The position numbers and the translations under genes were made by a program. From assembly GCF_900637845.1 (NCBI RefSeq), contig NZ_LR134439.1:186001-250000 (forward strand): a stretch of DNA of 64,000 nucleotides, given 5' to 3'. A model generated the notes under the pieces. It was not told where the DNA came from and did no database searches. It saw only the letters and a list, made by a program, of their open reading frames with translations. Numbering within the stretch: the stretch's first letter is position 1; each line of letters starts with the position of its first letter. The DNA comes from Erysipelothrix rhusiopathiae (GTDB lineage: Bacteria > Bacillota_I > Bacilli_A > Erysipelotrichales > Erysipelotrichaceae). This document shows positions 1 through 64,000 of this stretch, in pieces.

Positions 1-760
1 ACCTAAACTAATCGTAGCAGGAGCAAGTGCATACTCTCGTGAAATTGACTTCAAGCGCTTTAAAGAAATTGCGGATGAAGTTGGAGCATATCTAATGGTA
101 GACATGGCCCATATTGCAGGTCTTGTTGCTTCAGGGCTTCATCAAAGTCCCGTCCCTTATGCAGACTTTGTAACCACGACAACACATAAAACACTTCGTG
201 GACCACGTGGTGGCGCAATTCTCTGTAAAGAAAAATATGCGCGCAAGTTGGATCGTTCTGTATTCCCTGGTATGCAAGGGGGACCATTGATGCATGTGAT
301 TGCGGGAAAAGCGGTATGTTTCTATGAAGCATTGCAACCAAATTTCAAAACCTATCAACAACAAGTCATTCTTAATGCGAAAACACTTGCACAAGAGTTT
401 TCAAACTTGGGATATCGCTTGGTAAGCGGTGGAACGGATAATCACTTAATCCTTGTGGATGTGAAAAATAGTATTGGAATGACCGGTGCTCATGCAGAAA
501 AAGTTCTTGATAAAGTAGGTATTACCATTAATAAAAATGCAATCCCATTTGATACCGAACGACCTGCTGTTACAAGTGGAATCCGTCTCGGATCACCAGC
601 GATGACAAGTCGTGGTTTCAAAGAGGAAGAGTTTAAGAAGATAGCTCACTGGATTCATGAAGCATTAACGCATTATGAAGACGACGAAATCTTGACACGA
701 ATTAGTAATGAAGTTAAAACGTTAACACGTCAATACCCGGTGAGAGGAGAAAGAATATGA
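1..760 (+). CDS. glyA: serine hydroxymethyltransferase, 3' part (cut by window start)
   Basis: Serine hydroxymethyltransferase, a PLP enzyme interconverting serine plus tetrahydrofolate with glycine plus 5,10-methylene-tetrahydrofolate. It supplies one-carbon units in the cytoplasm. The reading frame is already open at base 2, so the N-terminal part lies outside the window. The visible part carries the family core: the VDMAHIAGL segment with its PLP-ring histidine, and [14 protein letters not shown] at about 167-208, whose lysine (188-190) forms the internal aldimine. Near the C-terminus the [15 protein letters not shown] segment binds the carboxylate. The stop overlaps the upp start (ATGA), which implies translational coupling of one-carbon and pyrimidine-salvage genes, as in other Firmicutes. 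Confidence 0.97.
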
Positions 761-1377
761 TTACAGTATTAAATCACCCATTAATTACACATAAACTTAC
801 ACAAATGAGAATGGAATCTACAAAGACCAAAGATTTCCGTCAAAATCTTGATGAAATAGCAGGTCTTATGGCTTACGAAATTACACGCGATCTTAAATTA
901 GACCCTGTAACGATTAACACACCATGTGGAGAATATGACACATTTGAAATGAAACGTGATGTTGTCTTAGTCCCAATTTTACGTGCAGGTCTTGGAATGG
1001 TTGATGGAATTCAAAATTTAATACCAACAGCTAAAGTAGGACACGTTGGTGTTTATCGTGATGAGGAAACACTGATGCCACATGAATACTTCGCAAAATT
1101 CCCTGAGAATTTAGCTGAGTCTGAAGTATTAGTTTTAGATCCAATGCTTGCAACAGGTGGTAGTGCCGATGCAGCAATTGAAATCGTAAAAAGACATGGC
1201 GCAAAAACAATTAAGCTTGTTTGTCTAGTTGGGGCACCTGAAGGTGTTGAACTTATTAAGAAGGCGCATCCAGATGTTGATATTTTCTTAGCAGCACTTG
1301 ATGAAAAACTTAATGCAGATGGATATATTGTTCCAGGTCTTGGAGATGCTGGAGACCGAATTTTCGGTACAAAATAA
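757..1377 (+). CDS. upp: uracil phosphoribosyltransferase
   Basis: Converts uracil and PRPP to UMP in pyrimidine salvage. At 206 residues it matches the usual family length. The PRPP-binding loop reads [16 protein letters not shown] and the uracil-binding C-terminal region reads [16 protein letters not shown], both diagnostic. The ATG overlaps the glyA stop by four bases and is preceded by the Shine-Dalgarno-like GAGAGGAGAAAG inside the end of glyA. A strong intrinsic terminator follows at once, so this is the last gene of the glyA operon. Confidence 0.97.
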
Positions 1378-1382
1378 ATTCT

Positions 1383-1409
1383 AAACCACAGTTTTACTGT
1401 GGTTTTTTT
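1383..1409 (+). terminator. intrinsic terminator after upp
   Basis: Stem AAACCACAG / CTGTGGTTT with a five-base TTTTA loop, followed directly by a T run. It ends the glyA-upp transcript. Confidence 0.9.
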
Positions 1410-1447
1410 ATGTTTTGATATAATAGATACAAAAAGGAGTGAGCAAA

Positions 1448-2182
1448 ATGATCGTTGAGGTATGTGCAGGAAGTGTCGAGGATTGCATCACTGCACAAAC
1501 ATGTGGTGCCAATCGTATTGAATTAAACAGTGGTTTATATTTAGGGGGGTTAACTCCAAGTGCAGGGATGCTTGTGTCTGCGAAACAACATACGAACATT
1601 CCAATTATCACCATGATAAGACCAAGAGGCGGGGGATTTTGTTATTCAGAATTGGAAGTGGAATCAATGATTTACGATGCTGAAAACTTAATTCAAAATG
1701 GTTCAGATGGACTTGTTTTTGGATTTCTTAACGAAGATTCGACTGTGAATATGAAACTTACTCAAAAATTTGTGGATATCTGTCATAATGCGGGAATTGA
1801 GGCCATTTTTCATCGTGCGTTTGATTGTGTTTTGGACCCGATCAAGGCAATTGAAGACTTAATTGCTTGTGGTGTTGATCGTGTTCTAACAAGCGGATTA
1901 CAGGACCATGCAAGTGATGGCATTGAATTACTTACAGAACTTCATAAAACCTATTCTAAAGATATCGAGTTGTGTGTTGGTTCAGGTGTGAATGAATCGA
2001 ATGCTTTAGAAATTGTGGAGAAAACAGGCATTCATCAACTCCATAGTTCGTTTAAGACATGGTATTTAGATCCGACGACAAAAAACGATTCAGTTTCGTA
2101 CGCTTACAGTCATCTTGGAGATTATGATGGTGTCAGTGAGGACAAACTTAAATCATTTATGAGTACAGTTCAAAAGCAATAA
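1448..2182 (+). CDS. cutC: CutC family protein
   Basis: CutC-family TIM-barrel protein of 244 residues. The family was first linked to copper homeostasis, but its molecular activity is still unsettled. Family features seen are MIVEVCAGS at the N-terminus, IELNSGLYLGGLTPS, IITMIRPRGGGFCYS, and FHRAFD with DRVLTSG. The ATG at 1448 is chosen over an in-frame GTG at 1439 because AAAAAGGAG (1431-1439) is correctly spaced for 1448 and overlaps the GTG. A TATAAT at 1419-1424 may serve as -10, although no good -35 was seen. The last bases of the gene run into the promoter of the fluoride-riboswitch transcript. Confidence 0.9.
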   Translation: MIVEVCAGSVEDCITAQTCGANRIELNSGLYLGGLTPSAGMLVSAKQHTNIPIITMIRPRGGGFCYSELEVESMIYDAENLIQNGSDGLVFGFLNEDSTVNMKLTQKFVDICHNAGIEAIFHRAFDCVLDPIKAIEDLIACGVDRVLTSGLQDHASDGIELLTELHKTYSKDIELCVGSGVNESNALEIVEKTGIHQLHSSFKTWYLDPTTKNDSVSYAYSHLGDYDGVSEDKLKSFMSTVQKQ

Positions 2183-2195
2183 AATATGGTATAAT
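2168..2195 (+). promoter_or_regulatory. putative promoter of the fluoride-riboswitch transcript
   Basis: Perfect -10 TATAAT at 2190-2195, with only a weak -35 candidate (GTTCAA, 2168-2173) inside the end of cutC. It places the start of transcription just before the aptamer. Confidence 0.55.
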
Positions 2196-2202
2196 TTACA
2201 AA

Positions 2203-2283
2203 ACGGTGATGGGGTTTGCCATAACTGCGACAGCTGATAACTCCTACATAAGACCACAGGGTCTTTTTGTAGGAGTTTTTTTT
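2203..2283 (+). ncRNA. fluoride riboswitch (crcB motif) with terminator expression platform
   Basis: The conserved aptamer segments are visible: GGTGATGGGGTTTGCC at 2205-2220, ATAACTGC after it, and GCTGATAACTCCTAC at 2233-2247. GGGGTT (2211-2216) can pair with AACTCC (2239-2244), the expected pseudoknot. The same AACTCCTAC (2239-2247) is also the 5' arm of a terminator whose 3' arm GTAGGAGTT (2269-2277) runs into eight T's. The two structures are mutually exclusive, so fluoride binding should prevent termination and switch on the downstream antiporter. The Shine-Dalgarno sequence GGAGG lies immediately after the T run. Confidence 0.92.
2239..2283 (+). terminator. riboswitch-controlled terminator
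   Basis: AACTCCTAC / GTAGGAGTT outer stem with an inner AAGACC / GGTCTT helix, followed by a T tract. It forms the OFF state of the fluoride riboswitch. Confidence 0.88.
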
Positions 2284-2292
2284 GGAGGTACT

Positions 2293-3444
2293 ATGATATA
2301 TACAATTTTACTAATCTTAATTCTAGGCCAAGTTTCAAAAAAAACGGCTAAAATGATGCATGTTCCAGCATTACTACTATTAATCATTCTTGGTATGACA
2401 ATAGGTCCCTTTGGCCTCAATTGGATTCATCCAAGTATTCAAATGTTGTCATCTGAAATTCGAGGTTTTGCTTTGATCATTATTTTACTTCGCGCTGGTT
2501 TTGGTCTCGATCGCCAAAATCTTGCTCAAGTAGGTCGACCTGCATTTTTGCTCAGTTTTGTTCCAGGTGTTTTTGAAGCGGGAACAGTTATGATTTTAAG
2601 TATGCATTTTTTGAATTTTAGTTTTATTCAGGGTGGGGTGTTAGGCTTCATTTTGGCGGCAGTTTCTCCAGCTGTAGTGGTCCCAATGATGGTTTATTTA
2701 GAAAAAAATAGAATTGGCACCCAAAAAAAGATTCCAACTTTAATCCTTGCCGGAGCATCGGTGGATGATATTGTGGCGATATCAATATTCTCTGTTTTTC
2801 TCGGTTTTTCGAGTACGGGATGGATATCTCCACTTCAAATTATGCTGAGATTGCCCATGATGATCGTCATAGGATTTATTTCCGGGGTAATGCTCGGTCG
2901 AGTTTTAAGTGCTTATGGGAAGAATTCAAAGATAACTGTGTTTTTGATGTTGATGCTTGCTTTTTGTCTGCAAAAATCAGAAAAGTATTTACCGATAGCC
3001 TCATTATTAGGCGTGATGGTGAGTGCTGCAACACTTCGAGAACGTAACCAATCATTAGCCGTTTTTCTTTCTAATGCGATGGATTCACTTTGGGTTGTCG
3101 CGGAGATTTTTCTTTTTGTCTTAGTTGGTGCGCAAGTGGATTTTAAAGCGGCACAATCTTCGGGTATAATCGGAGTTGTAATCATTGTTTGTGCTCTTTT
3201 GGTACGTATGGTGGGTGTTTTTGTATCACTAATCAACACAGATTTAACCCTTAAAGAACGAATTTTTGTAGCAATTTCATACATACCGAAAGCGACAGTT
3301 CAAGCGGCAATTGGTGGGACACCTTTAGCCTTGGGTTTACCAAATGGTGAAGTAATTCTTGCGATTTCAGTTCTTGCGATTTTAATTACAACACCACTGG
3401 GAGCAATCGGAATGAACTTGACGGCGAAGCCACTCTTAGAGTGA
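2293..3444 (+). CDS. cation/proton antiporter, fluoride-inducible
   Basis: Polytopic membrane protein of 383 residues resembling the CPA (sodium/proton exchanger) superfamily. It has about 11-12 hydrophobic segments and the family stretches LGMTIGPFGL, ASVDDIVAISIF and VGAQVDF. The start is the ATG at 2293, next to GGAGG at 2284-2288. Further in-frame starts upstream fall inside the riboswitch and would translate the aptamer. A sodium/proton antiporter class is known among genes controlled by crcB-motif RNAs, so this gene probably contributes to fluoride tolerance. Whether it moves fluoride itself or restores ion balance cannot be told from sequence. Confidence 0.85.
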   Translation: MIYTILLILILGQVSKKTAKMMHVPALLLLIILGMTIGPFGLNWIHPSIQMLSSEIRGFALIIILLRAGFGLDRQNLAQVGRPAFLLSFVPGVFEAGTVMILSMHFLNFSFIQGGVLGFILAAVSPAVVVPMMVYLEKNRIGTQKKIPTLILAGASVDDIVAISIFSVFLGFSSTGWISPLQIMLRLPMMIVIGFISGVMLGRVLSAYGKNSKITVFLMLMLAFCLQKSEKYLPIASLLGVMVSAATLRERNQSLAVFLSNAMDSLWVVAEIFLFVLVGAQVDFKAAQSSGIIGVVIIVCALLVRMVGVFVSLINTDLTLKERIFVAISYIPKATVQAAIGGTPLALGLPNGEVILAISVLAILITTPLGAIGMNLTAKPLLE

Positions 3445-3535
3445 ACTAAAAATAAGAATATCGTAAATTTTGTTATTTTATATTATCAATGGAATTTCGG
3501 TGTGTTATTTGATATAGTAATATAGGTGAATAATT

Positions 3536-3736
3536 ATGCATGATATCCAAAGAATTGTTTTATATTTCGTATGTTTTCTCGCAAGTGCTTATGCACTCAG
3601 AGGGATTGATTTTCATAAAGTGATGCGAAAAGGTAGTGAAACGCGTATTCAATTACTCTACATATTCTTATCTCTTGGATTAGGTTATGTTGTAGCGCAG
3701 TTTTTGATGGGATTATCATTCGCTTATTTCATGTAG
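3536..3736 (+). CDS. DUF1146 small membrane protein (YwzB-like)
   Basis: A 66-residue protein with two hydrophobic helices: IVLYFVCFLASAYAL near the N-terminus and YIFLSLGLGYVVAQF near the C-terminus. They are joined by a basic loop with DFHKVMRKG. The pattern matches the DUF1146 family, which sits near cell-wall or cytoskeleton genes in many Firmicutes. The function is not known. It ends 28 bases before mreB, whose strong GGAGG lies in that gap, so the two are probably co-transcribed. Confidence 0.75.
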   Translation: MHDIQRIVLYFVCFLASAYALRGIDFHKVMRKGSETRIQLLYIFLSLGLGYVVAQFLMGLSFAYFM

Positions 3737-3764
3737 AAAAGACGAGAGAATTGGAGGACAAAGA

Positions 3765-4763
3765 ATGTTTTCAAAAGCAGTCGGAATTGACTTAGGTACC
3801 GCAAATATTTTAATTTATGTAAAAGGCGAAGGCGTCGTTTTAGACGAACCTTCAGTAGTATCCATTGATGCTGAAACTAAAAAATGCCTTGCTGTAGGAC
3901 AATCAGCAAAAGATATGTTAGGGCGTACACCAGGACGTGTTCTAGCAATCCGTCCATTGAAGGATGGCGTTATTGCAGATTTTGAAGTAACAGAAATGAT
4001 GCTTCAATATTTTGTTAGAAAATTAAACCTTAAAGGTATGTTTTCACGACCAACAATCTTAATTTGCTGTCCATCAAATATTACATCTGTAGAACGTAAA
4101 GCGATCAGTGATGCAGCTTATCGTGCAGGTGCTAAACGTGTTTACATCGAAGAGGAACCAAAAGTTGCTGCTGTCGGTGCAAATCTAGATATTTCAAAAC
4201 CAGCAGGTTCAATGGTTTTAGATATAGGTGGAGGAACAACCGATGTTGCAATCCTTTCACTTGGTGAAATCGTAACAAGTACATCTCTAAAAGTTGCGGG
4301 TGACCGTTTAGATCATGATATTATCAAATATGTTAAAGATACATACAAACTTTTAATTGGGGATCGTACCGCTGAAGAAATCAAAACTCACATTGGGACT
4401 GCTCGTATCGACAGTGTCAAAGATATGGAACAAACTACGATTGCAGTTAGTGGTCGTGATTTAGTTACAGGTCTTCCAAATACAATTACATTAAAAGCAG
4501 AAGAAACAGCGAATGCTATGCACGAAAGTCTTCAAGACATTGTGCGCGCATGCCGTACTGTTCTTGAACAAACACCTCCTGAACTATCAGCAGATATTGT
4601 AGGACGAGGAATCGTACTTACAGGTGGTGGAGCATTATTACATGGCCTTGATGAATTAATTTCACATGAATTAAGTATTCCAGTTTATGTTGCTGAAAAC
4701 GCACTAACCTGTGTTGCTGAGGGAACAGGAATCATGTTAGAAAACTTAGACTTAGTTCGATAA
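3765..4763 (+). CDS. mreB: rod shape-determining protein MreB/Mbl
   Basis: Actin-like ATPase of 332 residues that forms membrane-associated filaments directing lateral wall synthesis. The nucleotide-binding elements are GIDLGTANIL (phosphate 1), LDIGGGTTDVAIL (phosphate 2) and GIVLTGGGALLHGL (adenosine motif). TTGGAGGAC precedes the ATG. No mreC or mreD follows, as is common for extra mreB/mbl copies, so this could be the mbl-type paralogue. It is co-directional with the DUF1146 gene and ends at a symmetrical terminator. Confidence 0.95.
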   Translation: MFSKAVGIDLGTANILIYVKGEGVVLDEPSVVSIDAETKKCLAVGQSAKDMLGRTPGRVLAIRPLKDGVIADFEVTEMMLQYFVRKLNLKGMFSRPTILICCPSNITSVERKAISDAAYRAGAKRVYIEEEPKVAAVGANLDISKPAGSMVLDIGGGTTDVAILSLGEIVTSTSLKVAGDRLDHDIIKYVKDTYKLLIGDRTAEEIKTHIGTARIDSVKDMEQTTIAVSGRDLVTGLPNTITLKAEETANAMHESLQDIVRACRTVLEQTPPELSADIVGRGIVLTGGGALLHGLDELISHELSIPVYVAENALTCVAEGTGIMLENLDLVR

Positions 4764-4780
4764 TTACAACTAAGTGTTTT

Positions 4781-4805
4781 AAAAAGAGCCAATGGCTCTT
4801 TTTAT
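4781..4805. terminator. terminator after mreB
   Basis: AAAAAGAGCC / GGCTCTTTTT with a three-base AAT loop, A-rich on one side and T-rich on the other. Confidence 0.88.
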
Positions 4806-4852
4806 TTAGGGAGTCTCCATATTCATGTATATCTAGTTTCGGAGGGGTTCTT

Positions 4853-5419
4853 ATGATGAAACTAGAGCCAGGATGGCTAAAAAAATGTGAAAATCGATCT
4901 GTTAATCGGACTGTTGAAGAATATTTAGAGACTTATCGCAAGTATATTTATTTGTTACCACCATACTATATCCGTAAAGAATGTATCAGCGGACTGAATC
5001 GAATGTGTCGCCAGAAAAATTGGTCTTGTGAATCATTAAATATGACCGTGTCCATTGGTGATATCTGTTATATGGAATTTGGTCAAGCATTTATCAATGA
5101 AGCTGGTTATCAACATTTTGGATTGGTTATGGGGATATTCAACTATAAACTTTTCGTTGTTCCTATGACTTCAAATTTTGAAATCATTCGACAAGCGAGG
5201 AATATAAATCTTTTCGGAAAACGACATCTCTATTACATTGGGAAAATACCAGGGCTCAATAAATCATCGGTATTGTTTCTTAATGATTGTAAGTATGTTA
5301 ATTCAGCAAGGATTATTTCAATTAATGGTCATATTGATCCAAGCAGTGCGATGTTTAAAGAGATTCGAAATCTAATTATAAAAGAGACGTTTGATATGGA
5401 GGTAAGCGATGATGCATAA
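4853..5419 (+). CDS. PemK/MazF-like protein with N-terminal extension
   Basis: A 188-residue protein whose residues from about 67 on resemble the PemK/MazF endoribonuclease toxin fold. The matching stretches are SIGDICYMEFGQ, HFGLVMGIFNYKLFVVPMTSN, then GLNKSSVLFLNDCKYVNSARI. The first 66 residues are a charged, tyrosine-rich extension not expected in a minimal MazF. No antitoxin gene lies beside it. GGAGGGG at 4841 supports the ATG at 4853, and 4856 is an alternative. It overlaps tilS by 11 bases, so the two are translated from one mRNA. RNase activity is not established from sequence, and it may be a domesticated fold. Confidence 0.6.
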   Translation: MMKLEPGWLKKCENRSVNRTVEEYLETYRKYIYLLPPYYIRKECISGLNRMCRQKNWSCESLNMTVSIGDICYMEFGQAFINEAGYQHFGLVMGIFNYKLFVVPMTSNFEIIRQARNINLFGKRHLYYIGKIPGLNKSSVLFLNDCKYVNSARIISINGHIDPSSAMFKEIRNLIIKETFDMEVSDDA

Positions 5420-6611
5420 AAAGTGGATAGTAGGTGTATCGGGAGGGCCAGATTCAATGGCGCTTTTGGATATACTTTCTAAACAAAACATACCATGTGT
5501 TGCAGCTCATGTTAACTATGGTAAAAGAGAAACAAGTAAACGTGATGAAGACATCGTTCGGAAATATTGTGAAAAAAACCATATCCCGTTTGAATGTTCA
5601 AACTACGAAGACGATGGAAAAAACCATAATTTCCAACACCAAGCACGTGCATTTCGCTATGCGTTCTTTAAAGAATTGGTACTTAAATATGATGCTGAGG
5701 GTGTAGCGATTGCTCACCACTTCAACGATGATCTTGAAACGTATCTTTTCCAGAAACAACGTAAAATGGAAAGTGAACACGTAGGATTGGCACAGTATAC
5801 AGAAATCATGGATGTAACCGTGTGGCGTCCCCTATTGGATATGACTAAAGACATGGTTGTTCAATATTGTGACGACCACCAAATTCAATATGGCATCGAT
5901 GAATCCAACTTGAGTCTTGACTATACGCGAAATCAAATTCGTAACGATATTCATTATATGGATGAAAATTCATATGAAAGTTTGGTAAAAGAAATGCTCG
6001 CTGCAAAGCAATATGGCGAAAAAAGGAGTAAAATGGTGAAGAGTATCGCACTTCAGCTGGATTCCAAAGTTAAAGTCGATATGTACGCTTTGATACAAGA
6101 TGGTATAAGACCCCGTGTTCTCCGATTGTGGATGGCACAAAACGGTGTGGAAACACATACAATGAGTGGTCCTTTTCTTAAAGAGTTAGATACACTTATT
6201 TTGCAAGAAAAAGCTTTTATTCAGTTTGGAAACAAACGCCTAAGTTCAAGCTATGGTGAACTTGCAATTACAGACAACACACCGTATGAATATCATTTTA
6301 CTCAAATATCGCATGTTACTACAGATCATTTTGTCTTAAGCGATTCGGGTCAAACGATACAAGGCGTGACGCTTTCGGAATCAGATTTTCCAATTATGAT
6401 TCGAAATGCCCGTAAAGGCGATTCAATTAAGATGAGGTTTGGAACGAAGTCTTTAAATCGATTCTTTATTGATCGTAAAATACCACGTCATGAACGCGAA
6501 ATATGGCCTGTTATTGTGAATTCATCGCAACAAATTGTGTTTGTTGTGGGAATGGGTTGTGATGAACATCATTACTCTAACAATCCCAATCTTTTTATGT
6601 TAGAATTATAA
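5409..6611 (+). CDS. tilS: tRNA(Ile)-lysidine synthase
   Basis: ATP-dependent enzyme that converts C34 of the CAU-anticodon tRNA(Ile) to lysidine, switching recognition from Met to Ile. It is essential in nearly all bacteria. The N-terminal PP-loop is GVSGGPDSMALL at residues 8-19, followed by the HHFNDDLETYLF signature typical of TilS and the RPLLDMTKD element. The protein is 400 residues. ATG codons at 5409 and 5412 are both served by GGAGG at 5398-5402. It overlaps the preceding MazF-like gene and is followed by hpt and ftsH, the standard Firmicute order. Confidence 0.95.
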   Translation: MMHKKWIVGVSGGPDSMALLDILSKQNIPCVAAHVNYGKRETSKRDEDIVRKYCEKNHIPFECSNYEDDGKNHNFQHQARAFRYAFFKELVLKYDAEGVAIAHHFNDDLETYLFQKQRKMESEHVGLAQYTEIMDVTVWRPLLDMTKDMVVQYCDDHQIQYGIDESNLSLDYTRNQIRNDIHYMDENSYESLVKEMLAAKQYGEKRSKMVKSIALQLDSKVKVDMYALIQDGIRPRVLRLWMAQNGVETHTMSGPFLKELDTLILQEKAFIQFGNKRLSSSYGELAITDNTPYEYHFTQISHVTTDHFVLSDSGQTIQGVTLSESDFPIMIRNARKGDSIKMRFGTKSLNRFFIDRKIPRHEREIWPVIVNSSQQIVFVVGMGCDEHHYSNNPNLFMLEL

Positions 6612-6636
6612 TTATCGCAGGAGGATTATTTATAGT

Positions 6637-7176
6637 ATGCACCAAGATGTAGAGAGTATTTTGATAAGTGAAGAAGAAATTGAAAAAAGATGTGAAGAAC
6701 TCGGACAAGTTATCACTGAACATTATAAAAATGTAGAAGGTCCGCTCGTACTTGTGGCACTTTTAAAAGGATCCGTACCATTCCTTGCACGCCTCATTAA
6801 GTATATTGACCTTGATATCGAATTTGATTTCATGGATGTTTCAAGTTACGAAGGTACGGAATCATCACGCGATATTCGAATTTTGAAAGATTTGGATCGT
6901 TCAATTAAAGGCACTAATATCTTGCTTGTAGAAGATATTGTGGATACAGGAAATACCCTTAAAGCAGTTATTAAACTCTTAATGAATAAGGGTGCTAATG
7001 ACGTCAAAGTTATTACATTATTAGATAAACCATCACGTCGTGAAGTTGATGTTTATGCTGACTTTATTGGGTTTGAAATCGAAAACCTATTTGTTATCGG
7101 TTTTGGTATGGACTATTATGAAAAATATAGACAATTACCATACATTGGAATTTTAAAAGATACAGTCTATAAGTAA
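6637..7176 (+). CDS. hpt: hypoxanthine phosphoribosyltransferase
   Basis: Salvages hypoxanthine and guanine with PRPP to IMP and GMP. It has 179 residues, the usual length. The PRPP loop is ILLVEDIVDTGNTLKAV, and the flexible-loop segment is VSSYEGTESS. AGGAGG at 6619-6624 precedes the ATG with a rather long 12-base spacing. It lies between tilS and ftsH, a conserved arrangement in which Hpt and TilS also act together on the ftsH promoter in Bacillus. That moonlighting role is family knowledge and is not visible here. Confidence 0.96.
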   Translation: MHQDVESILISEEEIEKRCEELGQVITEHYKNVEGPLVLVALLKGSVPFLARLIKYIDLDIEFDFMDVSSYEGTESSRDIRILKDLDRSIKGTNILLVEDIVDTGNTLKAVIKLLMNKGANDVKVITLLDKPSRREVDVYADFIGFEIENLFVIGFGMDYYEKYRQLPYIGILKDTVYK

Positions 7177-7189
7177 GGAGTGAATCCCG

Positions 7190-9085
7190 TTGAAAAACAA
7201 TAAAAAAAATAATATTATTTTGATGGTAATGACTGTGATGATGGCACTTGTTATCATGCAGTTAGCTGCACATCAAACACAGAAAGTTTTACCCGTTAAG
7301 GAGTTCTACAATGTTGTAGAAACTAAAAAAGTAGAAAATACAATTATTAAACCAAATAATAATGTCATTGATATTACAGGTGTATATGTTGAAAATGATC
7401 GAAAGATTGGATTCTCAACACGATTACCAAATACACCAGAACAACTCAATGCAGTAACGAAGCTACTTGCTGAAAAAGATGCAGCGATGTTAACAGCAGA
7501 TCCAAATGAAAGTAATTTCTTTGTGGATTTCTTGCTTGTAATCATTCCTTACATTTTGTTGGGTGGATTTATGTTCTTCCTTTTCTCTAAAATGGGAAAT
7601 GGAGGCAATAATAAAGCCTTTGAATTCAGTAAATCCCGCGCTAAAGTCCAAGGTGATATTAAAGTTCGCTTTAAAGACGTAGCGGGTGCTGAAGAAGAAA
7701 AAGAAGAAATGCAAGAGTTAATTGAGTACTTGCGTCATCCAAAACGTTTTGAAGCAATGGGTGCACGTATTCCTAAAGGGATGCTTCTTGTAGGTCCTCC
7801 AGGAACAGGTAAAACCTTACTTGCTAAAGCAGCTGCTGGTGAAGCAGATGTACCGTTCTATGCAATTTCCGGATCTGATTTTGTGGAAATGTTCGTAGGT
7901 GTTGGTGCAAGTCGCGTTCGCGATATGTTTAAAAAAGCTAAGGCAACAGCTCCTTGTATTATTTTCATTGATGAAATTGATGCTGTTGGACGCCAACGTG
8001 GTGCTGGTATGGGTGGAGGACACGATGAACGTGAACAAACACTTAACCAACTTCTTGTTGAAATGGATGGAATCGAAGAAAACTCAGGTGTACTCGTTTT
8101 AGCGGCTACTAACCGTGATGACGTATTGGATCCTGCGTTACTAAGACCGGGACGTTTTGACCGTACCATTACTGTTGGTTTACCCGATGTTAAAGGTCGT
8201 ACAGAAATCTTACAAGTTCATGCACGCAATAAGAAAATTGCGGATGATGTTGTGCTTAAACACATTGCACGCCGTACTCCAGGGTTCTCAGGAGCAGATC
8301 TTGAAAACGTATTGAACGAAGCTGCAATTCTTTCGGTTCGCGAAAATAAAACGGAAATCACTACAGATATTATTGATGAAGCGATTGACCGCGTTATTAT
8401 GGGACCTGCTAAGAAATCTAAAAAATATACTGAAAAAGAACGCTATATGGTTGCTGTTCACGAAACAGGACATGCAATTATTGGTATTAAACTAAAAAGT
8501 GCTGATAAAGTACAAAAAGTCACAATTATTCCACGTGGACAAGCAGGTGGATATAACTTAATGACACCTCGTGAGGAAACCTTTACTCAAAGTCGCTCAG
8601 ACTTGATGGGTAAAATCACTGGGTACCTTGGTGGTCGTGTTGCTGAAGAAATTGTCTTTAATGAAATTTCCACAGGTGCATACTCTGATATTCAATCCGC
8701 TACCAAAATTGCACGTGCAATGGTTACTCAATATGGTATGAGTGACTTAGGGCCAATTCAATACGATAGTAATGATGGAAACGTTTTCTTAGGAAGAGAT
8801 ATTTCCCAACCTCAAAACTATTCAGGTCAAATTGCATTTGAGATTGACAAAGAAGTTCGTCATATTATTGATCAATGTAAAGAAGAAGCTCGTAAACTCA
8901 TTGAGGAAAATCGTGAACTTCTTGACCGTATTGTTGAAGCACTTCTTGAATATGAAACGATTACTGCAGAGCAAATTCAAAACATTGTTGAAGGCCGTGA
9001 AGCCAATGATAATGGTGTTGTTGATGTTGAAGTTGTCAGTGAAACGGTTCAAGAACCTGATACAACAATTGATAAAGAAATTTAA
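7190..9085 (+). CDS. ftsH: ATP-dependent zinc metalloprotease FtsH
   Basis: Membrane-anchored hexameric AAA protease for quality control of membrane and regulatory proteins. It has 631 residues. TM1 spans roughly 8-26, followed by an extracytoplasmic loop and TM2 at about 112-133. Walker A is GPPGTGKT at 202-209, Walker B is [12 protein letters not shown], and the SRH is [18 protein letters not shown]. The zinc site is HETGH at 424-428. A short acidic tail rich in Val and Glu ends the protein. Translation starts at a TTG (7190) with AAGGAG at 7175-7180, suggesting moderated initiation. A terminator follows. Confidence 0.97.
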
Positions 9086-9095
9086 GCTTAGAGGG

Positions 9096-9120
9096 AGCCC
9101 CAATTCGTTGGGGCTTTTTT
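9096..9120 (+). terminator. terminator after ftsH
   Basis: AGCCCCAA / TTGGGGCT with a TTCG tetraloop, then a T run. It separates ftsH from hslO, although some read-through is likely because hslO starts only 20 bases later. Confidence 0.92.
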
Positions 9121-9139
9121 AAGAAAAAAGGAGACAATT

Positions 9140-10012
9140 ATGAGTGATAAAATCGTACGCGCAATGGCGCTAAATGGAAATGTTCGAATTTTTGTTGCAA
9201 AAACAACAAATCTTGTTCAAAGAGCACATGAATTACATGGTACTTATCCAGCTGCTTCAGCTGCTTTAGGTCGTACCTTAAGTATTGGCGCAATCATGGG
9301 GACAACACTGAAAAACGATGACGAAAAACTTGTTATCGAGATTCGTGGTGACGGTGAGTTAGGTAATATTTTGGTTAATGCAGACAATAAAGGCTATGTT
9401 CGAGGACTTGTTTCAAATCCATATGTTCATAAAGTTAACGGTATTGGTAAACTTGATGTCGGTGGATCTATTGGAAAAGGAACACTCAGTGTAACGCATG
9501 ATGTTTTAGATGGTATGGCATTCAGTTCCCAAGTTGAACTTCAATCTGGTGAAATTGGGGATGATTTCGCGTACTATTATGCACAAAGTGAACAAATCCC
9601 ATCAGCAGTTTCTGTAGGTGTGTTAGTTAATGAAGATTTATCCATTAAATCTGCAGGAGCAATCTTGATTCAAGTACTTCCATCAGCAACTGAAGATGAT
9701 ATCTCAGAAATTGAAAAAACACTTGCGAAACTTCCGCCTGTTTCAAATCTCATGGTAGACAAAGAAGCAATCGAAGTTTGTGCTGATTTGTTTCCGGATG
9801 TTCTCATTCTTGAAACAACGGATACTCAGTACTATTGCGGATGCAATAGAGAACAAATGGCTGATGTATTGCGAACATTAAGTACAGATGAACTGAAAGA
9901 ACTGATTGCGGAAGATAAGGGTGCGGTTTTAGAATGTCATTACTGTCATTCAAAATATGAATTTACTGAAGATGATTTAAACGGAATTGTTCTAGAACGC
10001 AAGAAAAACTAA
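9140..10012 (+). CDS. hslO: redox-regulated chaperone Hsp33
   Basis: Cytosolic holdase chaperone activated by oxidation of a zinc-bound cysteine cluster. It has 290 residues. The cluster is intact: CGC in YYCGCNREQM and CHYC in LECHYCHSKYEF near the C-terminus. The N-terminal core includes the HELHGTYPAASAALGR segment. AAAAAGGAG precedes the ATG. Its place between ftsH and lysS is common in Firmicutes, though no cysK or dusB intervenes here. Confidence 0.96.
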   Translation: MSDKIVRAMALNGNVRIFVAKTTNLVQRAHELHGTYPAASAALGRTLSIGAIMGTTLKNDDEKLVIEIRGDGELGNILVNADNKGYVRGLVSNPYVHKVNGIGKLDVGGSIGKGTLSVTHDVLDGMAFSSQVELQSGEIGDDFAYYYAQSEQIPSAVSVGVLVNEDLSIKSAGAILIQVLPSATEDDISEIEKTLAKLPPVSNLMVDKEAIEVCADLFPDVLILETTDTQYYCGCNREQMADVLRTLSTDELKELIAEDKGAVLECHYCHSKYEFTEDDLNGIVLERKKN

Positions 10013-11726
<1,714 letters not shown>

Positions 11727-11728
<2 letters not shown>

Positions 11729-11767
11729 AGAAAAAGATACTAACTGTGTGTTAGTATCTTTTTCTTT
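11727..11767. terminator. bidirectional terminator between lysS and the chr pair
   Basis: Perfect 17-bp stem: AAAGAAAAAGATACTAA pairs with TTAGTATCTTTTTCTTT across a seven-base loop. It overlaps the last bases of both convergent genes and can act in both directions. Confidence 0.9.
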
Positions 11768-12305
11768 ATAAGAGCCATAGTAAACCAAGAAATGCTGAAA
11801 GAATTAGAATTTGAGTTGTCTGAAGTTTGAATTTATAACTCATTGCAAATACGATGATGAAAGCAACTACAGTTAAAGCGCTGAAGCTACTTTCATTTAG
11901 AAGCAACATAGAAAAAATAGTTACTGTCGCAAGACTGATCAGTGTCGCGGAACTGATGCGTAAGGATTTCAAAATCAATTCCCAGAGGTCTTTGTGACTC
12001 GCCTTTTCATAGGACCCATACACACTAAGTGTCAAGCTAACACCAATAAGTACACAACCAAGTGTTGCGATCATTGCGCCCGGTATCCCGGCAATCTTGA
12101 GACCCACAAAAGTTGAGATGTTTACCGTCAACGGTCCAGGCGTCATTTGGGAAATGGTTATCATGTTGATAAAGTCTTGGGTCGTAATCCAACCATGAAT
12201 GTTGATAATTCTATTTTCGATGAGCGGAATGGTTGCGTAACCCCCACCAAGACTGAATAACCCAACATATAAAAACTCAAAGAATAATTTAATCAACTGT
12301 AACAT
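11766..12305 (-). CDS. chromate transporter family protein, second half-size subunit
   Basis: A 179-residue membrane protein of the CHR (chromate ion transporter) family in its short, one-domain form. It has about six hydrophobic segments, and the family signature reads FSLGGGYATIPLIE followed by SQMTPGPLTVN. The ATG at 12305 is preferred because GGGAG lies eight bases ahead of it. An in-frame upstream start would put 13 non-family residues in front. It overlaps the upstream chr gene by 17 bases. Short CHR proteins normally work as such pairs. The substrate may be chromate or another oxyanion. Confidence 0.85.
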   Translation of the reverse strand: MLQLIKLFFEFLYVGLFSLGGGYATIPLIENRIINIHGWITTQDFINMITISQMTPGPLTVNISTFVGLKIAGIPGAMIATLGCVLIGVSLTLSVYGSYEKASHKDLWELILKSLRISSATLISLATVTIFSMLLLNESSFSALTVVAFIIVFAMSYKFKLQTTQILILSAFLGLLWLL

Positions 12306-12852
12306 GATGCTGCTCCCAACGATTAAACATAAACACGACCACAAAATTAAAGATTAGAATAAAAACAATATGAATCTTAAAGGCTAGAGATAGCAACAAT
12401 CCAGTGAGATATATGATGACCGCAAATTTATGGTCTCTTTGGTATAAGTCTTTCACCATATCAAGGACCAATCGCACCATAATCACAGCAACTCCAACTT
12501 CTAATCCTTTAAATATTGCTTGTATTAGGGCTTGTCCCATAAAGAAATCATAAAAATAAGTAATGACAGAGATTATAAATAAGGGTGGTAAGATGGTCCC
12601 GATAAATGAAGCGAATCCTCCAGCTTTACCATTGATTTTATATCCGACTCCTGTTGCGAGATTTACGGATATGGCACCGGGTGCAGATTGAGCAATCGCA
12701 GCAAGATCTTGCAATGTTTCCTCGGTGATTAACTGCTTCTCCTCAACATACTTTGTGCGTAAAATTGGGATGGTAATATACCCTCCGCCAAACGATACAG
12801 CAGATAAAAAGAAGGACGTATAGAATAGTTCTAAATTTGATATTTGTTTCAT
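12289..12852 (-). CDS. chromate transporter family protein, first half-size subunit
   Basis: A 187-residue CHR-family membrane protein with the signature VSFGGGYITIPILR and AQSAPGAISVNLATGVGY. It is paired with the next gene, from which it differs clearly in sequence. The two halves together equal one full-length ChrA. GCGGAGG precedes the ATG. It is divergent from a LysR regulator 93 bases away, the usual arrangement for a regulator of its neighbour. Confidence 0.85.
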   Translation of the reverse strand: MKQISNLELFYTSFFLSAVSFGGGYITIPILRTKYVEEKQLITEETLQDLAAIAQSAPGAISVNLATGVGYKINGKAGGFASFIGTILPPLFIISVITYFYDFFMGQALIQAIFKGLEVGVAVIMVRLVLDMVKDLYQRDHKFAVIIYLTGLLLSLAFKIHIVFILIFNFVVVFMFNRWEQHHVTVD

Positions 12853-12868
12853 AAAAACCTCCGCTTGT

Positions 12869-12899
12869 ATTATAGTTGATTCTCAGTGATAATTATAAT
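12869..12899. promoter_or_regulatory. operator-like inverted repeat with overlapping divergent -10 elements
   Basis: ATTATA (12869-12874) and TATAAT (12894-12899) form the ends of an imperfect 31-base inverted repeat between the chr pair and the LysR gene. Read on its own strand, each arm is a perfect -10 hexamer for the gene it faces. A LysR-type protein bound here could control both directions. Confidence 0.5.
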
Positions 12900-12945
12900 A
12901 GATAGAAGTGATGACGGTATAAGCAAACCATTATGGAGGTGGATT

Positions 12946-13797
12946 ATGAATATTCGACTTTTAAAAATATATAAAGAAGTCTATGAACTTAGATCAATTA
13001 CAAAAGCAACTGAGACATTGTACATCTCACAGCCTGCAGTATCTCAAGCGATTAAGGAACTGGAGACGGTCTTGAATCGTAATCTCTTCGTGCGTAAGTC
13101 GGGAGGGATTGAACCCACACCGTTTGGTGTCCAGTTTTACCTTCAAGTGACTCATTTTCTAAAAGGTTATCATCAATTTGAAGCGGATGTACTTAAACTC
13201 AATCAGTCGAATCCTCTAAGAATTGGATCAAGCATCACTGTCGCAAAGACAACATTACCTGATATCATCAAAAGATTTGAATCCTTACATTTAGATAATA
13301 AAACCGAAACAACAATCGCAAATGCGCAAGATGTGCTTGCACTACTAATTGAGGACAAAGTAGATGTCGCTATAATTGAAGGAACAATGCATGATGAGAC
13401 ATTTGAGACAATACATCTCGGATTTTATAACTTAAAATTTTTCTCCAAGTATGAACTTAATATTTCAAATCTCGAAACTTTACTTCAACATAGAGTATTA
13501 CTTCGTGAATCAGGAAGTTCAATTCGTAATGCGTTTGAAGCGTTGCTTTTAGAAAATAAAATGATTTATCAGCCGACATGGCAAGCGGTTAACTCAGAAG
13601 CGATTCTTTTTGCAGTTAGTCAAGATTTAGGAATTGGTTTTTTACCTGAAGTTCTCATTCATAATGAATTTTATATCTATAACGATATCACAAGTGATAT
13701 CACAACCCCGATAACCTTATGTTATCGGAAAAACCAAGTTTTTGAGGATCCTTTAAATGAATTTGTGGATATTGTTATCAAGGCATTTGGTAAATAA
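12946..13797 (+). CDS. LysR-family transcriptional regulator
   Basis: A 283-residue LysR-type regulator. The N-terminal winged helix-turn-helix reads MNIRLLKIYKEVYELRSITKA then LYISQPAVSQAIKELE, and the C-terminal half has a periplasmic-binding-protein-like effector fold. The ATG at 12946 is taken because TATGGAGGTGG precedes it and it places the HTH at the expected distance from the N-terminus. A start 60 bases earlier lacks this. It is divergent from the chr transporter pair, which it probably controls. The effector is unknown. Confidence 0.9.
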   Translation: MNIRLLKIYKEVYELRSITKATETLYISQPAVSQAIKELETVLNRNLFVRKSGGIEPTPFGVQFYLQVTHFLKGYHQFEADVLKLNQSNPLRIGSSITVAKTTLPDIIKRFESLHLDNKTETTIANAQDVLALLIEDKVDVAIIEGTMHDETFETIHLGFYNLKFFSKYELNISNLETLLQHRVLLRESGSSIRNAFEALLLENKMIYQPTWQAVNSEAILFAVSQDLGIGFLPEVLIHNEFYIYNDITSDITTPITLCYRKNQVFEDPLNEFVDIVIKAFGK

Positions 13798-13858
13798 TAC
13801 GAATTCCTTTAATCCGAGCCTGTGATATGTTAGAATACTAAAAAAGAAGAGGTGACTT

Positions 13859-14497
13859 ATGGATTATTCAGTATTAATTGTTGCCGCTGGAAAAAAAGCA
13901 GCAGAAGGTGCAAGTTACGCAAAAGCACTTGCCTCATTTAATGACTCAAAAAGTGTTTTAGGTCAGACAATTTCAGTTTTCATGCATGATGCACAGTGCA
14001 AACAGGTTGTTATTGTTGCGAGTTCTGCCGATATGACACGTGTTGTAAAGTCTAATGGCAGTGGTAAGATTGTTTATGTTAAAGGCGGTAAAACACGTCA
14101 GGAGAGCGTGCTAATTGGTCTTACAGCGGTTTCAGAGGATGTTGTCCTTATCCATGACGGTGTACGTCCTTGGTTGCGTCAAGGTTTAATTGATAAACTG
14201 CTTGTTCGCATGCAAACTGAAAAAGCATGTGTACTTGGATTGCCTCCAACCAGTCGTATGTGCCGTGTTGTTGATGGATATATTGAGTCAACAGTTGATA
14301 CTGATTCATTCATTCAAACACAAACACCGCAGGCATATCACACGTCGTTTATTTTAAGTTGTTATGCGAAAGCGAACCGTTCGGGCGGAACGTTTATGGA
14401 TGATTCAGAAGTAGTCTCTGCATTCTCAGATGTTAAGATTGCGGTTGAAGCGGGCGATTCGAGAAATCGTCGATTTATTCTAAAAAAAGAAGATTAG
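13859..14497 (+). CDS. IspD-like cytidylyltransferase with altered nucleotide loop
   Basis: A 212-residue protein with the fold of 2-C-methyl-D-erythritol 4-phosphate cytidylyltransferase (MEP isoprenoid pathway). Recognisable parts are LIVAAGKK at the N-terminus, VLIHDGVRPWL, QTQTPQAYH and MDDSEVV. The glycine-rich loop, normally AAGxGxRMG, reads AAGKKAAEG and lacks the conserved arginine. The C-terminal NIKVT-type motif is replaced by NRRFILKKED. It may be a diverged IspD, a related cytidylyltransferase such as a TarI type, or a protein with reduced activity. GAAGAGGTG precedes the ATG. No other MEP gene is nearby. Confidence 0.65.
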   Translation: MDYSVLIVAAGKKAAEGASYAKALASFNDSKSVLGQTISVFMHDAQCKQVVIVASSADMTRVVKSNGSGKIVYVKGGKTRQESVLIGLTAVSEDVVLIHDGVRPWLRQGLIDKLLVRMQTEKACVLGLPPTSRMCRVVDGYIESTVDTDSFIQTQTPQAYHTSFILSCYAKANRSGGTFMDDSEVVSAFSDVKIAVEAGDSRNRRFILKKED

Positions 14498-14536
14498 GAC
14501 ATAGGGTCTGCGAAACTTATTTAGTGATGACGGAAT

Positions 14537-14556
14537 AGGTTTACATAGACCTTTTT
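14537..14556 (+). terminator. weak terminator after ispD-like gene
   Basis: AGGTTT / AGACCT (one G-T pair) with an ACAT loop, then five T's. It overlaps the -35 region of the rpsF promoter. Confidence 0.5.
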
Positions 14557-14568
14557 GTTTGGTATAAT
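14540..14568 (+). promoter_or_regulatory. promoter of rpsF-ssb-rpsR
   Basis: TTTACA (14540-14545), a 17-base spacer, then a perfect TATAAT (14563-14568). The roughly 60-base leader contains GGATA/TATCC arms at 14577-14598, possibly part of an S6:S18-type autoregulatory leader, but the conserved core could not be confirmed by eye. Confidence 0.8.
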
Positions 14569-14636
14569 AAAGAACGGATAAAATATAAAAAAATATCCTT
14601 GCTCGAAAGGGCCATAGACCAGAAGGAGGTGTACAA

Positions 14637-14927
14637 ATGCGCAAATATGAAGTAATGTACATCGTGAAACCTACATTAGACGAGGAAGCTCGTACAGCAG
14701 TTATTGCTAAATTACACGCTATCTTAACAGATAACGGAGCAACAATTGATGAAGTTAATGAATGGGGTTTACGCGAACTAGCATACGAAATTGAAGACTT
14801 CAAAAAAGGTTACTATGTAGTAACTCAATTTACATCAGGTGATGAAGCAGTTAATGAATTTAACCGTTTAACACGTATCAATAACGATGTAATCCGTCAC
14901 ATGATCGTACGTCAAGACGAAATCTAA
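14637..14927 (+). CDS. rpsF: 30S ribosomal protein S6
   Basis: A 96-residue small-subunit protein that binds S18 on the platform. It begins MRKYEVMYIVKP and contains WGLRELAYEI and the C-terminal VIRHMIVR typical of S6. AGAAGGAGGTG precedes the ATG. It is the first gene of the S6-SSB-S18 operon. Confidence 0.97.
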   Translation: MRKYEVMYIVKPTLDEEARTAVIAKLHAILTDNGATIDEVNEWGLRELAYEIEDFKKGYYVVTQFTSGDEAVNEFNRLTRINNDVIRHMIVRQDEI

Positions 14928-14952
14928 TCAAAAACACAAGGGGTGATTATTT

Positions 14953-15426
14953 ATGATTAATCGCACTATATTAGTGGGTCGTTTAACTCGAGATCCAGAA
15001 CTTCGTAAAACACAAACTGGTAAATCAGTCGTTTCGTTTACTGTAGCGTGCAACCGCCGCTTTGGACAACAAGATGAAACTGATTTTATCAATTGTGTGG
15101 CTTGGAATCAAACAGCTGATTTTATGGCAAATTACTTACTAAAGGGTGCTTTAGTAGGTCTAGAAGGTCGAATTCAATCGAGATCATATGAAGACGCTAC
15201 CGGTAAACGTGTATATGTTCAAGAGGTTGTTGTGGATACACTTCAATCACTCGAATCACGCGCACAACGTCAAGAACAAGGCGCAAGCCAAGGTCAATAT
15301 CAGAATCAAAACAGTAATCAAGGTGGATCAAGTTATACACCTTCATACCAAGCTGATCCTGAACCATCATTCTCAATGGATGATGAGCCCGTTCTCGATA
15401 TAACCAGTGACGATCTTCCATTCTAA
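14953..15426 (+). CDS. ssb: single-stranded DNA-binding protein
   Basis: A 157-residue SSB that coats single-stranded DNA in replication and repair. The N-terminal OB-fold reads [18 protein letters not shown] and [14 protein letters not shown] Gln/Asn/Ser-rich disordered linker follows at about residues 112-140. The acidic tail ends DDLPF, the standard docking peptide for partner proteins. AAGGGGTGATT precedes the ATG. It lies between rpsF and rpsR as in most Firmicutes. Confidence 0.97.
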
Positions 15427-15443
15427 TCGAAAGGAGATTTGTT

Positions 15444-15677
15444 ATGTCATTCAGAAAATTCCGTGGACCACGTCGTAAAGTTTGCTATTTTACAAAAAAT
15501 AACGTAAAAACAATCGATTACAAAGATGTGGAATTACTAAAACGCTTTATCTCAGCAAATGGTAAAATTATTCCTAGACGTGTTACAGGTACAAAAGCTA
15601 AATACCAACGTCCATTAGCAACAGCTATTAAACGTGCTCGTCAAATGGCTTTATTACCATACGTATCAGATAACTAA
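15444..15677 (+). CDS. rpsR: 30S ribosomal protein S18
   Basis: A 77-residue small-subunit protein that forms the S6-S18 heterodimer. It has the family sequence [22 protein letters not shown] and [24 protein letters not shown] precedes the ATG. A single cysteine remains in the N-terminal region. A strong terminator follows. Confidence 0.97.
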
Positions 15678-15689
15678 GATATTCAAAAG

Positions 15690-15710
15690 CCTCTCTAACG
15701 AGAGGTTTTT
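15690..15710 (+). terminator. terminator after rpsR
   Basis: CCTCTC / GAGAGG with a TAAC loop, followed by five T's. Confidence 0.9.
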
Positions 15711-15730
15711 ACTTTATGGAGGATACAATT

Positions 15731-16270
15731 ATGAAGAAAACACTGAGCCTGACATATGGCGCAATGACTGTTGCTTTAACAGGGATTATTTTGTTTTTTG
15801 ATCGCATAACTGCGGGATTTTTTATGACGTTTCTTGCGCTGCCTTTAATTGTCTATGGATCGTATTGTGATTGGTCTGATGCCTTCGTGGTTTATCTATC
15901 ATGTATTATAATGGCAGTTATTATGTCGGGTCTTTTCTCAACAGTTTTGATGATGGCAGGGTATGGTGCGGTAGGATTAGCGTATATTTACTCTATGAAA
16001 AAAAATGCTACCCCTTCACGGAGTTATCTTGCTATGGGAGTGGTTATTGCATTGTTTTACTTTATAATGATTCGTTTTTTTGGTCCAGCTTTTGGTATGG
16101 ACTTTCAAGAGATCATTCAATCTGTGAAAGGGATCTTGAATATTCACAATTCACTTGTACTTTATGGTATTTCAATCAGTATGGTTCTGATTACAATGGC
16201 TATGGAACTCTTTATTATTAAAACGAGTGCAGATATCGTTTTAGTGATGTTACATCGTAATAGAAAATAG
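15731..16270 (+). CDS. DUF2232 membrane protein (YybS-like)
   Basis: A 179-residue integral membrane protein with about five or six hydrophobic helices. It sits directly upstream of gdpP, where Bacillus carries the DUF2232 protein YybS, and its topology matches. The role is not established. TATGGAGG at 15716-15722 supports the ATG at 15731, and an in-frame ATG at 15716 overlaps that ribosome-binding site and is rejected. Probably co-transcribed with gdpP. Confidence 0.7.
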   Translation: MKKTLSLTYGAMTVALTGIILFFDRITAGFFMTFLALPLIVYGSYCDWSDAFVVYLSCIIMAVIMSGLFSTVLMMAGYGAVGLAYIYSMKKNATPSRSYLAMGVVIALFYFIMIRFFGPAFGMDFQEIIQSVKGILNIHNSLVLYGISISMVLITMAMELFIIKTSADIVLVMLHRNRK

Positions 16271-16316
16271 TGTCGTTTTGTGATAAAATTTAAGGTGAAA
16301 ACCTAGGGGGTTTATT

Positions 16317-18272
16317 ATGTCTAATCAATTTGAGACTCTTAAAACACGTTTAATGATTTTAACTTTGACCCAATTGGTGGTCCTCTTCTTTTTCCATGTT
16401 TTTATAAATAAATATTTGTATGTAGTACAGTATATTTTTCTTGTAATTGACTCTGCGATTATCTTCTATATTTTCGCTACTGCGATCACAAGTCGTAAGG
16501 AACGCGTCATTTCTGTTGCGGATGTATTAGGGCAGGAAGCAAGTTATGCTTTTGAATATGCAAATATGGGGATTATCACACTTGATGATCAAAATACAAT
16601 TACTTGGATGAGTGAACTTTTTGATGAACTTAATATCCTTGGTACGGGAGAACTGGTTACAGATATCTTTCCGGCTATTGTGAAAATTATTAAAGGAAAT
16701 AATGAAACGATGACAATTCGTTTTGATTCCCACGTTTTTGAAGCATCGACGATGGGTCAAAAAAATATTATCTTCTTTAAAGATGTTACGGAATTAAATG
16801 AACTTGAAATCGTCAACCGAAATAATCAAGTTGTCTTAGGGATTGCGCATCTTGATAACTATGAAGAAACAACACAATATGAGGAAGAACAAACAATTGC
16901 TTTTATTGACTCAAATATTCGTCAGGCTGTTGTAAGATGGGCTGATAATCATGAAATGTTTGTTCGTCGTATTCGACCAGACCGTTATCTTTTAGTATTA
17001 AATGAACAAGTATTTCAAAGGCTTGAGAGTGAACGATTCTCGATTGTGAATGAGATTCGAAAACAAGCTACAAAAATTGATGCAAGTATTACCTTGTCTC
17101 TTGCTTTTGCTCGACACAGTGATAACTTCAAGGACTTGGAGGATATGTCGAATAAAGCCCTTGAAATGGCACAGAGCCGTGGTGGTGACCAGGTAGCAAT
17201 AAATACAAAAAACGAAGTTATGCGTTACTTTGGTGGAAACACAGAGGCTGTGGAGAAACGAAGTAAAGTTCGCGTTCGTGTTATGGCTCAAAATCTTGGT
17301 GAACATATTCTAGAATCAAGCAATGTTGTGATCGTGGGACATCGTATGATGGACTTCGACTGTTTCGGAAGTGCCTTAGGTGTCTCATCAATTGTATCTG
17401 TTTATAACAAAGAAGCTTCGATTGTAATTGATTTGGAGGATACCGAGGTTAATCTTGCGGGAGGTATTCGTAAACATCGCGATGAGTTTGAGAAAGATCA
17501 TAATTTAGTGACACATGAACAAGCGCGTTCGCTTATTGGTCCAAATACATTATTGATTATGGTAGACCATCATTCCCTACAACAATGTCAATTCCCAGAT
17601 TTGGTGGATAAAGCAGAAACAATTGTGGTTATTGATCATCATCGCCGTACGGGTGATTTTAAATTTAAACCAACCTTAACATACATTGAATCGTCCGCTT
17701 CATCAGCAAGCGAACTGATTGTGGAATTATTCCCATATCATCGCCGTAATGTTGTTATTTCAAAACTTGAAGCAACCTTTATGTATACAGGAATGCTTAT
17801 TGATACCAATCGTTTTAGAAATCGAAGTGGAAGTCGAACATTCCAAGCAGCTGCTGAATTACGCAAGTATGGCGCTGATTTAATGGAAGTTGAAAATATG
17901 CTTCGTGATGAATATGAGAGCTTCGAAATGAAGAACAAAGTATTAAGTAAATGTGAGTTTTTTGATGATTACTACGTAATTGCAGCTTATAAAGATGAGT
18001 TGCTACCGCGTCCATTGATGTCACAAGCAGCCGATGAGATTCTCACTGTGAAAGAGGTGGAAGCATCGTTTGTAGTGGCTTATGTGGACGAAGACATTGT
18101 CGCTATATCATCACGTTCCAAAGGCGAATTAAACGTTCAAGTTGTTATGGAACGCCTCGGTGGTGGCGGTCACTTTACTGGAGCTGCTGCTCAAATTAAA
18201 GGACAGTCGATCAATGAAGTCGTGGAATCACTAAAAAAAGCCATTGAAAATGTAAGAGAGGAAAGTGAATAA
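16317..18272 (+). CDS. gdpP: cyclic-di-AMP phosphodiesterase GdpP
   Basis: Membrane-bound phosphodiesterase that hydrolyses c-di-AMP, a messenger tied to osmolyte transport and cell-wall stress. It has 651 residues. Two N-terminal TM helices (about 13-31 and 37-55) are followed by a PAS-like region and a degenerate GGDEF domain around residues 170-305. The DHH domain holds VDHH at 416-419 and VVIDHHRR further on, and the C-terminal DHHA1 domain carries the RLGGGGHFTGAA motif. GGGGG precedes the ATG. It is next to rplI and dnaB, the conserved order. Confidence 0.95.
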   Translation: MSNQFETLKTRLMILTLTQLVVLFFFHVFINKYLYVVQYIFLVIDSAIIFYIFATAITSRKERVISVADVLGQEASYAFEYANMGIITLDDQNTITWMSELFDELNILGTGELVTDIFPAIVKIIKGNNETMTIRFDSHVFEASTMGQKNIIFFKDVTELNELEIVNRNNQVVLGIAHLDNYEETTQYEEEQTIAFIDSNIRQAVVRWADNHEMFVRRIRPDRYLLVLNEQVFQRLESERFSIVNEIRKQATKIDASITLSLAFARHSDNFKDLEDMSNKALEMAQSRGGDQVAINTKNEVMRYFGGNTEAVEKRSKVRVRVMAQNLGEHILESSNVVIVGHRMMDFDCFGSALGVSSIVSVYNKEASIVIDLEDTEVNLAGGIRKHRDEFEKDHNLVTHEQARSLIGPNTLLIMVDHHSLQQCQFPDLVDKAETIVVIDHHRRTGDFKFKPTLTYIESSASSASELIVELFPYHRRNVVISKLEATFMYTGMLIDTNRFRNRSGSRTFQAAAELRKYGADLMEVENMLRDEYESFEMKNKVLSKCEFFDDYYVIAAYKDELLPRPLMSQAADEILTVKEVEASFVVAYVDEDIVAISSRSKGELNVQVVMERLGGGGHFTGAAAQIKGQSINEVVESLKKAIENVREESE

Positions 18273-18273
18273 T

Positions 18274-18720
18274 ATGAAATTAATTTTATTAAAAGACGTT
18301 AAAAAAGTAGGTAAGAAAAACGATATTGTGGAGGTTGCGGATGGTTATGCGCGTAACTTCTTATTACCGAATAAACTTGCAGTTATGGCAAGTGATCAAA
18401 GTCGTGAAATTTTAGATCACCAAAAACAAGAACATGCTGCTGAAGTCCAGGCAGAAATTGAAAAAGCGAAACTCCTAGCGAAAGAGCTTGAGAAAATCAC
18501 TTTAGAATTTAAAGTAAAAGTGGGTGAAGGTGGTCGTGTCTTTGGTTCTGTATCCACAAAACAAGTTGAAGACGCCTTAAAAAAAGAACACAAGATTAAA
18601 GTGGACAAACGTAAATTTAAACCAAGTGGTCCAATTACTCATTTAGGATCAAATCGTATCCAAGCAACACTTTATGGAGATGTAACCGGAGAAATCCACG
18701 TTAAATTAATTGCTGAATAA
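18274..18720 (+). CDS. rplI: 50S ribosomal protein L9
   Basis: A 148-residue large-subunit protein with the N-terminal L9 signature VKKVGKKNDIVEVADGYARN followed by FLLPNKLA. A long central helix and a C-terminal domain with GRVFGSVS follow. The ATG at 18274 is chosen over an in-frame GTG nine bases earlier because AGAGAGGAAAG is correctly spaced for it. One base separates it from the gdpP stop, so the two are translationally linked. Confidence 0.97.
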   Translation: MKLILLKDVKKVGKKNDIVEVADGYARNFLLPNKLAVMASDQSREILDHQKQEHAAEVQAEIEKAKLLAKELEKITLEFKVKVGEGGRVFGSVSTKQVEDALKKEHKIKVDKRKFKPSGPITHLGSNRIQATLYGDVTGEIHVKLIAE

Positions 18721-18731
18721 GAGGAGGAACT

Positions 18732-20102
18732 ATGCGTAAATTGCCTTACAGTCAAGACGCTGAGATGGCTCTTTTAGGAACGCTATTGGTGTTCCCAGAG
18801 TCAGTTGCAGTTGTTGAAGAATATGATATGCAAGTCGATGACTTTTATAATACCGAGCACCAAAAAATATTTTCTCATATGTTAGAAATTATTGAACGTG
18901 GTCGTGTTTTAGATGCAACGACTTTAATAACCCGATTAAAAGATCAACACGAAATTGATAGTGTGGGTGGTGTGGAATACTTGTTTGCACTTACAGAAAA
19001 CAGTGCAACACCAGCAAGTGTGAAACATTATATTGAAGTTGTTCAAGAAAAAGCTCAAATGCGCCGACTCATTGATGTTGGGCAGTCTATTGCTGAAAAG
19101 GGTTTTGACTCTACTACTGAACTTACAGCACTGCTTGATGAGGCAGAACAGAGAATTTTAGAAGTAACACGAGTTCGTCGAACAACTGAAATGCAACGCA
19201 GTCGTGAGGTCGTAAATGAAGTAATGGAGAATTTAAACCGAATTCGTGATAACCACGATCGCATTACTGGTTTAAAGACCAATTACAGTCATTTAGATAA
19301 TGTCACAAACGGTTTGCAACGTGGCGATTTAATTATCTTAGCGGCGCGTCCATCTGTAGGTAAGACGGCTTTTGCCTTAAACCTTGCATTGAATGCAGCA
19401 CGTCACAATAAAGATGAAAAAGCAGGAATGGCGATCTTCTCCCTTGAAATGCCTGCAACACATTTGATTTCACGTATGTTAAGTGCGCAATCTTCTGTTA
19501 AGAGTGAGTATTTACGAACGGGTAATCTAAACGATGAACAATTAAACAACGTCTATGCAGGCGCCAATGTTTTATCGAAACTCAATATCTTTATTGATGA
19601 TAGTTCAACAATTACAGTTCCTGAAATTTTTTCGAAATGCCGAAAACTAAAATCCGAAGGTAATTTAGATATGATTGTGATTGACTATATTCAGTTGATT
19701 TCAGGACGTGGGAAAACAGAATCACGTCAACAAGAAGTTTCGGAAATCTCACGTGGACTCAAACAGTTGGCCCGTGAAATGGATTGCCCGGTTATTGCGC
19801 TCTCGCAATTATCACGTTTAGTGGAACGTCGAGACAGTAAAATTCCTCAATTGAGTGATTTACGTGAATCTGGTTCGATTGAGCAAGATGCGGATATTGT
19901 AATGTTCTTGTACCGTGAAGATTATTATAAAGACCGCGAAGGTGAAGAGGATGATGGTCCTCAAATGCCGAAACCAGAACAACAAGAAGTATTACTAAAA
20001 ATGGCGAAACACCGTAATGGTGCATTGGCAGACATTACACTCATGTTCAATGCTTCCATTAGTAAGTTCTATGGTGTTGCCGGAGACGGAGGTAGAATGT
20101 AA
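18732..20102 (+). CDS. dnaB: replicative DNA helicase DnaB
   Basis: Hexameric 5'-3' replicative helicase (called DnaC in Bacillus), 456 residues. The N-terminal domain begins LPYSQDAEMALLGTLL. A linker leads to the RecA-like motor with Walker A ARPSVGKTAFAL, the Walker B region MIVIDYIQLISG, and the ALSQLSR and DLRESGSIEQDADIV elements. GAGGAGGA precedes the ATG. One base separates its stop from the next start. Confidence 0.97.
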   Translation: MRKLPYSQDAEMALLGTLLVFPESVAVVEEYDMQVDDFYNTEHQKIFSHMLEIIERGRVLDATTLITRLKDQHEIDSVGGVEYLFALTENSATPASVKHYIEVVQEKAQMRRLIDVGQSIAEKGFDSTTELTALLDEAEQRILEVTRVRRTTEMQRSREVVNEVMENLNRIRDNHDRITGLKTNYSHLDNVTNGLQRGDLIILAARPSVGKTAFALNLALNAARHNKDEKAGMAIFSLEMPATHLISRMLSAQSSVKSEYLRTGNLNDEQLNNVYAGANVLSKLNIFIDDSSTITVPEIFSKCRKLKSEGNLDMIVIDYIQLISGRGKTESRQQEVSEISRGLKQLAREMDCPVIALSQLSRLVERRDSKIPQLSDLRESGSIEQDADIVMFLYREDYYKDREGEEDDGPQMPKPEQQEVLLKMAKHRNGALADITLMFNASISKFYGVAGDGGRM

Positions 20103-20103
20103 T

Positions 20104-21612
20104 ATGAAAAAACATAAAAACCTCATTATGATATCTGTCGTATTTCTTTTTGCGATTGGGTTAGGGTACCTTTATAAGTCACCAACTTCAGCATCAGAAA
20201 TTAAAACAGCGTATGAAGCAATCGATTCATCATCTGCTATATTTCCACAAGAAGTTGTAACTGTAAATGATAAACCTGTAGTGATTACAAAGCTTTATCG
20301 CGAACAAAAACTAGTAGGGGTCTTGAAAGATTCGACACGTCTACAGAAGATGTTTGATGAAGTGTATGAAAATGAATATAAAGAAGAATTCCCAGATTCT
20401 AAGTTGGGATTCATTGATGACCTTATTCAAGTAGATGAAATGAGTTTCAATGTTTATGAAGATCGTGATAATGATATTTTTGACTATCTCTATAAAGAAA
20501 ACTTATTTGCGATTGAGGCAAATAAAGTCACATTCTCAAATGGAGCCATCATCTATGTAAAGAATTCTGAAGATTTTGATTCAGCGCGTGATAAATTCAT
20601 ACAAAACTTTACCAGTGAGAGCACATTTGATGCAATCAAAAATAATAAAAAAATTCCTGCAATTACGGACTATGGAACTAAGGATATTGATGTAAAAGTT
20701 AAAGAAACCGTTAAAGTAACGCGGGGACTTGCGACGAAGGATAAAATCCTAAAAGATGAAACAGAAATTCTGACATTCTTAAGTTATGGGTATAATCCAA
20801 AAGTTGAAACTTATAAAATTAAACCATTTGATACATTAGAAGGTATTGCATATCACAGTGGTATGAACGTTAATCAGATTCAATCCATTAATGCGGATAA
20901 AATCAAAGATGTGAATCAGGTGCTTGAAGTTGGATCAGAGCTTCGAGTAAGTAAGTTTGATTCACCATTCACAGTTACTGTAACCAAGCAACGTATGACG
21001 ACGGAACCAGTATATCCTGAAAAAACAGTATATCAATCCGATCCAGAACTTGCGGAAGGTAAAGAAGTTGTGGATGTCGTGGAACAAAATGGTGCTCGTG
21101 ATGTTATTTATGAAGATGTTTATGAGAATGGTGCATCCATCTCAACGAAAGAAATATCAAGTAAAGAAACTAAGAAACCAGTACGTGGTGTTATTCGATA
21201 TGGTACAAAAGTTGAACCTAAAGTTGGTAGTGGTGCATGGCGTTGGCCTTTAGATAATGCCTATGTTCTTTGTGGTTATGGTTGTTATCCAAATCACTCG
21301 GGTACAGACTTTTCAACACACGGTAGTGGCTATGGACCAATCTACGCAATTGACCGTGGTGTTGTCACAACAAACTCATACGATCCAGGAGGATGGGGTA
21401 ACTATATCGTTATTGACCATGGTAATGGATACAGATCCCTTTATGCCCATATGGCAAGTCCAGGTTATTTCCAAGCAGGACAAACTGTCGCAAAGGGTGA
21501 AAACATTGGTTATGTTGGTATGACGGGTCGAACAAGTTATCCACACGTCCATCTTGAAATTATTGTGGGTGGTGGAACACGTGTTGATGCATGTGGTGTT
21601 ATTGGCTGTTAG
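20104..21612 (+). CDS. LysM-G5-M23 endopeptidase, copy 1
   Basis: A 502-residue secreted or membrane-anchored cell-wall hydrolase candidate. An N-terminal hydrophobic anchor (about 8-24) is followed by a roughly 200-residue unassigned domain shared with the next gene. Then come a LysM at about 237-285 (PFDTLEGIAYHSGMN), a G5 domain at about 289-370 and an M23 peptidase domain. Zinc ligands H398 and D402 (HSGTD) and H481/H483 (HVHLE) are present, so it should be active. Paired cysteines occur at CGYGC and in the tail CGVIGC. The ATG at 20104 has GGAGG ahead, inside the end of dnaB. Confidence 0.88.
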   Translation: MKKHKNLIMISVVFLFAIGLGYLYKSPTSASEIKTAYEAIDSSSAIFPQEVVTVNDKPVVITKLYREQKLVGVLKDSTRLQKMFDEVYENEYKEEFPDSKLGFIDDLIQVDEMSFNVYEDRDNDIFDYLYKENLFAIEANKVTFSNGAIIYVKNSEDFDSARDKFIQNFTSESTFDAIKNNKKIPAITDYGTKDIDVKVKETVKVTRGLATKDKILKDETEILTFLSYGYNPKVETYKIKPFDTLEGIAYHSGMNVNQIQSINADKIKDVNQVLEVGSELRVSKFDSPFTVTVTKQRMTTEPVYPEKTVYQSDPELAEGKEVVDVVEQNGARDVIYEDVYENGASISTKEISSKETKKPVRGVIRYGTKVEPKVGSGAWRWPLDNAYVLCGYGCYPNHSGTDFSTHGSGYGPIYAIDRGVVTTNSYDPGGWGNYIVIDHGNGYRSLYAHMASPGYFQAGQTVAKGENIGYVGMTGRTSYPHVHLEIIVGGGTRVDACGVIGC

Positions 21613-21632
21613 TTTTTATCAAATCGAAGTAT

Positions 21633-21654
21633 AAACGAGATTACGGTCTCGTTT
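21633..21654. terminator. hairpin between the two LysM-G5-M23 genes
   Basis: Perfect stem AAACGAGA / TCTCGTTT with a six-base loop but no clean T tract. It may be a weak terminator or a processing and stability element between the paralogues. Confidence 0.45.
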
Positions 21655-21679
21655 GTGCTTTCCAAAAGGAGTTGGTCTA

Positions 21680-23215
21680 ATGAAGCAACATAAAGAACTG
21701 AAATTAATCCTGATAACTTTTATAGTCTCAGTACTTATTACGTATGCAATCGAAACAGTGAGTGCGAATACGAGTGTTGTGGATTTATACAAATTAACCG
21801 ACACATCTACATCAATCTTTCCACAAGAGTCTGAAGGAAAGTCTGATAAACCCATTGAAGTCACAAAACTTTATCGTGACGAAAAACTAGTGGGCATTAT
21901 CAGCGACGGTTCGAAATTAAATAAGATGTTTGATAAGGTTTACGAAGAAGAATATAAAGCTGAATTCCCAGATTCAAAGCTAGGTTTTATCGATGACTTA
22001 ATTCTCGTTAAAGAATTGAGCTTTAATCACTATGAAGATCGTGATGATGAAATATTTCAATATCTCTATGATGAAAAACTCTTTGCGATTGAAGTAAATC
22101 AAGTTACATTTTCTAATGGTGCGATCATTTATGTTAAGAATATCGATGACTTCAACAAAGCACGTGATACATTTATTCGGAACTTTACAGATGACAAAAC
22201 ATTTGATGCGATGAAAAACAATCGAAAAATTGAAAGCATCAAAGATTATGGGACACATGATGTTAATGTGGAAGTAGAAGAAACAGTTCAAATTAGCAAA
22301 GGATTGACATCCAAAGAAAATATTCTTATGAATGAAAGTGATGTTTTAACCTTTCTAAGTTATGGATATAATCCAAAAGTTGAAATTTATGAAGTCCAAC
22401 CGTATGACACAATCGCAGGGATTGCTTGGCATAAAGGTATGGATGCAAATCAAATAAAATATATAAATAGTGATATAATTAAAGATGTAAACCAGGTGCT
22501 TGAGGTTGGATCGAAACTTCGAGTCAGTAAGTTTAATTCTCCTTTTACCGTTAAAATCACTCGAGAACGAATGACCTCAGAAGTTGTTTATCCCGAGTCA
22601 ACAATCTACGAATCTGACCCAGAATTATCTGAAGGGAAGGAAGTTGTGGATGTTGTGGAACAAAATGGTAAGCGAGATGTGGTTTATGAAGATGTTATTG
22701 TGAATGGTGCTCCAAAGTCTTCGGAGGAAATTCGAACACAAGTAACGAAAGAGCCGATTCGTGGAAAAGTTCGTTATGGTACGAAGGTTGAACCACGGAT
22801 TGGGTCGGGTAACTATCGTTGGCCGTTAGATAACGCGAATATTTCATGTGTCTATGGAAATTCATGTTACTACAACCATAATGGAACTGATTTTGTTCTC
22901 AATGGTGGTGGTTTTGGTCCAATATATGCAGTTGACCGAGGTGTTGTATCGGAAACTGTAAGTGGTTGTTTTGAAGGAAATTATGGATGTGGAAGTGGTT
23001 GGGGTAATCATATTGTGATTGATCATGGTAATGGTTATACAACGCTTTATGCACATATGGCTACAGGTCCTTACTTCAATGTTGGTGATCTTGTAAAACG
23101 TGGTGATAATATTGGATATATGGGTATGACAGGTACAACTTATGGTCCTCATGTTCATTTAGAGTTCCGCTATCACGGCGTGCGGGTAGACCCATGCACC
23201 GTAATGGGATGTTAG
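21680..23215 (+). CDS. LysM-G5-M23 endopeptidase, copy 2
   Basis: A 511-residue paralogue of the preceding gene with the same order: N-terminal hydrophobic segment, shared unassigned domain, LysM (PYDTIAGIAWHKGMD), G5 and M23. Zinc ligands are H400 and D404 (HNGTD) and H491/H493 (HVHLE). Compared with copy 1 it has an extra cysteine-bearing insert (SGCFEGNYGCGSGWG) in the peptidase domain. Its tail ends CTVMGC. AAAAGGAG supports the ATG at 21680 rather than an in-frame upstream ATG. It arose by tandem duplication. In Bacillus this position, between dnaB and walJ, holds walRKHI. Confidence 0.88.
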   Translation: MKQHKELKLILITFIVSVLITYAIETVSANTSVVDLYKLTDTSTSIFPQESEGKSDKPIEVTKLYRDEKLVGIISDGSKLNKMFDKVYEEEYKAEFPDSKLGFIDDLILVKELSFNHYEDRDDEIFQYLYDEKLFAIEVNQVTFSNGAIIYVKNIDDFNKARDTFIRNFTDDKTFDAMKNNRKIESIKDYGTHDVNVEVEETVQISKGLTSKENILMNESDVLTFLSYGYNPKVEIYEVQPYDTIAGIAWHKGMDANQIKYINSDIIKDVNQVLEVGSKLRVSKFNSPFTVKITRERMTSEVVYPESTIYESDPELSEGKEVVDVVEQNGKRDVVYEDVIVNGAPKSSEEIRTQVTKEPIRGKVRYGTKVEPRIGSGNYRWPLDNANISCVYGNSCYYNHNGTDFVLNGGGFGPIYAVDRGVVSETVSGCFEGNYGCGSGWGNHIVIDHGNGYTTLYAHMATGPYFNVGDLVKRGDNIGYMGMTGTTYGPHVHLEFRYHGVRVDPCTVMGC

Positions 23216-23231
23216 GTAAAGGAAGATGTTT

Positions 23232-23960
23232 ATGAAATATTCAATGCTTGCGAGCGGTTCTAAAGGGAACTGTTGTCTTGTAGAATCGCAAGGGGTTCGA
23301 ATTATGATTGATTGTGGAACCACAAAGCGTTATCTCAAACAAAGTTTTGAATCGCTAGCGCTAACATTTGATGATGTGGATTGTGTTTTGATTACACACG
23401 ATCATGGTGATCATACTAGTCAGTTGAAGCATTTTGCTCACCATCAAATCTACTGTCCTTCGGAGATTATGTTTAACCATACAAAGGTAGAACCGTATAC
23501 CCCATTTCACGTTGGACCGTTTATAATCACGGCAGTGAAAACATCTCACGACGCGGATGATTCAGTAGGATATATTGTTGATGACGGGAGTCGTAAACTT
23601 GTGTATATTACCGATACGGGTTACATTCGTGAGCAGGATTTTGAATTGATCAAAGATGCCGATTACTACATCTTGGAAAGCAATCACGATCCTGAATTAC
23701 TGATGCAAACCAATCGTCCTTATGCCATTAAGCGTCGTATATTATCGGATACAGGTCACTTGTCTAATGAAGAAGCGGGTGTTCTGTTATCTAAAGTTGT
23801 TTCGGAAAAAACAAAGGAAATTTTACTAGCCCATCTTAGTTCGGAAGCTAATGATGAATATTTAGCCTTGTCAACGGTACGTGAATTAGTTGATAATGAG
23901 GGGATTGAATTCAATGTCGCTAAACAATTTGAAATTGTAATTGGAGGATATCAAATATGA
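23232..23960 (+). CDS. walJ: metallo-beta-lactamase fold hydrolase WalJ/YycJ
   Basis: A 242-residue member of the YycJ/WalJ family of metallo-beta-lactamase-fold proteins, linked to coordination of wall metabolism and division. The metal motif is THDHGDHTSQL, and the family start is MKYSMLASGSKGNC. AAAGGAAG supports the ATG at 23232 (an ATG six bases earlier is too close). It overlaps the next gene by four bases. The walR, walK, walH and walI genes that usually precede it are absent from this locus. Confidence 0.9.
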   Translation: MKYSMLASGSKGNCCLVESQGVRIMIDCGTTKRYLKQSFESLALTFDDVDCVLITHDHGDHTSQLKHFAHHQIYCPSEIMFNHTKVEPYTPFHVGPFIITAVKTSHDADDSVGYIVDDGSRKLVYITDTGYIREQDFELIKDADYYILESNHDPELLMQTNRPYAIKRRILSDTGHLSNEEAGVLLSKVVSEKTKEILLAHLSSEANDEYLALSTVRELVDNEGIEFNVAKQFEIVIGGYQI

Positions 23961-25060
23961 AAAAAGATCAAGGATTTAAAAATACATTTATTGGAATTTT
24001 AGTTATTTTACTTGCATGGAATGGATTTCTAACCTATCAAGTCTACGACCTAAACAATCGTCCAACAGTCACTGAGAAGACCGAAGATGGTAAAACTGTA
24101 GAAAAAGTTGTTACAGAATTTGAAACAGATCCAACGAAAGTCGTTGAAAATGTTCGCGACCAAGTTGTGAGTGTATTAAATGTCCAAAGTGGACAACTTG
24201 CGGGTAGTGGATCAGGTGTAGTGTACAAAAATGAAGGTGGTAAGATTCACATTATCACCAATAATCACGTAACTGAAAAAGGTGAACAATACTATGTTCA
24301 ATTCTCAAATGGCGAAAAAGTAGAAGCGAAACTTTTAGGCGCGGATCCTTTTACAGATTTAGCACTACTTCAAGTAGAAACTGATTCGGATGTGAAGCCA
24401 ATGAAACTGGGGGATTCTTCTGTTGTTAAGGTGGGGGAATTTGTCCTCGCTATTGGAAGTCCAGTAGATTTAGAATTCGCAAACTCCGTAACATTTGGAG
24501 TTATTTCTGGAAAAGATCGTAAAGTTCCAGTTGATTTAAATGGAGACCGTAATCCGGATTGGGATATGGTTGTAATGCAAACAGATGCTGCAATTAACCC
24601 GGGAAATAGTGGTGGAGCACTTGTAAACATGAATGGAGAATTAATTGGTATTAATTCCATGAAACTCTCTTCAGCTCAAGTTGAAGGAATGGGATTCTCA
24701 ATTCCTATCAATGAAGTGGTTCCAATCATTAAACAAATTGAAGAAACTGGAAAAGTACAATATCCAGTTATAGGGATTTCAGGTGTTTCGGTTTCTGAAA
24801 TGAACCCATTCCTTAAAAATTACTATAAAGTTCCTTCAGATGTAAATGCGGGAGTATTTATTGCTGAGTTAACTCAAAATGGACCAGCACGTAAAGCAGA
24901 TATTAAAGAGGGTGACATTCTAACCCATATTAATGACAAAGCCATTTCGAGTTATCGCGAGTTTAGACGTGAACTATATGCACATAAAGTCGGTGATACC
25001 GTTAAACTAACGATAAATCGTAATGGAGAAATTCACGAGGTAGAGGTAACATTGCAGTGA
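23957..25060 (+). CDS. htrA: HtrA/DegP-like serine protease
   Basis: A 367-residue membrane-anchored trypsin-fold protease for extracytoplasmic protein quality control. One N-terminal TM helix lies at about 9-25. The catalytic triad is visible: H104 (NNHVT), D134 (FTDLALL) and S218 (NPGNSGGAL). A C-terminal PDZ domain contains GPARKADIKEGDILTHIN. The ATG overlaps the walJ stop (ATGA), and its own stop overlaps the rlmH start (GTGA), so three proteins come from one tightly coupled mRNA. This is the Bacillus walJ-htrC-rlmH arrangement. Confidence 0.94.
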   Translation: MKKDQGFKNTFIGILVILLAWNGFLTYQVYDLNNRPTVTEKTEDGKTVEKVVTEFETDPTKVVENVRDQVVSVLNVQSGQLAGSGSGVVYKNEGGKIHIITNNHVTEKGEQYYVQFSNGEKVEAKLLGADPFTDLALLQVETDSDVKPMKLGDSSVVKVGEFVLAIGSPVDLEFANSVTFGVISGKDRKVPVDLNGDRNPDWDMVVMQTDAAINPGNSGGALVNMNGELIGINSMKLSSAQVEGMGFSIPINEVVPIIKQIEETGKVQYPVIGISGVSVSEMNPFLKNYYKVPSDVNAGVFIAELTQNGPARKADIKEGDILTHINDKAISSYREFRRELYAHKVGDTVKLTINRNGEIHEVEVTLQ

Positions 25061-25512
25061 TAAAAATTATCGCAATTGGAAAAATTAAAGAAAAACCAAT
25101 GCAAGCACTGATTCAAGAATATGAGAAACGCCTTAAACCCATTCATTCTGTCGAAATGATTGAACTAACAAACTCAAATAAAAGCGATGTTACGAGTATC
25201 ATTGAAGATGAATGTCAAAGAATACTTGAGAAAATTGATGATCGCGACTATGTGGTATTGATGGACTTAAGTGGAAAAGATTTGGACTCGGTTTCGATGA
25301 GTGAAAAAATAATGGATCTCATCGATATGGGAAAGCCAATCACATTTATTATTGGTGGTTCTCACGGTGTAAACCAATCAATAAGAGAACGTTCTAACTA
25401 TCGTTGGAAGATTTCAAACCTTACTTTTCCACATCAACTTGTCCGCCTTATGTTGTATGAACAAGTGTATCGGTTTTTTATGATTTCAAAAAATCATCCA
25501 TATCACAAGTAA
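25057..25512 (+). CDS. rlmH: 23S rRNA pseudouridine-1915 N3-methyltransferase
   Basis: SPOUT-class methyltransferase that modifies pseudouridine 1915 in helix 69 of 23S rRNA. It has 151 residues, slightly shorter than usual. The SAM-binding trefoil knot is represented by TFIIGGSHGVNQSIRER and LTFPHQLVRLMLYEQVYR. The C-terminus HPYHK is the family ending. Translation begins at a GTG overlapping the htrA stop, so it depends on coupling. Confidence 0.96.
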   Translation: MIKIIAIGKIKEKPMQALIQEYEKRLKPIHSVEMIELTNSNKSDVTSIIEDECQRILEKIDDRDYVVLMDLSGKDLDSVSMSEKIMDLIDMGKPITFIIGGSHGVNQSIRERSNYRWKISNLTFPHQLVRLMLYEQVYRFFMISKNHPYHK

Positions 25513-25582
25513 AAAAAGACTAATCATTGTATTAATCTTTAAAATAGTATAAAATTGAAATGAAAAGTAGGAGGTTATACTT

Positions 25583-25849
25583 ATGAAAGAGATTACAGTA
25601 ACAGTTATTGATCCTGTTGGATTGCATGCGCGTCCTGCAACCGTAGCAGTAAATGCAGCAAGCAAATTCAAGAGCGAAATCAAAATCAGCTACAAAGGTA
25701 AAGCTGTAAACATGAAGTCAATCATGGGCGTTATGTCATTAGGAATTCCAACTCAGTCAGAAATCGTTATTTCTGCTGAAGGCGAAGATCAAGATGATGC
25801 AATCGCTACAATTGAAGAAGTACTAAAAGCACAAAAAGTAATTGCTTAA
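25583..25849 (+). CDS. ptsH: phosphocarrier protein HPr
   Basis: An 88-residue phosphocarrier of the sugar phosphotransferase system. H15 in GLHARPAT accepts phosphate from enzyme I, and S46 in NMKSIMGVM is the HPr-kinase site used in Gram-positive carbon control. GTAGGAGG precedes the ATG, and an AGTATAAAAT element lies just upstream. It stands alone with its own terminator and is not joined to ptsI. HPr kinase is encoded at the right end of this window. Confidence 0.97.
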
Positions 25850-25866
25850 TTTTATAATTAGAATAA

Positions 25867-25896
25867 AATAGAAGATGAGAATCTTCTATTTTTTTT
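25867..25896 (+). terminator. terminator after ptsH
   Basis: AATAGAAGA / TCTTCTATT with a six-base loop and a following T run. Confidence 0.9.
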
Positions 25897-25911
25897 ATGC
25901 AGGAGGGAATT

Positions 25912-27579
25912 ATGTCATTAGATAGATGGAATGAGTTGGCTCGCGATTATTCATGGATTGAGGAAGCAATGCAAACTATGGATGAAAGCACAAAACATGA
26001 CGCTTTTTATAAGTCATTAGAATTTGGTACTGCAGGTATGCGCGGATTATTAGGAATCGGACCTAACCGCATGAATGTTTATACGGTAGCGAAAGCAAGT
26101 GTGGGATTTGCGAAATACTTAGTTGAGACATTTAAAGATCAAGAATTAAAAATAGCGATTGCATATGACAACCGTCATATGTCTAAAGAATTTGCGGACG
26201 TGAGTGCGATGGTATTATCAACTTACGGGATTAAAAGTTACATCTTTTCACAACCTCGTCCAACACCCGAGTTATCATTTGCAGTTAGAACGTTAAACTG
26301 TGTTGGTGGAATTGTTATTACAGCAAGTCATAACCCGAAAGAATACAATGGTTACAAAGTATACGATGAAAATGGATGTCAATTGGTGGATCACAAGATT
26401 GCTCGTGTTATTTCTCTTATCAATGAAGAACCGGATGAAACGAAGGTGGATATCAATCAGGGTAATCGTTCAATGATTACTTATATGGAAGCTGATTTTG
26501 ATGAAACCTATAAAGATGCAATCCATTCAATTCAATTACGTCCAGAGGAAGTAAAAACCTTATCCGTTGTGTTTACATCGCAACATGGAACATCCTATCC
26601 ACTTGTACCGGATATCTTAACGAATGCAGGATACAATGTTATTCCTGTCATGGAACAAAGTAATTATGACCCTAATTTTAGTAATACAAAAACTCCGAAT
26701 CCCGAAGAAAAAGCGTCCTATGATTTAGCCGTGGAATATGCGGTAAAACACGATGCTGATCTTGTACTCAGTTGTGATCCGGATGCAGACCGTATGGGTA
26801 TTGTGGTTAAACACCATGACGAGTATGTTTACCTTACCGGAAACCAAGGTGGATCCATACTTCAAGAATATATCTATGCAACACGAATTGAAAAAGAAAC
26901 CATGCCTGAAAATCCAATTATGTTTAATACCGTCGTTACTTCTGACTTAGGAGAAAAGATTGCGCAATCTTACGGTGTGAATGTAGAGAAGACATTAACG
27001 GGTTTTAAATACATCGGTGATAGCATCGAAAATCACAATAAAGTGGGTGATTTTAATTTTGTATTTGGTTATGAAGAAAGCTACGGTTATCTTCTCGCAG
27101 ATTTTGTGCGTGATAAAGATGCTTTGCAAGCATGTATGATGGTTGCGGAAGCGGCAAACTATTACAAAAATCATGGCTTAACACTCGTTGATGTTTTAAA
27201 CGGTCTTTATGACAGACATGGTGCGTATCATGAAACACAAGTAGCAATTACGTTATCCGGACAAGAGGGTTTAAATCGTATTCAAGAAATCCTAACAACA
27301 TTTAGAGAATCAAATATCGAAGCGTTTGCGGGAATTAAGGTTCTTTACCGAGATGATTATTTAACATCATCACGTTCAAACGGTGAAAGATTAACATTAC
27401 CAAAATCGAATGTTATTAAGTATAGCCTTGAAGATGGATCTTGGATTGCAATTCGACCATCTGGTACGGAACCAAAATGCAAGTTTTACTATTGCGTTGT
27501 AGGTAAAACAATTGAAGAATCACTCTTAAAATTTGAAGCACTAAAAAAAGATATTAATGAAAGAGCGCAACTCGATTAA
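25912..27579 (+). CDS. pgcA: phosphoglucomutase/phosphomannomutase
   Basis: A 555-residue alpha-D-phosphohexomutase (PgcA type) interconverting glucose-6-phosphate and glucose-1-phosphate, the entry to UDP-glucose, glycolipids and wall polymers. The phosphoserine loop is VITASHNPKEYNGYK, the metal loop is SCDPDADRMG, the sugar loop is GYEESYG, and the phosphate-binding loop is IRPSGTEPKCKFY. GCAGGAGG supports the ATG at 25912. An earlier in-frame ATG at 25897 overlaps the ptsH terminator and the ribosome-binding site and is rejected. Confidence 0.95.
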   Translation: MSLDRWNELARDYSWIEEAMQTMDESTKHDAFYKSLEFGTAGMRGLLGIGPNRMNVYTVAKASVGFAKYLVETFKDQELKIAIAYDNRHMSKEFADVSAMVLSTYGIKSYIFSQPRPTPELSFAVRTLNCVGGIVITASHNPKEYNGYKVYDENGCQLVDHKIARVISLINEEPDETKVDINQGNRSMITYMEADFDETYKDAIHSIQLRPEEVKTLSVVFTSQHGTSYPLVPDILTNAGYNVIPVMEQSNYDPNFSNTKTPNPEEKASYDLAVEYAVKHDADLVLSCDPDADRMGIVVKHHDEYVYLTGNQGGSILQEYIYATRIEKETMPENPIMFNTVVTSDLGEKIAQSYGVNVEKTLTGFKYIGDSIENHNKVGDFNFVFGYEESYGYLLADFVRDKDALQACMMVAEAANYYKNHGLTLVDVLNGLYDRHGAYHETQVAITLSGQEGLNRIQEILTTFRESNIEAFAGIKVLYRDDYLTSSRSNGERLTLPKSNVIKYSLEDGSWIAIRPSGTEPKCKFYYCVVGKTIEESLLKFEALKKDINERAQLD

Positions 27580-27621
27580 AAAATATGTTGTGCTATGTCT
27601 TTTTAAGGCGTAAGCGGTACA

Positions 27622-27650
27622 TTGATATATTCGCTGAAATCATGTATCTT
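27622..27650 (+). promoter_or_regulatory. putative tkt promoter
   Basis: TTGATA (27622-27627), a 17-base spacer and TATCTT (27645-27650), 31 bases ahead of the tkt ATG. Confidence 0.6.
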
Positions 27651-27681
27651 ATATATGAAAAAGAAGGAGCACATATAAATT

Positions 27682-29661
27682 ATGAATAATATTGAAAACT
27701 TAGCAGTTAATGCACTTCGTGTGTTATCTGTAGATGCAGTTCAAAAAGCAAATTCAGGTCATCCTGGAATGCCTTTAGGCGCTGCACCCATGGCATATAC
27801 TGTGTGGGCAAATCATATGAACTTTAACCCTGCTGATCCTAAATGGATCAACAGAGATCGTTTTGTTCTGTCAGCAGGACATGGATCGGCACTTCTCTAC
27901 TCACTACTACACGTGTTTGGATATAAGGTTTCGAAAGAAGACTTACAAAATTTCCGTCAATTTAACTCTTTAACACCAGGTCATCCAGAATATGGTCATA
28001 CGGATGGCGTTGAAGCTACAACAGGTCCTTTAGGTGCCGGTTTATCAACAGCAGTTGGTATGGCAATGGCCCAAGAACACCTCGCAGCAAAATACAACAA
28101 AGACGGATTCGATGTATTCAACAACTTCACTTACGTTATTTCAGGTGATGGTTGTATGATGGAAGGAATTACAAGTGAAGCATCTTCTTTTGCAGGTGCA
28201 ATGAATTTAGGTCGCTTGATTGTTCTTTATGATTCAAACAACATCACGATCGAAGGAAGTACAGATCTTTCATTCCATGAAGATGTATGTGCTCGTTATG
28301 AAGCATATGGTTTTGACACATTTGTGGTTGAAGATGGTAATGACATCGAAGCAATTAATGCTGCAATTACTGAAGCAAAATTAAACCTTGATAAACCTTC
28401 ATTTATTGAAATCCGAACTAAGATTGGTTTCGGTACACCTAAAGAAGGTTCTGCCTCATCACATGGTGCTCCAATCGGTGAGGAAGGAATCAAAACATTT
28501 AAAGAACTTGTAAATTACCCAAGCCTTGAACCATTCTACGTTCCTGAAGAAGTGTACGAACACTTTGGTGCAATTGCAGCTGAAGGTGCAAAAGCACAAG
28601 ATGCATGGAATGTGATGATGGATTCATATAAAAATGCTTATCCAGAATTAGCAAAACAATTGGATCAAGATTTCACAGATATTACTGTAGAAGAACTAAC
28701 AAATAATAAATCATTGTTTGAATTTGAAAACAAACCAATGGCAACACGAAATGTTTCCGGTATGATGATTAATCGTCTTAAAGATCAATATTCAAATATT
28801 TTTGGAGGGTCAGCGGACTTAGCACCTTCAAATATGACAAATATGAATGATGAAGATTCATTCTCATCACAAAATTTTGCGGGACGTAATATTCATTTTG
28901 GTATTCGTGAACATGCAATGGCTGCGATGGGTAATGGTATTGTGCTTTATGGTGGACTTAAGGCTTATGTCGCAACATTCTTTGTGTTCTCAGACTTCTT
29001 AAAACCAATGGCTCGTTTAAGTTCACTTATGAACTTGCCATTAACTTACGTTTTAACTCACGATAGTATTGGTGTTGGGGAAGATGGACCTACACATGAA
29101 CCGGTTGAACAACTTACAATGTTACGTTCATTACCTAACTTCTATACATTCCGTCCAGCGGATGCAATCGAAACCGCTTATGGTTGGGTTTTAGCTCTTA
29201 CATCGAAAACAACACCAGTTGGGCTGATTCTTTCACGTCAAAACTTACCACAACTTGAAATGTCGGGTGTTGATGCACTTAAAGGTGGTTATGTTGTGAA
29301 AGACGCTGAAAAGATCGATGCGATTATTATGGCTACAGGATCTGAGGTTTCACTTGCAATTGAAACCGCTAAGTCTTTAGAAAAAGAAAATATCGGTGTG
29401 CGTGTTGTTTCAATGCCATGTATTGAACTTTTTGAAGAACAAAGCAACGAATATCAAGAATCTGTGCTTCCATCAGCAGTACGTGCTCGTGTTGCCGTTG
29501 AAGCAGGTTCATCTCTAAGTTGGGGTAAACTAATCGGACTTGATGGCGCTTATGTAACCTTGGATCACTTTGGTGGATCTGCACCAGCACCAAAACTCTT
29601 TGAAGCATTTGGATTCACGGTGGATAACGTATCTGAAACTGTAAAATCAATTCTTAAATAA
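27682..29661 (+). CDS. tkt: transketolase
   Basis: Thiamine-diphosphate enzyme of the non-oxidative pentose phosphate pathway, 659 residues. It contains SGHPGMPLGAAPMAY at the N-terminus, the ThDP motif around GDGCMMEGITSEASSFAG, the pyrimidine-domain stretch HFGIREHAMAAMGNG with its catalytic glutamate, and THDSIGVGEDGPTHEPVEQL, which binds substrate. AAGAAGGAGCAC precedes the ATG. It is monocistronic between a promoter and a strong terminator. Confidence 0.97.
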   Translation: MNNIENLAVNALRVLSVDAVQKANSGHPGMPLGAAPMAYTVWANHMNFNPADPKWINRDRFVLSAGHGSALLYSLLHVFGYKVSKEDLQNFRQFNSLTPGHPEYGHTDGVEATTGPLGAGLSTAVGMAMAQEHLAAKYNKDGFDVFNNFTYVISGDGCMMEGITSEASSFAGAMNLGRLIVLYDSNNITIEGSTDLSFHEDVCARYEAYGFDTFVVEDGNDIEAINAAITEAKLNLDKPSFIEIRTKIGFGTPKEGSASSHGAPIGEEGIKTFKELVNYPSLEPFYVPEEVYEHFGAIAAEGAKAQDAWNVMMDSYKNAYPELAKQLDQDFTDITVEELTNNKSLFEFENKPMATRNVSGMMINRLKDQYSNIFGGSADLAPSNMTNMNDEDSFSSQNFAGRNIHFGIREHAMAAMGNGIVLYGGLKAYVATFFVFSDFLKPMARLSSLMNLPLTYVLTHDSIGVGEDGPTHEPVEQLTMLRSLPNFYTFRPADAIETAYGWVLALTSKTTPVGLILSRQNLPQLEMSGVDALKGGYVVKDAEKIDAIIMATGSEVSLAIETAKSLEKENIGVRVVSMPCIELFEEQSNEYQESVLPSAVRARVAVEAGSSLSWGKLIGLDGAYVTLDHFGGSAPAPKLFEAFGFTVDNVSETVKSILK

Positions 29662-29670
29662 TTTCAAAAA

Positions 29671-29702
29671 AAGATGTGAGAAAGTATCACATCTTTTTTT
29701 TA
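29671..29702 (+). terminator. terminator after tkt
   Basis: AAGATGTGA / TCACATCTT with a seven-base loop, flanked by A's and T's. Confidence 0.92.
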
Positions 29703-29772
29703 TCACAAAGAGGTCCTGGTGATGGGTTTAAAAAACAGGTATAATAGAACTTAAGAGAAGAGGTGCATGGAT

Positions 29773-30195
29773 ATGATACGTTATATGGAAATTCCCGAAA
29801 TAGATCAAGTCATGGAAATATGGCTACAAAGTAATTTAGAGGTTCACTCATTTGTGAATGCTGCATTTTGGAACGATAATTATGATAATGTGAAGGAAAT
29901 GATGGAGAATGCGAATATCTATGTCTCAGTCGAAGACGGTGTGATTCAAGGCTTTGCAGGCGTGACGGAAGGGTATTATCTTGCAGGGATTTTTGTTTCA
30001 AAAGATTCACGTAATAAGGGTATTGGTAAGCAACTTCTTGATTATATCAAAGCACGTTATGATGAACTCACACTTGATGTGTATGATCAAAATATAAAAG
30101 CACAAAGTTTTTATAAGCGAGAGGGGTTTGTTGTGGTGGAAACCCATAATGATGCTCTGGTCGAACATACGATGGTATGGCCAGAAACCCTATAA
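29773..30195 (+). CDS. GNAT family N-acetyltransferase
   Basis: A 140-residue single-domain GNAT acetyltransferase. The acetyl-CoA pyrophosphate loop is SKDSRNKGIGKQLLDYI, and the NIKAQSFYKREGF segment is the usual motif B. The N-terminus (HSFVNAAFWNDNY) resembles YjaB-type members, but the substrate is unknown. The ATG at 29773 is preferred over one six bases earlier because GAAGAGGTG is better spaced. A TATAAT at 29740-29745 is the probable -10. Confidence 0.85.
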   Translation: MIRYMEIPEIDQVMEIWLQSNLEVHSFVNAAFWNDNYDNVKEMMENANIYVSVEDGVIQGFAGVTEGYYLAGIFVSKDSRNKGIGKQLLDYIKARYDELTLDVYDQNIKAQSFYKREGFVVVETHNDALVEHTMVWPETL

Positions 30196-30214
30196 TTGTC
30201 TCTAGAAAATATGC

Positions 30215-30243
30215 TTGACTTAGACTGGTGTAAGATGTAAAAT
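30215..30243 (+). promoter_or_regulatory. promoter of rplK-rplA
   Basis: TTGACT (30215-30220), a 17-base spacer, then TAAAAT (30238-30243). It gives a leader of about 90 bases that begins with an AAGCC/GGCTT hairpin (30248-30265). Confidence 0.85.
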
Positions 30244-30272
30244 ATATAAGCCTGTAAAAAGGCTTTTGTAAT

Positions 30273-30305
30273 GTGGGAGAGTGATGCAACCATTCATTTA
30301 ACCAC
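30273..30305 (+). promoter_or_regulatory. candidate L1 autoregulatory operator in the rplK leader
   Basis: GTGG (30273-30276) pairs with CCAC (30302-30305) around an asymmetric internal loop and a small inner helix closed by GATG / CATT. The 5' side GTGGGAG matches the L1 site in 23S rRNA, and L1 is known to bind such a mimic in rplK-rplA leaders. The position, just ahead of the L11 ribosome-binding site, fits. Confidence 0.5.
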
Positions 30306-30339
30306 AGCACAGACAAACACACATAAGGAGGAATGTCTC

Positions 30340-30762
30340 GTGAGTAAAAAAGTTGCAAGAGTAGTTAAACTACAATTCCCTGCCGGTGGCGCTAAACCAG
30401 GACCTGCATTAGCTGGTGTTGGTATTAACATGCCTCAATTCTGTACTGCGTTCAATGATCAAAGTAGAGATCGTGCAGGAGACGTTGTACCTGTAGAAAT
30501 TACAGTATTTGATGACAAATCATTTGATTTTGTCTTAAAAACAACACCTGCTGCTATCTTATTAAAGAGAGCTGCTGGAGTTAAGAGTGGATCAGCAACA
30601 CCAAATTCAAACATTGTTGCTACAATCTCAGCAGATCAATTACGTGAAATTGCTGAATATAAAATGCCCGATTTAAATGCAAATAGCATCGAAGGTGCTA
30701 TGAACATCGTTGCTGGTACAGCACGTAATATGGGTATTGCTATTGAAGGAATGGAGGACTAG
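30340..30762 (+). CDS. rplK: 50S ribosomal protein L11
   Basis: A 140-residue GTPase-centre protein, with the family sequence [21 protein letters not shown] and a C-terminal RNA-binding domain containing NMGIAIEG. Translation starts at a GTG (30340) with AAGGAGG at 30325-30331. Longer in-frame starts would read through the leader and are rejected. It is followed after six bases by rplA. Confidence 0.97.
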
Positions 30763-30768
30763 AGTATA

Positions 30769-31452
30769 ATGGCTAAAAAATCAAAAAACGTCGTTAAAGC
30801 TAATGAATTAGTGGATCGCTCAAAAGTTTACTCAATTTCTGAAGCAATCAAATTAGCAAAAGAAGCAAGTTTCGCAAAATTCGATGAAACATTCGAAGTT
30901 TCATACCGTTTAAATGTTGATCCTCGTCATGCTGATCAACAAATCCGTGGTGCAATGGTATTACCTAATGGAACAGGACGTTCACAAAAGGTATTGGTTG
31001 TAACTCAAGGCGCTAAGGAACAAGAAGCAAAAGATGCAGGAGCAGATTTTGTTGGTGGTAAAGAAATTCTTGAAGAAATCCAAAAAGGATGGTTCGAGTT
31101 TGATATTATCGTTGCTACACCAGATATGATGGGTGAGCTTGGTAAACTTGGTCGTGTATTAGGACCTAAAGGTTTAATGCCAAACCCTAAAACTGGAACA
31201 GTAACTATGGACATCACTAAAGCTGTTGAAGAAATCAAAAAAGGTAAAATCGAATACCGTGTTGATAAAGAATCAAACGTTAACACAATTATCGGTAAAT
31301 CATCATTTACAGATGAAGCATTAGAAGAAAACTTTAACGCATTACATGACGTAATTCTTAAATCACGTCCAGCTGCTGTTAAGGGTGCTTTTATTAAAAA
31401 CCTTACAATCTCAACATCAATGGGTCCTGGAATCAAAGTTTCAATCGACTAA
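30769..31452 (+). CDS. rplA: 50S ribosomal protein L1
   Basis: A 227-residue protein of the L1 stalk and the likely repressor of its own operon. Diagnostic stretches are [28 protein letters not shown] and the C-terminal [12 protein letters not shown]. Its ribosome-binding site ATGGAGG overlaps the last codons of rplK. A strong terminator follows, so rplJ and rplL are not in this operon. Confidence 0.97.
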
Positions 31453-31469
31453 TTTATGTTAAATTAAAC

Positions 31470-31492
31470 AAACCGGTCTCTGACCGGTTTTT
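31470..31492 (+). terminator. terminator after rplA
   Basis: AAACCGGTC / GACCGGTTT with a three-base loop and following T's. Confidence 0.9.
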
Positions 31493-31513
31493 CTATATCA
31501 ATAAGGAGTAGTT

Positions 31514-32299
31514 ATGGACTTAAAATTCAATAAAGAATACTGTGTTTTCGTTACAGTACTCATTAAATATCAAAATAAGTACTTATTTGATCGAAATCTT
31601 AAGCCGATCCAAGGCGTGTTACAGTATAAAGAACGAATTGAAGATTGTGCACAACGATTGGTTAATGCATCGTTCCATCAAGCGATTTCTAATCTAGAAT
31701 TTATGGGGATTGGTGAGTCGTTTGGACGAGATTTTGATCACGCGCATAATTTTGTATTAATCGCTGAAGTAGATACTCTCAGTGATGTAGGTTCCTTCTC
31801 AATCGTTGAAGAATCTCATTACCCCGATGAGTGGCTACCATTTATAAATGCCGAGGAATTTGATTTTTATGAGTATCGTAATCTAGAGCCGGGTTCATTA
31901 GCTTCCAAAGACCTCAGTTATAAGCTCGCGGAAGGTCATGAGTTGACGTTTAGAGTGAGTGCATTAATGCGTTCTGATAAAGGGATACTCTTTGATGATG
32001 CACACAATATAGTTGGTGGGCGTCAAATGTTGAATGAGACAATATACCAAGCGCTGGAACGCGAAGTTAAGGAAGAGACCGGTTATGATATCGATGATTC
32101 TTATTTTGTCGGAATTGCGGAAGATATTGTAGAACTTCCTAAGTATCATAAAACAGTTCATTATGTGAATCTGGTTTTTGAAGTGTCAGGTGATTTTTCA
32201 GAAGCGGTTGTATCCAAAGTATCATGGATATCAGAAGATGAAATTGATGATCTTGATATGGGAATGGTTGAAGTTAAGCAAATCATTCAAAACATGTAA
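31514..32299 (+). CDS. tandem NUDIX protein, one domain degenerate
   Basis: A 261-residue protein built of two NUDIX-like halves. The second half has a full NUDIX box: G, five residues, E, seven residues, then REVKEETGYD. The first half has the same fold pattern (GVLQYKERIEDCAQRL) but lacks the catalytic REUxEE glutamates. The active half probably hydrolyses a nucleoside diphosphate derivative, and the first may be structural or bind substrate. ATAAGGAG precedes the ATG. The substrate is unknown. Confidence 0.8.
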   Translation: MDLKFNKEYCVFVTVLIKYQNKYLFDRNLKPIQGVLQYKERIEDCAQRLVNASFHQAISNLEFMGIGESFGRDFDHAHNFVLIAEVDTLSDVGSFSIVEESHYPDEWLPFINAEEFDFYEYRNLEPGSLASKDLSYKLAEGHELTFRVSALMRSDKGILFDDAHNIVGGRQMLNETIYQALEREVKEETGYDIDDSYFVGIAEDIVELPKYHKTVHYVNLVFEVSGDFSEAVVSKVSWISEDEIDDLDMGMVEVKQIIQNM

Positions 32300-32332
32300 A
32301 AAGACAGCTGGTGTTTATGAGCTGTCTTTTTT
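32299..32332. terminator. bidirectional terminator between NUDIX and epimerase genes
   Basis: AAAAGACAGCT / AGCTGTCTTTT with a ten-base loop. It is suitable for both convergent genes. Confidence 0.88.
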
Positions 32333-32334
32333 AT

Positions 32335-33300
32335 TTATAAGCATTGAAGGAGTGTTTCACGTATAACTGCTTTAATATCTTCTTCAGGGTTGAATTTGAG
32401 AACGGACATGGTTTCCTTAGGATCAAGATAAAGATCTTCTTCTTGCATTTTTTGGGATATCTCAACGTGTATGCCATGTTCTTTTCCTTGTGATGCAGCA
32501 TGTTGATCTGCCGCGGCATATCGATCACGCATGGATGCGTAATCCACAATCTGTATTTTGGTATCTTGGTTTAATGCTTCAACAATCATCTGGAAAAATT
32601 CTGCATATTTAAGGTTTGAATCGCAGATGGCGTATGTTGAACGATGGATCCCGTTTTCAAGAGCGCCTATTGCGGCTTCTGCGACCTGTGTGGCGGTAAT
32701 TACAGCGGTTCCTCCTTTGTGTATTGGATATACCGATTGGTCGCGTACCATGTCTACAAACATCTTCCAAAGAGGTGTTCGGCCAGGCATTGTTCCGAAA
32801 ATATAAGGAAGTCTAAGACTTGTGACTCGCATCGCACCTTCCCCTTCTGCAAAGGCAATCTGCTCTTGAAGTAGACGTGTACCAGAGTAGCCTTGGTTTT
32901 TTAAATTGTACTGCGGAAGGCGTTCTGCAAATTCAGAAAAGTAAGATCCAAATATCACAAAACTTTCCACACCTGCCTCAACTGCGAGTCGCGCAATTCG
33001 CTGTGTGGGGATAACATTGGCTTGATAGAATGAACGATAAGAAGGTGCATCCGGTAACCATCGTTCATCAGCGCCAATAGCATAGATAAATCCATCAACA
33101 TCATAGAGCATATCCACAATCTCGGAGTCGCTCATTTGATTGATATCTCCCAACTGGTTCTCTACATTTTCTGGAAAAAGATTATCTGAAGGCATTGGAG
33201 GTAAGGACATTGTCTTTACCTGGTAATCTCTTTTTAGAAGTTCACAAACTGTATGGTAACCAAGAAATCCAGTTCCACCTAAAACAAATATTTTTTTCAT
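32335..33300 (-). CDS. NAD(P)-dependent epimerase/dehydratase-like protein
   Basis: A 321-residue extended short-chain dehydrogenase. The Rossmann motif is FVLGGTGFLGYHT at the N-terminus, and a YSGTRLLQEQIAF stretch occupies the position of the catalytic Tyr-x3-Lys but carries no lysine there. The canonical catalytic pair is therefore altered and the protein may be an atypical SDR. The ATG at 33300 is chosen because GAGGG lies eight bases before it, and earlier in-frame ATGs are worse spaced. It is a single gene with no linked pathway. The substrate is not known. Confidence 0.78.
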   Translation of the reverse strand: MKKIFVLGGTGFLGYHTVCELLKRDYQVKTMSLPPMPSDNLFPENVENQLGDINQMSDSEIVDMLYDVDGFIYAIGADERWLPDAPSYRSFYQANVIPTQRIARLAVEAGVESFVIFGSYFSEFAERLPQYNLKNQGYSGTRLLQEQIAFAEGEGAMRVTSLRLPYIFGTMPGRTPLWKMFVDMVRDQSVYPIHKGGTAVITATQVAEAAIGALENGIHRSTYAICDSNLKYAEFFQMIVEALNQDTKIQIVDYASMRDRYAAADQHAASQGKEHGIHVEISQKMQEEDLYLDPKETMSVLKFNPEEDIKAVIRETLLQCL

Positions 33301-33392
33301 GGACATAACCCTCGCTTTCAAATACAGTGTATCATTTCGTTTGGATATGTTTGAAAAAGTATGATGAAATGTTGTATAAAAAAAAGAAAGTT

Positions 33393-34112
33393 TTAGCTTT
33401 CTTTTCGGGTAAATATATAGGTTTCGTCTGTGGATAATTCTGTATTGAAAGTGTAATCATCAAACGTAATTTTTTTAATGTCATTGAATGATTGGATGCG
33501 ATTTTGAATGAGGTATGAGACCATCTTTCCGCGTGCAATCTTTACATAGGTCGATTTGGTTTTATAGGAATCACCAATTTGTTCTTTAAAATCCAAGGTA
33601 ATCATCGGAACACTTAAAGTGTTCATATCGATCATTGAACTGTACTCACTGGATGCAAGGTTAACAAGGGGTTGGTTTAGGTTATTAAGATAATCGGTGA
33701 TGGGTTGTTTCCATATTTGATACAGGTCCATATTAAGTTTCATTAGGAAATCGAGACGGTAACGTCCAACCGCAGAAGAACATTTAGAGAGTCCATAGAG
33801 TGCGGAGAAAATGTAGAGACGTTTCTGAGCTTCTTGATAATCTTCGTGTGACCAAAGTTCTCGATTCATATTTTTGAAGGAAGAACCTTGATAGGATAAG
33901 ATTGCAGGTGTTGATTCTGAAAAGCTTTGATAGTTTTGGTAAACGGTATCCGCAATTTTATCGGATACATGCATTGATGCTTTGATTTCATCACGTGTTA
34001 ATGCTTGTAGTGAAGCAAGAAGTTTTGACTTTATTTCGGGAAAAAGAGAATTCTCAATGTAATCTTGAGAATTCTCTTTTTGTGTTTTAGTTGGTGATAC
34101 GAGAATGATCAT
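33393..34112 (-). CDS. yaaA: peroxide stress protein YaaA
   Basis: A 239-residue member of the YaaA/DUF328 family, which in E. coli lowers free iron and limits Fenton damage during peroxide stress. Family segments seen are MIILVSPTKTQ, LYIFSALYGLSKCSSAVGRYRLDF, VNLASSEYSSMI and VKIARGKMVSYLI. Its ATG shares one base with the stop of the ArsC-like gene (TAATG), so the two are coupled. An unusual 17-bp terminator-like hairpin lies in codons 11-24 of its coding sequence. Confidence 0.92.
   Translation of the reverse strand: MIILVSPTKTQKENSQDYIENSLFPEIKSKLLASLQALTRDEIKASMHVSDKIADTVYQNYQSFSESTPAILSYQGSSFKNMNRELWSHEDYQEAQKRLYIFSALYGLSKCSSAVGRYRLDFLMKLNMDLYQIWKQPITDYLNNLNQPLVNLASSEYSSMIDMNTLSVPMITLDFKEQIGDSYKTKSTYVKIARGKMVSYLIQNRIQSFNDIKKITFDDYTFNTELSTDETYIFTRKES
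34041..34081 (-). terminator. terminator-like hairpin inside yaaA coding sequence
   Basis: Perfect 17-bp inverted repeat: 34041-34057 pairs with 34065-34081 across a seven-base loop. Each arm has the core GAGAATTCTC. Read on the minus strand it is preceded by A's and ends in five T's, the form of an intrinsic terminator, yet it lies about 32-72 bases into yaaA. It may attenuate yaaA when translation lags. Confidence 0.7.
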
Positions 34113-34465
34113 TATTTTAATGTCTCATACATCTCTTCGTGGAAGCCAACAAATACACCGTGATCACCAATTAACATAGGTCTGCGGACTAAACGACCTG
34201 TTGTTGAGAGTAATTCTAAAGCTTCGTCATCACTCATTTCTGGCAGTTTATCCTTCAATTTCATTTCACGATAAACGATACCGGATGTATTAAAGAATCG
34301 TTTGATGGGTAAGCCACTAATTTGGAGCCATTCTTTTAATTCTGCTTTCGTTGGATTTTCAAGCATCATGTCTCGATAAACAACATCGATGTTGTTTTCT
34401 TCTAAATATTTTACTGCACGTTTACATGTAGAACATTTAGGATAGTAGATAAATAATGGTTTCAT
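34112..34465 (-). CDS. ArsC/Spx family protein
   Basis: A 117-residue thioredoxin-fold protein of the ArsC/Spx/YffB superfamily. The redox motif is YYPKCSTCKRA at residues 8-18 (CxxC), and RPMLIGDHGVFVGFHEE is the C-terminal family stretch. The RRP motif argues for the YffB/ArsC-like branch, while a Spx-type regulator is less likely given the divergent C-terminus. GGGAGG precedes the ATG. It is coupled to the peroxide-stress gene yaaA, so a redox role is plausible. Confidence 0.85.
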   Translation of the reverse strand: MKPLFIYYPKCSTCKRAVKYLEENNIDVVYRDMMLENPTKAELKEWLQISGLPIKRFFNTSGIVYREMKLKDKLPEMSDDEALELLSTTGRLVRRPMLIGDHGVFVGFHEEMYETLK

Positions 34466-34483
34466 AAGAACCTCCCTTTAAAT

Positions 34484-34503
34484 ATATGTTAATGATAACA
34501 TAT
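34484..34503. promoter_or_regulatory. palindrome ahead of the arsC-like/yaaA pair
   Basis: ATATGTTA (34484-34491) and TAACATAT (34496-34503) are perfect 8-bp arms around ATGA, directly upstream of the arsC-like gene. This is an operator-like site for an unknown regulator. It resembles Fur/PerR-type AT-rich palindromes only loosely. Confidence 0.45.
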
Positions 34504-35012
34504 TATTTTAAAGGAATACGTTTTAAAATTGTGGATGCAATTGTAAAATCGATAAGACTGTGGATAAAACCGCCAAAACCAACCGCCAAAAAGACTATCG
34601 TAAAATAAGAACCAGAGTTTGTGGCTTGAGTAAAAAAGAAGGGGGTAACGGCTAAACATTCAACGGTTGCATGAATGATACCGATTATAATATTAAAACT
34701 AATGCATTTTCCTTTTTGTTTGATGAGGTCCGGATTTTTTTGAATGTAAAGTGATCCAAGTAAAGCGAAAACACAGTGTGAGAATGCGCGTACCGCAACG
34801 ATAAATGGGGTTGAGATTAAAAAACCTACTCCTGTCCCTAACGCTACAGCAAGTGCAACAGCGGGCGAAATAAACATTGATACGAATAAGGGAACATGAC
34901 TTGCAAGCGTGTATGATGCCGGTGGTATGATGATTTTAGGCATAAACATAGGGATGGTAATTCCAAGTGCGATCAGTAAAGCAGTCATGCTGAGATTACG
35001 AACAGATTTCAT
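34503..35012 (-). CDS. niaX: niacin ECF transporter substrate-binding subunit NiaX
   Basis: A 169-residue integral membrane S-component of an energy-coupling factor transporter, with about five or six hydrophobic helices. The N-terminal half (ALGITIPMFMP, then PPASYTLASHVPLFVSMF) matches NiaX, the niacin-specific member. It uses shared ECF ATPases and EcfT, which are not in this window. GGAGGACCTC precedes the ATG. The niaR repressor gene directly upstream and two NiaR-type operators around its promoter strongly support niacin as substrate. Confidence 0.9.
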   Translation of the reverse strand: MKSVRNLSMTALLIALGITIPMFMPKIIIPPASYTLASHVPLFVSMFISPAVALAVALGTGVGFLISTPFIVAVRAFSHCVFALLGSLYIQKNPDLIKQKGKCISFNIIIGIIHATVECLAVTPFFFTQATNSGSYFTIVFLAVGFGGFIHSLIDFTIASTILKRIPLK

Positions 35013-35024
35013 GAGGTCCTCCAG

Positions 35025-35080
35025 GGTGTTTTGACACCTAGAAGTATTGTAGTAGCAAAAGAAAAAGGTGTCAAGACACC
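35025..35080 (-). promoter_or_regulatory. niaX promoter flanked by two NiaR operators
   Basis: Operators GGTGTTTTGACACC (35025-35038) and GGTGTCAAGACACC (35067-35080) have identical 5-bp arms and centres 42 bp apart, about four helical turns. On the minus strand TTGACA (35069-35074) lies inside the upstream operator. A 17-base spacer leads to TACAAT (35046-35051), and transcription should begin at the edge of the downstream operator. Confidence 0.88.
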
Positions 35081-35584
35081 TTAGTTACTTTCATAGAGAA
35101 ATGCATGTTTTTTTAGATCAATCATGAGGTTGGGGTAGTGTTCTTTGGAAATTGCAATGCGATGAAGGTGTATCCCGTTGGTAAGTGAAGCCAGAAGTTC
35201 AGGCTTCTGGTTCATAAAAAGTGTAATGTCTTCATGAGTTCGAATATCCAATTGACCTGTTAATGATCCGTAGATTGGATGTTCAACGGTGACATCCAAA
35301 ACATGTGCGTGGTGTTTGATAAAAATCTCTAATTCTTTTTGTGTATCGTGATGACTGTGCTGCATTGCAAGCGTATAGATTTTCATGTTCTCATCGATAC
35401 GATTGATCAAGTATCCTTTACCCGTCGCGATAATGTCATGACCTTGTGCCCTTAAAAGTGCGATATCGCCGACAATAATTTGTCGTGATACATTGAATGT
35501 CTTAGCGAATTGATTTGCGCTTATTGCGTGCTCTGAATCTATCAATTTTGTAATAATTTGTGTGCGTCGTAAATCACCATGCAT
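35081..35584 (-). CDS. niaR: niacin-responsive transcriptional repressor NiaR
   Basis: A 167-residue repressor with an N-terminal winged HTH (HAISANQFAKTFNVSRQIIVGDIALLR) of which only the core is quoted as FNVSRQIIVGD, and a C-terminal 3H domain. The 3H histidines are seen in MQHSHHD, the KHHAHVLDVTVEHPIYG region and HLHRIAI. The 3H domain senses nicotinic acid. AGAGGTGA precedes the ATG. It lies just upstream of niaX, with matching operators between them, and presumably also controls other NAD-related genes elsewhere. Confidence 0.93.
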   Translation of the reverse strand: MHGDLRRTQIITKLIDSEHAISANQFAKTFNVSRQIIVGDIALLRAQGHDIIATGKGYLINRIDENMKIYTLAMQHSHHDTQKELEIFIKHHAHVLDVTVEHPIYGSLTGQLDIRTHEDITLFMNQKPELLASLTNGIHLHRIAISKEHYPNLMIDLKKHAFLYESN

Positions 35585-35718
35585 ATAAAATCACCTCTTT
35601 TAACTCATTGTAACGAATGAAACAATAAATTGAAAGAAAAAGCGTGTATTGGAACCTTTATTGACAGGTTATGGTCACAATGATAGGCTATGAGTACAAA
35701 AGATAAAGGCGGTTTATC

Positions 35719-36723
35719 ATGAAAATATTACTCTATCAAAAAGGCGAAAAGGCATTTAGTAAATCGGGAATTGGACGTGCAATGAAGCATCAAGTACGTG
35801 CTTTGTCCGAAGCTCATGTTGACTTTACAACGAATATCCAAGATGACTACGATTTGGTTCATATTAACACGGTAGATTTTGGAGCGCGTAAGTTTGCACG
35901 TAAGGCGCGAAGAATGGGGAAAAAAGTTGTATATCATGCACATTCTACAGAAGAAGATTTCCGTAATTCATTTATGTTTTCAAATCAACTTTCACCACTT
36001 TTTAAAAAACATATCGTTTCTAGTTATAAGTTGGGAGATTATATTCTTACTCCAACTCCCTATTCTAAACGTATTCTTGAAGGTTATGGGATCACAATTC
36101 CAATTGAAGATATTTCAAATGGAATCGATTTAAGTCGCTTCGAGTATTCAGAGGAAAAAGTTCAAGCGTTTCGAGATCATTTTAAGATTGAAGCCGGAAA
36201 ACCCGTTGTAGTTTCTGTAGGACTTTATTTTGAGCGCAAAGGACTGCCTGATTTTATGGAAGTTGCCCGTAATATGCCTGAGGTAACGTTTATTTGGTTT
36301 GGTCATACCCCTCTTGCAAGTGTTACGCAAAAAATTCGAGATGCGATAAAACATAAGCCGGACAATGTGTTGCTTCCGGGTTATATTTCAGGAGATATTA
36401 TCGAAGGGGCATATATGTGTGCAGATATGTTCTTTTTCCCATCATATGAAGAGACTGAGGGAATTGTGGTATTAGAGGCTCTTGCTGCCAATTGTCAAAC
36501 GCTGGTTCGAAATATTGGTGTATACGATCCATGGCTTGTGGATGGGGAAAACTGTTATAAGGGAGAAACAAATGATGATTTTATCCGAATTATTAGAGAT
36601 TGTCTCGATCAAAGGTTACCTAGTACAACGGTGGAAGGATACCGTGTTGCGAAAGAGCGTAGCATTGGTGCTATTGGTGAGCAATTGAAACGTATTTATT
36701 CAAATGTATTGGAGAATAAATAG
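35719..36723 (+). CDS. glycosyltransferase family 4 protein
   Basis: A 334-residue GT-B glycosyltransferase. The N-terminal acceptor domain begins MKILLYQKGEKAFSKSGIG. The C-terminal donor domain shows VVSVGLYFERKGLPDF and the E-x7-E signature PSYEETEGIVVLEALAA. No signal peptide or TM helix is present. The sequence resembles transferases that make glucosyl- or galactosyl-diacylglycerol anchors in related Gram-positives, but the substrate is inferred only weakly. A TTGACA at about 35660 is a possible -35. AAAGGCGG precedes the ATG. Confidence 0.85.
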   Translation: MKILLYQKGEKAFSKSGIGRAMKHQVRALSEAHVDFTTNIQDDYDLVHINTVDFGARKFARKARRMGKKVVYHAHSTEEDFRNSFMFSNQLSPLFKKHIVSSYKLGDYILTPTPYSKRILEGYGITIPIEDISNGIDLSRFEYSEEKVQAFRDHFKIEAGKPVVVSVGLYFERKGLPDFMEVARNMPEVTFIWFGHTPLASVTQKIRDAIKHKPDNVLLPGYISGDIIEGAYMCADMFFFPSYEETEGIVVLEALAANCQTLVRNIGVYDPWLVDGENCYKGETNDDFIRIIRDCLDQRLPSTTVEGYRVAKERSIGAIGEQLKRIYSNVLENK

Positions 36724-36778
36724 GATATCTTTTCGTGAATTCAAACTTATGATATGATGACAATAATGAGGTGAACCT

Positions 36779-37360
36779 ATGAAACGTCTAAGTTCTGTTT
36801 TAGTTTTATTGCTTATTTTAACAGGGTGTGCAAAGACTCCAGAAGAACCTGAAGTCATTAAACCACCCGTGAATACCTTTGAAACCATTGTGTTTAAATT
36901 AGGAGGTAAAGATTATCAACTTCCTGTATCTTATCAAACGTTATTTGAAGATGGTTGGGAGCCAACTACAGATATTGATTCCATAACACTTGCTTCCAAT
37001 AGTTATACAGACGGATATGCTTTACGTAAAGATCGTAATATTATTTGGATTGCATTTTTCAATGCCGCAGATGAGGAAAAACTTTTAGAAGAAACGCTTG
37101 TTGCATCAATAAGTGCAGAGAATCGCGAGTCCTATTACGATGATCCGGTTGATATTGTTGTGCATGAAGGGATTTCATTTGATACACCTAAAGAACAAAT
37201 CATTGAGCAATTAGGTGAATTTAAGGAAGATGAGAATGCCCGATTTAAAAACATAACATTTGAGCACAATAAAAAAGCTAAGAGTACTTTCAAGTTTGAT
37301 GTTGATTCAGGACGCATGGAATATATTGAAATAACTAATTATCGAAAACCGATTCAGTAA
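36779..37360 (+). CDS. predicted lipoprotein of unknown function
   Basis: A 193-residue protein with a lipoprotein signal peptide: positively charged MKR, hydrophobic core VLVLLLILTGC, cysteine at 17. The mature part is acidic, begins with a Pro/Glu-rich stretch and contains no recognised domain. GEFKEDENARFKNITFEH and DVDSGRMEYIEI suggest a small beta-rich fold. ATGAGGTGA precedes the ATG. It follows the glycosyltransferase by 55 bases and ends at a terminator. Confidence 0.8.
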   Translation: MKRLSSVLVLLLILTGCAKTPEEPEVIKPPVNTFETIVFKLGGKDYQLPVSYQTLFEDGWEPTTDIDSITLASNSYTDGYALRKDRNIIWIAFFNAADEEKLLEETLVASISAENRESYYDDPVDIVVHEGISFDTPKEQIIEQLGEFKEDENARFKNITFEHNKKAKSTFKFDVDSGRMEYIEITNYRKPIQ

Positions 37361-37390
37361 AATAGATACGATTTTGTATCTATTTTTTTT
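37361..37390 (+). terminator. terminator after the lipoprotein gene
   Basis: AATAGATAC / GTATCTATT with a six-base loop and a following T run. Confidence 0.9.
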
Positions 37391-37455
37391 GTTTTATTCT
37401 TGTCAGTAAAACCTCATAAGCGTATGATAATGATGAAAAGTTGGGAGTTGTCGAT

Positions 37456-39012
37456 TTGAAAAGAAAAGAAGAGATTTTAAGTTATTTTGATAAAACACGT
37501 CTGGCATTTATTGGAAAAGGCATCATCGTAGGTGTTTTTTCGGGACTGATTGTGAGTCTGTTTCGCTATTTGATCGAAGAATTATTGGGTTATGTGAAAC
37601 TGGCTTACGCACTGTTACGTATTAATCCACAGTGGATTTTTCTCTGGGTATTCGCATCAATTGTGCTTGCAATTGGAATTGGTTTGATTATTAAAAAAGA
37701 CCCCATGATTAAAGGGAGCGGTATTCCACAAATTGAAGGACAGATGTTAGGAGTCATGCATATGAATTGGCTCTCGATTATTTTAAGAAAAGGTATTGCC
37801 GGGATCTTATCGATTGGTTCAGGGCTCTTTTTAGGACGAGAAGGACCTTCGATTCAGTTGGGGGCTGCAGTAGGACAAGGTGTTAATCAAGGCTTTAAGG
37901 GAAACACAATGTCTGAAAAAGTTTTAGTTTCAAGTGGTGCGGGTGCGGGTCTTGCGGCTGCGTTCAATGCTCCAGTGGCGGGGCTTCTCTTTGTTTTGGA
38001 AGAGGTTCATCATAATTTTTCGCCGCTTGTACTTTTAACAACCCTGGCAGCAACGACGACTGCGAATTTCATTTCGCTATACTTCTTTGGACTCAGTCCA
38101 ATTTTATCTTTTGGTCATCTACAAACGTTTGACTTGAAGCATTATGGATTTATAATTGTATTGGGTCTGATTTTAGGAGTTACTGGATTTATTTACCAAA
38201 AAACAGTGCTTTGGATACCTACTGTTTACAGTAAAATTAAAAAAGTTCCAGCACATTTTTATGGTGTGATTCCTTTTATTCTCGTTATTCCAATTGGATT
38301 CTTTTATCCACACTTAATTGGTGGTGGTAGTGATATTATTCATATTCTTGTGGAAAATCCATTTGGACTTTCCGTACTTATTTCAATTTTTGTGCTTAGA
38401 TATATTTTCTCAATGGTTTCGTATGGATCGGGTCTTCCTGGAGGAATCTTTCTACCCATCCTTTCACTCGGTGCACTTTTGGGAGCGATTTACGGTTCTT
38501 TTTTGATTTCTCAGTTTGGCTTAGATCCCAAATTTTTGAAATCATTTATTGTGATTGCGATGGCGGGTTATTTCACTGCGATTGGGAAAGCCCCTCTCAC
38601 TGCAATCGTACTGATTACAGAAATGGTTGGTAATTTTGACCAACTAATGCCGATTGCGGTGGTATCTTTGGTTGCTTATGTTGTTTCTGATTTATGTGGT
38701 GGAGAACCTGTATATGAGGCAATGTTAGAGCGGCTTGCAGGGGAACGTGCACCCAATATCACCGGTGAAAAAGAAATCATTGAGATTTGTGTTCATGTAG
38801 AAAGTGCACTTGACGGGTGCATGGTGCGAGATGTTTATTGGCCAAAGTCCTGTTTATTAGCAGGACTTGGACGTGGAGATCACGAATTGATTCCACATGG
38901 AGATACAATAATTCTAGCAGGAGATACGTTAAAAATTTTAACGGACATAAGTTCAAGTGTAGAAGTTCGTAATCAACTTTTAGACCAAGTGTCCACAAAA
39001 AAACCAGTTTAG
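37456..39012 (+). CDS. ClC-family chloride channel/antiporter with TrkA-C domain
   Basis: A 518-residue ClC protein with many membrane helices and a C-terminal RCK/TrkA-C-like domain (about 440-505). The selectivity motifs are intact: GSGIPQ, GREGPSIQLG with the gating glutamate, and SYGSGLPGGIFLP. The GREGP motif argues for a chloride/proton exchanger and not the fluoride-specific CLC-F type. TTG at 37456 is preferred over an in-frame TTG at 37441 because GGGAG lies between them at correct spacing. The last codons form one arm of the terminator. Confidence 0.92.
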   Translation: MKRKEEILSYFDKTRLAFIGKGIIVGVFSGLIVSLFRYLIEELLGYVKLAYALLRINPQWIFLWVFASIVLAIGIGLIIKKDPMIKGSGIPQIEGQMLGVMHMNWLSIILRKGIAGILSIGSGLFLGREGPSIQLGAAVGQGVNQGFKGNTMSEKVLVSSGAGAGLAAAFNAPVAGLLFVLEEVHHNFSPLVLLTTLAATTTANFISLYFFGLSPILSFGHLQTFDLKHYGFIIVLGLILGVTGFIYQKTVLWIPTVYSKIKKVPAHFYGVIPFILVIPIGFFYPHLIGGGSDIIHILVENPFGLSVLISIFVLRYIFSMVSYGSGLPGGIFLPILSLGALLGAIYGSFLISQFGLDPKFLKSFIVIAMAGYFTAIGKAPLTAIVLITEMVGNFDQLMPIAVVSLVAYVVSDLCGGEPVYEAMLERLAGERAPNITGEKEIIEICVHVESALDGCMVRDVYWPKSCLLAGLGRGDHELIPHGDTIILAGDTLKILTDISSSVEVRNQLLDQVSTKKPV

Positions 39013-39031
39013 GACTGGTTTTTTTGTGGAC
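38991..39031. terminator. long terminator overlapping the ClC stop
   Basis: Perfect 18-bp stem (38991-39008 with 39014-39031) with a five-base loop. The 5' arm is the final ClC coding region and the stem contains AAAAAAA/TTTTTTT. Confidence 0.9.
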
Positions 39032-39076
39032 ATATTTAGTAATGCAAATTAAGAACTGAAAAAATTCTTAAACCCG

Positions 39077-39132
39077 TTGACAAAATACGAGAATGCGATA
39101 TGATATTAGCACTTAAGGTATATGAGTGCTAA
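39077..39132 (+). promoter_or_regulatory. htpG promoter with CIRCE element
   Basis: TTGACA (39077-39082), a 16-base spacer, TATGAT (39099-39104), then CIRCE: TTAGCACTT (39106-39114), nine bases, GAGTGCTAA (39124-39132). Only one base departs from the consensus TTAGCACTC-N9-GAGTGCTAA. The element begins at the expected transcription start and runs into the AAGGAGG of htpG. It is the binding site of the heat-shock repressor HrcA. Confidence 0.93.
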
Positions 39133-39143
39133 GGAGGAATAGA

Positions 39144-41000
39144 ATGGCTCGAACAAAACAATTTAAAGCTGAATCAAAAAGGCTACTAGACTTAATGATT
39201 AATTCTATCTATACGAATAAGGAGATATTCTTAAGAGAATTAGTTTCAAATGCGAGTGATGCGGAAGATAAACTGTATTACAAATCTTTACAAGATACGT
39301 CGATTGAAATTAATAAAGAAGATTTGAAAATTGAAATTGAACTGGATGAGGAAAACCGCACCTTAACCATTCATGACTATGGTATCGGTATGACAGAAAA
39401 AGAACTTGAAACATATCTCGGTACTATTGCGAAAAGTGATTCGCATGCTTTTAAAAAGGCACTTGAAGAAGGCAATGACGCAGTTGATGTTATTGGTCAA
39501 TTTGGTGTCGGATTTTATTCGGCATTCATGGTAAGTGATCACGTGGATGTTATCTCCAAAGCTTATGGTGAAGAACAAGCATATAAGTTTAGCTCTGATG
39601 GTTTAGACGGATTTAAGATTGAAGAAGCAGAGCGTGAAAAACACGGTTCTACAATCATTTGTAAGATTAAAGACAATACAGATGACGAATTCTATGAGCG
39701 TTTTATTGACGAATACACGATTAAAAATCTAATCAAAACGTATTCTGATTATATTCGTTATCCGATAGAAATGAAGGTTGAAGGCGAAGTTGAAGTCTTA
39801 AACTCAATGATTCCAATTTGGAAGCGTTCTAAAAATGATGTTACTGAGGAAGCATTGAATCAATTCTACAGAGATAAATTCCATGATTACGATGATCCAT
39901 TTAAAACGATTCAAATGAAAGTTGAAGGAAACCCTTCTTTTGATGCATTATTGTTTATCCCTAAACATGTACCAATGGATTTCTATTCTCAAAATTTTGA
40001 ACCTGGACTCCAACTTTACAGTCGTGGTGTATTCATTATGGATCATAATAAATCATTGATTCCAGAAGAATTTAGATTTGTGCGCGGTTTGGTGGATTCA
40101 CCAGATTTAAATCTAAATATATCTCGTGAAATTTTACAACATGATCGTCAACTTGCTGCGATTTCAAAACGTATCGAACGAAAAATTAAAAGCGAATTAG
40201 AACTGATGATGAAAAACGATCGTGAGGCATATGAATCGTTTTGGAATAATTTTGGACTATCCATTAAATATGGAATCTATACTTCATATGGATCGAAGAG
40301 TGATGCTTTAAAAGATCTTGTTCTTTATAAGAGCTCACACGGGGATGAACTTGTATCATTCAAAGAATATATGGAACGTATGAAAGATGACCAAGAAGAA
40401 ATTTATTATGTATCAGGCGAAAATGTGACGAAATGTGCTCACCTACCGCAAACAGAATTCGTTGTTTCTAAAGGATACGAAGTACTTTATTTCACAGATG
40501 AGATTGATGAATTCGCAATTCAAATGTTGAGAGAGTATGAAGGAAAAACTTTTAAATCAATTAACCAAGGTGACTTGGATCTTGTTGATGAAGAAACTAA
40601 AAAATCAATTGAAGCGAAAAAAGAAAGTCATAAAGATTTGATTGAAGCATTGAAAGAAACATTGAAAGATGAAGTCGATGATGTAACATTGTCTACACGA
40701 CTTGTAAACCATCCAGTGTGTCTTGTAAGTGAAGAGGGTGTTTCATTTGAGATGGAAAAAGTGTTAAACGCAATTCCTGATCAAGGTGAACGTGTGAAAG
40801 CTAAACGGATCTTAGAAATCAACCCGGATCATCCATTACTTGAAGCATTGGAACGAGTACATCAAGAGAAGCCAAATGAACTCGGTGATTTTGCGACAAT
40901 CTTATACGATCAAGCATGTCTGATCGAAGGACTTCCAATCAAAGACCCTGTAACATTCTCGAAACGTGTTGCGGACTTAATGGTTGCATCCACAAAATAA
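39144..41000 (+). CDS. htpG: chaperone HtpG (Hsp90)
   Basis: A 618-residue Hsp90 homologue. The GHKL ATPase motifs are LRELVSNASDAEDKL, IHDYGIGMT, GTIAKSDS and GQFGVGFYSAF. The middle-domain arginine region is NLNISREILQHD. The usual SDAIDK is SDAEDK here. AAGGAGG supports the ATG at 39144 and overlaps the CIRCE element. HrcA control of htpG is notable because in Bacillus htpG is regulated outside the HrcA class. It is a single gene with its own terminator. Confidence 0.96.
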   Translation: MARTKQFKAESKRLLDLMINSIYTNKEIFLRELVSNASDAEDKLYYKSLQDTSIEINKEDLKIEIELDEENRTLTIHDYGIGMTEKELETYLGTIAKSDSHAFKKALEEGNDAVDVIGQFGVGFYSAFMVSDHVDVISKAYGEEQAYKFSSDGLDGFKIEEAEREKHGSTIICKIKDNTDDEFYERFIDEYTIKNLIKTYSDYIRYPIEMKVEGEVEVLNSMIPIWKRSKNDVTEEALNQFYRDKFHDYDDPFKTIQMKVEGNPSFDALLFIPKHVPMDFYSQNFEPGLQLYSRGVFIMDHNKSLIPEEFRFVRGLVDSPDLNLNISREILQHDRQLAAISKRIERKIKSELELMMKNDREAYESFWNNFGLSIKYGIYTSYGSKSDALKDLVLYKSSHGDELVSFKEYMERMKDDQEEIYYVSGENVTKCAHLPQTEFVVSKGYEVLYFTDEIDEFAIQMLREYEGKTFKSINQGDLDLVDEETKKSIEAKKESHKDLIEALKETLKDEVDDVTLSTRLVNHPVCLVSEEGVSFEMEKVLNAIPDQGERVKAKRILEINPDHPLLEALERVHQEKPNELGDFATILYDQACLIEGLPIKDPVTFSKRVADLMVASTK

Positions 41001-41010
41001 TTGTTTTACA

Positions 41011-41039
41011 AAACCCCTTTATGTTTAATGAAGGGGTTT
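41011..41039 (+). terminator. terminator after htpG
   Basis: AAACCCCTT / AAGGGGTTT with an 11-base loop. The T tract is short. Confidence 0.75.
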
Positions 41040-41117
41040 CGCTTATAGTGAGAATAATAAAATTCTGTGGTTTAAGACTGATTGTGCTACAATAGGTTTA
41101 GAAAAAGAGGATTTGTA

Positions 41118-41720
41118 ATGCGAAGTGTAGGAGAAAATCTACTGAAATTTGTTCCTAATTTCACGGTAATTGATTTAGAAACAACTGGACGTAGTAATAA
41201 GTTTGAAGACATAACGGAATTGAGTGCCATAAAGTATCGAAACTATAAACAGGTCGATGCATTTTCCACGTTGGTGAAACCAGATAACTCAATTCTTCCT
41301 TTCGTGGTAGAACTTACGGGAATTACCGAAGAGATGGTTTCGGATGCACCTAAAATTGATCAGGTTATTAAGCAATTCGTTGATTTTATTGGGACGGATG
41401 TTATTTTGGGTCATAATGTCATGTTTGATTATGGTTTAGTCTATGATGCTTATCTCGCAACCGTTGGACTTCGTATGCATAATGATTACGTTGATACACT
41501 TCGCGTTTCAAGACTTCTCAATAAAGATTCTAAGAATCATAAATTGGAAACTTTATGTGCTTATTTTGATGTTGAGCGTTTAGTAGGTCATCGTGGTTCA
41601 GAAGACTGTCTTCAAACGGCAGAAGTTTATATAAAAATGAAAGATAAATACAAACGATTGCGACAAATTCAAAAAGATAAAGCACCTAAAGTTTATCCAG
41701 TAGAAAAGGGGGTAGAGTAA
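41118..41720 (+). CDS. DnaQ-like 3'-5' exonuclease (DEDDh)
   Basis: A 200-residue exonuclease resembling the epsilon and PolC proofreading domain. The DEDDh residues are visible: D19 and E21 in VIDLETTG, the aspartate in GHNVMFDYGLVY, and H and D in HRGSEDCLQTAEVY. No polymerase or helicase part is attached, so it is a stand-alone nuclease with an unknown target. The ATG at 41118 has AAAGAGGAT ahead, and an earlier in-frame ATG lacks a ribosome-binding site. Its stop touches the start of the HAD gene. Confidence 0.9.
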   Translation: MRSVGENLLKFVPNFTVIDLETTGRSNKFEDITELSAIKYRNYKQVDAFSTLVKPDNSILPFVVELTGITEEMVSDAPKIDQVIKQFVDFIGTDVILGHNVMFDYGLVYDAYLATVGLRMHNDYVDTLRVSRLLNKDSKNHKLETLCAYFDVERLVGHRGSEDCLQTAEVYIKMKDKYKRLRQIQKDKAPKVYPVEKGVE

Positions 41721-42272
41721 ATGAATGTTTATGATTTCGATAAAACCATCTATGATGGTGACAGTTCCATGGATTTCTATAAATACAATTTAAAACGTGA
41801 TAAATCCATCATCAAGTTTTGGCCGCGTCAGATAAAGGCTGCGCTTGATTATAAACGTGGAAAGATTGATAAGACAGAAATGAAAACGGTGTTTTATGAG
41901 TATTTTACAGCAATCCCAGATATGAAAAAACGCGTTTTAGAGTTTTGGGATGAACACCGCGAAAAAATTAAGCCTTGGTATCTTGAACAAAAGCGTGATG
42001 ATGATTTAATAATTTCTGCTTCACCAGAATTTATGCTTGAACCTATTTGTGATGAATTGGGCATTGCATTGATTGCTTCGGTTGTAGATCCAAGAACGGG
42101 CAAAAATTTGAAGCATAACTGTTGGGGCGCTGAAAAAGTAGCTCGAATGGAAGCATTCTATGATTTAGGTCTGATGGAGGCATTTTATTCTGATTCATAC
42201 TCTGATGATCCTCTAGCACAATATGCAGAGCATGCTTATCTTGTTGATGGGGATACAATTAAACCATGGTAA
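41721..42272 (+). CDS. HAD-IB family phosphatase
   Basis: A 183-residue haloacid-dehalogenase-type phosphatase related to phosphoserine phosphatase. Motif I is YDFDKTIYDGDSS, motif II is LIISASPEFML, and motif III and IV are represented by KVARMEAFYDL and YSDSYSDDPLA. The start directly abuts the exonuclease stop, with AAAAGGGGG upstream, so the two are one operon. The substrate is unknown. Confidence 0.85.
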   Translation: MNVYDFDKTIYDGDSSMDFYKYNLKRDKSIIKFWPRQIKAALDYKRGKIDKTEMKTVFYEYFTAIPDMKKRVLEFWDEHREKIKPWYLEQKRDDDLIISASPEFMLEPICDELGIALIASVVDPRTGKNLKHNCWGAEKVARMEAFYDLGLMEAFYSDSYSDDPLAQYAEHAYLVDGDTIKPW

Positions 42273-42279
42273 ATAGAAG

Positions 42280-42314
42280 ACTGATTTTCTTTCTAAAAGA
42301 GAGTCAGTTTTTTT
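42280..42314 (+). terminator. terminator after the HAD gene
   Basis: Two-part stem ACTGA...TCTTT / AAAGA...TCAGT followed by a seven-base T run. Confidence 0.78.
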
Positions 42315-42390
42315 ATTTTCCAATATTATTGGTGAAAATATTGAAATTAGTGAAATAAGTGGTATAATTTGAAAAGTAAAGGAGGTCGCT

Positions 42391-42771
42391 ATGTTTGAAT
42401 GGGTAACAGGAAATGCACAACTTCAAGTTGTGACTTTGACTGAAAAAAGTTTAACATTAAATCAAAATGCTTCATCTCACTTTAAAGACAGCCAATATGT
42501 TTTGGTAGGATTTTCAAAAGATGGGCAGGTCGGCATCAAGTCAGTAACAAAACGCGATCTTGAACTGAATGTATATCCAGTTGAGAATTTGCATAAAATT
42601 TCAATTGGTAAGGGATATGCGAAAGTTAATAATAAGGCGTTGTGTGATTTAATCTCCGCTAAGGTAGGGAAAAATCTTGACGGTCAAAAGGTAATTGCGA
42701 ATTATGACAAAAAAGAACGTGTTTTAACATTTGATTTGTCATCACTAAATGAAGAGGGAGTGATACTATGA
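42391..42771 (+). CDS. hypothetical protein linked to NfeD/SPFH genes
   Basis: A 126-residue soluble protein that I do not recognise. It has no signal peptide or membrane helix, and is rich in Val, Lys and Asn with a predicted beta-strand pattern (QVVTLTEKSLTLN, QVGIKSVTKRDLEL, VLTFDLSSL). AAAGGAGGTCGCT gives a strong start. Its stop overlaps the NfeD start by four bases (ATGA), so it is translated with the membrane pair and may be a cytosolic partner. A GGTATAATTTG element lies about 20 bases before the ribosome-binding site. Confidence 0.65.
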   Translation: MFEWVTGNAQLQVVTLTEKSLTLNQNASSHFKDSQYVLVGFSKDGQVGIKSVTKRDLELNVYPVENLHKISIGKGYAKVNNKALCDLISAKVGKNLDGQKVIANYDKKERVLTFDLSSLNEEGVIL

Positions 42772-43211
42772 CATTAACGATGGATTGGGTATGGCTTATT
42801 GTTTGTTTAGGGATGTTGGTGCTTGAAGTAATCACGGTTGGAAATTTAGTTTCACTTTGGTTTTCATTTGGTGCGCTAGCAGCACTGGGTACAACATTTT
42901 TAACAGATAATGTAGCAGTACAGTTAGCGGTTTTCGCTATTGTAAGTGTTGCGGCACTAATTATGATTCGTCCAATGACAAAAAATCTCTTACGAGGAAA
43001 TGTCGTTTCGACGAATGCAGATCGTTTAATTGGTCGTCAATTTATACTAAATGAAGAAATCAACCAAGATTCATGGGGAAAAATCAAGGTTCATGGCGAA
43101 GAGTGGTCTGCGACGACTGCGGATCAATCTACAATTTCAGCACATACACGGGTTGAAGTTATTGCCATTGAAGGTGTAAAATTAATTGTGAAAAGTGTAG
43201 AGGAGGCTTAA
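42768..43211 (+). CDS. NfeD-like membrane protein
   Basis: A 147-residue NfeD family protein of the short type: two or three hydrophobic segments (WVWLIVCLGMLVLEV and a second near VQLAVFAIVSVAALIMI) followed by a C-terminal OB-fold (LIGRQFILNEEI, WGKIKVHGEEW). NfeD proteins pair with SPFH proteins in membrane microdomains, and an SPFH gene follows after one base. It overlaps the hypothetical gene upstream. Confidence 0.85.
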   Translation: MTLTMDWVWLIVCLGMLVLEVITVGNLVSLWFSFGALAALGTTFLTDNVAVQLAVFAIVSVAALIMIRPMTKNLLRGNVVSTNADRLIGRQFILNEEINQDSWGKIKVHGEEWSATTADQSTISAHTRVEVIAIEGVKLIVKSVEEA

Positions 43212-43212
43212 C

Positions 43213-44100
43213 ATGCCAGGAATAATTTTATTTTTAGTAATTTTAGCATTAGTATTAATAATTATAGGATATTGCATTCGTGTAATTCCACAATCAAATG
43301 CATATGTTGTAGAACGATTAGGTGCATATAGTCATACACTTGATAAAGGGATGCATTTAATCTTACCGTTTGTTGACCGTGTTGCGAATAAAGTTTCACT
43401 CAAGGAACGTGTTCAGGATTTTGCACCACAACCTGTTATCACTAAAGATAACGTTACGATGCAAATTGATACGGTTGTATATTTCCAAATTACTGATCCC
43501 GTATTGTATACATATGGTATTCATAATCCAATCAATGCTATTGAAAATCTTACAGCAACAACGCTTCGTAATATCATTGGGGATTTAGAATTAGACCAAA
43601 CGTTAACGTCACGAGACATTATCAACTCCAAGATGAGAGCAATCTTAGATGAAGCAACGGATCCATGGGGTATTCGAGTTCAACGTGTTGAAGTTAAAAA
43701 TATTATTCCACCACGTGATATTCAAGAAGCAATGGAGAAACAAATGCGAGCTGAACGTGAGCGTCGTGAGTCAATCTTACGTGCTGAAGGTGAAAAACGT
43801 TCTGCAATTCTGATTGCTGAGGGTGAAAAAGAATCGACAGTACTCCGTGCACAAGCTCATAAAGAAGCGATGATTACTGAAGCAGAAGGTGAAGCTCAAG
43901 CGATGGAACGTGTTTTCGATGCTCAATCAAAAGGTGCAATTCTGTTATCAACAATTGATCCAGACAGTGCTTATCTAAAACTTAAGAGTTTTGAAGCATT
44001 TGAAAAAGCAGCAAATGGTCAGGCAACAAAAATTATTGTTCCTTCTGACTTGCAAAACTTAGCTTCTGTTTTAGCAGCTGGTAAAGAAATCATCAAATAA
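43213..44100 (+). CDS. SPFH/band 7 protein (QmcA/paraslipin-like)
   Basis: A 295-residue stomatin/prohibitin-like protein. One N-terminal TM helix (about 4-22) is followed by the SPFH domain (RVIPQSNAYVVERLGAY, FVDRVANKVSLKE) and a long charged coiled coil with AERERRESILRAEGEKRSA. The C-terminal ATKIIVPSDLQNLAS is typical of the paraslipin group. It forms oligomeric rings in membranes, probably with the NfeD protein encoded upstream. GAGGAGGC precedes the ATG. Confidence 0.92.
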   Translation: MPGIILFLVILALVLIIIGYCIRVIPQSNAYVVERLGAYSHTLDKGMHLILPFVDRVANKVSLKERVQDFAPQPVITKDNVTMQIDTVVYFQITDPVLYTYGIHNPINAIENLTATTLRNIIGDLELDQTLTSRDIINSKMRAILDEATDPWGIRVQRVEVKNIIPPRDIQEAMEKQMRAERERRESILRAEGEKRSAILIAEGEKESTVLRAQAHKEAMITEAEGEAQAMERVFDAQSKGAILLSTIDPDSAYLKLKSFEAFEKAANGQATKIIVPSDLQNLASVLAAGKEIIK

Positions 44101-44110
44101 TATTATAAAA

Positions 44111-44138
44111 AAGCCACTTCCATAGTGGTTTTTTTTTA
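44111..44138 (+). terminator. terminator after the SPFH gene
   Basis: CCACT / AGTGG core extended by A-T and one G-T pair, followed by nine T's. Confidence 0.85.
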
Positions 44139-44172
44139 GGCCTTTTTTTTGAGAAGACATAATTATTAATGG

Positions 44173-45309
44173 GTGATTTATGTGGTGTGTGATCGATGTG
44201 GTTTGAATATTCAAAATGGATCATGTAGACGGTGCTTGTATTACAGTCAGTATCTTGTTGATCTCGATGAGTGCGATGAGTTTGCCCAAGAAAGTGTGTG
44301 CACGATGCCTTTTGAGTTGACTGTTTATCAGAAAGACATTGCAAACCGTTTATGTTCACTTATTGAGCATAGCGATGTCTTCTTGGAAGCAGTGTGTGGA
44401 GCTGGAAAGACAGAGATTTGTTTGCCGTTAATCGAGAAAACGCTTAAGGATGGAAAGTGTGTGTGCTGGGCCGTTCCAAGAAGGGAGATTGTTCTTGAAC
44501 TTTTTGAACGATTTAAGTCTTATTTCAAAACACTCAAAATTGCTTGCGTATGTGGTGGTAGAACAAATGATTTGGTAGCGCCTTTTGTGATTTGTACAAC
44601 GCATCAGTTGTATCGATATTCGAAGCAATTTGATCTGTTGATATTAGATGAACCGGATGCGTTTCCGTTTGCGAATAATGACTTGCTTCTTAAGTTTGTG
44701 ATTTATGCATGTAAGAACCGTATTGTTTATCTCAGTGCAACGTGCAACCGCTTTTTAGAAGACCTGTGTAATTCTAAAAGTGTAAAACATCTTTATGCAT
44801 CGCTCCGTCCTAGCGGAAGATTATTGCCGATACCGACTTATATACATACATGTTTTCCATTTTTACGAATGATGATTGAATATCGAAGATTTAAGAAAGA
44901 TCATCTTCTTATTTTTGTACCGACTCGTAGAATCGCAAGGATTCTCTCGTTCCTTCTGGGTGTACCTTTAGTCACCTCACAAACAAAAAATCGTGAAGTA
45001 CATCTGGATCACTTTAGGAAGTTTGGAGGTGTGTTAGTTTGTACTACGGTTCTCGAGCGGGGTGTTACATTCAAAAAATGTAATGTATTTGTACTTTATG
45101 CTGATCATCCGATTTTTGATACGGCATCTTTAATTCAAATCGCAGGTCGTGTCGAACGGGGGATTAATCCTGTGAAGGGAGTGTGTATGTGTTTTTTTCT
45201 CGAATTGACACCATCATTGAAAAAGTCAAAGCGTGCTCTTGTGAATGCGAACAAACATGCGACATCTGTTTTGAAAAAATTGGCGTTAGACCACTCATCG
45301 GCTCGTTAA
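44173..45309 (+). CDS. comFA: ComFA-like DNA helicase
   Basis: A superfamily 2 ATPase associated with DNA uptake in competence, 378 residues from this GTG. An N-terminal zinc finger (CDRC...CRRC) is followed by Walker A AVCGAGKTE, the DEAD-box-like LILDEPDAFP, motif III VYLSAT, and motif VI QIAGRVERG. No ATG is available, and GTG at 44173, 44182 or 44185 are possible starts. GGGTGAT would serve the later two, which lose only three or four residues. The cysteine-rich composition is typical of ComFA. It overlaps comFC by 127 bases. Confidence 0.9.
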   Translation: MIYVVCDRCGLNIQNGSCRRCLYYSQYLVDLDECDEFAQESVCTMPFELTVYQKDIANRLCSLIEHSDVFLEAVCGAGKTEICLPLIEKTLKDGKCVCWAVPRREIVLELFERFKSYFKTLKIACVCGGRTNDLVAPFVICTTHQLYRYSKQFDLLILDEPDAFPFANNDLLLKFVIYACKNRIVYLSATCNRFLEDLCNSKSVKHLYASLRPSGRLLPIPTYIHTCFPFLRMMIEYRRFKKDHLLIFVPTRRIARILSFLLGVPLVTSQTKNREVHLDHFRKFGGVLVCTTVLERGVTFKKCNVFVLYADHPIFDTASLIQIAGRVERGINPVKGVCMCFFLELTPSLKKSKRALVNANKHATSVLKKLALDHSSAR

Positions 45310-45863
45310 TCGGTTCGAAAAACGATGCACTCTGTAATATGTGTTGTGAACAATTAAAATCCAAAAAGTTTTATCGAGAAGACCTGTCGGTCAAAACCTG
45401 TGTCTTGTATGCGTATCATGGTTTTATCCGAAACCTCATTCTCAGATATAAGGTTTATGATGATTACCATCTAAAACGATATTTGTTTGAATATCATCGA
45501 TTGTGGATTCGATTCCATTATTCACGATACGAATACGTTATTGCCCCATCTAATACAACGAATAGTAGTAAGCTTAATCATTTAGAAATTTTAGTGGAAA
45601 ATCTAGGGCTCAAACATAGTGGTATCAATCTTGTGAATAATGCTCCAATAAAACAAGCTCATTGCAACTCAAAAGAACGTCGTCGAATTCGTAATTACAT
45701 TACACTCGAGAAGACACCGCTAAAAAAAACAACGAAGATTTTAATTATTGATGATATTGTGACAACTGGAAATACTTTAGAAGCAATAGCGGATCAAATC
45801 AAACCCTTTGCCAATCATATCGAAGCACTATGCTTAGCAGGGACCCTTACCAAGCTGAAGTAA
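45183..45863 (+). CDS. comFC: ComFC-like phosphoribosyltransferase-fold competence protein
   Basis: A 226-residue ComFC/GntX-type protein. It has an N-terminal zinc finger (CDIC at 26-29, CNMC at 51-54) and a type I PRTase domain with KILIIDDIVTTGNTLEA. ComFC acts with ComFA in taking up single-stranded DNA. The start is a GTG with AAGGGAG upstream, inside comFA. The first zinc-finger CxxC is encoded within the overlap, so the long overlap is probably real. A further unusual feature is the cluster CSCEC just before it. Confidence 0.88.
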   Translation: MYVFFSRIDTIIEKVKACSCECEQTCDICFEKIGVRPLIGSLIGSKNDALCNMCCEQLKSKKFYREDLSVKTCVLYAYHGFIRNLILRYKVYDDYHLKRYLFEYHRLWIRFHYSRYEYVIAPSNTTNSSKLNHLEILVENLGLKHSGINLVNNAPIKQAHCNSKERRRIRNYITLEKTPLKKTTKILIIDDIVTTGNTLEAIADQIKPFANHIEALCLAGTLTKLK

Positions 45864-45950
45864 GCGATTTCACTTGCCTTTTAAGTACCTCTATCGTATA
45901 ATTTTATTGAAATTAAAAGTATATAAATATGCTTAGAAAGGGTCTATAAA

Positions 45951-46148
45951 ATGAAGGGGAAAGTTAAAACATTTAACAAGAACAAAGGATTTGGTTTCAT
46001 CACAGCAGAGGATGGACAAGACATATTTTTTCATTATACTCATCTGATTATGGAAGGATTTAAAACCATTGAAGAGGGTACTGAAGTGGAATTTGAACTT
46101 GTGGAATCCGAGCGTGGTTTGCAAGCACATAATATTGTGAGAATCTAG
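45951..46148 (+). CDS. csp: cold-shock protein
   Basis: A 65-residue nucleic-acid-binding cold-shock domain. RNP1 is NKGFGFITAED and RNP2 is DIFFHYTHL, with tyrosine in place of the usual serine (FFHYT). It probably acts as an RNA chaperone. AGAAAGGGT precedes the ATG. It is monocistronic with its own terminator. Confidence 0.93.
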   Translation: MKGKVKTFNKNKGFGFITAEDGQDIFFHYTHLIMEGFKTIEEGTEVEFELVESERGLQAHNIVRI

Positions 46149-46153
46149 AGTGG

Positions 46154-46178
46154 AAAAGTTGGTTATGCCAACTTTTTT
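46154..46178 (+). terminator. terminator after csp
   Basis: AAAAGTTGG / CCAACTTTT with a five-base loop and continuing T's. Confidence 0.9.
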
Positions 46179-46235
46179 AGTTATGTATTCTGAAATGGTT
46201 ATGTGTTACAATATCAAGGAATGGAGGCTTGAATT

Positions 46236-48578
46236 ATGGCTGGATTTTTAAGTAATCTTTTTAATGGCGATCGTAAGATTTTAAATGAAATTGAAAAAAT
46301 TGCACATGAAATTGATGCGTTGGCAGATGAGACCCGTGCTCTATCTGATGAAGCGTTAAAAGAAAAAACTAATGAATTTAAAAACCGTATTGCTCAAGGG
46401 GAATCTTTGGATGATCTTCTTGTGGAGGCTTATGCTGTTTCACGTGAGGCAGCTTACCGAGTTATTGGTGAATTTCCATATGTTGTTCAGCTTATGGGGG
46501 CTATAATTCTTCATCGCGGTGATATCGCGGAAATGAAGACTGGAGAAGGTAAAACATTAACAGCAATCATGCCTACTTACCTCAATGCATTAGAGGGTAA
46601 GGGAGTTCATGTTATTACAGTTAATGAGTATCTTGCTCAACGTGATGCGGAATGGATGGGAGAAATCCATCGTTTCTTAGGACTAACAGTCGGTATAAAC
46701 GTACGTGCTTTATCACCTTCAGGTAAACGCGAAGTATATGAATGTGACATTACATATACAACAAACTCGGAAGTTGGTTTTGACTATCTTCGAGATAACA
46801 TGGTTACTAAGGTAGAACAACGTGTATTGCGTCCCTTGAACTATGCACTTGTTGATGAGGTTGACTCAATTCTTATTGATGAGTCACGTACACCATTAAT
46901 TATTTCAGGTGGAGCGCGTGATGGGGCAAAATTGTATGAATCATCCGATAAATTTGCTAAGAAATTGAGCGAAGGATCAGACTATGTTATTGATGTTAAG
47001 TCCAAAACAGTTCAACTCACAGAAGCGGGTGTTGAAAAAGCGGAGCGCACTTTCAAAGTAGATAATCTTTATGATCTTGATAATACATCATTGGTGCATC
47101 ACATCAATAATGCATTAAAAGCAAACTACATCATGCTCAATGATATCGAGTACGTTGTACAAAATAATGAAGTTGTTATTGTTGACCAATTCACAGGACG
47201 TTTGATGGAAGGTCGTGAGTACTCTGACGGACTACATCAAGCTTTATGTGCTAAAGAAGGCGTAACAATTAAACAAGAAACGGTTACACTGGCAACAGTT
47301 ACATACCAAAACTTCTTTAGACTTTATAATAAACTATCCGGGATGACCGGTACTGCGAAAACTGAAGAAGAAGAATTCTTAGAAATTTATAACATGCGCG
47401 TACTGGAAGTTCCAACAAACCGTCCAATCGCTCGTGAAGATTTACCAGACCTCGTTTATGGTACACGTAAGGCTAAATTTGAAGCACTTATTGAAACTGT
47501 GCGTGAGCTCAACGAAAAAGGACAACCAGTTCTTGTAGGTACTGTTGCTGTTGAAACATCAGAATATTTAAGTATGATGATGAAACAACGCAAAATTAAA
47601 CATGAAGTATTAAATGCGAAAAACCATGCTCGTGAAGCTCAAATTATTGAGAAGGCAGGCCGTAAAGGTTCTGTAACAATCGCGACCAACATGGCTGGAC
47701 GTGGTACTGATATTAAACTTGATGAAGAATCGAGAGCTCTTGGTGGACTTGCTGTTTTAGGTAGTGAGCGCCATGAGTCACGTCGTATTGATAATCAACT
47801 ACGTGGACGTTCAGGTCGTCAAGGGGATCCAGGGATGTCACGTTTCTTCGTTTCATTTGAAGATGATTTAATGTTACGTCATGGTAGTGAACGTTTTGAA
47901 AATGTTTATAGCCAACTTGGTGATGTCGCAATTGAAAATAAAGTGATAACAAAACAAATCAGCGCTGCTCAACGTCGTGTTGAAGGTGTCAACTTTGATA
48001 TTCGTAAAACACTTCTCGATTATGATGATGTGTTACGTCAACAACGTGAAATTATTTATGAGCAACGTGATTACGTCTTAGAAAATGAAGATGTTCATGG
48101 AATCATTAAAGAGATGTACAAGCGTGTTGTTTCAGATACAATCGCATCTTATACAATTCCAGAATCAAAAGATTTCTCAATTGATAAAGAAGGACTTGTA
48201 GGAGCGTTGGATAAGCTTGGCTTAATTGATGATTCATTTGATCAATCATCATTAGACAACGCATCTCAAGAAGAAATTCAAGCAATTATTACAGATGCTG
48301 CTTGGGAAAAATATGAAATAAAAATTACAGATGTACAAGATCAGTTTACACGTGTTGAAAAAGAAGTTGTGCTCAACATGATTGATCGCTCATGGGTTGA
48401 TCATATTGATGCTATGAGCAAATTGCGAGAAGGAATTCATCTGCGCTCATATGCTCAAGATAAACCACTTCAAGCATATGTAACTGAAGGATTTGAAATG
48501 TTCGAAGAAATGTTAGGACAAATTGCACAAGACATTGTTATGTTCTGTGTAAATGTAAAAATTGAATACAGACAATAG
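46236..48578 (+). CDS. secA: preprotein translocase ATPase SecA
   Basis: The motor of Sec-dependent export, 780 residues. Key motifs are Walker A AEMKTGEGKTLTAIMP, LVDEVDSILIDESRTPLIISG, TIATNMAGRGTDIKL and LRGRSGRQGDPG. The C-terminus ends at VKIEYRQ, right after the helical scaffold domain. The C-terminal linker and the zinc-binding CxCxSGxxxxHC tail common in other SecA proteins are missing. The ATG has ATGGAGGC upstream. It is followed after 13 bases by prfB, a conserved pairing. Confidence 0.97.
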   Translation: MAGFLSNLFNGDRKILNEIEKIAHEIDALADETRALSDEALKEKTNEFKNRIAQGESLDDLLVEAYAVSREAAYRVIGEFPYVVQLMGAIILHRGDIAEMKTGEGKTLTAIMPTYLNALEGKGVHVITVNEYLAQRDAEWMGEIHRFLGLTVGINVRALSPSGKREVYECDITYTTNSEVGFDYLRDNMVTKVEQRVLRPLNYALVDEVDSILIDESRTPLIISGGARDGAKLYESSDKFAKKLSEGSDYVIDVKSKTVQLTEAGVEKAERTFKVDNLYDLDNTSLVHHINNALKANYIMLNDIEYVVQNNEVVIVDQFTGRLMEGREYSDGLHQALCAKEGVTIKQETVTLATVTYQNFFRLYNKLSGMTGTAKTEEEEFLEIYNMRVLEVPTNRPIAREDLPDLVYGTRKAKFEALIETVRELNEKGQPVLVGTVAVETSEYLSMMMKQRKIKHEVLNAKNHAREAQIIEKAGRKGSVTIATNMAGRGTDIKLDEESRALGGLAVLGSERHESRRIDNQLRGRSGRQGDPGMSRFFVSFEDDLMLRHGSERFENVYSQLGDVAIENKVITKQISAAQRRVEGVNFDIRKTLLDYDDVLRQQREIIYEQRDYVLENEDVHGIIKEMYKRVVSDTIASYTIPESKDFSIDKEGLVGALDKLGLIDDSFDQSSLDNASQEEIQAIITDAAWEKYEIKITDVQDQFTRVEKEVVLNMIDRSWVDHIDAMSKLREGIHLRSYAQDKPLQAYVTEGFEMFEEMLGQIAQDIVMFCVNVKIEYRQ

Positions 48579-48591
48579 ATAGGGTGATACG

Positions 48592-49696
48592 ATGGAATTA
48601 TTTGAAATAGCACAGATTGTTGATTCAACAACATCTGATTTGAAAGCACTTGGTGATTCACTTTGACTTAGCTCAAAAAGAAGCTAAAATCAAAGAACTC
48701 GAATCAGAAATGGTTGAAGACGGTTTTTGGGATGACCATAGACACAGTTCACAACACATTCAAAAGCTGAATCAATTAAAAAAAGTCGTTGAAACACATC
48801 ACGATTTACTCGAACGATTGATGTCATGCTCTGACAGTATTCTCTTGTTAAAAGAAGAGGCAGACGAGGAGTTTCAAAACTCACTGGAAGTTGAAGTTAA
48901 GGAAATTCAAAAAGAAATGGAATCTTTCTCAGTACTTGTACTTCTAAGTCATGATTATGACCAAAAAAATGCAATTGTTGAAATTCATCCGGGTGCCGGA
49001 GGAACAGAAAGCCAAGATTTCGCGGAAATGCTTTATCGTATGTATACACGATGGGCGCAAGATCATGGTTTTAAAATCAGTGTTCTTAACTATCTTGATG
49101 GTGACGAGGCCGGATTAAAGTCTGTTTCTTTTTCGGTATCGGGTATGTTTGCCTACGGTTATTTAAAAGCAGAAAAAGGTGTTCATCGTCTTGTTAGAAT
49201 CAGTCCTTTCGATTCATCAGGACGACGTCACACTTCCTTTGCATCTGTAGATGTAGCACCTGAATTTGACAACAGTATTGAAATTACCATTTTACCAGAA
49301 GACATTGACGTCGATACAATGCGTGCTACCGGTGCTGGGGGTCAACATGTTAATAAGACAGACTCTGCGGTACGGATAACACACAAAAAAACAGGTATCG
49401 TGGTAACTTGCCAAGCAGGAAGAAGTCAGCTTCAAAATAGAGAAGAAGCTTTAATGATGCTGAAAAGCAAGTTGTACCAACGAGAAATCGAAGAAAAGCA
49501 AGCTCAGCTTGCAGCAATCAAAGGTGAACATAAGTTAATTGAATGGGGTTCTCAAATTCGATCTTATGTAGCTCACCCTTATACAATGGTTAAAGATCAT
49601 CGTACTAAATTTGAAACGAGCCAATATGGTGACGTATTAGATGGCGACATTGATGATTTTATTGAAGCATTTTTAAAAATGAATGTAGGAGTATAG
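48592..49696 (+). CDS. prfB: peptide chain release factor 2 with programmed +1 frameshift
   Basis: Release factor for UGA and UAA. Translation starts at ATG 48592 and reads 24 codons to CTT TGA C. A +1 shift at CTT (48661-48663) skips one base and continues with GAC at 48665, giving a 367-residue protein. GGQ is present in ATGAGGQHVNKTDSAVR, and the SPF recognition motif is in SPFDSSGRRHTSF. The internal stop is UGA, which the product itself reads, so low RF2 promotes the shift. AGGGTGAT precedes the ATG. The locus order secA-prfB-(yitT)-ftsE-ftsX is conserved. Confidence 0.97.
48652..48667 (+). promoter_or_regulatory. prfB programmed frameshift site
   Basis: GGTGAT TCA CTT TGA C. The slippery CTT-TGA-C is canonical. 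The usual AGGGGG stimulator is replaced by GGTGAT at the same three-base distance, and GGTGAT can pair with AUCACC in the 16S rRNA 3' end. Confidence 0.85.
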
Positions 49697-49697
49697 A

Positions 49698-50552
49698 ATG
49701 GATCGTATAAAAGAACATTTAAGCGACTTGCTATTTTTACTTCTTGGAAACTTTGTACTCGCGGTAGCTGTAACATTTTTTATACTACCCAATAATATTC
49801 TTTCTGGGGGCGTATCGGGTGTATCCGTTGCGCTTTACCCATTTTTAGGGATTGAAAAAGAATTGATGATTAATATTATTTATGCATCATCGTTTTTATT
49901 AGGGTTGGTTTTCTTAGGTAAGCGATTTGCGATTAAAACGCTAGCGAGCACAATATTATCCCCGTTGTTAATTAATATTCTATCATCTGTTGGTTATGCA
50001 CCAGAAGTAGATCCAATTCTTGCCTCTATTTTTGGAGGTGCGCTAATGGGCGTTGGATTAGGGTTAACATTTAGAACGGGCGCAAGTACTGGTGGTATGG
50101 ATATTCCACCATTAATTCTATCGAAATATACAGGAATCAAGGTTTCTGTATGGATTGCACTCATTGATACCATTACAGTTCTTTTGGGTCTCAAAAGTTA
50201 TGGGTTAAATAATGTTTTAATTGGTTTTTTATCGATCTTTACTTCTGCAATTGCGATTGATAAGATTCAGATGATTTCTGGAGAACAAGCAAAACAAGTG
50301 TTTATCATAACAAATGAGGTTAATGAAGTTTTAAATCGAATTCATACAATGATTGATCGAGGCTCAACTCGTATTCCTGCAACAGGTGGATATACAAATG
50401 AATCTCGAGAAATTATTTTAACAGTATTAATGAAAGACCAATATGTTGAACTTGAACGTCTTGTTAAAGAGGTTGACCCGAATGCATTTTTGATTGTATC
50501 AGATGCAACGGAAGTTCATGGAAAAGGTTTTATGAAGGCTTCAATCACATAG
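49698..50552 (+). CDS. YitT family membrane protein
   Basis: A 284-residue YitT/DUF161 protein. It has an N-terminal half of about five or six membrane helices (NFVLAVAVTFFILP, LMGVGLGLTFRTGASTGGMDI) and a C-terminal cytosolic DUF2179 domain (STRIPATGGYTNESREIIL). The family has no agreed function. The ATG lies one base after the prfB stop, with GTAGGAG upstream, so it is translated with prfB. Confidence 0.9.
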   Translation: MDRIKEHLSDLLFLLLGNFVLAVAVTFFILPNNILSGGVSGVSVALYPFLGIEKELMINIIYASSFLLGLVFLGKRFAIKTLASTILSPLLINILSSVGYAPEVDPILASIFGGALMGVGLGLTFRTGASTGGMDIPPLILSKYTGIKVSVWIALIDTITVLLGLKSYGLNNVLIGFLSIFTSAIAIDKIQMISGEQAKQVFIITNEVNEVLNRIHTMIDRGSTRIPATGGYTNESREIILTVLMKDQYVELERLVKEVDPNAFLIVSDATEVHGKGFMKASIT

Positions 50553-50627
50553 CCTACCATACTTTTTCACATTAAGGTCATAAACGGTGTGGTATAATAA
50601 CACATGATAAAAGGAGTGAGTTGATCG

Positions 50628-51317
50628 ATGTTATATTTCGAAAATGTATCAAAACAGTATAAAAACGGTGTTAACGCGCTCTATAATATTAATCTTGGAA
50701 TTGAACAAGGCGAATTTGTTTATATTATTGGACCAACAGGTTCAGGAAAATCAACGATGATTCGGCTTTTAAATGGTGAAGAAATACCTACTAAAGGAAC
50801 CGTAAAAGTTGGGAAATTTAATGTAGGTAAATTAAAACACTCGAAAGTGCCGTTGTATCGACGACATATCGGAGTAGTATTTCAGGACTTTAAATTATTA
50901 GAACGTAAAACAGTATTTGAAAATATTGCTTTTGCACTTGAAGTTGTAAACACGCCACGCGTTGAATTGCGTAAGCGCGTACGAGAAGTTTTAAGACTTG
51001 TTGATTTAACTGAGAAAGCAAATGCGTATCCAAATGAGTTATCTGGAGGTCAACAACAACGTGTTGCGATTGGCCGAGCAATTGCAAATAGACCTAAGGT
51101 TTTAATTTGTGATGAGCCTACAGGAAACCTGGATCCAGATAAATCTACGGAAATTATTCATTTATTAGAACGCATTAATCAAGAAGAAGCAACAACAGTT
51201 GTAATGGTCACACACGATGTTGAAATTGTTAATAAAAATAAAAAACGTACAATTGCTTTAGATGAAGGTCACTTAGTGGCTGATTTGACTGCGGGAGGAT
51301 ATATCAACCATGGGTAG
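50628..51317 (+). CDS. ftsE: cell division ATPase FtsE
   Basis: A 229-residue ABC ATPase that forms a membrane complex with FtsX and controls wall hydrolases at the septum. Walker A is IGPTGSGKSTMIRLL, the signature is LSGGQQQRVAIGRA, Walker B is VLICDEPTGNLDP, and the H-loop is MVTHD. AAAAGGAG precedes the ATG at 50628. A perfect TATAAT at 50593-50598 gives a promoter upstream with a poor -35. It overlaps ftsX by eight bases. Confidence 0.96.
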   Translation: MLYFENVSKQYKNGVNALYNINLGIEQGEFVYIIGPTGSGKSTMIRLLNGEEIPTKGTVKVGKFNVGKLKHSKVPLYRRHIGVVFQDFKLLERKTVFENIAFALEVVNTPRVELRKRVREVLRLVDLTEKANAYPNELSGGQQQRVAIGRAIANRPKVLICDEPTGNLDPDKSTEIIHLLERINQEEATTVVMVTHDVEIVNKNKKRTIALDEGHLVADLTAGGYINHG

Positions 51318-52215
51318 AGTCTGGCGTCATATCAAAGATGGTATTACAGGTGTTACTCGACACTTCGCACTATCACTATCAAGTATTTCATCAGTTACAG
51401 TGACACTGTTACTAATGTCTATATTTTTATTTTTGAGTGTAAATATTAGTACAATCACAAAATCAATGGAGCAAAGTGTTCAAATTCATGCTCAGATTTC
51501 AAATGATTTTGAAGAAAAGTCACAGATTAATGAAATTCAAAAACAAATAGAACAATTACCTGAAGTCTTAGATGTTAAGTTCTCTTCAAAAGAAAATGAA
51601 CTTGATGCATTTATCAGAGCCAATGATTCAGAAGATGCAGAAAGCCTTTACGGTGGTTACCGTGGCGAAAACAATCCAATGTTAAATGCCTTTTTGATCA
51701 ATGCGAAATCAGGTGATGAAATTAAAGATTTATCAAATAAAATTGCGAAAATCGAAGGTGTATACAAAACAAGTTACGGTGGAAGTGGTACAACTGATTT
51801 CCTCGGTATGCTTGAACAAGTTCGAAATGTAGGATTTATTATCGTAGTCACACTTGCAGTGATTGCTGTATTTTTAATTTCTAATACGATTCGTGTATCA
51901 ATTCATTCACGTCGTCGTGAAATTAGTATTATGCGAACAGTGGGTGCAACCAATTGGTACATCCGTTGGCCGTTTATCATCGAGGGGATGGTAATTGGAT
52001 TATTGGGAGCAATAATTCCAATTGTTATATCGATATTTGGATACCAATACTTATATCAAGCAACAGGCGGTATTTTAATATCGCAAATGTTTAAGTTAGT
52101 TGCTGTTTATCCATTATCACTACAAATCTCAGGGATTCTCGCTTTAATTGGAATCGTTGTAGGAGCATTGGGAAGTCTCTTCTCAGTGGGTAAATTCTTA
52201 AGGTGGTCACGATGA
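51310..52215 (+). CDS. ftsX: cell division protein FtsX
   Basis: A 301-residue ABC-type permease with one N-terminal TM helix (about 22-46), a large extracellular loop that contacts the wall hydrolase (residues about 50-165), and three C-terminal TM helices. The SIHSRRREISIMRTVGAT cytoplasmic loop is diagnostic. TGCGGGAGG precedes the ATG. Its stop overlaps the start of the first coiled-coil peptidase by four bases, directly linking FtsX to its presumed effector. Confidence 0.95.
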   Translation: MGRVWRHIKDGITGVTRHFALSLSSISSVTVTLLLMSIFLFLSVNISTITKSMEQSVQIHAQISNDFEEKSQINEIQKQIEQLPEVLDVKFSSKENELDAFIRANDSEDAESLYGGYRGENNPMLNAFLINAKSGDEIKDLSNKIAKIEGVYKTSYGGSGTTDFLGMLEQVRNVGFIIVVTLAVIAVFLISNTIRVSIHSRRREISIMRTVGATNWYIRWPFIIEGMVIGLLGAIIPIVISIFGYQYLYQATGGILISQMFKLVAVYPLSLQISGILALIGIVVGALGSLFSVGKFLRWSR

Positions 52216-53516
52216 AAAAATTTTTCAGAAATGTTATAATCATATTAGTAGTTGTATTGATGCTTGCTGGCGTATTGGCACCCGTTTTTGTTGCGGTTCC
52301 AATTTATGCTGAAGATATCGAATCTCTCAACAATAATATTGCACAAAGAGAAAAAGAACTTAAAGAACAACAATCAAAACAAGCTAATATAAAAGAACAA
52401 CTTTCTGAAGAAGTCGCAAAGTTAGATGATTATCGCCAACAAATTAAAAATCTTGAAGCTGAAATTGAATCTATGAAGACTGCAATTGCAACTTCTGAGG
52501 AAGAAATTAAACGTCTTCAAGCAAGTATTGAAGAAAGAGCAAAAAAAATTAAGGAAACGGAAGAAAAGGTTAAGGGATATATGGTCAATGCCCAATCCTC
52601 TACCCGTGTTAATGGATATTTCGAATTTGTAATGGGAGCTGCAGACTTTGCCGAGATGGTTCGTCGTCTTGAAGGTATGGGAGCAATCAAACGTTATAAT
52701 GAAGATTTAATTCGTGAAATGAATGAAATAAAAGCTGAGTTAGAAGCGGATAAAGCAAAACAAGAAGAAGAAAAACAAGCAATTGTACTTCGTAAAGAAG
52801 CTTCAGAACTTCAAAAAGAAGAAGCGAAACTTCTTGAAGAGAGAGTTCGTGCTGTTATTTCTGAACTTCACCAAAAAGAAAAAGAAGCTCAGGAACAAAT
52901 CGCAAGCATCAATGATAAGAATAAAGCGGATGAAGAAAAGATTAAACAAATGCAAATTCCATCTACTCCTGGAACAGGCGGTAATGGATTTACATTACCA
53001 CTTCCTTCAGGCTCATTTGATGTAACGGCTGATGTTTGGCATTATCCTGCCGAATATGGTGGAAGTGCTCATGCTGGAGTCGATTTAGGTGTTAATCCAG
53101 GTACATCAGTATTTGCAGTTGGTAACGGACTTATTGTTTCAACCAATTCAGGCTGTTATCCAGGCAACTGGAGTTGTGGTGGTGGATATGGTAACTACAT
53201 TTCCTATATCGTAAATGTAGGGGGACATAATTACGGAATTCTTGTGGCCCATCTATCAAGCGTTTCCGTATCAAGGAATCAAGTGGTTTCTGCTGGAAGT
53301 CTAATTGGGTATTCTGGAAACACGGGAGCTTCAACTGGACCTCATCTTCATGTTGAGACAATTGATATGGGACCCGGAACGGTTTTAGATGCTTGGAATC
53401 GTTGGAATGGTGACCCTCAATTTGGAACAGGACCAGCATCTTATGGTGGTCGACGTTGTGATCAAGGTTATGGTGTACCATGCCGACTTTATCCACGTCA
53501 AACATTAGGAATTTAA
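52212..53516 (+). CDS. EnvC/PcsB-like coiled-coil M23 peptidase, copy 1
   Basis: A 434-residue secreted wall hydrolase. A signal peptide (about 1-33) is followed by a long coiled coil at about 35-245 (repeated Lys/Glu heptads with GYFEFVMGAADFAEMVRRL), a short Gly-rich linker and an M23 domain. Zinc ligands H287 and D291 (HAGVD) and H378/H380 (HLHVE) are present, so unlike E. coli EnvC it should be active. The tail has RRCDQGYGVPCRL. The ATG at 52212 overlaps the ftsX stop (ATGA). It is most probably activated by FtsEX through the coiled coil. Confidence 0.9.
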   Translation: MKKFFRNVIIILVVVLMLAGVLAPVFVAVPIYAEDIESLNNNIAQREKELKEQQSKQANIKEQLSEEVAKLDDYRQQIKNLEAEIESMKTAIATSEEEIKRLQASIEERAKKIKETEEKVKGYMVNAQSSTRVNGYFEFVMGAADFAEMVRRLEGMGAIKRYNEDLIREMNEIKAELEADKAKQEEEKQAIVLRKEASELQKEEAKLLEERVRAVISELHQKEKEAQEQIASINDKNKADEEKIKQMQIPSTPGTGGNGFTLPLPSGSFDVTADVWHYPAEYGGSAHAGVDLGVNPGTSVFAVGNGLIVSTNSGCYPGNWSCGGGYGNYISYIVNVGGHNYGILVAHLSSVSVSRNQVVSAGSLIGYSGNTGASTGPHLHVETIDMGPGTVLDAWNRWNGDPQFGTGPASYGGRRCDQGYGVPCRLYPRQTLGI

Positions 53517-53525
53517 TTATAAAAT

Positions 53526-53553
53526 AAGTACAAATATACGTTTGTACTTTCTT
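53526..53553 (+). terminator. terminator between the two coiled-coil peptidase genes
   Basis: AAGTACAAA / TTTGTACTT with a six-base loop. The downstream T tract is interrupted (TCTTTG). Confidence 0.7.
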
Positions 53554-53620
53554 TGCCTAGGATCCTACTCGTCTATGATTTGTTCATAGTTCTGTACTAT
53601 TACGAAATAGGAGTGATTGT

Positions 53621-55111
53621 ATGAAAAAAATAATCAAAAATGGACTGTGTATATTTCTTGTCTTGTTTGTACTTGGTGGAACGTTAACACCTGCTATCAG
53701 TACAACGGTGTTTGCTGTGTCATCAGAGACAACTAAAGAACAAGAAGAACGACGCGCACAAATTGAAGAAAACAAGAAAAAATTAAGTGCGCTTGAAGGG
53801 TCTCAAAAAGATATTAAGGCAAACTTAACTGAGGAAATGAAAAATCTCAGTGGGTATAAAGAACAAATTGCTAGTCTAGATGCGAAAATCAAAGAGATTG
53901 AAGGAGAAATCCGTGTTTCAGAGGCACAAATCGTGCAACTCCAAAAATCTATTGATGATCGACAAGCAAAAATTGAGGAGACTGACGTTAAGGTTAAGTC
54001 CTATATGCTTAATGCGCAATCCGCAACGCGTGTTAATGGTTACTTCGAATTTATGATGACTGGCGAGGATTTTTCGCAAATCGTTCGAAGATTTGAGGTG
54101 CTAAGTTCAATCAAACGTTACAACGAAGAATTGGTACGATCAATATACAAGATAAAGCTTGAACTTGAGGCAGATAAAAAACTTCAAGAAGTTGAGCGTG
54201 AAGAAATTGAACTTCATAAAGAAGATATTGAATTACAAAAAGAAACCGCAAAAATTTATGAGAAACATGTTGAAGAAATTGTAAAAGAACTTCAAAAACA
54301 AGAAGCAGAGTTACAAGATGAACTTGATGAAATAAAATATGTTAATGCGGGTCATGAAAGTCAAATTAAAGCATTAGCTGAACAACTCGCAAATGAACTT
54401 GTTCAAGAACAAAACAATAACAATTCAGGTTCAGAAGGCTCAGATGGTGGAGAGTCATCAGGGGAATCTACAGGAAACGGTTCTTCTGGTGGTGAATCGA
54501 GTGAAGGTGGATCTACAGGTGGAGGTTCTTCTAGTGGCGGATCTTCCGGTGGAGGTTCTACTGGCGGTGGTTCAACGAGTGGATTTTCACTTCCTTTAGA
54601 TCCTGGAGTTTATCGTGTTGGAAATAGCGTGTGGGCTTATGATTGGGGTTCACCTCATATGGGTGTAGACTTAGAGGTCTATTACGGTAACAATGCGCGA
54701 TCTGTAGGAACCGGAATGGTTGTTGCTACGAATTCAGGCTGCTCTGAAGGTAATTGGGCCTGTGGCGGAGGTTATGGAAACTATATTTCTTATTTGGTCC
54801 ATGTTAACGGTCAAAATTATGGAATTTTATTTGCCCATCTAAGTGCTGTTTATGTTTCCGAAGGACAAATAGTTCATCCGGGGACTGTGCTTGGTCTTAC
54901 TGGGAATACAGGTGCATCAACAGGACCTCACTTACATGTGGAAACAATTAATATGGGTGGTGGATCCATTTATGATGCCTGGAGTTTATGGTCTCAAAAC
55001 AGTACCATGAACTTTGGAACGGGTTCCGCAAGTAGTGGTGGTCGAAGATGTGATCAGGGCTATGGTGTTCCATGTCGCTTGCATCCGCAATCTACACTCG
55101 GACTTTACTAA
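53621..55111 (+). CDS. EnvC/PcsB-like coiled-coil M23 peptidase, copy 2
   Basis: A 496-residue paralogue of copy 1 with the same order: signal peptide (about 1-32), coiled coil (about 36-260), linker, M23 domain. The linker is a long Gly/Ser-rich stretch (about residues 265-318). Zinc ligands are H346 and D350 (HMGVD) and H437/H439 (HLHVE). The same tail RRCDQGYGVPCRL is conserved. ATAGGAGTG precedes the ATG. It follows a hairpin, so it may be expressed partly on its own. The pair suggests tandem duplication with different reach into the wall. Confidence 0.9.
   Translation: MKKIIKNGLCIFLVLFVLGGTLTPAISTTVFAVSSETTKEQEERRAQIEENKKKLSALEGSQKDIKANLTEEMKNLSGYKEQIASLDAKIKEIEGEIRVSEAQIVQLQKSIDDRQAKIEETDVKVKSYMLNAQSATRVNGYFEFMMTGEDFSQIVRRFEVLSSIKRYNEELVRSIYKIKLELEADKKLQEVEREEIELHKEDIELQKETAKIYEKHVEEIVKELQKQEAELQDELDEIKYVNAGHESQIKALAEQLANELVQEQNNNNSGSEGSDGGESSGESTGNGSSGGESSEGGSTGGGSSSGGSSGGGSTGGGSTSGFSLPLDPGVYRVGNSVWAYDWGSPHMGVDLEVYYGNNARSVGTGMVVATNSGCSEGNWACGGGYGNYISYLVHVNGQNYGILFAHLSAVYVSEGQIVHPGTVLGLTGNTGASTGPHLHVETINMGGGSIYDAWSLWSQNSTMNFGTGSASSGGRRCDQGYGVPCRLHPQSTLGLY
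54412..54580 (+). repeat. Gly/Ser-rich linker coding repeats
   Basis: Short imperfect repeats of GGTGGATCT/GGAGGTTCT-type units that encode GGGS-like peptide. They belong to the linker of copy 2 and could vary in length between strains. Confidence 0.8.
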
Positions 55112-55114
55112 ATA

Positions 55115-55150
55115 AATAAAACTGAGCTTAAGAGGCTCAGTTTTATTTTT
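55115..55150. terminator. bidirectional terminator after coiled-coil peptidase copy 2
   Basis: AATAAAACTGAGC / GCTCAGTTTTATT, a 13-bp perfect stem with a seven-base loop followed by T's. It also serves the convergent LOG gene. Confidence 0.9.
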
Positions 55151-55163
55151 GTGCAACGATCAT

Positions 55164-55715
55164 TTACTTATCCGAAAATCGAGATTCCATTTTATAGATA
55201 AAATCATCAAAACGCGGTTCGAAAATAATGTGGTCAATTTGTTGTTGAGTGGAAAATCCAATGTGAGCAGCATGATCTAAATATGTTTTAATTCCATCAT
55301 AATAATGGTCAATATTTAAGAAACCATAGGGTTTGTTATGAATTCCGATTTGATTCCATGTGATTACTTCAAATATTTCTTCCATTGTCCCACAACCGCC
55401 AGGGAAAGCGATAAATCCATCTGCCATATCCATCATAAGTGCTTTACGTTCATGCATATCCTTTACAAGTATTGATTCTGATAGTCCTTCATGAAGGATT
55501 TCTTTTTCTGCAAGAACCTTAGGCATCACTCCGATCACATAACCATCATTCTGTAACATGGTATCTGCAATCAGTCCCATAATTCCGACCTTTGCGCCTC
55601 CGTAAATTAACTGTATATCGTTATTTGAAAAATATGTAGCAAGTCTAACGGCTTCTTCGCGATAAATCGGTAATTCTGGCATTTTCGATCCACAAAATAC
55701 TGCAATTCGTTTCAT
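55164..55715 (-). CDS. LOG family protein (lysine decarboxylase-like fold)
   Basis: A 183-residue Rossmann-fold protein of the LOG family (also annotated as lysine decarboxylase-like). Family motifs are FCGSKMPE, YGGAKVGIMGLIAD, MHERKALM and PGGCGTMEEIFE. LOG enzymes hydrolyse nucleoside monophosphates at the N-glycosidic bond, releasing free bases in cytokinin-type chemistry. The bacterial role is usually unknown. GGAGGAC precedes the ATG. It is divergent from ctpA and inserted between the hydrolase genes and ctpA on the other strand. Confidence 0.9.
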   Translation of the reverse strand: MKRIAVFCGSKMPELPIYREEAVRLATYFSNNDIQLIYGGAKVGIMGLIADTMLQNDGYVIGVMPKVLAEKEILHEGLSESILVKDMHERKALMMDMADGFIAFPGGCGTMEEIFEVITWNQIGIHNKPYGFLNIDHYYDGIKTYLDHAAHIGFSTQQQIDHIIFEPRFDDFIYKMESRFSDK

Positions 55716-55800
55716 AATTTGTCCTCCGTGATTTATTTGTGATTATTAATATTATAACATTGAATTCTAATTCCCTTATGCTAGGATTATATTAGATTAC

Positions 55801-55857
55801 GTTTACCATAGTCTATGTTAACGCTTGATGCTTAGTCTATGGTAAACTATAACCATA
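55801..55857. promoter_or_regulatory. ctpA promoter with inverted and direct repeats
   Basis: TTGATG (55825-55830), 17 bases, TATAAC (55848-55853). An inverted repeat GTTTACCATAG (55801-55811) / CTATGGTAAAC (55837-55847) brackets the -35, and TAGTCTATG is repeated directly 24 bases apart (55809 and 55833). Together they look like a regulator-binding region. Confidence 0.7.
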
Positions 55858-55871
55858 TTGAGGTGATTTCA

Positions 55872-57368
55872 TTGAAAGATAAAAATAAAAAAGTAAGTAT
55901 AAAGCTCGAACGTCATCGATGGCCTGATGAAATAGCAAAAGACCAACAAAAACGACGTAAGGCTTTTAAAATAGTAATTGCAATTATTGTTGCATTTTTA
56001 CTTGGTACTCAATTTAATAAAATTTCAAACTTAGCTGCAGGCCCAACGGACGCACATGCCGGCGTTGAGCGTTTTGAACGTGTCTATCGTGATTTACTCG
56101 CAAGTTGGTATTTTAAAACAGATATGGAACAACCAGAATCTGAAATGATTGATAATGCGATAAAAGGAATGCTTGAGAAAAATGGTGATCAACACACCTC
56201 TTACATGACTCAAGAAGAAATGAATAATTTAAATGAATCTATAAACATGAATTTTGACGGTATCGGTGTACAATATTATGCTGGCAATGGGGCCAACATT
56301 ATCACACGTGTATTTAAGGGATCGCCTGCCGAGGGTGCCGGACTTTTAGCGGGTGATGTTCTCTCTAAAGTTGATGGTGTTGAAATTAAAACCGTTGATC
56401 GTGAAAAGATTCAAGAATTAATTATGGGTAAAGAAGGAACACCTGTAAAAGTAGAAGTCTTACGTGATCAAAAGCCCATAGAATTTGATATTAAGCGCGG
56501 AAAAATTAATGCGCTTGTATGGGGCGAAGTTCGCGATGGCGTTGGTTATATTGAAATATCCTCGTTTGGAAAAAATCTTGCGGATGCAACCAAACTTTAT
56601 CTGGATGAGTTCTTAGAACATGGTGTGGATAAATTGGTGATTGATTTACGCGATAACGGTGGTGGGTACTTACAAGCCATTGAAGATATTGCACGTATTT
56701 TCTTCGATAATGATGAAGTTGTCTATAAAGAAGATTTTATGAATAATTCTGAAAAAGTTTATAAAGTTTCAGATAGTGAGAAAGCACAATATCCATTCAA
56801 AGATATCGCCGTACTTATTAATGAAAAATCAGCAAGTGCTTCGGAAGTACTAACGCTTGCGCTTCAAGAAAATCGTGGTGTTAAAGTTGTGGGTGTAAAT
56901 TCATATGGAAAAGGCACAGTGCAAACACAACATGAATACAGTGATAAAAGTGCGCTCAAAGTTACCATTGCAAAATGGAATTCTCCAAAAGGAAATAATA
57001 TTCATGGTACAGGCATTAAGCCCGATGTAGAAGTGAAACTTCCGGCAATTTTCTATACAAACTTTGTAGTGCTCGATGATTCTAAAGAAATTCATGTAGA
57101 TACGGTCCATGAGGCGGTGGTCTACACTCAAAATGCATTAAATTTTTTAGGATATCATAACGGTCGAACAGATGGATATTATGATACAAAAACATCAGAG
57201 GCTCTAATGAAATATAAAGCAGAACTAAGTTTAGAAGTGAATGATACTATTGATCATAGTATCCAAGAACAGTTATACAGTTCTGTGGTTTCAGAATGGT
57301 CCAGTAATCGCAATGCTCGTGATGTTCAGTTACAAAAAGCAATTGAGGTTGTAAAGAATGGCAAATAA
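55872..57368 (+). CDS. ctpA: carboxyl-terminal processing protease CtpA
   Basis: A 498-residue S41 protease anchored by one TM helix (about 32-50). A PDZ domain ([36 protein letters not shown]) precedes the catalytic domain with serine in [11 protein letters not shown] and lysine in [11 protein letters not shown]-terminal peptidoglycan-binding domain follows ([19 protein letters not shown]). The TTG at 55872 is chosen because GAGGTGA is well spaced for it. It overlaps uvrB by 11 bases. CtpA near EnvC-like hydrolases is a recurring pairing in bacteria. Confidence 0.93.
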
Positions 57369-59349
57369 AGAAGAACATAAATTTGAACTTGTATCTAAAT
57401 TTGATCCTAAAGGAGATCAAGTTAGAGCAATCGGCGAGCTTACTCAAGGGATTCTTGATGGTAAAAAAGAACAGGTTCTTTTAGGGGCAACGGGAACAGG
57501 TAAAACCTTTACCGTCAGTCAAGTAATCGCGAAGTTAAACAGACCGACGCTTGTTTTTGTGCATAATAAAACACTTGCAGGTCAACTTTATTCGGAATTT
57601 AAAGAATTTTTCCCGAATAACCGTGTAGAGTATTTTGTTTCAAACTTTGATTATTATCAACCTGAAGCCTACTTACCAGGTTCAGACACCTATATCGAAA
57701 AAAGTTCGATGATTAATCAAGAGTTGGATATGCTTCGACATGCAGCACAAAACTCAGTATTACAACGTCGTGATACCATTATTGTTGCATCGGTAGCGAG
57801 TATCTATGCAACGGCAGATCCAAGTTACTATAAAGAAATGTTGTATGTGATGCGTGTTGGTCAAGAAATAACGCGTGAAGATTTAATGAGAGACCTTGTA
57901 AAACGTCAATACATCCGCAATGATATCGAACAAAGTGTGGGAACATTTAGAGTTCGTGGTGATGTTATTGAAGTGGTTCGCGGTGATCGCGATGATATCG
58001 TGGTTCGTGTTGAGTTTTTTGGTGATGAAATTGATCGTATCGTTGAAGTAGATCGTATTACCGGGAATGTCCGTGAAGGGTATTTAGTCTACGATATTTT
58101 CCCAGCAAATCAGTATGCGCGGGATATGGATCAAATTCGTCCGGCTGCAGATCGAATCGAAGCTGAGTTGCATGAACGCTTGGCGTATTTTGAGTCTGAG
58201 AATAAACTTGTGGAACACCAACGACTTAAACAACGCACAGAGTATGACCTTGAGGCATTACGAGAATTTGGGATGTGTTCGGGTGTGGAAAACTACTCAA
58301 TGCATATTGACGGTCGTGATCCAAACCAAAGACCTTACACACTCTTTGATTACTTCCCGGATGATTATCTCTTTATTGTGGATGAGTCTCACGTTTCACT
58401 ACCTCAAGTTAGAGGAATGTATAATGGAGATCAGTCTCGTAAGCGTACACTTGTAGAGTATGGGTTCCGATTGCCAAGTGCAATGAATAACCGTCCAATG
58501 ACGTTTGAAGAATTTACAAGTGTTCAAAAACAAACGATTTATGTATCCGCTACTCCTGGGGATTATGAACTTGAAAAAGTAAATCATCAGGTTGTTGAAC
58601 AAATTATACGTCCTACGGGTCTTTTAGATCCTACAATCGAAATCAAAAAAAGTCAGGGTCAGGTTGATGACTTAATTGATCAAATCTTAGAGCGTCGTGA
58701 GCGTGATGAACGTGTTTTAATTACGACATTAACCGTAAAAATGGCTCAAGATTTAACCAATTATCTTCTAGAAACAGGTATTAAAGTTGCTTATCTTCAT
58801 CATGAAACGAAGACACTTGAGCGTATTGAAATCCTAAGAGATTTACGTTTAGGTAAATATGATGTCGTGGTGGGAATTAACCTTTTAAGAGAGGGTCTTG
58901 ATCTTCCAGAGGTTAGTCTCATTGCGATTCTTGATGCCGATAAAGAGGGTTTCCTCCGCTCATACCGTTCATTGGTTCAAATTGTAGGGCGTGCAGCTCG
59001 AAATTCAAATGGTCACGTTATCATGTATGCAGATCGAATCACAGATTCGATGAAAAAGACGATCGATGAAACAAAACGAAGACGTGATATTCAAATTGCA
59101 TATAATGAAAAAAACGGTATTACCCCACAAACGATTAAGAAAGAAATACGTGATGTCATTGCAGGTAAAGAAACTGCAGAATTAACACATCGAATTCGTA
59201 ACAATAAAGGAAAACGCAAGGATAAAAAAGCTGTGGATGAACTTATCCAAAAACTTGAAAAAGAAATGCGAGAAGCAGCAGCACTTCTTGATTTTGAGAG
59301 AGCAGCGCAACTCCGTGATATTGTTATGGAGATGAAAGCAAGCTTATAG
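57358..59349 (+). CDS. uvrB: excinuclease ABC subunit UvrB
   Basis: DNA-damage-recognition helicase-like subunit of nucleotide-excision repair, 663 residues. Walker A is [16 protein letters not shown]. The beta-hairpin region is around [21 protein letters not shown], with [19 protein letters not shown] as motif II and [17 protein letters not shown] as motif VI. The C-terminal UVR motif is [13 protein letters not shown]. The start overlaps the end of ctpA, so read-through from ctpA is likely. Confidence 0.97.
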
Positions 59350-59374
59350 ACCAAGGTAACTTGGTCTTTTTTTT
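59348..59374 (+). terminator. terminator after uvrB
   Basis: AGACCAAG / CTTGGTCT with a GTAA loop and eight T's, beginning at the uvrB stop codon. Confidence 0.92.
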
Positions 59375-59486
59375 GTAGTTTATGCGTACTCGTGAGATAA
59401 TAGATAATATAAAGTGTATTAGCGTGTTGATTGAAATAGTGTATTTGTGTAGTAAAGAATGAAACTGATTTTAGGAGTTCTTTAAA

Positions 59487-59507
59487 TTGATAATTACTTA
59501 TTATCAA
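59487..59507. promoter_or_regulatory. palindrome directly upstream of the ANT(6)-like gene
   Basis: TTGATAAT (59487-59494) and ATTATCAA (59500-59507) are perfect 8-bp arms around TACTT. The right arm touches the AAAAGGAGG ribosome-binding site, so it could be an operator or a structure controlling translation. Confidence 0.6.
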
Positions 59508-59520
59508 AAGGAGGCGGGCT

Positions 59521-60369
59521 ATGCGAACAGAAACAGAAATTATGACACTAATTTTGGAGCAAGCAAAATTGAGTCAACATATCCGAATTGTCGCAATGAA
59601 TGGTTCACGAGTGAATAAAGAAATTGAAAAAGATTCAATGCAAGACTATGATATTGCATTCATTGTGGATAATTTAGAATATTTCATCAATCATCAGTCT
59701 TGGTTGGAGTCTTTTGGAAAAGTCCTTATGATGCAAAGACCGGATGATTTTACGCTGTTTGGACAGTCGAAATCGCGCGATTATCATTACTTGGTTCAAT
59801 TTGAAGATGGGGTTCGTATCGACTTTACCTTTATTGCTATTGAAAATTTAGAGGCCTACCTTCAAGAAGACCACTTGGTAGAAATCATCTTGGATAAAGA
59901 TTCCATTATATCAGGTGTCATACCGGCAACTGATCGCGACTATTGGATTAAAAAGCCAAATGAACAAAACTATCGAGATTGTATTAATGAAATGTTGTGG
60001 TTATCATTCTATGTGGTTAAAGGTATCAAACGTCATGAGCCAATTTATGCGATGGACCACCTCGCATCGATGCGTCAAATGCTTCTCCAAATGATTACTT
60101 GGCAAGTTGGATTTGAAACGGATTTCTCGATTAGTGTTGGAAAGAATTATAAATATTTAGATCGATATATCAGTTCAAGTATGTGGGATAAATTGCTTGC
60201 AACGTACAATTTAAGTTCAAAAGAGCACTGTGTAGTGGTTTTGGAATCGATGTTAACCATCTTCTCAGTTGTGGCTGATCGAGTGGGCGATTATGGAACG
60301 TTTGTATATGATCGTCATGAATATCATGATGTTTCAACTTATGTCTTAAAACAGATTAACGATGAGTAA
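59521..60369 (+). CDS. aminoglycoside 6-adenylyltransferase-like protein, ANT(6)/AadK family
   Basis: A 282-residue nucleotidyltransferase. The core AMNGSRVN then DSMQDYDIAFIV is close to that of streptomycin 6-adenylyltransferases, and VRIDFTFI supplies the third acidic residue. The full length matches AadK/ANT(6). Such an enzyme would adenylylate streptomycin, although activity is inferred. It lies between uvrB and uvrA, with an AGGAGG start and a palindrome ahead. Its base composition looks like the neighbours, so recent transfer is not evident. It may be a long-resident chromosomal gene like Bacillus aadK. Confidence 0.85.
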   Translation: MRTETEIMTLILEQAKLSQHIRIVAMNGSRVNKEIEKDSMQDYDIAFIVDNLEYFINHQSWLESFGKVLMMQRPDDFTLFGQSKSRDYHYLVQFEDGVRIDFTFIAIENLEAYLQEDHLVEIILDKDSIISGVIPATDRDYWIKKPNEQNYRDCINEMLWLSFYVVKGIKRHEPIYAMDHLASMRQMLLQMITWQVGFETDFSISVGKNYKYLDRYISSSMWDKLLATYNLSSKEHCVVVLESMLTIFSVVADRVGDYGTFVYDRHEYHDVSTYVLKQINDE

Positions 60370-60423
60370 AGCGGTATTGCGGAAACAAGAAACATGTTAT
60401 AATTTGTTCAGTAGGTGAGAAAT

Positions 60424-63249
60424 ATGGAAAACAATAAAATTATCATTAAAGGTGCAAAAGAAAATAATCTAAAAAATATAAGCCTTGAAATTCCAAGAGA
60501 TAAACTTGTAATTATGACTGGTTTGTCTGGTTCTGGTAAAACGAGTTTAGCGTTTGATACGATTTATGCGGAAGGTCAACGCCGCTATGTTGAATCGCTC
60601 AGTTCGTATGCACGCCAATTCTTAGGTAATATGGAAAAGCCCGATGTTGAATTAATTGAGGGTCTTTCGCCATCCATCGCAATTGATCAAAAAACGACAA
60701 GTAATAATCCCCGTTCTACAGTCGGAACTGTAACAGAGATTTATGACTACTTGCGTCTTTTATATGCTCGAGTGGGTGTTCCTTATTGCCCAATTCATAA
60801 TGTTGAGATCACATCACAAACGATTAAACAAATGGTTGATCGAATCATGTTGCTTGAAGATAAAACGCGCTTAGAAATCTTGGCTCCTGTTGTGAAAGCA
60901 CAAAAGGGAGAGCATCGAGATTTATTGGATAATCTTCGAAAAGAGGGTTATGTTCGTGCCTATATCGATGGTACTTTAGTGATGCTTGATGAAGAAGTAA
61001 CGCTTGAAAAAAACAATCGCCATGACATCGAAGTTGTGATTGACCGAATTGTGAAAAAAGAAGACAGTCGTTACCGACTCAGTGATTCATTGGAAACAGC
61101 CTTGAAACTTAGTGATGGCGTTGTTCTTGTGAAAAATGGCGAAGAAAACATGGTGTTTTCAAGTAATTTTGCCTGTCCTGAATGTGGATTTAGTATTGCG
61201 TCCATTGAACCTCGTCTCTTTTCCTTTAATTCACCAATGGGAGCGTGCCATCACTGTAATGGTTTAGGAATGACCCAATCTGTAGATCTTGAATTTTTAA
61301 TACCGGACTCAAGTTTATCAATAGCAGAGGGTGGAATTCGCTACTATAAAAATATCGTTAATTCACAAAACATTGAATGGCAAACTTTTGAACATCTTAT
61401 CCAATTCGCAAAAGTAGATGTGGATAAGCCAATCAGTAAACTAACAAAAAAACAGATGGATATTTTACTCTATGGAAGTATTGTTCCGGTAAAATATGTT
61501 ATTGAATCACGCTCGGGTAATAGTTTTCATCGTAACGAGCCCATTGAAGGGGTTGTAAGTCTTATTGAACGTCGTCATCGTGATACAACGTCTTCATCAT
61601 CACGTGAATGGTATGGATCCTTTATGGGTGAGGCAGTGTGTTCTGAATGTCATGGTGCACGTCTCAACCAAGAGGCTTTAAGTGTTCGTGTTGGCGAGTT
61701 AAATATCAGTCAATTTACAGAACAATCCATCGGAGATGCACTTCACTTTATGGATCGTCTCGAGCTTGATGAAATGAAGGCAAATATCGCGGAATTAGTT
61801 ATTAAAGAAATTGTTTCTCGTCTCACATTCTTAAAAGATGTAGGGCTTGAATATTTAACTTTAGATCGTATTGCTGGAAGTCTTTCTGGAGGAGAGTCAC
61901 AACGTATTCGACTCGCTACGCAAATTGGTTCGCGATTGACCGGTGTTCTTTATGTTTTAGACGAACCATCGATTGGACTTCATCAACGTGATAATGCGCG
62001 TCTTATTCAAACTTTAAAGAACATGCGTGATCTTGGAAATACACTTATCGTTGTGGAACATGATGAGGAAACAATGGAAGCCGCAGACTGGATTGTAGAT
62101 ATCGGACCGGGTGCGGGTGCTTTAGGTGGAGAAGTTATTGCTAATGGTCCCCTTGCATCAATTTTAGAAAACGAAGATTCTATTACGGGTCAGTATCTTA
62201 GTGGAAAGCGAAGAATTCCTACGCCAGAAAAACGACGTAAAGGTAATAAGAAGAAAATTGAAATTATGGGTGCTGAAGAAAATAATCTAAAGGGAATTAA
62301 TGTTAAGTTTCCACTTGGAACATTCATTGCAGTTACGGGTGTCAGTGGTAGTGGTAAATCGTCTCTTGTAAATGAAGTTTTAAGTAAGACGGTGTATCAT
62401 GCACTAGGAAAACAACGTGTGAAACCAGGTAAACATAAGAAAATTAAAGGTCTTGAAAACATCGATAAATTGATTACGATTGATCAAAATCCAATTGGAC
62501 GAACACCACGTTCAAACCCTGCAACGTATACGGGAGTATTTGATGATATTCGTGATTTATTTGCGAAAACACCGGAAGCTAAAATGCGCGGTTACGACAA
62601 AGGACGATTCTCGTTTAATGTGGCTGGTGGCCGTTGTGAAATGTGTAAGGGTGATGGCGTGAAACGGATATCGATGCACTTTTTACCGGACGTATTTGTG
62701 AAATGTAGTGAATGTGACGGTAAACGATATAACGATGAAACACTTCAGGTACATTATAAAGAAAAAACAATTTTTGATATTTTAGATATGAGCATTGATC
62801 AAGCAACAGAATTCTTTGCGCCAATTTCAAAAATTCGTAAAGGTCTTGAAACGTTACAAGATGTTGGTTTGGGATACATTAAATTAGGTCAATCAGCAAC
62901 AACTTTATCAGGTGGAGAAGCACAACGGGTTAAACTCGCAAGTGAACTCCAAAGACCATCAACAGGAAAGACCATGTTTGTTTTAGATGAACCCACAACA
63001 GGTTTACACAGTTACGATGTGGAAAAACTAACGGGTGTATTACAACGAATTGTGGAAAACGGTGATACGGTTGTTGTCATTGAACATAACCTTGATGTTA
63101 TTAAAAATGCAGACTATGTCATTGATCTCGGTCCAGAAGGTGGCGAAGGTGGCGGTACGCTTGTTGCTTGTGGTACACCTGAAGACATCGCTCAAGTTGA
63201 AAATAGTTATACAGGACATTATCTCAAAGGGGTATTAGAAAAGGGGTAG
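60424..63249 (+). CDS. uvrA: excinuclease ABC subunit UvrA
   Basis: Damage-sensing ABC ATPase of nucleotide-excision repair, 941 residues. The two ATP sites are GLSGSGKTSLAFDTI and GVSGSGKSSLVNEVL, with signatures SLSGGESQRIRLATQ and TLSGGEAQRVKLASEL. Zinc modules are seen as CPECGF...CHHC and CEMCKGDG...CSECDG. The ATG at 60424 has AGGTGAG ahead, and an earlier in-frame GTG overlaps that signal. The usual uvrB-uvrA adjacency is broken by the ANT(6)-like gene. Confidence 0.97.
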   Translation: MENNKIIIKGAKENNLKNISLEIPRDKLVIMTGLSGSGKTSLAFDTIYAEGQRRYVESLSSYARQFLGNMEKPDVELIEGLSPSIAIDQKTTSNNPRSTVGTVTEIYDYLRLLYARVGVPYCPIHNVEITSQTIKQMVDRIMLLEDKTRLEILAPVVKAQKGEHRDLLDNLRKEGYVRAYIDGTLVMLDEEVTLEKNNRHDIEVVIDRIVKKEDSRYRLSDSLETALKLSDGVVLVKNGEENMVFSSNFACPECGFSIASIEPRLFSFNSPMGACHHCNGLGMTQSVDLEFLIPDSSLSIAEGGIRYYKNIVNSQNIEWQTFEHLIQFAKVDVDKPISKLTKKQMDILLYGSIVPVKYVIESRSGNSFHRNEPIEGVVSLIERRHRDTTSSSSREWYGSFMGEAVCSECHGARLNQEALSVRVGELNISQFTEQSIGDALHFMDRLELDEMKANIAELVIKEIVSRLTFLKDVGLEYLTLDRIAGSLSGGESQRIRLATQIGSRLTGVLYVLDEPSIGLHQRDNARLIQTLKNMRDLGNTLIVVEHDEETMEAADWIVDIGPGAGALGGEVIANGPLASILENEDSITGQYLSGKRRIPTPEKRRKGNKKKIEIMGAEENNLKGINVKFPLGTFIAVTGVSGSGKSSLVNEVLSKTVYHALGKQRVKPGKHKKIKGLENIDKLITIDQNPIGRTPRSNPATYTGVFDDIRDLFAKTPEAKMRGYDKGRFSFNVAGGRCEMCKGDGVKRISMHFLPDVFVKCSECDGKRYNDETLQVHYKEKTIFDILDMSIDQATEFFAPISKIRKGLETLQDVGLGYIKLGQSATTLSGGEAQRVKLASELQRPSTGKTMFVLDEPTTGLHSYDVEKLTGVLQRIVENGDTVVVIEHNLDVIKNADYVIDLGPEGGEGGGTLVACGTPEDIAQVENSYTGHYLKGVLEKG

Positions 63250-63252
63250 TTT

Positions 63253-64000
63253 ATGGAAGAAAGAGTATCGTGTAGTGTTAAAACACTTGTTGACCATTTC
63301 GGGTTTAAACAAGTAGCAGGTGATCGTGAATCATTAAGAAGACGTATTACCCTCCCAAATACAAATAGACCAGGGCTTGAATTAACAGGGTTTTATGCCC
63401 ATGCAGAACCGAAACGTGTTGTTATTATTGGTAATAAAGAATCATCATTTATCAAAACACTTGATGAATTAGAACAAGAAGAACGATTTGGTACAATACT
63501 CAACGAAGAAACACCATTTGCTTTAATTACAGGTGGAAATCCATGTCCACCCACACTTTGTAAAGTAGCCAACCAAAAGAACTTTCCAGTGTTTGTAACA
63601 GAACGACCAAGTTCCGACATTATGGTGGAAATCGTTACGTTCTTGGATGAAGTATTGGCGCCTACGGGAAATGTTCACGGTGTTTTAATGAACGTTTTCG
63701 GGAAAGGTGTATTGATTATCGGTGAGAGTGGTATGGGTAAAAGTGAGGTAGCACTTGAATTGGTATTGCGTGGACATGCACTGATTGCGGATGATCGCGT
63801 TGATATAACACGTGTTAAAGATAAAATAATCGGGACCGCACCCGAGTTACTTCGTAGTATGCTCGAAATTCGTGGAATTGGTATCATCGATGTAAGTCAG
63901 ATGTTTGGTGTGCGTTCCTATCTCGAACAAGAAGAAATTAATTTTGTGATTGAGTTTACCAAATGGGATGATAACCAGCAATATTTAAGAGCGGGTATCG
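63253..64000 (+). CDS. hprK: HPr kinase/phosphorylase, 5' part (cut by window end)
   Basis: Bifunctional enzyme that phosphorylates and dephosphorylates HPr at Ser46 in response to glycolytic intermediates, the central switch of Gram-positive carbon control. 249 codons are visible and the frame is open to the window end. Walker A is GESGMGKS at residues 157-164, and the family signature reads EIRGIGIIDV. NVHGVL carries the catalytic histidine region. It starts three bases after the uvrA stop, with AAAAGGGG upstream. Its substrate HPr is encoded at 25583-25849. Confidence 0.96.
   Translation, partial: MEERVSCSVKTLVDHFGFKQVAGDRESLRRRITLPNTNRPGLELTGFYAHAEPKRVVIIGNKESSFIKTLDELEQEERFGTILNEETPFALITGGNPCPPTLCKVANQKNFPVFVTERPSSDIMVEIVTFLDEVLAPTGNVHGVLMNVFGKGVLIIGESGMGKSEVALELVLRGHALIADDRVDITRVKDKIIGTAPELLRSMLEIRGIGIIDVSQMFGVRSYLEQEEINFVIEFTKWDDNQQYLRAGI

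Follow-up and report, generated by a model that had tools for sequence, protein, structure and literature searches.

A fluoride riboswitch in front of an NHA2-like cation/proton antiporter where Fluc and CLC-F are missing from the genome, and its possible part in fluoride defense

The window considered here, meaning the whole stretch of 64,000 nucleotides that was analyzed, carries just downstream of its cutC gene a short leader and a transporter gene, and a CLC gene lies further along. The features on which the argument turns are these:

2187 to 2195, plus strand: extended −10 promoter element (TGG-TATAAT), directly 3' of the cutC gene, read from the sequence
2196 to 2253, plus strand: fluoride riboswitch aptamer (crcB motif), Rfam RF01734
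2211 to 2216, plus strand: 5' pseudoknot strand GGGGTT, from the sequence and from covarying pairing in relatives
2239 to 2244, plus strand: 3' pseudoknot strand AACTCC, which doubles as the 5' arm of the terminator, from sequence and fold
2239 to 2283, plus strand: intrinsic terminator, from the fold, its overlap with the aptamer conserved in relatives
2284 to 2288, plus strand: Shine-Dalgarno sequence GGAGG, immediately 3' of the terminator, with the ATG at 2293
2293 to 3444, plus strand: cation/proton antiporter, NHA2/SLC9B-like CPA2, 383 amino acids, from PF00999, PDB matches, and a structural model
37441 to 39012, plus strand: CLC gene of chloride type without a riboswitch, motifs GSGIP, GREGPS, and GGIFLP

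Elsewhere in the window, two tandem duplicated gene pairs (20017-23215 and 52203-55111) look like peptidoglycan peptidases, with HxGxD and HxH motifs toward their C-terminal ends, and a two-gene pair on the minus strand (11766-12852), with the motifs GGGYATIP and GGGYITIP, resembles a chromate-type transporter split in two.

An earlier note on this DNA had read from its letters a crcB-motif aptamer, two pseudoknot strands, and an overlapping terminator, all of which are borne out. The covariance search that it had proposed matched the full RF01734 model at 42.5 bits against a gathering score of 34 (E = 2e-8; 2196 to 2253, plus strand); this is the sole Rfam match above gathering score within the window and the only fluoride riboswitch genome-wide. 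The pseudoknot strands lie where they had been placed and form 6 bp, including one G-U pair. The terminator reuses the 3' strand: its outer stem pairs 2239 to 2248 (AACTCCTACA) with 2268 to 2277 (TGTAGGAGTT), encloses an inner hairpin (2250-2255/2260-2265), and is followed into a run of eight T residues at 2276 to 2283, and the leader has a fold energy of −33.1 kcal/mol (z = −4.1 against shuffles). A pattern scan listed no terminator at the leader because its loop limit is 8; the thermodynamic fold shows one. The extended −10 ends immediately 5' of the aptamer; no good −35 was found upstream of it, and a consensus promoter scan did not have it among its listings.

The overlap is retained in related genomes, where 65% of antiporter leaders, against 0.5% of shuffles, have a terminator arm that can pair with the 3' strand of the aptamer over 7 nt or more. 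In these genomes 93% of pseudoknot positions pair, whereas redistributing the 3' strands among the species gives a mean of 86% and at most 89%. Such an overlap between pseudoknot and terminator is the experimentally proven mechanism by which transcriptional fluoride riboswitches turn ON (PMC11077080), and by analogy we infer that 2196 to 2283 is a transcriptional fluoride ON-switch. Without fluoride, 2239 to 2244 would be drawn into the terminator and transcription would halt near 2283; with Mg-bound fluoride, the 2211-2216/2239-2244 pseudoknot would persist, the terminator would fail, and the antiporter would be produced.

The regulated gene, earlier called a CPA-type antiporter ending at 3444, does end there and matches Pfam PF00999 (E = 1.7e-43, 149 bits, cut-off 26.2). 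It is the only PF00999 protein of the genome, in a count of this antiporter family alone. Its closest solved structures are human and bison NHA2 (SLC9B2; PDB 7b4l and 7p1i), with E = 7.6e-37 when the protein was searched by itself; for a profile built on 57 homologues the values were 1e-69 for NHA2, 2e-18 for NhaP1, and 3e-6 for NapA. An AlphaFold2 model built from 57 sequences (pLDDT 89.8) has the NhaA-type fold and likewise had NHA2 as its best Foldseek match (E = 1.1e-16). VIA-align superpositions were strong both for NhaP (Z 46.0, rmsd 2.3, 374 residues aligned) and for NHA2 (Z 43.0, rmsd 2.8, 381 aligned), so the fold by itself cannot separate the two, and it is because of the ion-site residues that we assign the antiporter as NHA2-like rather than NhaP. 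Residues E95, D158, D159, R305, K333, and T335 align with E214, D277, D278, R431, K459, and T461 of NHA2, the site that explains its electroneutral Na+/H+ exchange (PMC8850199). All six are invariant across 81 sequences within the order, and in the 57 homologues five are invariant and D159 is at least 90% conserved.

The extra N-terminal helix of mammalian NHA2 (14 TM) is absent from both the alignment, which begins at NHA2 residue 113-114, and the model, and for this reason we speak of an NHA2-like protein and not of an NHA2 orthologue. Comparison of the family sequences revealed no family-specific, anion-type change at the ion site. With NHA2 as the nearest solved relative and the named ion-site residues conserved, cation/proton exchange is the safest biochemistry to predict for this antiporter.

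The recognized bacterial fluoride exporters are missing from this genome. A search for PF02537 (Fluc/CrcB), which the earlier note had asked for beyond the window, gave no match across this single-contig genome of 1.77 Mb (99.98% complete), while the same search was positive in 10 of 14 controls. The CLC at 37441 to 39012 is the only one of the genome, and examination for the published CLC-F signatures (GNNLI/GMGLI, GREGT/V, and GEVTP; PMC11139923) found none of them. Since it has GSGIP and GREGP and lacks GEVTP, it is chloride-type, as had been claimed, and GSGIP, GREGPS, and the missing GEVTP rule it out as the fluoride exporter.

Across the order, 245 genomes were searched for the riboswitch, crcB, PF00999, CLC, and the antiporter family, and every riboswitch locus was retrieved. 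Among 97 riboswitches in 96 genomes, 86 lie directly 5' of a gene from this one antiporter family (34 to 100% identity to the window antiporter), 4 precede CLC proteins with CLC-F motifs, 1 is cut at a contig end, and the remainder precede other genes. Members of the family score at least 200 bits, one short fragment excepted, and the next proteins score 106 or less; so bounded, the family is present in 97 of the 245 genomes, and 87 of these 97 also have the riboswitch. The arrangement of riboswitch and NHA2-like antiporter is an order-wide rule. The suggestion that antiporters are a less common target must be withdrawn, because Na+/H+ antiporters are reported to rank second, after exporters, among the gene classes under fluoride riboswitches (PMC11139923), and in this order they are the commonest by far.

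No antiporter carrier has crcB (0 of 97), compared with 29 of the 148 other genomes (Fisher p = 1.9e-7, a calculation that ignores shared ancestry, which inflates the significance of the exclusion). Matches to crcB in two genomes (G110 and G221) fell below the cut-off within unrelated long frames and were left out of the count. Three genera hold both antiporter carriers and crcB genomes, with zero co-occurrences in small numbers (genus g8 has 33 genomes listed, 18 of them carriers and 5 with crcB), and chance alone would produce non-overlap on this scale with moderate probability. CLC-F occurs in 8 of the 97 carriers, approximately the background rate, and with crcB in none this leaves 89 carriers with neither Fluc nor a recognized CLC-F. 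CLC proteins with GREGAA have no GEVTP and are taken as non-CLC-F by motif alone; if some of them carry fluoride, the exporter-less carriers are fewer. The earlier proposal that the antiporter takes the place of Fluc is thus supported statistically, crcB being absent from every carrier of the order; a like proposal for CLC-F is weaker.

Individual loci depart from the common arrangement. In the crcB genomes G142 (L048 and L085), G117 (L047), and G152 (L093), the fluoride riboswitch precedes genes other than the antiporter, read from their translations as a NifU-like/GGGtGRT pair, a Rex-like and MutS-like pair, and an ABC transporter. At L084 (G090, minus strand, about 2345 to 4800), riboswitch, NHA2-like antiporter, and a CLC-F with the motifs GMTLV, GREGVA, and GEVTP follow one another consecutively. 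The riboswitch-linked antiporter gene at L034 (G053:C1:55932-57116) has in-frame stops and may be decaying or mis-assembled.

The linkage also extends across phyla. A scan of GTDB genomes returned several hundred antiporter homologues, and the best 80, which were examined, span Bacillota, Desulfobacterota, Bacteroidota, Fusobacteria, Nitrospirae, Brachyspira, and Lentisphaeria; in 50 of these best 80 a riboswitch lies within about 220 nt upstream, and the antiporter gene mostly has no close downstream partner. Only 4 of these 50 genomes have crcB, a figure without a matched control because crcB is rare in the wider-phylum sample anyway (7 of 295 genomes, mostly crcB-poor relatives). A CLC is present in 27 of the 50, and GEVTP was seen in none of the readable sequences; many of these genomes are drafts of unstated completeness, so the absence of exporters is weaker evidence here. 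Antiporters at L145, L151, L162, L184, L191, L205, and L209 (desulfobacterial and related) are extended at the C-terminus by a further domain of about 100 amino acids. Two divergent fluoride riboswitches are found at L184 (2454-2524, minus strand, and 2715-2786, plus strand) and two tandem ones at L207 (1223-1290 and 2851-2918, plus strand).

Fluoride enters cells as HF, and for freely permeant HF the ratio of internal to external F− follows 10^(pHin−pHout). The linkage to the riboswitch and the lack of crcB suggest that these bacteria may rely mainly on the antiporter for defense against fluoride. That a fluoride ON-switch here controls an NHA2-like exchanger serving as fluoride defense, both Fluc and CLC-F being absent, is a reading we hold tentatively, at a little short of an even chance. 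Resistance would then most likely come from F− leaving as HF during cation-for-proton exchange. The exchanger would move Na+ or K+ outward and H+ inward, probably electroneutrally as in NHA2, and by our own derivation from weak-acid behavior this proton import would shrink the pH difference that traps F−; if a gap of 1.5 units were closed, fluoride in the cytoplasm would fall about 30-fold. Because each F− that exits as HF would remove the proton brought in, the cycle would sum to export of cation and fluoride. In keeping with such a mechanism, yeast acclimated to fluoride is reported to tolerate a lower pH inside the cell and to become resistant without exporting the ion (PMC11139923). Against it, acidification is costly, and F− cannot be brought as far below equilibrium as with Fluc.

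The strongest competing account is that the fluoride-induced antiporter is an accessory to pH and ion homeostasis, repairing only the disturbance of pH and sodium that HF entry brings about, while fluoride itself either stays in the cell or leaves through an as yet unknown exporter. Riboswitch-linked Na+/H+ antiporters have been interpreted in this way in print (PMC11139923), and a helper role fits the co-occurrence of CLC-F with the antiporter in 8 of the 97 carriers, once in a shared operon (G090), as well as the CLC/NhaP operon that lies behind a fluoride riboswitch in Clostridioides difficile (PMC11477304); these same observations count against a main defense. A helper should, however, accompany exporters, and here crcB is missing from all 97 carriers, most carriers have no recognized exporter, and the antiporter is usually the sole gene behind the riboswitch. 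The accessory account thus explains the co-occurrence with CLC-F and leaves the missing Fluc unexplained, and we consider it unlikely, though not negligible.

It is less probable again that proteins of this NHA branch bind F−, alone or together with a cation, and export it, in which case the riboswitch-controlled NHA2-like proteins would be a third bacterial family of fluoride exporters beside Fluc and CLC-F, moving F− directly and replacing both in most of the order's carriers and in anaerobes from several phyla. Mutual exclusion with crcB and the riboswitch link across phyla point this way, and there is a precedent in CLC-F, where riboswitch-controlled "chloride" transporters turned out to be fluoride exporters (PMC7266159). 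Drosophila Nha1 has also been proposed as an H+-Cl− cotransporter, but this is a single report, and human NHA1 lacks a residue change favoring Cl− (PMC9174904); moreover, the NHA2 cation-site residues are conserved throughout the bacterial family, with no family-specific change toward an anion site. We regard as still more doubtful the explanation by genome reduction and shared ancestry, under which Fluc disappeared from the order for reasons unconnected with the antiporter and the riboswitch-antiporter unit was simply retained from an ancestor, for although crcB is rare in the wider phylum and the unit is common to related species, crcB is found in 29 genomes of the same order, beside carriers in three genera and never together with the antiporter, and in three crcB genomes (G142, G117, and G152) the riboswitch precedes other genes.

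Parts of this picture have been seen before. In 2010 the crcB motif was associated with genes for K+ and Cl− transport (PMC2864571), and the class of riboswitch-linked Na+/H+ antiporters is already published, being credited by a later source to Baker et al. 2012 (PMC11139923). The near-exclusive use of the antiporter and the absence of Fluc from its carriers appear to be unreported; in the open-licence literature we found no paper that tests riboswitch-linked antiporters in fluoride, names them as NHA2-like, or reports carriers without Fluc. Bacterial fluoride resistance has so far been explained almost wholly by Fluc and CLC-F, and here a large set of genomes keeps the fluoride sensor, has no recognized exporter, and uses the sensor to drive one transporter family. 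That family would reveal either pH-based fluoride resistance, which we favor, or a new fluoride exporter, and a function for these antiporters would be a function for the second-ranked class of genes under fluoride riboswitches.

Four known systems help to place the locus. Its leader is like the transcriptional fluoride riboswitches of RF01734, for example that of Bacillus cereus crcB, in its aptamer, 6-bp pseudoknot, and overlapping terminator, but the B. cereus riboswitch drives crcB whereas this one drives an antiporter, with a predicted response to fluoride. CLC-F and Fluc (CrcB) are, like the antiporter, riboswitch-controlled, and they confer fluoride resistance, a role that it possibly shares, although their folds and sequences are unrelated to it and both are missing from this genome. 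NHA2/SLC9B2 (7b4l and 7p1i) has about 31% identity to the antiporter and shares its fold and named ion-site residues, including the E/R pair and PKATVQAA; the antiporter differs in being bacterial, in its 383 amino acids without the N-terminal 113 residues and their extra helix, and in that its exchange activity is predicted. The nearest parallel in regulation is the class of riboswitch-linked Na+/H+ antiporters that includes CD0657 of C. difficile, with the same regulatory RNA and the same broad transporter class; here, in contrast, the antiporter is the sole riboswitch gene, the genome has neither Fluc nor CLC-F, and the family is assigned as NHA2-like.
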